DNA of 33,047 bases from Dehalococcoidia bacterium (GTDB lineage: Bacteria > Chloroflexota > Dehalococcoidia > Tepidiformales > Tepidiformaceae): NCBI GenBank assembly GCA_022827945.1, contig JAJEIT010000096.1, forward strand, positions 1 to 33,047, written 5' to 3'. The translations under genes and the position numbers were made by a program. The notes below the pieces were generated by a model that saw only the letters and a program-made list of their open reading frames with translations, was not told the DNA's origin and ran no database searches. This document shows, piece by piece, positions 1-33,047 of this stretch; position 1 is the first letter of the stretch, and every line of letters starts with the position of its first letter.

Positions 1-210
1 GCGCCCGCCGCCGCTCCGGCTGCCGCCGGCGCGCAGGGCGACCCGAACTCGCCGCGCAAGCTGCGCGCGCGCCGCATGAAGGCGGAGCGCACCGCGCGCG
101 AGCACGTCGAGAAGGGCGAGCCCATCCCCGAGGACATCGTCGCGACCATTACCGAGCTCGGCGGTACCGTTCCGTCCGCCGACGGCGGCGGAGGGGGCGG
201 CAGCGCGTGA
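1..210 (+). CDS. C-terminal tail of an upstream complex I gene, probably NuoI (partial)
   Basis: The frame is open from the first base to a TGA at 208-210 and encodes the last 69 residues of a protein. The tail is Ala/Pro-rich at first, has a charged middle (RKLRARRMKAERTAREH), and ends in a Gly run before Ser-Ala. No cysteine cluster or membrane segment remains, so identity cannot be read from the residues. The assignment to NuoI rests on the usual order nuoH-nuoI-nuoJ and on the 4-base GTGA overlap with nuoJ. Bacterial NuoI proteins often have low-complexity C-terminal extensions, which this would fit. A fused or inserted small protein remains possible. Confidence 0.5.
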   Translation, partial: APAAAPAAAGAQGDPNSPRKLRARRMKAERTAREHVEKGEPIPEDIVATITELGGTVPSADGGGGGGSA

Positions 211-710
211 CCACCGAAGTCCTCTGGTGGATCTTCGCGGTCGCCATCGTGGCGGTCTCAGCCGGCGTGGTGTTCGCGCGCACGGTCATCCACTCGGCCA
301 TCTTCCTGATCCTCAGCCTCGCGGGCGTGGGGGCGATGTACCTCTTCCTCACGATCGAGTTCATCGCGCTCGTGCAGTTCCTCATCTACGGCGGGGCGGT
401 GACGGTGCTCATCCTGCTCGCGTTAATGCTGACGCGGATGGCGGCCTCGGGTGAGCCCGAACCGACCACGGGCGTGCAGGCTCCGTTCGGGGCGCTGGTG
501 GTGCTGGGGCTGATGGTCACGCTCATCGGCGTGGCCGTCTCGACGGCCTGGCCTGGCGACCTCGGCGAGAACGCCGTGGCGGTCTCGATCGAGCACATCG
601 GCGAGCAGATGTTCCAGAACTTCGGGGCGCCGTTCATGATCACGGCCGCGTTGCTGCTGGTCGCCTTCATCGGCGCAATCGTCATCGCCCGGCAGGAGGA
701 CGAAGACTAG
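207..710 (+). CDS. nuoJ: NADH-quinone oxidoreductase subunit J
   Basis: This is a membrane subunit of respiratory complex I, 167 residues and rich in hydrophobic helices. It is part of the proton-translocating arm that links the quinone site to the antiporter-like subunits. The residue pattern is that of NuoJ: a first helix near residues 8-28, then helices around 30-50, 53-73, 90-112 and 140-162, with the family-typical stretch FLLILY-like (here FLIYGGAVTVLILLALML) at about 58-75. The start is the GTG at 207, sharing GTGA with the preceding stop. It ends one base before nuoK begins, so translation of the two is probably coupled. Length is ordinary for the family. Confidence 0.95.
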   Translation: MTTEVLWWIFAVAIVAVSAGVVFARTVIHSAIFLILSLAGVGAMYLFLTIEFIALVQFLIYGGAVTVLILLALMLTRMAASGEPEPTTGVQAPFGALVVLGLMVTLIGVAVSTAWPGDLGENAVAVSIEHIGEQMFQNFGAPFMITAALLLVAFIGAIVIARQEDED

Positions 711-1018
711 TGGTTCCGATGGAGAACTACCTGGTCCTCAGCGGGATCATCTTCTCGCTCGGCGTCTACGGCGTGCTCGCGCGCCGCAACGCGGTGCTGG
801 TGCTGATGAGCGTGGAGCTGATGCTGAACGCGGTCAGCCTGAACTTCGTGGCGTTCTCCGCCTACCTCGACCCGGACAAGGCGACGGGCATCATCTTCGC
901 CGTCTTCGTGATCGCCGTGGCCGCCGCCGAGGTTGGCCTGGCGCTCGCCATCGTCATCCGGCTCTTCCGCAACCGTTCGACCGCCAACGTGGACGAGGCG
1001 GCCACGATGCGGTGGTAG
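710..1018 (+). CDS. nuoK: NADH-quinone oxidoreductase subunit K
   Basis: A 102-residue, three-helix membrane subunit of complex I. The second helix contains the two conserved acidic positions of the family: Glu in SVELMLNAVSLNF and Glu in VAAAEVGLALAIV, both implicated in proton translocation. I chose GTG 710, which overlaps the nuoJ stop by one base and lies about 9 bases after a GGAGGA motif at 695-700. An in-frame ATG at 719 is the alternative and would remove three residues. A short hydrophilic tail follows the last helix (RNRSTANVDEAATMRW). The gene is in the nuoJKLMN series with no room for separate promoters. Confidence 0.96.
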   Translation: MVPMENYLVLSGIIFSLGVYGVLARRNAVLVLMSVELMLNAVSLNFVAFSAYLDPDKATGIIFAVFVIAVAAAEVGLALAIVIRLFRNRSTANVDEAATMRW

Positions 1019-1030
1019 AGGGAGCGGTGC

Positions 1031-2917
1031 ATGGCTGAGCACGCCTGGATCCTGGCGGCCGTGCCCGGCATCGCCTTCATCGTGATGGCGGCCTTCGGCC
1101 GGAACCTCCCGCGCCAGGGCGATTGGCTGGCGGTGCTCTGCGCGACATCGATCTTCGCGCTCTTCTTCGCCGTGCTGGCGAACTTCCTGAACCTGGGCGA
1201 CGGCGCCTGGCCGGTCCTGAACAGCATCGAGTGGACGGCGATCGGCGACTTCAAGCTGAACATGGGCATCGCCGTGGACCCGATCACGATCGTGATGCTG
1301 GCCGTGATCACGACGGTGGCGCTGATGGTGAACATCTTCTCCGTCGGCTACATGAAGGGCGAGCCGCGGTACTGGTGGTACTTCGCCGTCCTGCAGCTGT
1401 TCGTCGCCTCGATGCTGATGCTGGTGCTGGCGGACAACCTGCTCCTGCTCTACGTGGCCTGGGAGCTGGTGGGCCTGAGCTCGTTCCTGCTCATCGGGCA
1501 CTACTGGGAGCGGCGCTCGGCGGTTGAGGCGGCGAAGAAGGCGTTCATCACGACGCGCGTGGGCGACGTCGGCCTGCTCATCGGCATCATCCTGTTCTGG
1601 GAAGCGACGGGGACGTTCAACATCCTCGAGATCACGCACTACGTCGAAGAGGGCGCCATCGGCGATACGCGCCTCTTCGTGACGATGATGTTCATCCTGC
1701 TGGGGGCGATGGGGAAGAGCGCGCAGCTGCCCTTCCACGTCTGGCTGCCCGACGCGATGGAGGGCCCGACGCCGGTCAGCGCCCTCATCCACGCGGCCAC
1801 GATGGTGGTGGCGGGCGTCTACCTGGTGGCGCGCATGCTGCCGGTGTTCGAGGCGGCCGGCGCGCTCGACGTCGTCCTGGTCATCGGGCTGCTGACCGCG
1901 CTCTTCAGCGGGGTCGTGGCCTTCGCCCAGACGGATATCAAGAAGGTGCTCGCCTATTCCACAGTGAGCCAGCTGGGGTTCATGTTCGTCGCCCTGGGGG
2001 CGGGGTATGCGAGCGCCGGCATGTTCCACCTGTTCACGCACGCCTTTTTCAAGGCGCTGCTCTTCCTGGGGGCGGGGTCGGTCATCATCGGCACGCACCA
2101 CCACCAGGAGATGGGCCAGCTGGGAGGGTTATGGCGGAAGATGCCCATCACCGCGGCTACCTTCCTCATAGGCTCGCTGGCCCTGGCGGGACTCTTCCCG
2201 CTGGCGGGCTTCTGGAGCAAGGACGAGATCCTGCACGCGGTTGAGGGCCAGGGCTCCTTCTTCTTCCTCCTCATCTCCATCGCCGCGATCATGACGGCGT
2301 TCTATACGGCGCGGCTCTTCGTCCGCACCTTCCTGGGCAAGCCGCAGGACGAGGAGGTCGCGAGCCACACGCGCGAGACCGGCGCGGTGATGACGCTGCC
2401 GCTGGTCTTCCTCGCCTTCATGTCGATCGTCGCGGGCTTCTTCATCTTCCACGACTTCGGCAGCGCGTTCGGCTTCCCGGGCGGTTTCAGCGAGTTCGTG
2501 TTCCTGCACTACCCGTCCGTGTTCCACGTGGACTGGGGCCTCGTGGGCCTCTCCACGGCGCTGTTCGTGATCGGCACCTTCGGAGGGGCCTGGTTCTACT
2601 GGAACGGCCGCCTGGACCGCTCGACGGTGATGGCCGAGTGGCAGCCGAAGGTCTACGAGATGGTGCAGCGCAAGTTCTACTTCGACGACCTGTACCAGTT
2701 CCTCATCGACCGCGTGGTGCTGGGCTTCAGCTACCTCGTGAGCTGGTTCGACCGCTTCGCCGTGAACGACACGGGCGTGGACGGGTCGGCGACGCTGACG
2801 GACTACACGGGCTTCCTGCTGAAGCACCTGCAGACGGGCCGCGTACCGAACTACGCAATGGCGATCGCAGCGGGCGTGGTCGCCCTCACGCTCATCAGCC
2901 TGGCGGTCGGGAGCTAG
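1031..2917 (+). CDS. nuoL: NADH-quinone oxidoreductase subunit L
   Basis: The distal antiporter-like subunit of complex I, 628 residues with many membrane helices. Family signatures are clear: Glu within YVAWELVGLSSFLLIGHYW (about residue 143), Lys in GKSAQLPFHVWLPDAMEGPT (about 230), the His-rich channel stretch HLFTHAFFKALLFLGAGSV (about 335), and GFWSKDEIL (about 398). After the antiporter core comes the long amphipathic lateral helix region and a final membrane helix. The ATG at 1031 follows a GGAG at 1021-1024. It is 12 bases after nuoK and 3 bases before nuoM, so this is one transcript. Length matches typical NuoL. Confidence 0.97.
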   Translation: MAEHAWILAAVPGIAFIVMAAFGRNLPRQGDWLAVLCATSIFALFFAVLANFLNLGDGAWPVLNSIEWTAIGDFKLNMGIAVDPITIVMLAVITTVALMVNIFSVGYMKGEPRYWWYFAVLQLFVASMLMLVLADNLLLLYVAWELVGLSSFLLIGHYWERRSAVEAAKKAFITTRVGDVGLLIGIILFWEATGTFNILEITHYVEEGAIGDTRLFVTMMFILLGAMGKSAQLPFHVWLPDAMEGPTPVSALIHAATMVVAGVYLVARMLPVFEAAGALDVVLVIGLLTALFSGVVAFAQTDIKKVLAYSTVSQLGFMFVALGAGYASAGMFHLFTHAFFKALLFLGAGSVIIGTHHHQEMGQLGGLWRKMPITAATFLIGSLALAGLFPLAGFWSKDEILHAVEGQGSFFFLLISIAAIMTAFYTARLFVRTFLGKPQDEEVASHTRETGAVMTLPLVFLAFMSIVAGFFIFHDFGSAFGFPGGFSEFVFLHYPSVFHVDWGLVGLSTALFVIGTFGGAWFYWNGRLDRSTVMAEWQPKVYEMVQRKFYFDDLYQFLIDRVVLGFSYLVSWFDRFAVNDTGVDGSATLTDYTGFLLKHLQTGRVPNYAMAIAAGVVALTLISLAVGS

Positions 2918-2920
2918 GGC

Positions 2921-4420
2921 ATGGATACGGCGCAGGGCTACGTGCTGGTAACCGCGCTCGCGCTGCCGCTGCTGGCGGCGGGCGTGCTGCTGTTCGTGCC
3001 GGGCTCGCAGAAGATGACGGCGCGCTACTTCTCGGCCGTCATCGGCGCGATCCTGCTGGGGCTCTCGGTGTACGTCTTCCTCGCCTACCAGGCGAGCGGC
3101 GAGGTGCTGCAGATGCAGCTTCGCTGGCCCTGGATCGAGAACGTCGGCTTCCTCGGCGAGAACGGCATCTCCCTGCACCTGGGCGTCGACGGCATCTCGG
3201 CGCTGCTGACGCTGCTCACGGGCGTGGTGGCCTTCGCGGGCACGCTCATCGCGTGGAAGCTGGAGTACCGCGCGAAGGACTTCTTCATCCTCTTCTGGAT
3301 CCTGATCGCGGGCGTCTACGGGACGTTCTTCGCGCTGGACCTGTTCTTCTTCTTCTTCTTCTACGAGCTGGCGGTGGTGCCGCTCTACATGCTCATCGGC
3401 ATCTGGGGCTCGACGCGCAAGGAATACGGCGCGATGAAGCTGACGCTGATGCTGGTCGGCGGCTCGGTCGGCATCTGGATCGGCATCTTCGCGGTCGTGC
3501 ACGAGGCGGGCCTCGGCACGTTCGACCTGCCCACCCTCTGGGCAGCCGGCGAGAACGGCCTCATCAGCGCCGAGACGCAGAAGATCATCTTCCCCTTCTT
3601 CGCCGTGGGCTGCGGCGTGCTGGCGGGGCTCTGGCCGCTGCACACGTGGTCGCCCGACGGCCACATGTCGGCGCCCACCTCGGTCTCGATGGTTCACGCG
3701 GGCGTGCTGATGAAGCTGGGCGCTTTCGGGATCATCCGCCTCGGCATCCAGATCCTGCCCGAGGGCGCGGAGTTCTGGATGCCGGCGCTGCTGGTGCTGG
3801 GCACCATCGGCGCCCTCTACGGCGCGATCGCGGCGCTCACGCAGCGCGACTTCAAGCTGATCAGCGGCTACAGCTCGGTGAGCCACATGGGCTACGTGCT
3901 CATCGGCCTGGCGACCCTGCACGAGGTCGGCGTCAGCGGCGCGGCCCTGCAGATGTTCAGCCACGGCGTGATGACGGCCCTCGTCTTCCTCCTCATCGGG
4001 GCACTCTACGACCAGGCGCACACGCGCGACCTGAGCGACTTCGGGGGCGTGGCCAAGGTGATGCCGTTATGGGTGATCGCCTACGTGGTAGCGGGCCTCG
4101 CGAACGTAGGGTTACCCGGACTCTCGGGCTTCACGGCGGAGTTCCACATCTTCGTCGGGGCTTTCCGCACGTATCCGGTCTTCGGAGGGTTAGCCATCCT
4201 CGCGGCGGCGATCGCGGCGGCGTACATGCTGCGCATGTTCGGCGTGGTGTTCTTCGGACCGCTCAACCCGCGCTGGAAGGACCTGAAGGATCTCTCGCCC
4301 ATCGAGACGATCTCGGCGGTGCTGCTCATCCTCTCCATGCTCGCGATGGGCCTCTGGTGGTCACCGTTCACGGACCGGCTGGCGAACACGGTCACGAGCC
4401 TCCCGGGGGTGATTAGCTGA
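2921..4420 (+). CDS. nuoM: NADH-quinone oxidoreductase subunit M
   Basis: The middle antiporter-like subunit of complex I, 499 residues. Diagnostic features are the Glu after a six-Phe run (FFYELAVVPLYMLIG, about residue 150), the Lys/His helix WPLHTWSPDGHMSAPTS (about 237), MKLGAFGIIRLG (about 262) and GLPGLSGFTAEFHIF (about 400). The PLHTW-S-PDGHMSAPTSVS segment differs a little from the more common PDAHTEAPT form but keeps the His and Pro. The stop TGA at 4418-4420 shares its last base with the nuoN start. The ATG is 3 bases after the nuoL stop. Confidence 0.97.
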   Translation: MDTAQGYVLVTALALPLLAAGVLLFVPGSQKMTARYFSAVIGAILLGLSVYVFLAYQASGEVLQMQLRWPWIENVGFLGENGISLHLGVDGISALLTLLTGVVAFAGTLIAWKLEYRAKDFFILFWILIAGVYGTFFALDLFFFFFFYELAVVPLYMLIGIWGSTRKEYGAMKLTLMLVGGSVGIWIGIFAVVHEAGLGTFDLPTLWAAGENGLISAETQKIIFPFFAVGCGVLAGLWPLHTWSPDGHMSAPTSVSMVHAGVLMKLGAFGIIRLGIQILPEGAEFWMPALLVLGTIGALYGAIAALTQRDFKLISGYSSVSHMGYVLIGLATLHEVGVSGAALQMFSHGVMTALVFLLIGALYDQAHTRDLSDFGGVAKVMPLWVIAYVVAGLANVGLPGLSGFTAEFHIFVGAFRTYPVFGGLAILAAAIAAAYMLRMFGVVFFGPLNPRWKDLKDLSPIETISAVLLILSMLAMGLWWSPFTDRLANTVTSLPGVIS

Positions 4421-5907
4421 TGCGCGACTTCACCCTCTTCATTCCCGAGTTCATCGCCATCAGCGGAGCGGTGGCCATCCTCGCGGCGGAGCTGATCTGG
4501 CCGAAGATCCGGAAGGACTACCTCGCCTACGCGACGGCCGCGGGCGCGCTCGCCTGGCTGATCGCGGCCATCCCCTACATCGGCGACACACCCGGCGATT
4601 TCGAGGGGCTGCTCCTCACCGACGACTTCACGACGTACTTCCGCATCCTGGCGGCGGGCATCGTGATGGCGATCGCCCTCATCTCGGCGCACTACATGCG
4701 CGATCGCACAAGCACCGCGGGCGAGTACTATGGCCTGCTGCTCGTCGCGGGCACGGGCATGGTGCTGATGGCCGCCTCGCGCGAGCTGCTGACGGCCTAC
4801 ATCTCCCTCGAGCTGCTGAGCTTCTCGCTCTACATCCTGGTCGGCTACCTGAAGCGCGACCGGCTGAGCAACGAGGCGAGCCTGAAGTACATCCTGCTGG
4901 GCGCCTTCTCCAGCGCCATGCTGCTCTACGGCATCAGCCTCATCTACGGCGTGACGGGCACGACCTCGTACGAGGGCATCGCCGAGGCGCTGGCGGCGCG
5001 CGAAGGCGGCACCGACGCGGCGACGGTCGTGGGGATCATGCTGATCGTGGCGGGCGTCGGCTTCAAGGTGTCGGCGGCGCCGTTCCACATGTGGGCGCCG
5101 GACGCCTACCAGGGCGCGCCCCTGCCGATCACGGCGTTCCTCTCGACGGCCTCGAAGGCGGCGGGCTTCGCTCTCATCCTGCGGCTCTTCACGGGCGCGC
5201 TGGTGGTGGACGCGGTGGAGTGGCGGGCGGTGATCGCGGCGCTGGCGGCGATCACGATGACGGCGGGCAACCTGCTCGCCATCCAGCAATCGAACCTGAA
5301 GCGGCTTGTCGCGTACAGCTCGATCGGGCAGGTGGGCTACATGCTCATCGCCATCGCCGCCATCGGCTACGGCGACGCAGCCACGGCAGAGAACGCCTCG
5401 AGCGCGCTGCTCCTGCACATCGTCGGCTACACGGTCTCGACCCTGGCGCTGTTCACGGCGCTGACGGCGCACTACAACCGCACGGGCGACGACACGATCG
5501 CGGGGCTGCGGGGCCTGGCGGAAACGCAGCCCTTCCTGGCGCTCGTGATCACGGCCTCGCTCTTCTCGTTCGCGGGCCTGCCCTTCTTCGCGGGCTTTGC
5601 GACCAAGCTGCTGCTGTTCCAGGCGAGCATGACGGATGGACTGCTCTGGCTGGTGGGCCTGGCGGCGGCGAACAGCTTCGTAAGCCTCTACTACTACCTC
5701 ATGATCATGCGACAGATGTACCTGTTCGATCCGCCCGAAGGGCAGACGCGGTTCCGGCCCGCGCCCCTGTTGGGCGCGCTGGCGGGACTGCTGCTGCTGG
5801 GCGTGCTCTTCATCGGCGTGTACCCGCAGCCCGCCTTCGAGGCCACCGACCGTGCGGCCTCAGCCCTGTTCGAGGTGAGCGCCTCCGGCCTCCTCCGCCT
5901 CCCCTGA
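4420..5907 (+). CDS. nuoN: NADH-quinone oxidoreductase subunit N
   Basis: The antiporter-like subunit of complex I nearest the quinone module, 495 residues. Recognisable elements are ISLELLSFSLYILVGYLKRD (about 128-147), FKVSAAPFHMWAPDAYQGAP (about 216-235) with the channel Lys and His, the Lys of STASKAAGFALILRLF, and LFSFAGLPFFAGFATKLLLF (about 385). Its ATG shares one base with the nuoM stop. It is the last complex I gene: the next reading frame starts 16 bases on and is unrelated. No hairpin followed by T residues is visible after the stop, so readthrough into the next two small genes is possible. Confidence 0.97.
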   Translation: MRDFTLFIPEFIAISGAVAILAAELIWPKIRKDYLAYATAAGALAWLIAAIPYIGDTPGDFEGLLLTDDFTTYFRILAAGIVMAIALISAHYMRDRTSTAGEYYGLLLVAGTGMVLMAASRELLTAYISLELLSFSLYILVGYLKRDRLSNEASLKYILLGAFSSAMLLYGISLIYGVTGTTSYEGIAEALAAREGGTDAATVVGIMLIVAGVGFKVSAAPFHMWAPDAYQGAPLPITAFLSTASKAAGFALILRLFTGALVVDAVEWRAVIAALAAITMTAGNLLAIQQSNLKRLVAYSSIGQVGYMLIAIAAIGYGDAATAENASSALLLHIVGYTVSTLALFTALTAHYNRTGDDTIAGLRGLAETQPFLALVITASLFSFAGLPFFAGFATKLLLFQASMTDGLLWLVGLAAANSFVSLYYYLMIMRQMYLFDPPEGQTRFRPAPLLGALAGLLLLGVLFIGVYPQPAFEATDRAASALFEVSASGLLRLP

Positions 5908-5923
5908 CCCCGCACTCCTCCCC

Positions 5924-6235
5924 ATGCCGGCGGACCTTGAAGCGATCGTGGCCGCGGCGAGACGAGGAGAGTTGCGTCTTTCGGATCACTACGAGAGCGA
6001 GCGGTTAGGCCTCCCAGACCGTCCCTCCTACACCGAGATTCTCTCCGGGCTGGAAGACGGGTCGCCGAAGGTTGCCTCCGACGATGAAGGTCGAAACGAT
6101 CCTCGGGGACCGGTGTGTGCGATCACCTACGAGGGACCTGACGGCCAGCGTTTTGTCGTTCGCCTAAACTATGAGGCACGACCGATACGCGTGATCACCG
6201 CCTTCCGGGCAGAAGGGCAGGAGCGAGATGACTGA
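5924..6235 (+). CDS. DUF4258-like small protein, possible toxin-type fold
   Basis: A 103-residue protein with the layout of DUF4258: an N-terminal helix, then RLSDHYESERL (His at about 21), a helical SYTEILSGLEDG block, and paired strands ending NYEARPIRVITAF. Members of this group have a RelE-like appearance and are often encoded with small partner genes; toxin activity has not been shown for most. The ATG follows the nuoN stop by 16 bases, and the 3' end overlaps the next gene by 8 bases (ATGACTGA). It uses more AT-ending codons than the nuo genes, which suggests it joined the end of the complex I operon later. Confidence 0.6.
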   Translation: MPADLEAIVAAARRGELRLSDHYESERLGLPDRPSYTEILSGLEDGSPKVASDDEGRNDPRGPVCAITYEGPDGQRFVVRLNYEARPIRVITAFRAEGQERDD

Positions 6236-6926
6236 ATACGTCTCCCCGCAGGCCCTGTCCGTGTACACCCAAGGGGACTGTGTCTGGCGCGAAGTGTTCC
6301 CCGTGATCATCGCCGAAGACGGCGAGCGGTTGCTGTCGCACGACACTGCCCTGAAGGTGGAAGAGCGCCACAAGCACTACCGGCAGCTGGCCGAGCGCGA
6401 CGAGCTCCCCGAGCCCACTGCGCGCGTTCAGCCTCCACCCGAGCCGCGGCCGTGGCCGCCCCGCGTGATCGAAACGCGCCCCGAGTCAGTGGCGGTGCAT
6501 GAGGAGGGCGGTCGCGTGTGGGAAGAGGAGTTCCCCGCCATCGTGTATAGCGACGGGCACGTCACTTTCGAGATCGCCATCGCCCACGAGATCGAGGCGC
6601 GCCGGGCGCACTACGCCGAACTGGCCGGCCGGGGCGGTCTGCCCGAGCCGACCGGACGCACCCGACCGCGCCCCGAGGCTCCGAGGGCGCCCTGCATTGT
6701 CGCCACCCGTACCCAGGCCGTTCCCGTCTACCAGGAGGGCAACCGGCTCTGGCAGGAGGACTTCCCCGTCGTCGTGTACGACAACGGCGAAGTCGCCCTG
6801 GAGGATGCAGTCCTTCGCACCTGGGAAAAGCGCCAGAAGCACTACCTGAAACTCGCGAAGGAGGGCAGGCTTCCCGGGCCCTCCGAGACATCGGCGAAGG
6901 GCTCGCACGAGGCTGCGGGCGGCTAG
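6228..6926 (+). CDS. Unknown protein of three tandem ~77-residue repeats
   Basis: A 232-residue soluble protein I do not recognise. It consists of three consecutive units. Equivalent residues are Trp20/98/175, Phe-Pro 24-25/102-103/179-180, His-Tyr 50-51/128-129/205-206 and Leu-Pro 60-61/138-139/215-216, giving periods of 78 and 77. Each unit reads roughly as a strand, a W-x-E-x-F-P strand pair with a (D/N)G turn, a helix ending in HYxxLA, and an LPxP linker followed by Pro/Arg-rich sequence. There is no signal peptide or membrane helix. The start has an AGGAG motif at about 6221 and overlaps the DUF4258-like gene by 8 bases. Its stop shares CTAG with the convergent gene at 6923. Confidence 0.75.
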   Translation: MTEYVSPQALSVYTQGDCVWREVFPVIIAEDGERLLSHDTALKVEERHKHYRQLAERDELPEPTARVQPPPEPRPWPPRVIETRPESVAVHEEGGRVWEEEFPAIVYSDGHVTFEIAIAHEIEARRAHYAELAGRGGLPEPTGRTRPRPEAPRAPCIVATRTQAVPVYQEGNRLWQEDFPVVVYDNGEVALEDAVLRTWEKRQKHYLKLAKEGRLPGPSETSAKGSHEAAGG

Positions 6927-7240
6927 GTCTGGCCGATCTCCCCGAGACTGATGGCGTCGTCGCCGGCTTCGGCGTCGCCGTAGACGCCGGCGGGCACGCC
7001 CTTCCAGACCGTCACGATAAAATCCTCGCGGAAGGGGTCGGCGGTCATCGCCAGCTGCTCGTCGACGGCGTCGATCAGTTCGCGCACGCGGTCGTCGCTG
7101 GCGTCGGCGGTGGTGCAGAGAGTGGCGTGGATGTTGGGGCCCTGGATGTGCAGGTCCACGCGCCCCACGATCTCGCCCTCATCGAGGATGGTGTACCCCT
7201 CCGAGTGAGGGGTGCGCACCTCGCGGTCGAAGCTGATCAC
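6923..7240 (-). CDS. Unknown 105-residue protein
   Basis: I do not recognise a family. The protein is soluble and acidic, with a first half predicted as strands (YTILDEGEIVGRVDLHI, then IHATLCTT), a helix around residues 48-65 (DDRVRELIDAVDEQLA) and a final strand FIVTVWKGV. The start is GTG at 7240, about 7 bases after a GGGAGGA motif. It lies 43 bases downstream of proA on the same strand, so cotranscription is likely. Its TAG stop is read from the same CTAG that ends the convergent repeat-protein gene. Confidence 0.7.
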   Translation of the reverse strand: MISFDREVRTPHSEGYTILDEGEIVGRVDLHIQGPNIHATLCTTADASDDRVRELIDAVDEQLAMTADPFREDFIVTVWKGVPAGVYGDAEAGDDAISLGEIGQT

Positions 7241-7283
7241 GTTTGGTCCTCCCGGTGGCCCCGGCGGTCGGGGGTGCGGTCGC

Positions 7284-8564
7284 TCACAGGGGGCGCACGT
7301 GGCCCGACCCGAGGACCATCCACTTGTAGCTGGTGAGCTCGACGAGCCCCATGGGCCCGCGGGCGTGCATCTTCTGGGTGGAGATGCCGATCTCGGCGCC
7401 CAGCCCGAACTGGGCGCCGTCGGTGAACTGCGTGCTCGCGTTCACGTAGACGACGGCGGCGTCGACCTCCGACGTGAAGCGCATGGCGTTCTCGTAGCTG
7501 TCGGTGATGATCGCCTCGCTGTGCTTGCTGCCGTGCGCCTCGATGTGCGCCAGCGCCTCATCCATCGAATCGACCACGCGGACGCCCGCGCGCAGGGCGA
7601 GGTGCTCCGTGTCCCAGTCGTCCGGCCCGGCGGCCTCGACGGTGAGGCCGGGAACGTTCAGCCCGGCGAGCAGGTCGAGGGAACGGCCTTCGCCCAGCAG
7701 GGTGACCGTGCCCGCCCAGCGTTCGGCGAGGGAGCGCAGCAGCTCGGGCGCGACGGCCTCGTGCACGAGCAGCGTGTCGAGCGCGTTGCAGATGCTGTAG
7801 CGGCGGGTCTTGGCGTTATCGACCACCTTGAGGGCCATCGCCAGGTCGGCCTCGGCGTCGACGTAGGTGTGGGAGACGGCCTCGCCGTGCGCGACGACGG
7901 GCATGGTCGCCGTCTCGCGCACGTAGCTGATGAGCCCGGCGCCGCCGCGCGGCACCATCAGGTCGACGACGTCGTGCATGCGCAACAACTCGTCGATGTG
8001 GGCGCGATCGGGGTCGCGGATGACCTGGGCGGCTTCGGCGGGGAGCGCGGAGCCGTCGAGGGCGTCGCGAAGGAGGTCGCCGAGCACGGCGTTGCTGTGC
8101 ACCGCCTCCTTGCCGCCTCGCAAGACGGCAGCGTTCCCGCTCTTGAGGCAGAGCGTGGCGATGTCGATGGTCACGTTCGGGCGCGACTCGTAGATGCAGG
8201 CGACCACACCCAGGGGCACCCGCTTGCGCGAGATCTGGAGGCCGTTCGGGAGGGTGCGCGCGTCGATCGTCTCGCCGACGGGGTCGGGGAGGGAGGCGAT
8301 GTGGCGCGTATCGGCGGCCATGCCGGCGATGCGGGCGGGCGTCAGCGTGAGGCGCTCGAGGAAGTAGTCGTCGAGGCCAGCTTCCCGGCCCGCGACGAGG
8401 TCCCTGGCATTCTCCGCGAGGATCGCGTCCTCGCGCTCGAGCAGGAGCGCGGCGACGCGCTCGAGCGCGTCGTTCTTGGCGTCGGTGGACGCGACGCCAA
8501 GACGCCGGGAAGCCGCTCGCGCGGCCTCGGCCTGCTCGCGGACGCGCGAAAGGGTCGTGGTCAT
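7284..8564 (-). CDS. proA: Glutamate-5-semialdehyde dehydrogenase (gamma-glutamyl phosphate reductase)
   Basis: The second step of proline synthesis: NADPH-dependent reduction of gamma-glutamyl phosphate to glutamate semialdehyde, in the cytoplasm. The protein is 426 residues from ATG 8564, typical for ProA. Family signatures include RKRVPLGVVACIYESRPNVT, LKSGNAAVLRGGKEA, the catalytic Cys in RRYSICNALDTLLVH, and FGLGAEIGISTQKMHARGPMGL near the C-terminus. An in-frame GTG at 8609 would add 15 residues that lack family character. ATG 8564 is preferred because a TACACT box sits 7 bases upstream and no ribosome site is needed for a leaderless message. proB is not in the window. Confidence 0.96.
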   Translation of the reverse strand: MTTTLSRVREQAEAARAASRRLGVASTDAKNDALERVAALLLEREDAILAENARDLVAGREAGLDDYFLERLTLTPARIAGMAADTRHIASLPDPVGETIDARTLPNGLQISRKRVPLGVVACIYESRPNVTIDIATLCLKSGNAAVLRGGKEAVHSNAVLGDLLRDALDGSALPAEAAQVIRDPDRAHIDELLRMHDVVDLMVPRGGAGLISYVRETATMPVVAHGEAVSHTYVDAEADLAMALKVVDNAKTRRYSICNALDTLLVHEAVAPELLRSLAERWAGTVTLLGEGRSLDLLAGLNVPGLTVEAAGPDDWDTEHLALRAGVRVVDSMDEALAHIEAHGSKHSEAIITDSYENAMRFTSEVDAAVVYVNASTQFTDGAQFGLGAEIGISTQKMHARGPMGLVELTSYKWMVLGSGHVRPL

Positions 8565-8571
8565 GGGGTTA

Positions 8572-8577
8572 AGTGTA
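8572..8577 (-). promoter_or_regulatory. Putative -10 box (TACACT) of proA, leaderless
   Basis: TACACT ends 7 bases before the proA ATG, so transcription would start at or next to the start codon. No matching -35 element is evident. It is one of ten such boxes in the window. Confidence 0.5.
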
Positions 8578-8662
8578 GCCCCTTCCTGTTGTGTGTACGT
8601 CGGGGGCACGCCTAGGCTTAAGCCAGCACGGGACTCCCCCGGGAGCCCAGAGCGGCGGCGAC

Positions 8663-9430
8663 ATGCTTCTCGCCCTCGACATCGGCAACACTTCGGTCCA
8701 TATGGGACTGTTCGCCGGCGGGAACCTGGCGGCGACCTGGCGCGTCGGCGTGGAAGCGGAACGCTCCGCCGACGAGTACGGCGTCCTGATGCTGAACCTC
8801 CTCGCCACGAGCGACCTGACGGCGGAGTCGGTCGATGCCTGCATCATCGGCTGCGCGGTTCCACCCCTGCTCCCCACCTTCCAACGGGTCTGCGCGCGCT
8901 ATTTCGGCGTGGACGCGATGGTGGTGGGGCACGGGCTGCGCACAGGGGTGCGCATCCTCTACGACAACCCCCGGCAGGTGGGCGCCGACCGCATCGTGGA
9001 TGCGGTGGCGGCCATCAATATCTACGGGGCGCCCGCCGTCGTCGTCGACTTCGGGACGGCGACGGTCTTCGACGCCATCGACGCGCAGGGCGACTACCTC
9101 GGGGGCGCGATCGCGCCGGGCATCGGCATCGCCAGCGAGACGCTCTTCAGCCGGGCGGCGATGCTCTCGCGGGTGCAGCTCGAACGCCCGCCCGCGGCGA
9201 TCGGCCGGAACACCACGCACGCCCTCCAGTCGGGCATCCTGCTGGGGTACGTGGGGCTGGTGGAGGGCATGGTGGCGCGCTTCCAGGAAGAGCTGGGGGG
9301 CGGCGCGACCGTGATCGGCACGGGCGGCTGGGCGAACGAGATCGCCGCCGAAACAGACGTCATCGACACCGTCGACCAGAACCTCACACTCCAGGGGCTG
9401 CGGCTTATCCATGACCTCAACAGTGGCTGA
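8663..9430 (+). CDS. coaX: Type III pantothenate kinase
   Basis: Phosphorylates pantothenate in the first step of coenzyme A synthesis. At 255 residues it matches the CoaX group. Motifs of the ASKHA fold are visible: phosphate loop DIGNTSVHMG at 5-14, LYDNPRQVGADRIVDAVAA (about 98-116), catalytic Asp region VVVDFGTATVFDAI (about 123-136), GGAIAPGIGIASETLF (about 144) and GTGGWA (about 218). ATG 8663 is chosen because the conserved Asp-x-Gly-Asn loop begins directly after it; a longer frame from 8591 adds only non-family residues. The 3' end overlaps coaBC by 20 bases, which puts two steps of the same pathway under coupled translation. Confidence 0.95.
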   Translation: MLLALDIGNTSVHMGLFAGGNLAATWRVGVEAERSADEYGVLMLNLLATSDLTAESVDACIIGCAVPPLLPTFQRVCARYFGVDAMVVGHGLRTGVRILYDNPRQVGADRIVDAVAAINIYGAPAVVVDFGTATVFDAIDAQGDYLGGAIAPGIGIASETLFSRAAMLSRVQLERPPAAIGRNTTHALQSGILLGYVGLVEGMVARFQEELGGGATVIGTGGWANEIAAETDVIDTVDQNLTLQGLRLIHDLNSG

Positions 9431-10646
9431 GACGACCGGAACCTACCGTGAGCGCCCGCTCGACGGGCGCACCATCGCCCTCGGCGTCACCGGCAGCATC
9501 TCCGCCTACAAGGCCGCCGACCTGGCGAGCAAGCTGCGCCAGGCGGGCGCCAGCGTCGAGGTGCTGATGACGGAGGCGGCGACGCGCTTCATCGCGCCGC
9601 TCACCTTCCAGTCGCTCACGGGACAGGAAGCGATCGTGGATATGTTCGAGACGGAGGAGGCGGAGGCGCACGTCGAGGTCGCACGCCGCGCCGACGGGTT
9701 CCTGATCGCTCCGGCCACGGCCGACTGCCTGGCGCGCCTCGCCTACGGCGGCGGCGGCGACATGGTGACGCTGACCGCGCTCGCGACGACGGCGCCGGTC
9801 GTTGTCGCCCCCGCCATGGACTCGCAGATGTGGGCGAACACGGCGGTGGAGGCGAACGTCGCGGCGCTCATCGAGCGCGGCGTCGAGGTGGTGGGACCGG
9901 CCGAGGGACGGCTCGCCAGCGGGCGCTTCGGGGCGGGGCGCCTGGCCGAGACGCCGGCGATCCTCGGGGCGGTGCGTGCGGCCATCGGCCGGCGCGAGGG
10001 CGACCTCTGCGGGCGGGCGGTCATCGTCACGGCGGGCGGAACGCAGGAGCCGCTCGACCCCGTCCGCTACATCGGCAACCGCTCGAGCGGGCGCATGGGC
10101 TTCTCCATCGCGGCCGCCGCCCGCGACCGCGGGGCAAGGGTGTCGCTGGTCACCGGGCCGTCCCAGCTCACGACGCCCTACGGCGTGGACCGGGTCGACG
10201 TGAAGACGGTCGAGGAGATGCTGGGAGCGCTGGAACCGCTGACCGAGCGCTGCGACGCGCTCCTGATGGCGGCGGCGCCCGCCGACTTCCGTCCCGCCGA
10301 AGCGTCCGGCCAGAAGATCAAGAAGGCCACCCTCAACGAGGACGACATGACGCTGCCCCTGACGGAGACGCCGGACATCATCTCGACGCTCCCGGGAGGC
10401 GGCGTGCGGGTCGCGTTCGCCGCCGAAACCGAGAATCTGAAAGCGAACGCGACAGCCAAGCTGGCGGCCAAGCGCGCCGACTTCATCGTCGCGAACGACG
10501 TGACGGCGGCAGGCAGCGGTTTCGGCACGGAGACGAACGAGGTCACGATCTTCCACCGCGAGGGCGAGGCGGAGCGGCTGCCGCTCCTGAGCAAGTACGC
10601 CGTTGCCCACGCGATTCTCGACCGGGTGGCGGCGCGGCTGGGGTAG
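9411..10646 (+). CDS. coaBC: Bifunctional phosphopantothenoylcysteine decarboxylase / phosphopantothenate-cysteine ligase
   Basis: Joins phosphopantothenate to cysteine (CoaB) and decarboxylates the product (CoaC). The protein has 411 residues. The CoaC half (about 20-190) has the FMN-binding GVTGSISAYKA, the catalytic His87 in EAHVEVA, and PAMDSQMW with Asp137 where many homologs have Asn. The clamp LASGRFGAGRL has Ser170 where E. coli has Cys. The CoaB half (about 200-410) has VTAGGTQEPLDPVRYIGNRSSGRMG, the ADFRPAEASGQKIKK region and FIVANDV. As I recall, the Asp/Ser combination also occurs in other phyla, so the enzyme is probably intact. It overlaps coaX by 20 bases. Confidence 0.95.
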   Translation: MTSTVAETTGTYRERPLDGRTIALGVTGSISAYKAADLASKLRQAGASVEVLMTEAATRFIAPLTFQSLTGQEAIVDMFETEEAEAHVEVARRADGFLIAPATADCLARLAYGGGGDMVTLTALATTAPVVVAPAMDSQMWANTAVEANVAALIERGVEVVGPAEGRLASGRFGAGRLAETPAILGAVRAAIGRREGDLCGRAVIVTAGGTQEPLDPVRYIGNRSSGRMGFSIAAAARDRGARVSLVTGPSQLTTPYGVDRVDVKTVEEMLGALEPLTERCDALLMAAAPADFRPAEASGQKIKKATLNEDDMTLPLTETPDIISTLPGGGVRVAFAAETENLKANATAKLAAKRADFIVANDVTAAGSGFGTETNEVTIFHREGEAERLPLLSKYAVAHAILDRVAARLG

Positions 10647-10658
10647 GGGCTGTTGGCT

Positions 10659-10863
10659 ACTAGTAGCCTTGGGCTACTTACTAGCAGCCTGTTGCGGGTC
10701 AAGCCCGCTGCAAGCTTCACTAGCAGCCTTCAGGCCTTTACTAGCAGCCTTTGACCGATCCCTCATCGCTTGTCGAAACACACTAGCGACCCTGCGACGA
10801 CTTGGCCGCTACTAGCAGCCTCTCGACCTTTACTGTCACCCTGAGCGCTTATACTATCAGCCT
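10659..10863 (+). repeat. Array of eight 11-bp elements, mostly at 21-bp phase
   Basis: The consensus ACTAGCAGCCT occurs exactly at 10680, 10719, 10740 and 10811. One-base variants lie at 10659 (ACTAGTAGCCT) and 10853 (ACTATCAGCCT). Looser copies lie at 10782 (ACTAGCGACCCT, one base longer) and 10832 (ACTGTCACCCT). All are in the same orientation. Start-to-start distances are 21, 39, 21, 42, 29, 21 and 21, so most copies face the same side of the helix. The first copy sits inside a perfect 14-bp palindrome, GGCTACTAGTAGCC. The last copies overlap the putative -10 box and reach to one base before the ATPase start. This looks like a protein-binding array, either operators or iterons. Confidence 0.85.
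10850..10855 (+). promoter_or_regulatory. Putative -10 box (TATACT) of the AAA ATPase gene
   Basis: TATACT ends 9 bases before the ATG and overlaps the eighth repeat copy, so a protein bound to the array would cover the promoter. TTTACT at 10829-10834 is a possible -35 but the 15-base spacer is short. Confidence 0.5.
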
Positions 10864-10864
10864 G

Positions 10865-12160
10865 ATGGCCGACGACCGGGAGAACTACATCCAAGCGCAA
10901 GCCGACGCGGCAAGCGCCCGCCCCATTCTTGCGACGGTCTTCAACCCCGCAGGCCCCGTCGGGCATAGTGACCTCTTCCAGGGGAGGCAGAGACAGATCG
11001 AACGCATCCTGTCAGCAGTCGGACAGCACGGCCAACACGTCATCCTGTTCGGCGAGCGAGGGGTAGGCAAGACGTCCCTCGCAAGTCTGACCCACGAGTT
11101 CTGGGCCAGCTACGCACGAGAGGCCACCGGTTTCCTCGCGCTCCGCTACAACTGCGATCCCGACGACACCTTCGGAACGATCTGGGCCCGCATCGCCGAA
11201 CTCCTGGCCGACGAGTACGCCAGACAGGGCCGCACCCGCCCCACCAATGACACTTGGGAAGAGCTCTATGCCGAGATCACTCACGAAGCCGGCACTCCTC
11301 ACTCTGTTCGTAGGCTGCTCGATCTCACCGGTGAGATGCTCATCATTGTGGTCGACGAGTTCGACCAAGTGCTCGACGACACCACAGTCCAGCAGTTCGC
11401 GAGCCTCATCAAGGCCCTATCCGACTACCTAGCCCTCACCACTCTGATACTGGTGGGCGTAGCAGACACTGTCGATGATCTGATCGAAGATCACGCATCG
11501 ATCAACCGGGCCACTATCCAGGTCGCACTTCCCAGGATGTCACAGCGAGAGCTGCGGGACATCATCCAGAGTCGCTACGACCGCGCAGGCCTCATGGCCT
11601 CCCCCGAGACGCTTGACCGCATGGCATGGCTAGCTCAAGGACTCCCACACTACGCACACCGCCTTGGGCAGGAAGCGGGATTCTCGGCAGTCGACCGCTC
11701 ATCCCCGACCGTTGCTGAGGACGACGTGGACCGAGCTGTCGGAGTGGCCGTCGAACACTCTCAGGAGAGCATCCGGACGGCATATCGCAACGCGACGGTG
11801 AGCCCCCAACCCCAGGCCCTCTTCAAGACAGTCCTCCTCGCCTCTGCACTGACTCCGACGGATGAACTAGGGTACTTCGCACCGGCCGACGTCCGCGATC
11901 CCCTGCACCGCCTCACGGGCCAGCCATACGACTATCCTCAGTTCGTCCGCCACCTGAAACACTTCACTCTGTCGGAGCGAGGTGAGGTACTTGAGGCGAC
12001 CGGTCAGGCTCGTAAGTGGCGCTACCGGTTCGCGGACCCACTGCTACGGCCCTACGTCGTCCTTAGCGCCATCGCGGATGGCACACTCGCCTTTCCCAGG
12101 CTGTACGAACTGAGTCCGCAGGTCGACGAAGACGACAGCGGGCAGCCACGGCTGCTGTAG
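10865..12160 (+). CDS. Orc1/Cdc6-like or STAND-like AAA ATPase, unknown role
   Basis: A 431-residue soluble ATPase. An N-terminal adaptor (VFNPAGPVGHSDLFQGRQ, about 25-42) is followed by Walker A GERGVGKTS (63-71), Walker B LIIVVDEFD (159-167), a sensor-1-like LVGVADTVDDLI (about 196), and GLPHYAHRLG (259-268), a small-domain motif seen in ATP-binding proteins of this kind. The C-terminal third contains PQFVRHLKHFTLSERGEVLE and RYRFADPLLRPYV, which look like a winged-helix domain. It sits alone between coaBC and the cysteine genes and uses visibly more AT-ending codons than they do, which suggests transfer. The start follows the repeat array directly. It could be a replication-type initiator, a regulator or a defence protein; the sequence does not decide. 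Confidence 0.8.
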   Translation: MADDRENYIQAQADAASARPILATVFNPAGPVGHSDLFQGRQRQIERILSAVGQHGQHVILFGERGVGKTSLASLTHEFWASYAREATGFLALRYNCDPDDTFGTIWARIAELLADEYARQGRTRPTNDTWEELYAEITHEAGTPHSVRRLLDLTGEMLIIVVDEFDQVLDDTTVQQFASLIKALSDYLALTTLILVGVADTVDDLIEDHASINRATIQVALPRMSQRELRDIIQSRYDRAGLMASPETLDRMAWLAQGLPHYAHRLGQEAGFSAVDRSSPTVAEDDVDRAVGVAVEHSQESIRTAYRNATVSPQPQALFKTVLLASALTPTDELGYFAPADVRDPLHRLTGQPYDYPQFVRHLKHFTLSERGEVLEATGQARKWRYRFADPLLRPYVVLSAIADGTLAFPRLYELSPQVDEDDSGQPRLL

Positions 12161-12187
12161 CGATAGCCACTAGTCCACTACGTGACG

Positions 12188-12193
12188 TAAGCT
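12188..12193 (+). promoter_or_regulatory. Putative -10 box (TAAGCT) for the cysE leader transcript
   Basis: TAAGCT ends 6 bases before the ATG of the leader peptide, so the message would begin at that start codon. No clear -35 hexamer was found, which is common for the other boxes here. Confidence 0.4.
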
Positions 12194-12199
12194 CGACCC

Positions 12200-12262
12200 A
12201 TGACGCACTCCTCGGACGGCATGCTGCGACGCTGCACCTGTATGGCGGGGTCCCGCGCCTAG
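12200..12262 (+). CDS. Predicted cysteine leader peptide (20 residues)
   Basis: A 20-codon frame from ATG 12200 to TAG 12260-12262. Its second half reads LRRCTCMAGSRA, with Cys codons TGC at 12233 and TGT at 12239 separated by Thr. It lies 52 bases before cysE, whose enzyme makes the cysteine precursor. Leader peptides with clustered Cys codons before sulfur-assimilation genes are known from actinobacteria, where ribosome stalling at low Cys-tRNA changes the folding of the leader RNA. Here the stop codon lies within the loop and descending arm of a hairpin at 12247-12270. The role is inferred; the frame is short and could be chance. Confidence 0.55.
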   Translation: MTHSSDGMLRRCTCMAGSRA

Positions 12263-12270
12263 CGGTCCCC
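12247..12270 (+). promoter_or_regulatory. Hairpin overlapping the leader stop codon, possible attenuator
   Basis: GGGG (12247-12250) pairs with CCCC (12267-12270) and CCGC (12253-12256) with GCGG (12262-12265). There is a small 2x1 internal loop and a GCCTA loop. A ribosome halted at the Cys codons would cover bases just before this stem, while one finishing at the TAG would sit in it. There is no T run, so if it regulates it would do so by access to the cysE ribosome site (GAGAGG, 12298-12303) or through Rho. Confidence 0.4.
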
Positions 12271-12314
12271 GACAGCAGCCCACACCCGCCCATCCCCGAG
12301 AGGTAGCGAACCGA

Positions 12315-13016
12315 ATGTCCCTCCTGAGCGAGATCCGCGACGACATCCGCGCGACGATGGACCGCGACCCGGCGGCCACGAGCGCGATCGAGGTCGTCCT
12401 GTTCTATCCCGGCTTCCATGCGCGCCTCGCGCACCGGCTCGCGCACGCCCTGCACCGGCGCGGCCTGCCGCTCGTCCCGCGCGGCATCATGCAGGTCGTG
12501 CGCTTCCTCACCGGCATCGAGATCCACCCCGGCGCGGTCATCGGACCGCGCTTCGTGATCGACCACGGGATGGGCATCGTGATCGGCGAGACGACCGAGA
12601 TCGGGCCCGACGTCACGATCTACCAGGGCGTCACGCTCGGCGGCACGAGCACGCGCCGCACGAAGCGGCACCCCACGCTGGTCGGCAACAACGTGGTCGG
12701 CGCGGGGGCAAAGGTGATCGGCGCCGTCGAGATCGGCGAGAGCGCCCGCATCGGCGCGGGTTCGGTCGTCATCACGAACGTGCCGCCCCGGGCGACCATC
12801 GTCGGCGTGCCCGGCCACATCGTCGCCTTCCACGACGACTCGAACGGCGTGATGCAGCGCCTGCCCGACCCCGAGTGGGACCGCCTGAACCAGCTCGACG
12901 AGCGCGTCGACGAGCTGCGCGAACTGATCGCGCACCTCGAGGAACACGTGGACGGCCTCCACGACGACCACCACGCCGAGGAGCGCTCGCCCGCCGAAGC
13001 GCCGCCGCGCAGCTGA
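12315..13016 (+). CDS. cysE: Serine O-acetyltransferase
   Basis: Transfers acetyl from acetyl-CoA to serine, giving the acceptor for sulfide in cysteine synthesis. The protein has 233 residues: a short helical N-terminus, then a left-handed beta-helix from hexapeptide repeats (IEIHPGAVIGPRFVIDHGMG onward, about 72-190). Catalytic Asp/His are in VIDHGMGIVIGET, and the loop KRHPTLVGNNVVGAGAKVIG is typical. An acidic, His-rich tail (HDDHHAEERSPAEAPPRS) follows a predicted helix. The ATG has GAGAGG 11 bases upstream. It ends 2 bases before cysS and is preceded by the Cys-codon leader, so cysteine feedback on both genes is plausible. Confidence 0.95.
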   Translation: MSLLSEIRDDIRATMDRDPAATSAIEVVLFYPGFHARLAHRLAHALHRRGLPLVPRGIMQVVRFLTGIEIHPGAVIGPRFVIDHGMGIVIGETTEIGPDVTIYQGVTLGGTSTRRTKRHPTLVGNNVVGAGAKVIGAVEIGESARIGAGSVVITNVPPRATIVGVPGHIVAFHDDSNGVMQRLPDPEWDRLNQLDERVDELRELIAHLEEHVDGLHDDHHAEERSPAEAPPRS

Positions 13017-13018
13017 CC

Positions 13019-14380
13019 ATGCTCAACCTGCGCGACACCCTTACCGGCGAGAAGCGCGAGCTTGTGCCCATCGCGGGCGATGTGCGCCTCTACGTTTGCG
13101 GCGTGACGCCGTACAGCGAGGCCCACCTCGGACACGCGCTCTTCTCGATCGTGTTCGACGTGCTGCGCCGCTACCTCGAGTGGCGCGGCTACGGCGTGCG
13201 CCACATCCAGAACTTCACCGACATCGACGACAAGCTCATCGAGCGCTCGCACGAGACGGGGACGCCCGTCGAAGAGCTGGCCGAGCGCTACTCCGATGCG
13301 TACATGGCGCAGCTCACGCGCCTCAACGTCCTGCCCGCGACCGAGTACCCGCGCGCGACGGAGGAGATCCCGAACATCATCAGCTTCATCGAGGGGCTGG
13401 TCGGAAAGGGAGTCGCGTACGCGTCGGGCGGCGACGTCTACTACCGCGTCCGGGAGAAGGCGGACTACGGGAAGCTCTCGAAGCGGGACGTGGACGACCT
13501 GCGCAGCGGCGCGCGCGTGGACCTGAGCGAGCTGAAGGACGACCCCCTCGACTTCGCGCTCTGGAAGGGCGCCAAGCCGGGCGAGCCGCACTGGGACAGC
13601 CCCTGGGGACCGGGGCGGCCGGGCTGGCACATCGAGTGCTCGGCGATGGCGATGAACGCCCTGGGCGAGCAGATCGACATCCACGGCGGGGGCGCGGACC
13701 TGATCTTCCCCCACCACGAGAACGAGATCGCGCAGAGCGAGTCGTTCACGGGCAAGCCACCCTTCGCCGGTTTCTGGCTGCACAACGCCCTGCTGCAGCT
13801 GGGCGAAGAGAAGATGTCGAAGTCGGTGGGCAACATCATCGGGATCGACGAGGTGCTCGACCGACACGGGACGGACGCGCTCCGCATGTTCATCGTGACG
13901 AGCCACTACCGCAGCCCCGTCACCTACAGCGAGGAAGCGCTCGACTCGGCCCGCGCGGGCGCGGAGCGGCTGCGGCAGGCGGCGTTCTCGAAGGGCGTCG
14001 CCGACGGCCACCCGCTCGACCCGGCCGAAGCGCGCGAGCGCTTCACGGAGGCGATGGACGACGACCTGAACACGCCCCGCGCTCTGGCCGCACTCTTCGA
14101 CCTGGCGCGCGCCATCAACCGCGCCCACGACGAGGGGCACGACGCGAGCGAGGCGCAGGCGACGCTGCGCGAGCTGGCGGGCGTGCTCGGCTTCACGCTG
14201 CACGAGCCGCCCCACCGGGACGAGAACGCGGCCCCGTTCGTCGACCTGCTGGTCGACCTGCGCTCGGAGCTGCGCGCGGCGAAGCAGTACGCGCTCGCGG
14301 ACAGGGTCCGCGACGGGCTCGTCGAGCTCGGCGTCGAGCTGCACGACGGGCCGGAGGGAACGGAGTGGTCGTTCCGGTGA
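13019..14380 (+). CDS. cysS: Cysteinyl-tRNA synthetase
   Basis: Class I synthetase that charges tRNA-Cys. The protein has 453 residues, near the usual 460. The zinc ligands are Cys in LYVCGVTPY (about 27), Cys in WHIECSAMAM and His/Glu in FPHHENEIAQSE. The HIGH-type signature is AHLGHA and the KMSKS loop is intact (EEKMSKSVGNI, about 264). The C-terminal helical anticodon-binding region follows, with EAMDDDLNTPRALAALFDLARAIN. ATG 13019 comes 2 bases after the cysE stop. The stop overlaps the next gene in GTGA. A leader sensing charged tRNA-Cys upstream of cysE would also tune this gene. Confidence 0.97.
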   Translation: MLNLRDTLTGEKRELVPIAGDVRLYVCGVTPYSEAHLGHALFSIVFDVLRRYLEWRGYGVRHIQNFTDIDDKLIERSHETGTPVEELAERYSDAYMAQLTRLNVLPATEYPRATEEIPNIISFIEGLVGKGVAYASGGDVYYRVREKADYGKLSKRDVDDLRSGARVDLSELKDDPLDFALWKGAKPGEPHWDSPWGPGRPGWHIECSAMAMNALGEQIDIHGGGADLIFPHHENEIAQSESFTGKPPFAGFWLHNALLQLGEEKMSKSVGNIIGIDEVLDRHGTDALRMFIVTSHYRSPVTYSEEALDSARAGAERLRQAAFSKGVADGHPLDPAEARERFTEAMDDDLNTPRALAALFDLARAINRAHDEGHDASEAQATLRELAGVLGFTLHEPPHRDENAAPFVDLLVDLRSELRAAKQYALADRVRDGLVELGVELHDGPEGTEWSFR

Positions 14381-14904
14381 GCGAAGGCCGCGGGCTGCGC
14401 GACTACCTGCGCCAGAAGGCGCGCGCCATGCGCGCCGCCGCCACAGCCAAGCCGCGCGCCGAGCAGTGGCGCGAGACCGTCTCGGCGACGTGTGTCGCGG
14501 ATGACGCGACGGGCGTGCGCAAGCTGCGTATGCGCGACTGGGAGCTCATCGGCGACTCCGGACCCGACTTCGGCGGCTGGGGCCTGGGGCCGAGCTCGCC
14601 GGAGCTGTTCTGCGGGGTCATCAGCACGTGCCTCACGCACACCTACCTGATCGCCGCGGCGACTCTCGACATCCCGCTCGACCGGGTCGAGGTGACGGTC
14701 AGCTCGTCGAACAACGACGCGCACTTCCTCGGCATCGAGAGCGACGACCCGGACGTGCCGTTCGACATCACAGCGCGGGTATCGCTGGAGGCGCCGGATG
14801 CGAGCGCCGGGCAGGTCGCGACGCTGCACGCCTACGCCGCCGAGCGCTGCCCCCTCTCGAAGCTGGTGCGGGAGCCGAACACGGTCACGCTCGTCACGGA
14901 GTAG
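14377..14904 (+). CDS. OsmC-family protein
   Basis: A 175-residue protein of the OsmC/Ohr fold, thiol peroxidases or related proteins that reduce organic hydroperoxides. The two family cysteines are in place: one in a hydrophobic helix (ELFCGVISTCLTHTYL, with a second Cys nearby) and one in ERCPLSKLVRE near the C-terminus. The N-terminal 35 residues are basic and helical, longer than in small OsmC proteins. GTG 14377 shares GTGA with the cysS stop; GTG 14365 is an alternative that adds four residues. Coupling to cysS may reflect thiol metabolism, though which substrate it acts on cannot be seen. Confidence 0.8.
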   Translation: MSEGRGLRDYLRQKARAMRAAATAKPRAEQWRETVSATCVADDATGVRKLRMRDWELIGDSGPDFGGWGLGPSSPELFCGVISTCLTHTYLIAAATLDIPLDRVEVTVSSSNNDAHFLGIESDDPDVPFDITARVSLEAPDASAGQVATLHAYAAERCPLSKLVREPNTVTLVTE

Positions 14905-14913
14905 GGCGCTAGC

Positions 14914-15174
14914 GTGAAAACAACCGGCTACTTCGAGAACGTGGTGCTTCGGAAGAGACCCTACCTTCGCCGGGAGTGGTGTGAGCGGGTCTTGAGCAAT
15001 CCGAATGCGGTGCTTCAGCAGCCGGACGGGCGGTTTCGCTACTGGGGTCGCATTCACGAACTCGACGGCAGGTTCCTTCGAGTCGTCACCTTGGAGGATG
15101 GAGAGACGGTTCACAACGCGTTCCCGGATCGCAGGTTTGCTATCCTGCCTGACAACGGCGGAGCCAGACGGTGA
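14914..15174 (+). CDS. Small protein of the DUF2283-partner type
   Basis: An 86-residue basic protein: TGYFENVVLRKRPYLRREWC at the N-terminus, then a predicted strand-rich region RFRYWGRIHELDGRFLRVVTLEDGETVHNAF. I remember this pattern from small proteins in cyanobacteria and Chloroflexi that are regularly encoded beside DUF2283 proteins. That arrangement resembles toxin-antitoxin pairs but is not characterised. The start is GTG 14914, 9 bases after the OsmC stop. The stop overlaps the DUF2283 start in GTGA. Codon use is more AT-rich than in cysS. Confidence 0.65.
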   Translation: MKTTGYFENVVLRKRPYLRREWCERVLSNPNAVLQQPDGRFRYWGRIHELDGRFLRVVTLEDGETVHNAFPDRRFAILPDNGGARR

Positions 15175-15398
15175 AACTCCTATACGACCGAGGCAACGAC
15201 TCCCTGTACATCGACCTCGACGACGAACCCGCGGTGGATTCATTCGAGGTGGCTGACGGCGTGGTCATTGACATCACCGCAGACGGGGGCGTTTCCGGGA
15301 TCGACATCGACCACGCATCCAGGCGTCTTGACCTTGATGCCCTCACCGTGACCGAAGGCCAGCCCAGGCCCGACGGGGGCGCTAGCGCAGCTCGCTGA
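15171..15398 (+). CDS. DUF2283 family protein
   Basis: A 75-residue acidic protein with the DUF2283 signature near its start: MKLLYDRGNDSLYIDLDDEP, a strand, a turn and a strand. It continues as DGVVIDITADGGVSGIDIDHAS and ends in a short variable tail. The acidic charge complements the basic partner encoded just upstream. Start GTG 15171 overlaps the partner stop. The last 17 bases overlap the 3' end of the convergent enolase-superfamily gene, an unusually tight junction. Confidence 0.8.
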   Translation: MKLLYDRGNDSLYIDLDDEPAVDSFEVADGVVIDITADGGVSGIDIDHASRRLDLDALTVTEGQPRPDGGASAAR

Positions 15399-16488
15399 TC
15401 TGGCGGCGGCGGACGAGTTCCCAGTCGATCTCGTAGCCGAGGCCGGGCTCTTCGGGGGCGTGGACGAGACCGTTCGCGTCGACCTCGATGTCGTTCACGA
15501 GGCCGTACTTCTGGGCGGCGTCGGGCAGCAGGACCTCGAAGTACTCGCAGTTGTTCACGGCCATGATGACGTGCAGGTTGGCGACGTTGTTGAGGGAGTT
15601 GCCACCGTGGTGGACCTCGCACTTCATGCGGAAGGCGTCGGCGAGGTTGGCGATCTTGTGGAGGGCGGTGATGCCGCCGGAGACGGCCACGTCGCCGCGC
15701 AGGATGTCGGTCGCCTGCTGCTGCACCCACTGCTGCATGCCGTAGAAGCTGGCGGGGGCGAACTCGGTGGCGAGGATGGGGATGTCGAGCTTCTGGCGCA
15801 GCTTCACGTAGCCGTAGACGTCCTCCTCCTCGAGCGGGTCCTCGTACCAGTAGTAGTCGAGGTCCTCGATGGCGCGGCCCACGCGGACGGCGTCCTCGTA
15901 GCTGTAGGCCCAGACGGAGTCGAGCATCAGCCGCATGTCGGGGCCGACCGCCTCGCGGGCGGCGCGGCAGATGTCGATATCGACGAGCGGGCGCGTGTCG
16001 GGGTGGATCTTGTAGGCGGTCCAGCCGCGGTCCCGGAACGACTTCGCCTCCTCGGCGTAGGCCTCGGGGGAGGGGAGGGCGGCCGAGCTGGCGTAGGCGG
16101 GCACGGAGCTGCGGCAGGACCCGAGCAGGCGATGCACGGGCAGTCCCGCGATCTTCCCAGCGAGGTCCCAGAGGGCGACGTCGACGGCGCCGATGGCGCG
16201 GAAGGAGACCCCGCGCCGGCGCTTCCACATGGCGTGCCAGAAGCGCCCGATGTCGAGCGGGTTCTCGCCCATCACGACGGGCTTCAGGAGGGTCAGGAGC
16301 GCTTCCGCGTCCATGGTCGCGTCGCGGCTGGCGGAGCCGAGGAAGGAGTGCCCTTCCGCCCCTTCGTCGGTGCGGATGGTGAGCACGCCCATCTGGCGTT
16401 CACCACCGTAGGCGATGGAGGAGCCGGGATAGGCGCCGTGGGGTACGTCCCAGCCGAACGTGGTCAGGAATACATCGTCAATCCGCAT
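15382..16488 (-). CDS. Mandelate racemase / muconate lactonizing enzyme family protein
   Basis: An enolase-superfamily enzyme of 368 residues that abstracts a proton next to a carboxylate; probably a sugar-acid dehydratase or racemase. Residues visible are Lys160 of the base motif (AYKIHP, with His162 where mandelate racemase has a second Lys), metal ligands Asp190 (LMLDSVW), Glu216 (WYEDPLEEED) and Glu242 (LATEFAP), and a His-His pair at 293-294 in EVHHGGNSLNN that would supply the second base. ATG 16488 is chosen because it follows GAGGGAG at good spacing; a longer frame adds 38 non-family residues. The substrate cannot be deduced, as no sugar transport or kinase genes are near. Confidence 0.88.
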   Translation of the reverse strand: MRIDDVFLTTFGWDVPHGAYPGSSIAYGGERQMGVLTIRTDEGAEGHSFLGSASRDATMDAEALLTLLKPVVMGENPLDIGRFWHAMWKRRRGVSFRAIGAVDVALWDLAGKIAGLPVHRLLGSCRSSVPAYASSAALPSPEAYAEEAKSFRDRGWTAYKIHPDTRPLVDIDICRAAREAVGPDMRLMLDSVWAYSYEDAVRVGRAIEDLDYYWYEDPLEEEDVYGYVKLRQKLDIPILATEFAPASFYGMQQWVQQQATDILRGDVAVSGGITALHKIANLADAFRMKCEVHHGGNSLNNVANLHVIMAVNNCEYFEVLLPDAAQKYGLVNDIEVDANGLVHAPEEPGLGYEIDWELVRRRQISELR

Positions 16489-16515
16489 GGTCGCTCCCTC
16501 TCTGGGGATGACCGC

Positions 16516-16521
16516 ATCGTA
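16516..16521 (-). promoter_or_regulatory. Putative -10 box (TACGAT) of the enolase-superfamily gene
   Basis: TACGAT on the minus strand lies 27 bases before the ATG, with a GAGGGAG ribosome site in between. It is a conventional leadered arrangement in a 112-base divergent spacer. Confidence 0.35.
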
Positions 16522-16600
16522 CGCCGACGCCCGGTCAGGCAACGCGAGCCCCTTGCGCCCGTGCGTAGGCTTGATGCAAGGCAGCAAAGGGGGCACTCGC

Positions 16601-17032
16601 ATGGGCGCAATGCAGGCATTCCGGAAACTGGTGGCGATCTACCTGGGGGTCGTCGGGGTGGGCACGGCCGCGCAGTTCGTGCTCCAGGGCTTCTACGACT
16701 CGGTCGACGCGGCGGCCGACGGTTGGAGGATCATCTCCTGGCTCATGGCCGTCGCGCTGGTCCTGATGCTGGCGACCGTCATCCACGAGAACCGGGCGGC
16801 GGGCCACGAACTCGGAGCGCCCGTGACGCGGTCGTGGCTCACGGCCAAGGCTGCTCTCTACGGCACGGTCTTCTTCGCGCTCCTCTTCTTCTGGAACTGG
16901 TTCGCGTGGGAGTGGGGGCGTGGCGACGCGATGGACGATCTCCAGTACTGGCGGCTCATCGACGCGGGCGTTGCAGTGCTTGCCATCTCGACAGCGCTGC
17001 GCGCGTGGCGCGCGGGTCCCGCCGAGAGCTAG
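16601..17032 (+). CDS. Four-helix membrane protein, unknown function
   Basis: A 143-residue integral membrane protein I cannot assign. Hydrophobic segments lie at about 8-30 (LVAIYLGVVGVGTAAQFVLQ), 43-62 (ISWLMAVALVLMLATVI), 85-107 (AALYGTVFFALLFFWNWFAW) and 120-137 (DAGVAVLAISTALRAW). An aromatic-rich loop (FFWNWFAWEWGRGD) follows the third helix. ATG 16601 has AAAGGGG upstream; the open frame continues to 16460 but lacks membrane character there. TAGGCT at 16566-16571 is a possible -10. It is monocistronic: the neighbours on both sides are on the other strand. Confidence 0.7.
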   Translation: MGAMQAFRKLVAIYLGVVGVGTAAQFVLQGFYDSVDAAADGWRIISWLMAVALVLMLATVIHENRAAGHELGAPVTRSWLTAKAALYGTVFFALLFFWNWFAWEWGRGDAMDDLQYWRLIDAGVAVLAISTALRAWRAGPAES

Positions 17033-17047
17033 CCGCCCGTCCCGCGC

Positions 17048-17686
17048 TCAGTAGGGGGTGCGGAGGGCGTCGGGGAGGTGGTCGAGGTTGGGGGCGTGCT
17101 GGATGGCGGCGTAACGCGGCGGGCCGTTCGCATGGCGGCCCTCGGGCCAGACGAGGAGCTCGACGATGGCCCCGTTCGGCAGGTCGAACTCGTGGTACCA
17201 GGGGCTGTCGCTCGCGAGCCCCATGGCCCAACGCAGGATGGCGTCGCCGGTGCCTGAGTGCGACACGATGGCGATTCCCTCGCCGGCGTGGGGCGGGACG
17301 ATGTCCTCACAGGCGGCGGCGACGCGCTCGGCGAAGGCGCCGATCGTCTCGCCACCGGGGGCGCCGGTGTGCTCCGGCCGCCAGGCCCAGTCGTACTCGT
17401 GGTTCTCGCCGTCCGGATCCCAGTTCGCGATCTCGAACTCGCTCAGGCGTTCATCGACCTGCACGTCGAGGCCCGTCGCGCGGGCGAGCGGCTTGGCCGT
17501 CTCACGCGCACGGCGCATCGGGCTCGCGTAGATGGCCGCGAGGCCCACGTGCGCAAGGGCGACGGCGGCCGCCACGGCCTGTCGACGTCCGAGCGGGGAC
17601 AGCGGGGTGTCGTGCCCGTACGAGCCGTCGTCGGCCCGCGCCTGGGCGTGCCGGACAAGGTAGAGGCGGACGGGGTCGGGAGTCAG
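17048..17686 (-). CDS. Histidine phosphatase family protein, probable CTG start
   Basis: A phosphoglycerate-mutase-like phosphatase of about 212 residues. The catalytic phospho-acceptor is in RLYLVRHAQA (Arg12-His13), followed by TPLSPLGRRQA, the Arg of IYASPMRRARETA, the Glu/Asp region LSEFEIANWDPDG and the second His in AIVSHSGTGDAILR. The first ATG/GTG/TTG in this frame is GTG 17575, downstream of the catalytic motif, so it cannot be the true start. No such codon occurs in frame for over 100 bases upstream of the motif either. CTG 17686 is the best candidate: it lies 5 bases after the acyl-CoA dehydrogenase stop, with GGGGGTAGGA just before it. The substrate is unknown. Confidence 0.8.
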   Translation of the reverse strand: MTPDPVRLYLVRHAQARADDGSYGHDTPLSPLGRRQAVAAAVALAHVGLAAIYASPMRRARETAKPLARATGLDVQVDERLSEFEIANWDPDGENHEYDWAWRPEHTGAPGGETIGAFAERVAAACEDIVPPHAGEGIAIVSHSGTGDAILRWAMGLASDSPWYHEFDLPNGAIVELLVWPEGRHANGPPRYAAIQHAPNLDHLPDALRTPY

Positions 17687-17691
17687 TAGTC

Positions 17692-18867
17692 CTACCCCCG
17701 TGGCAGGCCGAGGCCGCGGGTGGCCATGATGTTGCGCTGGATCTCGCTCGTGCCCGCCTCGACCGTGTTCGCGGCGGAGCGCAGGAACACCTGGGCCTGG
17801 TCGAACCAGACGCGCGAGGACTCGCCGCGCAGCATTCCGGACATGCCGAGGATGTGCATGCCGGTGAGCTGCAGGCGCTGGTTCAGCTCGCTGCCGAAGA
17901 GCTTGCTGGCGCTCGCTTCGTGGTTCGGGACGAGACCCTGCGCCTGCATCGTGGCGACGCGGTAGGCGAGGAACGTGCCGACGTTCACCTCGATGGCGCG
18001 CTCGGCGAGCTCGGTGCGGATGGTCTTGCGGTGCCGCCAGAGTTCCGGGCGCTCCTCGACCAGCCTCGTGAAGCGCTCGATCGTGCGACGGCCGCCGGCG
18101 TAGGCGCCGATGCCGCTGCGCTCGAAGTCGAGGGCCACGGCGAGGTGGTACCAGCCCCGGTTCTCCTCCCCGACGCGCTGCTCGACAGGCACGCGCACGT
18201 CCTCGAAGAAGACCTCGTTGAAGCTGTGCTGATCGCCGAGGTTGATGAGCGGCTGCACGGTGATCCCGGGCGACTTCATGTCGAGCATGAGGAGCGAGAT
18301 GCCCTTGTGCTTGGGGGCATCGGCGTCGGTGCGGGCGGCCAGCCAGCCCCAGTCGGCGAGATGGCCGCCGGAGGTCCAGATCTTCTGCCCGTTGATCACG
18401 TAGTCGTCGCCGTCACGGACGGCGCTGGTCTGCAGGGAGGCGAGGTCGCTGCCGGCGCCGGGCTCGCTGTAGAGCGTGCACCACCACTGGTCGGCGCTGG
18501 TGATCGGCGGGATGTACTTCTGCTTCTGCTCCTCGGTGCCGTAGAGCATGAGCGAGGGGCCAACCCAGGCGATGCCCATGTTTCCGACGGGCGCCCCGGC
18601 GTAGGACATCTCCTCGTTGTAGACGAGCTGGCGCATGTGCGGCGCGCCGCCGCCCCCGTACTCCTTCGGCCAGGCCATCGCGAGCCAGCCGCGCTCGGCG
18701 AGCTTCTTCTGGAAGCCCATCGTGTAGTCGTACTCTTCCTGGTTCGTCTCGAAGCCGCCGCGCCGGGCGCGCTCGAGGCGCTCCTCCTCGGGAGGCAGCT
18801 CTTCGGCGATGAACTGGCGCACCTCGGCGCGGAAGGATTCGACGTCGCTTTCGTGGGTGAAGCGCAT
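17692..18867 (-). CDS. Acyl-CoA dehydrogenase, copy A
   Basis: An FAD-dependent acyl-CoA dehydrogenase of 391 residues, alpha/beta-oxidation type fold. Visible are LYSEPGAGSDLASLQTSA (about 133-150, the FAD-contact segment), INGQKIWTSGGHLADW (about 158), FNEVFFEDVRVP (about 216) and the C-terminal EAGTSEIQRNIMATRGLGLPRG. The residue before the GT of GTSEIQ is Gly/Ala rather than the Glu base of medium-chain enzymes, as in many members of this subgroup, so the base must lie elsewhere. By my count about 340 of 391 residues match copy B at 19390-20565. The ATG is 32 bases after a TAGACT box shared with copy B. Confidence 0.92.
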   Translation of the reverse strand: MRFTHESDVESFRAEVRQFIAEELPPEEERLERARRGGFETNQEEYDYTMGFQKKLAERGWLAMAWPKEYGGGGAPHMRQLVYNEEMSYAGAPVGNMGIAWVGPSLMLYGTEEQKQKYIPPITSADQWWCTLYSEPGAGSDLASLQTSAVRDGDDYVINGQKIWTSGGHLADWGWLAARTDADAPKHKGISLLMLDMKSPGITVQPLINLGDQHSFNEVFFEDVRVPVEQRVGEENRGWYHLAVALDFERSGIGAYAGGRRTIERFTRLVEERPELWRHRKTIRTELAERAIEVNVGTFLAYRVATMQAQGLVPNHEASASKLFGSELNQRLQLTGMHILGMSGMLRGESSRVWFDQAQVFLRSAANTVEAGTSEIQRNIMATRGLGLPRG

Positions 18868-18894
18868 GGGACGGCTCCGGAAGGAAGTCCCGCG

Positions 18895-18900
18895 AGTCTA
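18895..18900 (-). promoter_or_regulatory. Putative -10 box (TAGACT) of acyl-CoA dehydrogenase copy A
   Basis: TAGACT lies within the minus-strand block CTAGACTCGC, which also precedes copy B. It sits 27 bases before the ATG. Its conservation between the copies suggests that the promoter was duplicated with the gene. Confidence 0.45.
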
Positions 18901-18926
18901 GCAGAGGGTGCCCTAGCGGCCCGTGG

Positions 18927-19169
18927 TCAACGCGAAGAGCGGCGCTGGCGGACGGCCAGATACTCCTCGCGGGTCAGATTGATGTCGTTCAGGATGTCCC
19001 GGATGAGGGCTGGGCCGATGGGCCTTCCCTGATGGTCCGGGACGGTGGTGGTCCTGCCGTCCTCGTGTCCATAGAAGACGTGGCTCCCCTTACGACGACG
19101 CGCCTCAAAGCCCAACCGGCGAAGGATGCGATCAAGTTCGCGGAAGGTGGCAGGAGGTATCCGACTCAC
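18927..19169 (-). CDS. hicA: HicA-type mRNA interferase toxin
   Basis: An 80-residue protein of the HicA (YcfA) fold, a small double-stranded-RNA-binding-like domain that cleaves mRNA. The motif line is complete: REL-x-RILRRLGFEARRRKGSH with the catalytic-type His of GSHVFYG, then TTTVPDHQGRPIGPALIRDIL and a C-terminal helix (LTREEYLAV). The ATG overlaps the hicB stop by four bases (ATGA). The pair lies between two acyl-CoA dehydrogenase copies. Activity is inferred from the intact family residues. Confidence 0.85.
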   Translation of the reverse strand: MSRIPPATFRELDRILRRLGFEARRRKGSHVFYGHEDGRTTTVPDHQGRPIGPALIRDILNDINLTREEYLAVRQRRSSR

Positions 19170-19384
19170 ACCGCGATATCTAGCTGCTGGAGACCCACGA
19201 AGCGGGGGGCGTCACTTGAAGAGAGCTCGCCCTCCTCGGCCAGCAACTCAAGCACCTCGCGGAGGTTGTCCTGAAGCTCATCCAGGGTGGCAGCCTGTGT
19301 GTGGGCGCCACGAATACCGGGCACACTGGCAACGAAGAGCTGCACCTCCTCGTCCCACTCGATATACGCCGTGAATGTCGTCAT
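19166..19384 (-). CDS. hicB: HicB-type antitoxin, short form
   Basis: A 72-residue protein with the HicB N-terminal fold: TAYIEWDEEVQLFVASVPGIRGAHTQAATLDELQDNLREVLELLAEE. The usual C-terminal ribbon-helix-helix or helix-turn-helix domain is missing; the frame ends after LQQLDIAV. Without it the protein can neutralise HicA but probably cannot repress its own promoter. The ATG lies 5 bases after the copy B acyl-CoA dehydrogenase stop, and the GAGGGGG serving as ribosome site is inside the last codons of that gene, so the antitoxin is probably translated from the same message. Confidence 0.82.
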   Translation of the reverse strand: MTTFTAYIEWDEEVQLFVASVPGIRGAHTQAATLDELQDNLREVLELLAEEGELSSSDAPRFVGLQQLDIAV

Positions 19385-19389
19385 CTCAT

Positions 19390-20565
<1,176 letters not shown>

Positions 20566-20593
20566 GGCGGGGCTCCAGGCAGGAAGTGCGGCG

Positions 20594-20599
20594 AGTCTA
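20594..20599 (-). promoter_or_regulatory. Putative -10 box (TAGACT) of acyl-CoA dehydrogenase copy B
   Basis: The same CTAGACTCGC block as before copy A, here 28 bases upstream of the ATG. It may allow transcription of copy B and hicBA independently of the SDR gene upstream. Confidence 0.45.
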
Positions 20600-20629
20600 G
20601 CAGGGGACGGACGGGCGGGCCTGCCGCGG

Positions 20630-21391
20630 CTAGCCGGCGGTCGTCTTGGGCCGGACGGCGCCCTGCTCGCGCAGGTCGGCGATGGTGACGACCTGGCCGG
20701 TGTAGTCGAGCGGCTGTTTCGCCATCCAGAGGACGGCGTCGGACATGATGACGGGGTCCTCGAAGTCGGAGCGGTCGACGTCGCCGAGGGTGAAGGCGTA
20801 GCCCTCGGTCCAGACGCCAAGCTCGAGGCGGATGCAGTTCACCGCCACGGAATCCTCGAGCTCGATCGCGAAGCCCTCGGTCATCGCCTCGAGGGCGCGC
20901 TTCGTGGTCGTGTAGCTGATGCGGCGGAAGCCGGGGTTCACGGACGCGCCGGACGAGATGTTGATGACGCGGCCCTCGCCCGCCTCGCGCATGCGCGGGC
21001 AGAAGTAGTAGATGAGGTAGAAGGGGCCGTGGATGTTGATGTCGGTGGCCAGCCGCCAGCGCTTCGTCGAATTCTCGAGGGTGGCGCCGGGGACGCCGAC
21101 GGCGGCGTTGTTGATGAGCAGGTCGCAGCGGCCGAAGCGCTCGTAGACCGTGTCGGCGAGGGCGGCGACCGCTTCCTCGTCGCGCACGTCGAGGGGGGCG
21201 ACGAGGACGTCGGCGCCCTGCTCGCGGGCGAGCTCGGCGGTCTCGTCGATGGTGCCGGGGAGCCTGGCGGGGGAGTCGGCCGTCGAGCGCGCGCAGACGA
21301 CGAGGTCGTAGCCATCGGCGGCGAGGTCGATGGCGAGCTGCTTGCCGATGCCACGGCTGGCGCCGGTGATGAGCGCAACGGGTTTCGACAC
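20630..21391 (-). CDS. Short-chain dehydrogenase/reductase (SDR)
   Basis: A 253-residue NAD(P)-dependent oxidoreductase with a Rossmann fold. The nucleotide loop is TGASRGIG (about 9-16), followed by LLINNAAVG (about 92), the catalytic Ser region INISSGASVN and YTTTK (Tyr and Lys of YxxxK). Start GTG 21391 is preferred: GGAGG lies just upstream and the Rossmann strand begins at once. A longer frame to 21487 would add non-family residues. The gene leads the block SDR, acyl-CoA dehydrogenase B, hicBA, acyl-CoA dehydrogenase A, phosphatase. Two operator-like dyads lie upstream. A 3-hydroxyacyl-CoA or related alcohol substrate is plausible but unproven. Confidence 0.88.
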   Translation of the reverse strand: MSKPVALITGASRGIGKQLAIDLAADGYDLVVCARSTADSPARLPGTIDETAELAREQGADVLVAPLDVRDEEAVAALADTVYERFGRCDLLINNAAVGVPGATLENSTKRWRLATDINIHGPFYLIYYFCPRMREAGEGRVINISSGASVNPGFRRISYTTTKRALEAMTEGFAIELEDSVAVNCIRLELGVWTEGYAFTLGDVDRSDFEDPVIMSDAVLWMAKQPLDYTGQVVTIADLREQGAVRPKTTAG

Positions 21392-21463
21392 GGGTGCCTC
21401 CAGACCGCCGGCGGGCGGCCCCGCGATCTTGGCGCAGGGGCGGGTGGAGGGGAAGGCGGGACG

Positions 21464-21479
21464 CTGCGTATGCACGCAG
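21464..21479. repeat. Small perfect inverted repeat in the SDR leader region
   Basis: CTGCGT (21464-21469) and ACGCAG (21474-21479) are complementary around an ATGC loop. It lies between the dyads and the SDR start. It could be a short RNA hairpin or a minor binding site; nothing else supports a role. Confidence 0.4.
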
Positions 21480-21508
21480 AGTTGCATATGGGCGGCGGCC
21501 AGCCTCCA

Positions 21509-21529
21509 TATTCAAGTGTCGCTTTAGTA
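21509..21529. promoter_or_regulatory. Operator-like dyad 1 (downstream copy relative to SDR)
   Basis: A 21-bp dyad of the form TACT-N-AAGTG followed, after one base, by its inverse. This copy matches all paired positions except two (TATT for TACT and CGCTT for CACTT). It lies exactly 42 bp from dyad 2. The size and symmetry suit a TetR-family repressor. Confidence 0.65.
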
Positions 21530-21550
21530 AAGGGACGGTGGAAGCAGCCA

Positions 21551-21571
21551 TACTAAAGTGACACTTCAGTA
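21551..21571. promoter_or_regulatory. Operator-like dyad 2 (complete half-sites)
   Basis: Both half-sites match TACT-N-AAGTG exactly, giving a near-perfect 21-bp palindrome with one central base. On the minus strand it overlaps CATACT, a possible -10 that follows TTGAAC after 19 bases. A bound repressor would block transcription toward the SDR gene. No TetR gene lies within the window. Confidence 0.7.
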
Positions 21572-21630
21572 TGGAAGGTAGTGCGCTTCCACGTTCAACC
21601 GAAGAACAGTAGCTGCCTGCCACCGCCTTC

Positions 21631-22560
21631 TCACGCGACGCGGCCGAAGGCGGCGAGCTGGCGCAGGCGCTTGACCGTGAGGACGCCCTTCCAGGCGACC
21701 TCGGCCTGCTCCCAGGCCTCGGGGAACGTGCCCATCCAGTTCCAGTTGGGCGCCCAGGCGCCGTCCTCGCCCTGCGTCTCGATGAGGTGGTCAAGGTGGC
21801 GATCGACGTGCTCGCGGAAGGGGGCGTAGAGGGGCGAGTCGGGAGCATCGACAAGGTCGAGGGGCTGGAGGCCGTAGCCGCCCCACTCGGCGGGGTCGGT
21901 GGCCAGCGTGGCCTCGACCCACTCCGGGAGGCGGGCCAGCACGGCCTCGCGGGCGGCGTCGGGGACGGCGGGGGTGGTGGCGAAGCGGATGTAGCACTCC
22001 AGCGCGTCCTTCTGGACGGCGGCGGGGTCGACTTCGCCGGCGCGATCGACGACGACCTCCGTGATTTCGTCGAGGAACCCGTCATCGACGTGCCGGTCGA
22101 ATGCGTGCAGGGCGGCGGCGACTGAGGGGCGGGGGTTGTCGGCGAAGTAGCCCCAGCTCTCGTCGAACTCGTCGGTCCGGTGCCACCAGGGGGCGTGGGG
22201 GGCGCTGTTGTCGTGGCGTGGAACGAGGAGCCACGAGCGCCAGTCGGGCACGTAGGACGCGAGCAGGTAATCGACGGCGCGGGCGGGCAGAAGGTCGAGG
22301 GCGTGGGCGCCAAGCTCCTCGAGTATCTCGAGGGCGCGCAAGGTGCAGAGCACCGAGGAGGCCTCGTCCTGGAAGTCGGGCTCCATCCCCGCGAAGCCGC
22401 CGTCCTCGTTCTGGAGGGCGACCAGCTCGTCGAGGACCGTGTCGGGGTCACCGTCGAGGAAGTGGTGGTAGAAGACGGCCTTGTCGAGGGGAAGGGCGTG
22501 CGTCAGCACGAAGTCGACGGCGCGTTCGCGGTTCTCAAGAGCCAGTTGCTGGACAGGCAT
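21631..22560 (-). CDS. Alpha/alpha-toroid protein (prenyltransferase / squalene cyclase-like repeats)
   Basis: A 309-residue soluble, mostly helical protein. It carries the QxxDGGF-type repeat turns of the terpenoid cyclase/prenyltransferase toroid: LVALQNEDGGFAGMEPDF (about 48-65) and LIETQGEDGAWAPNWNWMG (about 264-282), with helices between. There is no DxDD or DxxDD-type catalytic motif that I can see, so a cyclase activity is not supported. The ATG at 22560 lies inside the dyad TTAGAA-N6-TTCTAA. The stop of the upstream SDR gene also falls in this dyad, so the two genes are 13 bases apart. Function unknown. Confidence 0.65.
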   Translation of the reverse strand: MPVQQLALENRERAVDFVLTHALPLDKAVFYHHFLDGDPDTVLDELVALQNEDGGFAGMEPDFQDEASSVLCTLRALEILEELGAHALDLLPARAVDYLLASYVPDWRSWLLVPRHDNSAPHAPWWHRTDEFDESWGYFADNPRPSVAAALHAFDRHVDDGFLDEITEVVVDRAGEVDPAAVQKDALECYIRFATTPAVPDAAREAVLARLPEWVEATLATDPAEWGGYGLQPLDLVDAPDSPLYAPFREHVDRHLDHLIETQGEDGAWAPNWNWMGTFPEAWEQAEVAWKGVLTVKRLRQLAAFGRVA

Positions 22561-22577
22561 TAGAACAAAGATTCTAA
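22560..22577. promoter_or_regulatory. TTAGAA-N6-TTCTAA dyad over the start codon of the toroid-protein gene
   Basis: A perfect 6-bp inverted repeat with a 6-base spacer, AT-rich in a GC-rich setting. On the minus strand it includes TAGAAT (22571-22576), a possible -10 box ending 10 bases before the ATG. It also contains the stop codon of the upstream SDR gene. It may be an operator or just a promoter core. Confidence 0.5.
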
Positions 22578-23314
22578 CGGAGGGAGCGGCCGCCGTCGAT
22601 GGTGATGACGGCGCCCGTCACGTAGCTGCTGGCGTCGCTGGCGAGGTAGACGGCAGCGGCGGCGACGTCCTCGGGAGTGGCGAAGCGGCCGAGGGGCACG
22701 TCGCCCTTGAGGCGGGGTCCGTGGCGGCTCTCGAAGAGGGCGTTCGTGAGATCGCTCTCGGTCCAGCCGGGGGCGAGGGCGTTGGCGCGGATCCCCCGGT
22801 CGGCCCACTCGAGCGCGAACACCTTCGCCATATGGATGAGGCCCGCCTTCGTGACGCCGTAGGCGCCCTGGCGCTCGTCGGGGTGGATGCCGAGCATGGA
22901 GCTGACGTTGATGATGCTGCCGGGCCGCTCCGCCTCGAAGAGGCGGTTCGCCACCTCGACACCACAGCACCAGGCGCCGCGCAGGTTCACCCCCATGAGC
23001 TGGTCCAGTTCCTCGGCGGTGGTGTGCTCGACGCGCTTGTAGAAGGGGCTGATGCCGGCGTTGTTCACGAGCACGTCGACGAGCCCGAGGCGGCTCGCCT
23101 CCGCGACGAGGGTGCGGACGGCCTCGGGGTCGGAGACGTCGCAGGGGATGGCGATGGCGTTCGGCCCAAGGCGTTTCGCCGCCTCGTCGAGGGCTTCCTT
23201 GCCGCGCGCGCTGATGACGACGCGGGCGCCCTCGGCGACGAACGCCTCGGCGATGGCGTAGCCGATCCCGCGCGAACCACCCGTGACGATCGCGGTCTTG
23301 CCTTCGAGCTGCAT
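22574..23314 (-). CDS. SDR-family oxidoreductase (FabG-like)
   Basis: A 246-residue classical short-chain dehydrogenase. Motifs are TGGSRGIG (about 11-18), the NADP-type Arg in ISARGK, DVLVNNAGIS (about 79-88), catalytic Ser in INVSSMLGIH, YGVTK (YxxxK, about 148) and APGWTESDLTNA, ending in the standard SYVTGAVITIDGGRS. The ATG at 23314 has GGGAGG at good spacing; a longer frame to 23566 runs across the divergent gene and is rejected. It shares a 61-base spacer with the mmcQ-type gene and is followed closely by the toroid-protein gene. It is not a close paralog of the SDR at 20630. Confidence 0.9.
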   Translation of the reverse strand: MQLEGKTAIVTGGSRGIGYAIAEAFVAEGARVVISARGKEALDEAAKRLGPNAIAIPCDVSDPEAVRTLVAEASRLGLVDVLVNNAGISPFYKRVEHTTAEELDQLMGVNLRGAWCCGVEVANRLFEAERPGSIINVSSMLGIHPDERQGAYGVTKAGLIHMAKVFALEWADRGIRANALAPGWTESDLTNALFESRHGPRLKGDVPLGRFATPEDVAAAAVYLASDASSYVTGAVITIDGGRSLR

Positions 23315-23362
23315 CCCCCGGGACCTCCCTCTGCCTGCCGCCGGGGGAGTGTACCGAGCAGG

Positions 23363-23368
23363 TACGAT
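23363..23368 (+). promoter_or_regulatory. Putative -10 box (TACGAT) of the MmcQ/YjbR gene, leaderless
   Basis: TACGAT ends 7 bases before GTG 23376, and there is no ribosome site in between. This supports GTG 23376 as the start and a leaderless message. Confidence 0.5.
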
Positions 23369-23375
23369 TCGCGCC

Positions 23376-23714
23376 GTGGCCACACCCGACGACGTGCGCG
23401 ATCTCGCCCTCGCCCTGCCGGAGACGACGGAGAAGCCGTCGTACGGCACGCCCGGCTTCCGCGTGAAGGACCGGCTCTTCGCGCGCCTGCACCAGGACGG
23501 CGAATCGCTCGTGCTGCGGGTCGACATGGACGAGCGCGAGGCGCTCGCGCAGGCGGAGCCGGACAAGTTCTTCTGGACCCCGCACTACGACCGCCACCCG
23601 TGGATCCAGGTGCGGCTGGCTGCGGTCGATCGGGATGAGCTGTCGGAGCTGCTGCGTGACTCGTGGCGGCTGCGGGCGCCGGCGGCGGTGCTGCGGCGGG
23701 CTGGCGGGGGCTAG
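23376..23714 (+). CDS. MmcQ/YjbR family DNA-binding-like protein
   Basis: A 112-residue protein of the MmcQ/YjbR (DUF419) family, which has a CyaY-like fold of unclear role. Typical parts are VRDLALALPETTEKPSYGTPGFRVKDRLFARL (helix then strands), the ESLVLRVDMDEREAL strand-helix, and WIQVRLAAVDRDELSELLRDSWRLRAP at the C-terminus. GTG 23376 is used because the family begins at this point and a TACGAT box lies 7 bases upstream; the frame itself opens earlier. Its stop shares CTAG with the convergent higA-like gene. Confidence 0.8.
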   Translation: MATPDDVRDLALALPETTEKPSYGTPGFRVKDRLFARLHQDGESLVLRVDMDEREALAQAEPDKFFWTPHYDRHPWIQVRLAAVDRDELSELLRDSWRLRAPAAVLRRAGGG

Positions 23715-24010
23715 CCGGCCCGCGGAGAGACCTCCCGTTCGAGCCGGTCCCCGAGGCGATCGCGCTCGACATCGAGGTCGTACTGGGCCTGGAGATTCAG
23801 CCAGAACCGCTCGGAGAGACCGAAGTAGCGAGAAAGCCGCAGTGCCGTGTCGGCGGACACAGAACGTGTGCCGTGGACGATCTCCTTGATCCGCCGCGGC
23901 GGCACGCTGATGTCCTTTGCCAGCCGGTACTGGCTGAGCTCCAGGGGTCGCAGGAACTCCTCCAGGAGAACCTCGCCGGGATGGACGGGCGTGAGTTTGG
24001 CGGTGGTCAT
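23711..24010 (-). CDS. HigA-family antitoxin, no adjacent toxin gene
   Basis: A 99-residue XRE-type helix-turn-helix protein with the HigA/VapI pattern: HPGEVLLEEFLRPLELSQYRLAKDISVPPRRIKEIVHGTRSV, then ADTALRLSRYFGLSERFWLNLQAQYDL. The DNA-recognition helix covers about residues 37-46. In most loci the HigB toxin gene comes directly before it, but here that side holds only an 88-base divergent spacer and the glycosylase gene. So it appears to be an orphan antitoxin, a stand-alone regulator, or the survivor of a lost pair. The ATG has GGGAGG upstream and a TACGAT box at 24032-24037. Its stop overlaps the MmcQ gene. Confidence 0.82.
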   Translation of the reverse strand: MTTAKLTPVHPGEVLLEEFLRPLELSQYRLAKDISVPPRRIKEIVHGTRSVSADTALRLSRYFGLSERFWLNLQAQYDLDVERDRLGDRLEREVSPRAG

Positions 24011-24086
24011 CAGGCCCTCCCGTCACGAACGATCGTAGGTGGCCGCCGGCCGTGGCTCAAAGCTCGCGTCTGCCAGCGCCAGCCGC

Positions 24087-24092
24087 TACCTT
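24087..24092 (+). promoter_or_regulatory. Putative -10 box (TACCTT) of the DNA glycosylase gene
   Basis: TACCTT ends 6 bases before GTG 24099. It fits the leaderless pattern seen before other genes here and supports that start. Confidence 0.4.
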
Positions 24093-24098
24093 CCTCCG

Positions 24099-24767
24099 GT
24101 GGCGGCGACGATCGATACGGAACGGGCAGTGGCGCACCTGCGCCGGGCGGACGCGGTGATGGACATGGTGATCGAGGCGGTGGGGCCGCCGCGGCTGCGC
24201 GAGCCGTCGCCGACGGCGTTCCAGGCGCTGGCGCGCTCGATCATCTTCCAGCAGCTGAGCGGGAAGGCGGCGAGCACGATTCTCGGGCGCTTCGTCGCGA
24301 TGTTTCGCGAGGGGGCGACCGCCGAAGACGCGGTGAGCGGCTTCTTCCCCGAGCCGGGGCAGATTCTCGCGCTCGACGACGAGGCGATGCGCGGGGCGGG
24401 CGTGTCGCGGCAGAAGGCGGCGGCGCTGCGGGACCTGGCGGAGCACTTCGCGGAGGGGAAGCTCAGCATCGAGCGCTTCGGGGAGTGGAGCGACGAGGAG
24501 GTCATCGAGCACCTGCTGCCGGTGCGCGGCATCGGGCGCTGGACGGCACAGATGTTCCTGATGTTCCAGCTGCGGCGGCCGGATGTGCTGCCGACCGCCG
24601 ACGTGGGTCTGAACCGCGCGATGATGCGCCTCTACGGGCTCGACGCGCCGGCGACACCCGAGGAGGTCGAGCGCATCGGGGCGCCCTGGCACCCGTGGGC
24701 GACGCTCGCCTGCTGGTACCTCTGGCGCAGCGAGGACGTCATCCTGCCGCTGGGGGACCCGGCGTGA
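24099..24767 (+). CDS. DNA-3-methyladenine glycosylase, AlkA-type (HhH-GPD)
   Basis: Removes alkylated purines from DNA in base-excision repair. The protein has 222 residues and lacks the N-terminal TBP-like domain of E. coli AlkA, as many bacterial members do. The core is clear: FQALARSIIFQQLSGKAASTIL (about 45-66), the helix-hairpin-helix LLPVRGIGRWTAQMFLMF (about 141-158), and the catalytic Asp in LPTADVGLNRAM (about 168). There is no iron-sulfur cluster cysteine set. GTG 24099 is preferred over an earlier in-frame ATG because of the box at 24087. The stop overlaps the next start in GTGA. Confidence 0.88.
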   Translation: MAATIDTERAVAHLRRADAVMDMVIEAVGPPRLREPSPTAFQALARSIIFQQLSGKAASTILGRFVAMFREGATAEDAVSGFFPEPGQILALDDEAMRGAGVSRQKAAALRDLAEHFAEGKLSIERFGEWSDEEVIEHLLPVRGIGRWTAQMFLMFQLRRPDVLPTADVGLNRAMMRLYGLDAPATPEEVERIGAPWHPWATLACWYLWRSEDVILPLGDPA

Positions 24768-25651
24768 GCATCCTCATCGACGAGTCGACGCGCATCCTCG
24801 TGCTCGGCATCACGGGCCGGGAGGCGGTCTCTTTCACGCGCGACACGCTCGACTACGGGGGGCAGGTGGTGGCGGGGGTCACGCCCGGGCGGGGCGGCCG
24901 CGACGTACACGGCGTGCCCGTCTACGACACCGTGCGGGAGGCGGCGGGGGAACACGGGCCGAACGCGGCGGTCATCGCGGTGCCGCCGCGGGCGCTGCGC
25001 GACGCCGCCTTCGAGTGCATCGCCTACGGCATCCCGCTCGTCGTCATCGTGACGGAGCGCGTCCCACGGCTGGACGCAGCGCAGGTGGTGGAGCTGGCGG
25101 AACGGGAGGGCGTGCGCGTCATCGGTCCGAACAGCATGGGGCTCATCTCGCCGGACAAGACGAAGGTCGGGAGCGTGGGCGGTCCCGCCGCCGACACCGC
25201 GCGCAGCTTCGTGCGCGGGAACGTCGGCATCATGTCGCGCTCGGGCGGGATGACGACGGAGATCGCGAGCCTGCTGGCGCAGCACGACCTCGGGGTCTCG
25301 ACGGCGATCTCGATCGGGGGCGACCCGATTACGGGGTCGTCGTTCGCGAGCCTGCTGCCCCTCTTCGAGGCGGACCCCGAGACCGAGGCGGTCGTCACCT
25401 TCAGCGAGCCGGGCGGGGCCATGGAGGCGGAGCTGGTCGAGGTGATCCGGCAGCGGGGGACACGGCTGCGCATCGTCAGCTTCATCGCGGGGAACTTCAT
25501 GGCGGAGATGCCGGGCGTGCGCTTCGGTCACGCGGGAGCGCTCGTACAGCGCGACGAAGACAGCGCGGCGGCGAAAGCGTCGATGCTGCGGGAGGCGGGG
25601 GTCCGCGTGGCGGACGCGCTGGCGGAGATCCCGGCGCTGGTGCGGGGGTAG
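24764..25651 (+). CDS. Succinyl-CoA ligase alpha-subunit-like protein
   Basis: A 295-residue protein of the SucD family. It shows the CoA-binding Rossmann half (ILVLGITGREAVSF, GVTPGRGGRDVHGVPVYDTV), GPNSMGLISPDKTKVG (121-136), GIMSRSGGMTTEIASLL (about 155-171), ISIGGDPITGSSFA, Glu215 in FSEPGG, and the phosphohistidine region PGVRFGHAGAL with His256. These residues are consistent with an active phospho-carrier subunit. No ATP-grasp beta subunit (SucC) is next to it, so its partner is elsewhere or it acts on another acid. GTG 24764 overlaps the glycosylase stop by four bases. The last 51 bases are repeated at 26246-26296. Confidence 0.85.
   Translation: MSILIDESTRILVLGITGREAVSFTRDTLDYGGQVVAGVTPGRGGRDVHGVPVYDTVREAAGEHGPNAAVIAVPPRALRDAAFECIAYGIPLVVIVTERVPRLDAAQVVELAEREGVRVIGPNSMGLISPDKTKVGSVGGPAADTARSFVRGNVGIMSRSGGMTTEIASLLAQHDLGVSTAISIGGDPITGSSFASLLPLFEADPETEAVVTFSEPGGAMEAELVEVIRQRGTRLRIVSFIAGNFMAEMPGVRFGHAGALVQRDEDSAAAKASMLREAGVRVADALAEIPALVRG
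25601..25651 (+). repeat. Direct repeat, left copy (3' end of the sucD-like gene)
   Basis: The last 51 bases of the sucD-like gene, including its TAG. They match 26246-26296 at 47 of 51 positions, with only one mismatch in the last 42. Copies are 645 bases apart. Confidence 0.85.
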
Positions 25652-25655
25652 GGCG

Positions 25656-25904
25656 TCAGGCCGGGACTGAGGGCGCCGCCAGGCTTCGGAGCTGCTCGTG
25701 CAACTCCTCCTCGTCGAGGTCGCCCCGCGAGGCTTCCGTCAGCAGCAAGGCGACGCTCCACCCAAGGTCTACGGCGTCGGCAGCGCCATCCTCTTGCCAC
25801 ACCAACGGCGTAAGCCATTCGGTGATCTGCTTCCGATCAACCTTACCGGAGAGGTAACTCTTGATCATGGCACGTACATCGGCTGCGGTGTAAACCTCTG
25901 CCAT
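25656..25904 (-). CDS. Unknown 82-residue acidic protein
   Basis: I do not recognise a family. The protein is soluble and mostly helical: YTAADVRAMIKSYLSGKVDRKQITEWLTPLVW, an acidic turn, then a long helix VDLGWSVALLLTEASRGDLDEEELHEQLRSLA. ATG 25904 is chosen over TTG 25910 because AAGGGAG lies about 7 bases upstream of it. The shape resembles small antitoxin or immunity proteins, but that is a guess. It lies inside the 645-base segment flanked by the duplicated gene end and is divergent from the next small gene. Codon use is more AT-rich than in the flanking ligase gene. Confidence 0.6.
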   Translation of the reverse strand: MAEVYTAADVRAMIKSYLSGKVDRKQITEWLTPLVWQEDGAADAVDLGWSVALLLTEASRGDLDEEELHEQLRSLAAPSVPA

Positions 25905-26060
25905 GACCAACTCCCTTCCCGTCCGGTGGGCTCCCGCCAGCTACCTGCGGAGGCTCTTCAATGAGAGAGAGGCGGCTTGCTGAAGCGGCCCCCTCAGGTG
26001 AGATTACCACCAGCCATTGGACGCGACAGGCATCCCGCGCACTCCAGGGCAGGGGAACCC

Positions 26061-26222
26061 GTGTGCACACGAAGTCAACTGATCACGTACTTCGATGCCG
26101 ACGGACGCCGGGTCGCGATCGTCCACCAGTACCTGCGAAGGGACGGAACCCTGGGCGCATCCGGTCTCCCCGACCCGAAGTGGCTCCTCCACGAGGGCGA
26201 AGTGCTGATCCCCGAGGAGTAA
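26061..26222 (+). CDS. Unknown 53-residue small protein
   Basis: A short strand-rich protein: LITYFDADGRRVAIVHQYLRRDGTLGASGLPDPKWLLHEGEVLIP. I remember the YLRPDGTLGASGRPDPK-type motif from small uncharacterised proteins in several bacterial phyla. Start GTG 26061 follows AGGGGAA closely; the frame is open back to 25977 but the conserved part begins only here. It is inside the segment between the direct repeats, 156 bases from the divergent gene. Promoter boxes were not convincing. Confidence 0.55.
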   Translation: MCTRSQLITYFDADGRRVAIVHQYLRRDGTLGASGLPDPKWLLHEGEVLIPEE

Positions 26223-26245
26223 GTTCCGGGTTGCACGCGGCCCGC

Positions 26246-26296
26246 GCCCGCGCCGCGGACGCGCTGGCGGAGATCCCGGCGCTGGTGCGGGAGTAG
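26246..26296 (+). pseudogene. Duplicated 3' end of the sucD-like gene (remnant / direct repeat right copy)
   Basis: These bases encode RAADALAEIPALVRE followed by TAG, against RVADALAEIPALVRG and TAG in the sucD-like gene. Sequence before 26246 shows no similarity, so no complete gene is present. It is either the remains of a second ligase gene or the duplicated target at the end of an inserted segment. Identity over 42 bases is interrupted once. Confidence 0.75.
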
Positions 26297-26326
26297 CGAT
26301 TCCCGGGCGGCGCCTCAAGGGGGTGT

Positions 26327-27202
26327 CTAGGGTGCTGGAGCAGCACCGCCCGCCTCGACACAGGCCTCAACCGTCGCAAAGCTGCGCACAGGACCTGCTA
26401 TGCCGGTTCCAGGCGCCAGCGAACTGCTGGGCGTACACACTCCGTCGAGCAGGTAGGTCACAGCGGGGGCGTAGTAGCCTCGGTCGAAGAACGAGAGGGT
26501 CAGATTCTTCTCATACCCCGTGATCTCGATGTCCCCCCAGAGGCGGTATCCGATATAGAACTCCCACAGCCGTGACGTCCGCAGCTCGCCGGCGTCATCC
26601 ACCCAGAGGCACACCGCGCTCACGGCGAGTCTCTCGAACTCCCGGAAGTACGCCGCCCCCCATCCCGGTGGGTGCACCCCGGGGCATGGAGCGGGGCCAT
26701 CCAGCCGGTACCACGGCAGCGTTGAGAGCGGAATCGTTCCGGTGATGTCGCCATAGCGATATTGGCCGTTCGTGCTCAACCCGTCGTCGAGGCTCAGTCC
26801 CACTCTCCCCAACATCAGCCGCGAGGCTCCCTGTGGTCGGGCGCTGATATCGAAGCGCTGGTCGTTCTCCAGGTGCTGATAGATACGCACGTCGATGTAG
26901 GCAGGGGGTTCATCCCGCTGGGGCGCCTCTATCCGGAAGTCGCCGAAGCGGTATCGCCCTTCACGTCCGTCGTCCAGCAGGAGCGGAGTCGTTCCCAGCA
27001 CGGTCCACGACCCTTCGGCCAGCCGAGCGCTCACCCAGACATCGCCGGCATCCTCGAGATTCTGCCAGACCCGAACCTGGAACCTGAGTGGCGATTCGGC
27101 TCGTGCGGTCTCGGTTTCAGCCAGCGACAGGATGGTCGCCATGACGAGGGAAAGGGCGAACCCGGCTGCCAGCAACGCCGTCCGCCCGTGGAGTTTCGAC
27201 AA
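26327..27202 (-). CDS. Secreted protein with two related beta repeats, probable TTG start
   Basis: A 291-residue exported protein. TTG 27202 gives a good signal peptide: basic start (SKLHGR), hydrophobic ALLAAGFALSLVMATILSL, likely cleavage after about residue 35. Two related units follow: RFQVRVWQNLEDAGDVWVSARL...PLLLDDGREGRYRFGDF (about 40-90) and YIDVRIYQHLENDQRFDISARP...LSLDDGLSTNGQYRYGDI (about 98-152). The second half (about 160-291) contains three Cys and a Trp/Tyr-rich domain I cannot name. I recall this repeat from Dehalococcoidia-like proteins. It starts 5 bases after lipA, so it is probably cotranscribed. No ATG/GTG start fits the signal peptide. Confidence 0.75.
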   Translation of the reverse strand: MSKLHGRTALLAAGFALSLVMATILSLAETETARAESPLRFQVRVWQNLEDAGDVWVSARLAEGSWTVLGTTPLLLDDGREGRYRFGDFRIEAPQRDEPPAYIDVRIYQHLENDQRFDISARPQGASRLMLGRVGLSLDDGLSTNGQYRYGDITGTIPLSTLPWYRLDGPAPCPGVHPPGWGAAYFREFERLAVSAVCLWVDDAGELRTSRLWEFYIGYRLWGDIEITGYEKNLTLSFFDRGYYAPAVTYLLDGVCTPSSSLAPGTGIAGPVRSFATVEACVEAGGAAPAP

Positions 27203-27207
27203 CTTGC

Positions 27208-28122
27208 CTAGTCCACCAGGGGCAGCAGCTCGTCGCCGGCGGAGACGGGGCGGAGGGGGAGTACGGGGGCGTCCTGCTCCTCGGCGTGGTAGGAGCTGCG
27301 CACCAGTGGGCCGGACTCGACGTGGGCGAAGCCCATCTTGCGGGCGGCCTCGCCAAGCTCGGCGAACTCGTCCGGGTGGTAGTAGCGCTCGATGGGGAGG
27401 TGCTGCTGGTCGGGCCGCAGGTACTGGCCCAGCGTGAGGATGTCGACGTCGTTGGCGCGTAGGTCGGTGAAGACGGCGAGGAGTTCGTCCTTGGTTTCGC
27501 CGAGGCCGGCCATGAGGCCGCTCTTCGTGAGGCGCTCGGGGGCGGCGGCTTTCGCACGCCTGAGCAGCTCGAGGGAGCGCTCGTACCTGGCCTTGGGGCG
27601 GACGCGGCCGTAGAGGCGGGGGACGGTCTCGGTGTTGTGGTTGAGGATCTCGGGGGCGGCGTCCAGAACGGTCTGGAGGGCGTCCCAGTCGCCCATGAAG
27701 TCCGGGATGAGGACCTCGATGGTGGTGCCGGGGGAGAGGCGGCGGGTCCAGCGGATCGTCTCGGCGAAGATGCCAGCGCCGCCGTCGGAGACGTCGTCGC
27801 GGTTCACGCTGGTGATGACGGCGTGGCGCAGGTCCATGCGCTGGATGGCGAAGGCGACGCGCTTCGGCTCGCCCAGGTCGAGCTCGCCCGGACGCCCGGT
27901 CGTGACGGCGCAGAAGCCGCAGGAGCGCGTGCAGGTGTCGCCGAGGATCATGAAGGTGGCCGTGCCCCGGTTCCAGCAGTCGCCGATGTTGGGGCAGCGG
28001 GCCTCCTCGCAGACCGTGTGCAGCTCCTGCTCGCGCATCAGGTCGCGCAGGCGTTCGTAGCCGCCCCCAACGGGGAAGCGCACTCGCAGCCAGTCGGGCT
28101 TGCGGCCGGTCATGGCGGTCAT
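27208..28122 (-). CDS. lipA: Lipoyl synthase
   Basis: Radical SAM enzyme that inserts two sulfur atoms into octanoyl groups on lipoyl-dependent proteins. The protein has 304 residues. Both iron-sulfur cluster motifs are complete: the auxiliary cluster Cys38, Cys43, Cys49 ([15 protein letters not shown]) and the SAM cluster Cys64, Cys68, Cys71 (CTRSCGFC). The C-terminal RSSYHAEE supplies the Ser ligand. ATG 28122 is preferred because a TACCCT box lies 6 bases upstream; ATG 28113 is the alternative. lipB is not in the window. The secreted repeat protein follows after 5 bases. Confidence 0.97.
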
Positions 28123-28128
28123 GCAAAC

Positions 28129-28134
28129 AGGGTA
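28129..28134 (-). promoter_or_regulatory. Putative -10 box (TACCCT) of lipA, leaderless
   Basis: TACCCT ends 6 bases before ATG 28122. It lies in a 60-base divergent spacer shared with the TACAAT box of the gene at 28183. Confidence 0.4.
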
Positions 28135-28170
28135 GCGGGTCCGGTGGCGAGAGCGTAGCGACGCGCGCCC

Positions 28171-28176
28171 TACAAT
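28171..28176 (+). promoter_or_regulatory. Putative -10 box (TACAAT) of the acyl-CoA synthetase-like gene
   Basis: TACAAT, one base from the TATAAT consensus, ends 6 bases before ATG 28183. No ribosome site lies between them. Confidence 0.55.
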
Positions 28177-28182
28177 CGCGCC

Positions 28183-29586
28183 ATGCCCGGGCAGGACCTT
28201 GACCGGCTCTTCTCGCCCCGTGCGGTGGCGGTGGTGGGCGCTTCCACGAACGTGGATTCGCCGGGGCACGACTACGTGCGGGCCCTCCGCGAGTTCGCTT
28301 TCGAGGGCGAGGTCTACCCCATCAATCCGCGTGCCGATGAGATCGCGGGCTACCGCGCCTACCCGACGCTCGGCGAGGTTCCCGGCGCCGTCGACCTCGT
28401 CATCTGCTGCATCCCGGCGAACGGCGTGCCCGGCGTAGTCGACGCCTGCGGGGATGGGGGCATCCCATACCTGCACCTGTTCACGGGCCGTCTGAGCGAG
28501 ACCGGCGACGCAGACGCGGCGGCGCTGGAGGCGGAGATCGCCGAAAAGGCGCGGGCACGAGGGGTGCGCCTCCTCGGACCGAACGGGCTCGGCGTCTACC
28601 ACCCGGCGGGCCGTATCGCCTTCCGCCCCGACCTGCCCCGCACCGCCGGCACGGTCGCCTTCCTGAGCCAGAGCGGGAACAACGCTGTCGAGGTCGTCAT
28701 CCGAGGGGTGGCGCGGGGGCTGGGCTTCGGCAAGGTGGCGAACTACGGCAACGGCCTCGACCTGACACCCGGCGAGCTGCTCGGGTGGCTCGCCGACGAC
28801 CCGGAGACGGAGGTCATCGGCGCCTACGTGGAGGGCGTGGCGGACGGGCGCGGGTTCTACGAGGGCCTGCGGCGTGCGGCCTCGCAGAAGCCCGTGGTCA
28901 TCCAGAAAGCGGGGCGGTCGGCGGAGGGGGCGGGGGCGGCCGCCTCGCACACGGCGGCGCTCGCAGGGGAGGCGGCGGTCTGGTCGGGGATGCTGCGGCA
29001 GGCGGGGGCGATTGAGGCCCACAGCCAGGAGCAGCTCCTCGACCTGATGGTGGCGGCCTCGCTGCTGGAACGGCCTCGCGGAAGGCGGGTCGCGGTGGCC
29101 GGGGGCGGGGGCGGACGGAGCGTGCAGTCGGCGGACGCCTGCGCGGCCCAGGGGCTCGCGCTGCCGCCCCTGCCGGCGGATGTGCGGGAGCGCGTCGCAG
29201 AGCGTGCCCCGGCGCTCGCGGACTGGATCCGGAACCCGGTCGACCAGTCGATCCTGGCGGGCAGCGGGCTCTCGGCGAACGGCATGCTCGCGATGATGGC
29301 GGGCTCGGGCGCCTACGACCTCGGCATCGCGAACGTGGGCGAGGAATGGTTCCTCGGGCGGCCCGAGGCGGAAGGGCGCCTGCGCCACGCGTGCACGCGG
29401 CTGCAGGAAGCGATCGCGGGCTCGCCCATCCCTATCGCGGTCGTGCTGGGCGCCACGGAGATGACGGTCGAGTGGCAGCGGACGCTCGTCGACTCCGTCC
29501 GCGAGGAACTGATCGAGGCGGGCCTGGCCGTTTTCCCGACGGTCGAGCGGGCCGCCCTCGCCTTCGGGAGGCTCGCGCCGCGATGA
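28183..29586 (+). CDS. NDP-forming acyl-CoA synthetase alpha-like protein
   Basis: A 467-residue protein resembling the alpha subunit of acetyl-CoA synthetase (ADP-forming), which couples acyl-CoA cleavage to ATP formation. Domains are a CoA-binding Rossmann domain ([11 protein letters not shown], about 11-21, to [10 protein letters not shown] at 132), then the first flavodoxin-like ligase domain ([29 protein letters not shown]) with the phosphohistidine loop [11 protein letters not shown] (His256), then a second such domain (about 290-467). The ATP-grasp beta domain is absent and not encoded nearby, so a separate subunit is needed. The TGA stop overlaps the clpS ATG. Acid substrate unknown. 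Confidence 0.85.
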
Positions 29587-29888
29587 CGGCGGCGCTCCCG
29601 CCCACCGCGACGCTGCCGGAGACGGGCGTCGACGAGGAGTCGCTGCTGGCGCTCATCCCGCCCTACCGCGTCATCCTGCACAACGACGACCACAACTCGA
29701 TGGACCACGTGGTCGAGTCGCTGGTGCAGTGCGTGCCCTCGCTCACGGTGGAGGCGGCGGCGGCGATCATGTTCGAGGCGCACAACGAAGGCCAGGCGAC
29801 GGTGATCGAGTGCCCCAGGGAGACGGCGGAGCACTACCGCGAAGCGCTGGAGTCGCGCGGCCTTACGGCCACCATCGAGCCGGCGTAG
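29583..29888 (+). CDS. clpS: ATP-dependent Clp protease adaptor ClpS
   Basis: Delivers N-degron proteins to the Clp protease. The protein has 101 residues: a flexible N-terminal tail, then the ClpS core [22 protein letters not shown]. Substrate-pocket residues are present: Asn34-Asp35-Asp36, Met40, and His67 in EAHNEGQA. The C-terminal strand is [28 protein letters not shown] 29583 shares ATGA with the preceding stop, so it is coupled to the acyl-CoA synthetase-like gene. clpA or clpC is not in the window. Confidence 0.93.
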
Positions 29889-29894
29889 GGGTGG

Positions 29895-29900
29895 TACGCT
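29895..29900 (+). promoter_or_regulatory. Putative -10 box (TACGCT) of the membrane protein gene at 29907
   Basis: TACGCT ends 6 bases before GTG 29907 and begins 7 bases after the clpS stop. It supports GTG 29907 as a leaderless start. Confidence 0.4.
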
Positions 29901-29906
29901 CGGCAG

Positions 29907-30311
29907 GTGCGCCGGCTCTGGGAATTAGCTCCGTCGACCCTGCGGGCGGGAGTCGTGGCCTCGCTCCTGATCTGCGGCGCCGCCGTGGTCGCCTTCGTGG
30001 CAATCCGCGTGTTTGCCGGTGGATGGCTCCTCGGCATCGGCATCCTGGCGGCCGTGGCGTACTGGGAGGTTCGCTGGGAACAGCCACGACGCGAGAGGGA
30101 GCGGCAGGCCATGATCGAGGCCCGGCAAGAGGCGCCGGGGACGCAGCCGCTCCGCTCGGAGCAGGGCAAGCGCCACTGGATTGAGGCGCTGCCGAGACCG
30201 CTGGCGCTGGTCGTGACCGGGGCTCCGGTCACGCTCCTGGCTATCGCCACCTTCATCATCACGATCGTCGTCATGGATGCGTTTGCGGGCTTCGACCTGA
30301 CAATCGGGTAA
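29907..30311 (+). CDS. Two-helix membrane protein, paralog of the gene at 30415
   Basis: A 134-residue protein with hydrophobic segments at about 14-52 (two close helices) and 99-125. Between them is a charged stretch WEVRWEQPRRERERQAMIEAR and PLRSEQGKRHWIEALPRPLALVV. The order helices, W-E-x-x-x-E-x-PRR, PLR, HW, LPxPL, AP-x-TL-x-A is shared with residues 45-130 of the next gene. No known family is evident. It may be a structural or sensor component. GTG start with a -10-like box 6 bases before. Confidence 0.65.
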   Translation: MRRLWELAPSTLRAGVVASLLICGAAVVAFVAIRVFAGGWLLGIGILAAVAYWEVRWEQPRRERERQAMIEARQEAPGTQPLRSEQGKRHWIEALPRPLALVVTGAPVTLLAIATFIITIVVMDAFAGFDLTIG

Positions 30312-30336
30312 GGCCGCAGGGGGTGACGATCATGGG

Positions 30337-30367
30337 GCACTGCCTTCGCCGGGCTGAGAGCCAGTGC
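30337..30367 (+). other. Imperfect hairpin in the spacer between the two membrane protein genes
   Basis: GCACTG (30337-30342) and CAGTGC (30362-30367) are exact complements with a 19-base loop. No T run follows, so terminator function is doubtful. The loop has CTGAGAG, which recalls part of a thiamin riboswitch, but the other conserved parts are missing. Confidence 0.3.
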
Positions 30368-30400
30368 AGGGGCGTGGCTGTAGAACCCATCCCGCTTCGC

Positions 30401-30406
30401 TATATT
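30401..30406 (+). promoter_or_regulatory. Putative -10 box (TATATT) of the DUF4352-like membrane protein gene
   Basis: TATATT ends 8 bases before ATG 30415 in an AT-rich patch. An in-frame TTG at 30412 is an alternative start 5 bases after the box. Confidence 0.5.
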
Positions 30407-30414
30407 CTCGATTG

Positions 30415-31266
30415 ATGCGCTTGCTCCGACATCCGCGAACACCCCTGGAGATACTCATCCAGGGCACGGCGCTGGTCATGGGCATCGGTGTCCTGATCGC
30501 CGTGATGTTCGCGCTCTATGTGCTGGCGAGTGCGTTCGCCGTGGCGGCCTTCTCGCTTGCGCTGATCTTCGTGTGGGAACTCGCCGTGGAGCGCCCCAGG
30601 CGGAAAGCGCGGCGTGCCGCGGCTCTCGCCGCACAAAGCCGCCCGGTCGAGGAGATCCCGCTACGCACGCGGGCTGCGCCCAGGCACTGGAGCGACAGGC
30701 TGCCGGGGCCGCTCGGAACGGTGGTTCGCACCGCCCCCGCGACGCTGGTGGCAGTCGTGATCGTCGGCGTCGCGCTCGGCGTCAACAGCCTCCTCGGGGA
30801 CCTCATCAACCCGGACACGGACGACGGCGTCTATGTGCTCCTGCAAACGGGCTCCTCCGGCGACCTCAAGCAGGAAGAAGACCGGAGCCAGTCGTTGCGG
30901 GTAACCCTCCTCAGCGTCGAACAGTGGGGCGGGCATCCCACCAACGGCATGAAGTACTGGGGGGCGGAGGTCGAGGTCCAGAACATCGGCACGGAGGCGA
31001 GCGCTTCCCCTGCCTGGATGCTGCGAGCCGGCGGCAAGGACTACGACCCCGCAACCGCCGACGCTCCAGGCGAGATCCTGGGAGACAGCTTCACGCTCCC
31101 TCGGGGCGAGGCACGAACGGGCTGGCTCGTCTTCGAAGTAGCCCTGGTAGACGAGCCGCAGTGGTTGCGCGCGTACCTGCCCGACTACCCGGACCTCTAC
31201 TTCGCCATTCGCTCCATTTACGAGGAGAAGGTGTCCCGCTGGGAACGAGCGGGAGCGACGGACTAG
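30415..31266 (+). CDS. Membrane-anchored protein with a DUF4352-like domain
   Basis: A 283-residue protein. The first part (about 15-55 and 105-125) has membrane helices and a basic linker (ERPRRKARRAAAL) and is related to the gene at 29907. The extracytoplasmic part (about 150-270) has the immunoglobulin-like DUF4352 pattern: LRVTLLSVEQW, a W-x-A-E-V-E-V-Q-N-I-G-T strand, and LPRGEARTGWLVFEVAL. DUF4352 domains are found on exported proteins and probably bind or sense something at the surface. ATG 30415 is used, as the frame upstream has no membrane character. It is 103 bases after its shorter paralog. Confidence 0.72.
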   Translation: MRLLRHPRTPLEILIQGTALVMGIGVLIAVMFALYVLASAFAVAAFSLALIFVWELAVERPRRKARRAAALAAQSRPVEEIPLRTRAAPRHWSDRLPGPLGTVVRTAPATLVAVVIVGVALGVNSLLGDLINPDTDDGVYVLLQTGSSGDLKQEEDRSQSLRVTLLSVEQWGGHPTNGMKYWGAEVEVQNIGTEASASPAWMLRAGGKDYDPATADAPGEILGDSFTLPRGEARTGWLVFEVALVDEPQWLRAYLPDYPDLYFAIRSIYEEKVSRWERAGATD

Positions 31267-31275
31267 AGGCGGACC

Positions 31276-31782
31276 CTAGGGGCGGTCCTCCTCCGGCTCG
31301 GAGGGGCTATCGTCGTCGGGAGGTGGGGGCGGGGAGTTGGGGTCGAGGTCGCCGAGGTCGTCCAGGTCACCGAGGCTGCCCAGGTCGGGCGGGCTGGCCT
31401 CGCCGGCGTCGCGGATGTCGCCAAGGCTGGAGAGGTCGGGCGGGCCGCCTTCGCCGAACTCCTTGAGGATGCGGCGCGCCACCTCGTCGAGCTGTTCAGG
31501 ACCCATGCCCATCCGCTCCATCGTTTGCTGGAGAAGGCGTTGCACCTCCGCGAGGTCGCCCCGGATGAGAGCCTCAGCGAGCTCGAGCTGCGTCTCGATG
31601 GCGACGAACTGCTCGCGCCGGTCGCTCTCGCTCTCGTTGCTGAGGATGGTGGCGAGCAGGCGCGTGAAGAGCGTGCAGGTGCGGGCGATACGGATGCGGT
31701 CGTCGTGGTGCGGGGGAAACTCCCCGGTGACGGCTACCTCCAGGCCGGTGCGCTTGTCTGTGGCGACGTACTGCTCGGGCAT
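31276..31782 (-). CDS. Unknown protein with an acidic proline-rich tail
   Basis: A 168-residue protein. The first 110 residues are helical and include a conserved-looking core (RIARTCTLFTRLLATILSN, then REQFVAIETQLELAEALIRGDLAEVQRLLQQTMERMGM). The tail (about 112-168) has two related PPDLxSLGD segments and ends in Pro/Asp/Glu-rich sequence. No family is recognised. The ATG is 6 bases after a TATGCT box on the minus strand. It follows the terminase-like gene by 43 bases on the same strand but does not look like a phage structural protein. Confidence 0.6.
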   Translation of the reverse strand: MPEQYVATDKRTGLEVAVTGEFPPHHDDRIRIARTCTLFTRLLATILSNESESDRREQFVAIETQLELAEALIRGDLAEVQRLLQQTMERMGMGPEQLDEVARRILKEFGEGGPPDLSSLGDIRDAGEASPPDLGSLGDLDDLGDLDPNSPPPPPDDDSPSEPEEDRP

Positions 31783-31788
31783 GAATCA

Positions 31789-31794
31789 AGCATA
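31789..31794 (-). promoter_or_regulatory. Putative -10 box (TATGCT) of the gene at 31276, leaderless
   Basis: TATGCT on the minus strand ends 6 bases before the ATG at 31782, with no ribosome site between. It suggests this gene has its own promoter and is not just part of the terminase transcript. Confidence 0.45.
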
Positions 31795-31825
31795 GAGGAC
31801 GGGGCCGATCACGTGCGGGAGCGCC

Positions 31826-33047
31826 TCATCGTCGTCCCCGGCCCAGAGCCACGCGCGGCGCGCCCGCCGACTCGGCGGCGCGCAGGCAGAGCGCGAGCGA
31901 CACGACGTAGTCGTCGTGGCCGCGATCGTTGCCCCAGGCGAGCCGCCCGCCGGAGACCAGCGACGCCTCGCAGGCGGCGAGCTCCTCGCGGCAGCGGAAC
32001 GCCTCGGGGCTGCCGTTGTCGCGAGGGAGGGCGAGGCGGCCGGTGCGGGCGGCGGCGAGGAGGGCGTAGCCGAGGGCGCTCTTGGAGGCGGCGGTGAACA
32101 CGACCTCGTCGAGGCGCGCGCCGAGTTGTGGCCGCAGCTGCGCGACGAGCGGGGCGCCCAGCCCCGACGCGTCGGCGCTGACGCGCTCGAACCGCCAGAG
32201 GCGATCGAGCGCGCGAACCTCGTCGAGGACGCGCGCGTAGGGCGCGCCGCGCCACTCGCGCTGGGCGACGGCGCGGCAGGCAACCGCACCGTCATCCCCC
32301 AACGCATCGGCGCGGGCGATCGTGAGGACGGTGGCGTCGGCGTCCTCTCCCTCGCCGCCGAAGTCGAGCCCGGCGACGTAGCGCTCGCCCGGCGCGGGCG
32401 CGGCGAGCGGCTCGTGGCCGCCCTCAAGGGCGGCCAGCAGGTCGCGCGTCAGGAGCCGCCCCGCGACCTCGCCGGGGACGAGCTCGTACTGGCTCAGGAA
32501 GAGCGGGTGGTTCGCGCCCAGCCGCTCGCGCTCCGACTCGACGTAGGCGCCGTAGGCGGGGAGCGTCGCCGCCACCTCGCGCCACGACGCCTCGTGGTGG
32601 CGGCGCGGGCCGTGCGGCGAAGCGGCGTCGAGGGCGCGGTTCGCCTCGACCGCGCGTTCGAGCAAGGTACGTCCGTTCCAGGCCGTGCCGAACAGGACCG
32701 TCGGCGCGCCCGTGCTGGCGGCCATGGGCCGGAACTGGCGGTTGAACCACGCCTCGTCGATGTCCTGGGCCTCGTCGGCGACGAGGGCGATGGAGGCGGT
32801 GTGCCCGGCGACGCTCGCCTGCGGGTTGGCGCTGAGCAGGACCGCCCGCGCCCGGCCCACCGCCACCGTGTCGCCACGCGAGCGGCTCTGGCCGGCGGCG
32901 GGCACGAGCGAGTCGGTGGCGGCCAGCGCCGCGCGGATGCGGTGGGCGCTGATGCGCGCCTGCGGGTCGAGCGTGGGCGCACAGACGACCACGGTCCCGC
33001 CCTCGTGGGCTTTCGCGCGCAGGAGGCAGGCGACGAGCGCGGCGGCG
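31826..33047 (-). CDS. Phage-type terminase large subunit (N-terminus outside the window)
   Basis: The DNA-packaging motor and nuclease of tailed phages or gene transfer agents. The reading frame is open to the window edge, so the N-terminal Walker A part is not seen. Present are VVVCAPTLDPQARIS, the Walker B IALVADEAQDIDE, the coupling segment PTVLFGTAWNG, and an RNase H-like nuclease domain with acidic residues in VAGLDFGGEGEDAD, ERVSADASGLGAPL and NDRGHDDYVVSLAL. All three nuclease positions look intact. No portal, capsid or integrase gene is visible on this side. It is the only phage-like gene in the window and may mark the edge of a prophage or a relic. Confidence 0.85.
   Translation of the reverse strand, partial: AAALVACLLRAKAHEGGTVVVCAPTLDPQARISAHRIRAALAATDSLVPAAGQSRSRGDTVAVGRARAVLLSANPQASVAGHTASIALVADEAQDIDEAWFNRQFRPMAASTGAPTVLFGTAWNGRTLLERAVEANRALDAASPHGPRRHHEASWREVAATLPAYGAYVESERERLGANHPLFLSQYELVPGEVAGRLLTRDLLAALEGGHEPLAAPAPGERYVAGLDFGGEGEDADATVLTIARADALGDDGAVACRAVAQREWRGAPYARVLDEVRALDRLWRFERVSADASGLGAPLVAQLRPQLGARLDEVVFTAASKSALGYALLAAARTGRLALPRDNGSPEAFRCREELAACEASLVSGGRLAWGNDRGHDDYVVSLALCLRAAESAGAPRVALGRGRR

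What the first reader, a model, noticed from the sequence alone, without database searches (positions are those of the whole stretch)
10659..12160. Phased array of eight 11-bp elements leading straight into an AAA ATPase gene
Four exact and four variant copies of ACTAGCAGCCT lie in one orientation, with spacings of 21, 39, 21, 42, 29, 21 and 21 bases. The last copies cover the putative -10 box and end one base before the start codon. The encoded protein has Walker A/B motifs and an Orc1/Cdc6-like layout with a probable winged helix. Directional, helically phased sites beside an ATPase gene resemble iterons of a replicon or a multi-site autoregulatory operator. The gene interrupts the coaBC to cysE region and has different codon use. 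I know no described system with this repeat.
Basis: partly seen in the sequence, partly recalled or inferred. Interest (0 to 1): 0.75.

Follow-up and report, generated by a model that had tools for sequence, protein, structure and literature searches.

The report
Phage-linked ATPase gene with phased operator
A small travelling gene for an ATPase related in shape to origin-recognition proteins carries its own switch, a row of short DNA repeats set two helix turns apart; relatives in phages and other bacteria keep the spacing even where the repeat's letters differ, which suggests that the protein controls its own gene.

Summary
The eight 11-bp elements exist as described: four exact, four variant, one orientation, all spacings correct. 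All four exact copies in the genome lie here. They form three blocks, phased within blocks (21 or 42 bp) but shifted by 39- and 29-bp steps. The last copy overlaps a TATACT -10 box and ends one base before the ATG. Compared with related genomes, array plus ATPase gene is one 1,522-bp insert between coaBC and cysE, ending 2 bp after the ATPase stop.

The main new result is comparative. Relatives of this ATPase (32-63% identical) in bacterial chromosomes, a mycobacteriophage, plasmids and viral contigs often carry direct repeats exactly 21 bp apart upstream of the gene: 20 of 45 loci, against about 2 at other spacings. The motif changes between members (ACTAGCAG, ACTTGCAG, TTAGATGAA, AGTCAACG, ATTAGCGG); the helical spacing persists. 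Distant relatives lack it.

The predicted protein is an AAA+ domain plus winged helix, closest to archaeal ATPases and Cdc6/Orc1. Best reading: a self-bound multi-site operator of a mobile, probably phage-defence, ATPase. Binding and defence are inferred, not shown. The replicon (iteron) reading is not supported. New variant of a known kind.

The parts
10641..12162 (.). 1,522-bp insert (array + ATPase gene) absent from the coaBC-cysE junction of close relatives
   Evidence: blastn against L122 and L124 (coaBC 97-98% identical): homology runs to window 10640 and resumes at 12163, with 2 bp in its place
10659..10669 (+). repeat 1, ACTAGTAGCCT (block 1)
   Evidence: sequence
10680..10690 (+). repeat 2, ACTAGCAGCCT (block 1, +21)
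   Evidence: sequence
10719..10729 (+). repeat 3, ACTAGCAGCCT (block 2, +39)
   Evidence: sequence
10740..10750 (+). repeat 4, ACTAGCAGCCT (block 2, +21)
   Evidence: sequence
10782..10793 (+). repeat 5, degenerate ACTAGCGACCCT (block 2, +42)
   Evidence: sequence
10811..10821 (+). repeat 6, ACTAGCAGCCT (block 3, +29)
   Evidence: sequence
10832..10842 (+). repeat 7, ACTGTCACCCT (block 3, +21), at the presumed -35 region
   Evidence: sequence; the homologue L020 has ACTGGCAGTCG at the corresponding place
10853..10863 (+). repeat 8, ACTATCAGCCT (block 3, +21), overlapping the -10 box
   Evidence: sequence; the homologue L020 has TATACTAGCACTT at the corresponding place
10850..10855 (+). probable -10 box TATACT; the ATG follows 9 bases later, so the mRNA may be leaderless
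   Evidence: sequence; same TATACT at nearly the same place in L020; inferred, no transcript data
10865..12160 (+). 431-aa AAA+/nSTAND-like ATPase with C-terminal winged helix
11051..11077 (+). Walker A, GERGVGKTS (residues 63-71)
   Evidence: nearly invariant in homologues
11339..11359 (+). Walker B region ending in D164-E165 (both invariant)
11822..12031 (+). predicted winged helix (residues 320-389): helices 320-329, 340-351, 357-366 and a wing hairpin 376-389
   Evidence: AlphaFold2 model

Best explanation
The array is the operator of the ATPase gene and travels with it. ATPase protomers, through the C-terminal winged helix, are proposed to bind the direct repeats; sites two helical turns apart put neighbouring protomers on the same face of DNA so that their AAA+ domains can assemble cooperatively. 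Because the sites cover the promoter up to the -10 box, assembly would repress transcription and hold the protein at a low level; ATP state or an infection cue would disassemble the complex and release expression. The gene is a phage/plasmid-borne cargo gene, most likely a phage-defence ATPase. Shown: the array, its uniqueness, the insert boundaries, the helical spacing shared by homologues in unrelated hosts, the change of motif between members. Predicted: the fold. Inferred: self-binding, repression, induction, defence.
For: In 45 non-identical upstream regions of the closer family, a repeated 8-mer (at most one mismatch) at lag 21 occurs in 20; lags outside the helical set average 2.05 (sd 1.23, maximum 5), shuffles average 2.9 (maximum 8 in 300); lags 20, 31 and 42 are also raised (6, 4, 7 loci). 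Sites at 21/21 in mycobacteriophage Kevin1 gp30 (ACTTGCAG, ACTGGCAC, ACTTGCAG) and in L104, L095, L118, L073, L088, L101; 21/21/21 in L056; 10/10/10 in L080; 10/10/20 in L046; 31 in L106. Motif letters differ while spacing holds. ACT[AGT]GCA: 17 on the gene's strand, 0 on the other. Hosts are unrelated, so the ATPase is the common factor. In Kevin1 the triplet occurs only upstream of gp30. The same-genus homologue (63% identical) sits at another locus with its own array. The insert is exactly array plus gene. Winged helix predicted at high confidence. One close homologue found after the hypothesis was set, L267, shows CCTTG at 20/21/20 (read by eye). Defence context: Kevin1 is a cluster N phage, whose central genes are lysogenically expressed and implicated in defence; distant members lie in the P2 gpA-gpQ defence hotspot.
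Against: No binding or expression data. About half of the close loci do not pass the lag test singly, and one supported clade of three (L024, L045, L072) and some others (L023, L076, L097) show no clear array. The site lists were picked by eye; only the lag statistics are objective. The recognition helix looks conserved across members with different motifs, so the source of specificity is unknown. No PADLOC model matches the window protein at E 0.001.
Confidence: 0.65

Rival explanations
1. The array binds another regulator, a host or phage transcription factor, that controls the cargo gene.
For: Temperate phages carry repressors near these genes, and many wHTH/HTH regulators bind direct repeats spaced by whole turns (e.g. 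SARP-LAL, PMC5930380).
Against: Arrays occur in bacterial chromosomes, a mycobacteriophage, a Salinibacter plasmid and viral contigs; no other gene is evidently shared. In Kevin1 the phased triplet occurs nowhere else, unlike a global repressor site. The motif varies with the ATPase, not visibly with the host.
Confidence: 0.2
2. Iterons: the array and the ATPase form an origin and initiator of a replicon, now integrated.
For: Repeat spacing of 21 bp is close to iteron spacing (general knowledge); the fold resembles Cdc6/Orc1.
Against: The insert holds nothing but array and gene; Kevin1 has separate annotated replication initiation proteins (gp62, gp63); score for the Orc1/Cdc6 model is 48 bits against a cut-off of 181; arrays lie close to or over the start of the gene.
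Confidence: 0.06
3. Transposition module: a TnsC/TniB/MuB-like ATPase with transposase-type end repeats, moved by a transposase in trans.
For: The unit has moved between loci; TnsC and MuB are among structural matches; TniB scores just under its Pfam cut-off, 21.6 against 22.4.
Against: Repeats on one side only, no transposase, no clear target duplication; arrays sit at the gene start also in relatives that lie inside phages.
Confidence: 0.05
4. The repeats are mere promoter parts (repeated -35/-10 pieces) with no bound regulator.
For: ACT is shared with TATACT, and 21 bp is near the -35 to -10 spacing.
Against: Eight copies reach 206 bp upstream; in relatives motifs such as TTAGATGAA or ATTAGCGG do not look like promoter hexamers and 10-bp and 31-bp spacings occur.
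Confidence: 0.04

Closest known systems
Archaeal Walker-type ATPases (2qen, 2fna/SSO1545) and Cdc6/Orc1 (2qby, 2v1u, 1w5t)
   Same: AAA+ core with lid and C-terminal winged helix; best structural matches, Z 18-22 over about 330 residues
   Different: Only 15-18% identity, rmsd 6-9 (domains arranged differently); no archaeal or replication context
nSTAND1 NTPases (PF20703) and phrog_6841
   Same: Passes the Pfam cut-off (54.5 against 27.1 bits); phrog_6841 covers nearly the whole protein (E 5e-38); RefSeq names the distant E. coli member nSTAND1 NTPase
   Different: No extra sensor or effector domain beyond the winged helix; phrog_6841 has no known function
MalT, a STAND transcription regulator (PMC10427625)
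   Same: ATP-binding oligomer that binds several promoter sites cooperatively; oligomerisation needed for binding; MalT is a structural match over residues 31-300 (8bob, Z 14.8)
   Different: MalT has its own sensor domain and a separate DNA-binding effector domain and activates other genes
SARP-LAL regulators such as PimR (PMC5930380)
   Same: Monomers bind direct repeats one turn (11 bp) apart, same face, cooperatively, at a promoter
   Different: Different domain make-up; activates another gene; spacing 11 rather than 21 bp
Prophage defence cargo: P2-like gpA-gpQ hotspot (PMC9122126) and cluster N mycobacteriophage central region (PMC6426596, PMC10700106)
   Same: Members of the wider family lie in exactly these regions
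   Different: No member of this family was found described as tested in the parts of the papers read; the window copy is chromosomal

Membership tests
Orc1/Cdc6 replication initiators | AAA+ domain followed by winged helix | tested here: met
   AlphaFold2 model and structure search; prediction only
Orc1/Cdc6 replication initiators | Score above the curated family cut-off (TIGR02928) | tested here: not met
   48.3 bits against 181.3
Orc1/Cdc6 replication initiators | Initiates replication at its sites | not testable with these tools
   needs marker frequency or plasmid replication assay
nSTAND1 (PF20703) | Score above Pfam gathering cut-off | tested here: met
   54.5 bits against 27.1, residues 34-253
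STAND signal-transduction ATPases in the full sense | Separate sensor/repeat or effector domain beside the NTPase module | tested here: not met
   431-aa model holds AAA+ and winged helix only
Phased direct-repeat operators (as for SARP or MalT) | Several direct repeats at whole-turn spacing at the promoter | tested here: met
   21-bp spacing in the window and 20 of 45 family upstreams
Phased direct-repeat operators (as for SARP or MalT) | Sites bound by the regulator and required for control | not testable with these tools
   needs EMSA, footprint, reporter
Iteron replicons | Repeats next to a Rep/initiator gene of a recognised family in a replicon | tested here: not met
   insert is array plus ATPase only; no recognised Rep family above cut-off, no other plasmid gene
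Known anti-phage systems (PADLOC-DB 2.0.0) | Match of the window protein to a system model | tested here: not met
   no hit at E 0.001; relatives match mad8 and PDC-S59 only weakly
TnsC/TniB/MuB transposition ATPases | Family score and partner transposase with element ends on both sides | tested here: not met
   TniB 21.6 bits, cut-off 22.4; insert has no other gene
Integron gene cassettes | attC site next to the gene | not tested
   attC-like flanks seen by eye only at distant homologues L011 and L013

The most novel reading that the evidence does not exclude
The array is more than an operator: it is a docking scaffold on which an inactive ORC-like ATPase oligomer is parked, and displacement by invading-phage activity both releases the protein as the active defence oligomer and switches on its gene, a DNA-tethered immune sentinel whose DNA site and protein travel and diverge together.
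Probability: 0.15. Interest if true: 0.85.

Novelty: new variant of a known kind. Interest (0 to 1): 0.6.

Why it matters
A family of phage- and plasmid-borne ATPases (phrog_6841 and relatives, function unknown) appears to carry a private, helically phased binding array that changes its letters but not its spacing. That gives a direct handle on an uncharacterised family: it predicts the DNA target of each member, offers natural protein-site pairs for specificity swaps, and makes the origin-recognition-like ATPase fold testable as an autoregulated, possibly defensive, switch outside replication.

Tried and rejected
Searching for array-ATPase pairs in Actinomycetota genomes through a plasmid locus: the 'of' option takes only genome handles. 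Single-protein scans of viral contigs with P0001 or Kevin1 gp30 found nothing; alignments did. Three further scans, meant as a held-out replication, returned almost only already known close loci plus distant ones, so the viral set is near exhausted; the only later close homologue was L267. Upstream regions of neighbouring ORFs were a poor control, as codon periodicity raises lags divisible by three (46 of 328 at lag 21); shuffles and other lags were used instead. At first, loci on the minus strand were read unflipped, which hid the repeats of L021, L022 and L034; corrected. Literature searches for this repeat/ATPase pairing found no description; the library holds open papers only. Iteron replicon, transposase ends and plain promoter pieces were considered and ranked low. 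A family missing from the structure-match list was not taken as excluded.

Full report
Observation. The sequence was read directly and searched. Four exact copies of ACTAGCAGCCT (10680, 10719, 10740, 10811) and four variants (10659, 10782, 10832, 10853) lie in one orientation with the reported spacings. In the 2.85-Mb genome the four exact copies are the only exact ones. ACTNGCA-N14-ACTNGCA is found three times in nine genomes of the genus, always upstream of this ATPase, against 13 hits of the reversed control. Within the array, 21- and 42-bp steps are whole turns; 39 and 29 bp are not, so there are three phased blocks (1-2, 3-4-5, 6-7-8). Repeat 8 shares ACT with TATACT, and the ATG follows at once, as expected of a leaderless gene (inference).

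Insertion. In relatives of the genus with 97-98% identical coaBC, coaBC runs straight to cysE. BLAST of those junctions to the window matches up to 10640 and again from 12163, with 2 bp between. The insert (1,522 bp) thus spans the stop codon of coaBC, the array and the ATPase gene, and stops 2 bp after the ATPase stop. The gene and array are poorer in GC (63% and 56%) than coaBC (72%) and cysE (72%). In G004, of the same genus, a 63% identical ATPase lies at a different locus (next to a gene like the window's DNA-glycosylase-like gene at 24039-24767) and is preceded by two pairs ACTGGCAGTCG / ACTAGCACTT, 21 bp apart within each pair. In G007 the coaBC-cysE gap holds no ATPase but a short stretch CTACTAGCACTTCTC like the G004 array, possibly a scar.

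Protein. Pfam places residues 34-253 in nSTAND1 (54.5 bits, cut-off 27.1) and AAA_16; the Orc1/Cdc6 model TIGR02928 matches well below its cut-off. PHROGs puts it, Kevin1 gp30, the Salmonella phage-plasmid protein and an integron-like homologue into phrog_6841, function unknown. An AlphaFold2 model on 35 sequences has mean pLDDT 91.9 and shows an AAA+ core, a lid and a C-terminal winged helix (residues 320-389). Best solved matches are archaeal ATPase 2qen (Z 21.8, 331 residues, rmsd 6.4) and Cdc6/Orc1 2qby (Z 20.9), then TnsC (16.9) and MalT (14.8); Foldseek ranks Cdc6 first. The large rmsd values mean the domains are arranged differently.

Homologues and their upstream DNA. Relatives came from whole genomes of the class and phylum, viral contigs, phages and plasmids. 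Phased repeats appear again and again: Kevin1 gp30 ACTTGCAG-21-ACTGGCAC-21-ACTTGCAG; L056 four sites 21 apart; L104 three ACTTGG, 21 apart; L095, L118, L073 three sites; L088 TTAGA three times, 21 apart; L101 AGTCA three times; L057 ATTRCAG three times; L102, L096, L094, L085, L092, L082 two sites; L080 ATTAGCGG four times at 10 bp; L046 ACTTG at 10, 10, 20; L043 31, 21; L106 31; L093 20. These lists were picked by eye.

Statistics. The objective test asks in how many of 45 non-identical upstream regions (180 bp) an 8-mer recurs with at most one mismatch at a given lag. Lag 21: 20 loci. Lags outside the helical set: mean 2.05, sd 1.23, maximum 5. First-order Markov shuffles at lag 21: mean 2.9, maximum 8 of 300. 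Lags 20, 31 and 42: 6, 4 and 7. Thirteen distant homologues: none at lag 21; 19 distant ones from later scans, partly the same: one, mean over lags 0.84. ACTTG occurs 35 times on the gene's strand and 11 on the other; ACT[AGT]GCA 17 and 0. The loci share ancestry, but end branches are long (median 0.54 changes per column), so these are mostly separate observations. On the tree arrays are spread through the 42-row clade that holds the window and absent from the outer clades (array labels by eye). Not all close members pass: the L024/L045/L072 clade, L023, L076 and L097 show nothing clear. L267, which turned up last, shows CCTTG at 20/21/20.

Why the ATPase itself. The hosts and carriers are unrelated; only the ATPase is evidently common to the arrays. 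The repeat letters differ between members while the spacing stays at whole turns, as expected if site and reader change together but the geometry of a protein assembly is fixed. The protein has a predicted DNA-binding domain. In Kevin1 the phased triplet is found nowhere else in the genome. Precedents for the way of working: MalT, a STAND protein whose oligomerisation is needed for binding several promoter sites (PMC10427625), and SARP-LAL regulators whose monomers bind same-face direct repeats cooperatively (PMC5930380). This is a likeness of working, not membership.

Role. Kevin1 gp30 lies between the lysis genes and the integrase. Kevin1 is a cluster N phage (reference list of PMC10700106), and centrally located cluster N genes are expressed in lysogens and implicated in defence (PMC6426596; PMC10700106). 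Distant members in a Salmonella phage-plasmid and in E. coli lie between the replication endonuclease and portal genes, the P2 hotspot of PMC9122126; 4 of 5,426 E. coli genomes hold a full copy. Gordonia phage Cashline and L095 carry the gene near an integrase. PADLOC has no model for it. Defence is therefore a reasonable guess (about 0.5), not a result.

Verdict. What would settle it is a binding and a reporter experiment.

Noticed in passing
L125 (G007), coaBC-cysE gap: No ATPase but GGGCGAACGC...CTACTAGCACTTCTC, resembling the G004 (L020) array; possibly a scar of a lost copy at the same site.
   Followed up: partly
L011, L013, L015, L017 (distant homologues): ATPase genes flanked by attC-like or GTTGGCGG/CCGCCAAC inverted segments, as in integron-type cassettes.
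   Followed up: no
L024, L045, L047 downstream of the ATPase: A convergent small gene whose translated end looks alike (lysine/arginine-rich, ...KKLSKKRRSEIAKKAAQARW in L047) seems to follow the ATPase in all three, a possible partner or shared integration context.
   Followed up: no
L082, L088, L096: Copies of the repeat also occur in inverted orientation (CAAGTA with TACTTG; GTTCATCTAA with TTAGATGAAC), so orientation is not fixed in the whole family.
   Followed up: partly
window 6228-6926: A protein with three repeats of a VY..G...W.E.FPV(I/V).....G module, function unknown.
   Followed up: no
window 17692-18867 and 19390-20820 (minus strand): Two closely similar acyl-CoA dehydrogenase-like genes near each other, an apparent duplication.
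   Followed up: no
window 25300-26380: The end of a CoA-binding-like gene (ADALAEIPALVRG) is repeated downstream as a fragment (ADALAEIPALVRE), a partial duplication.
   Followed up: no
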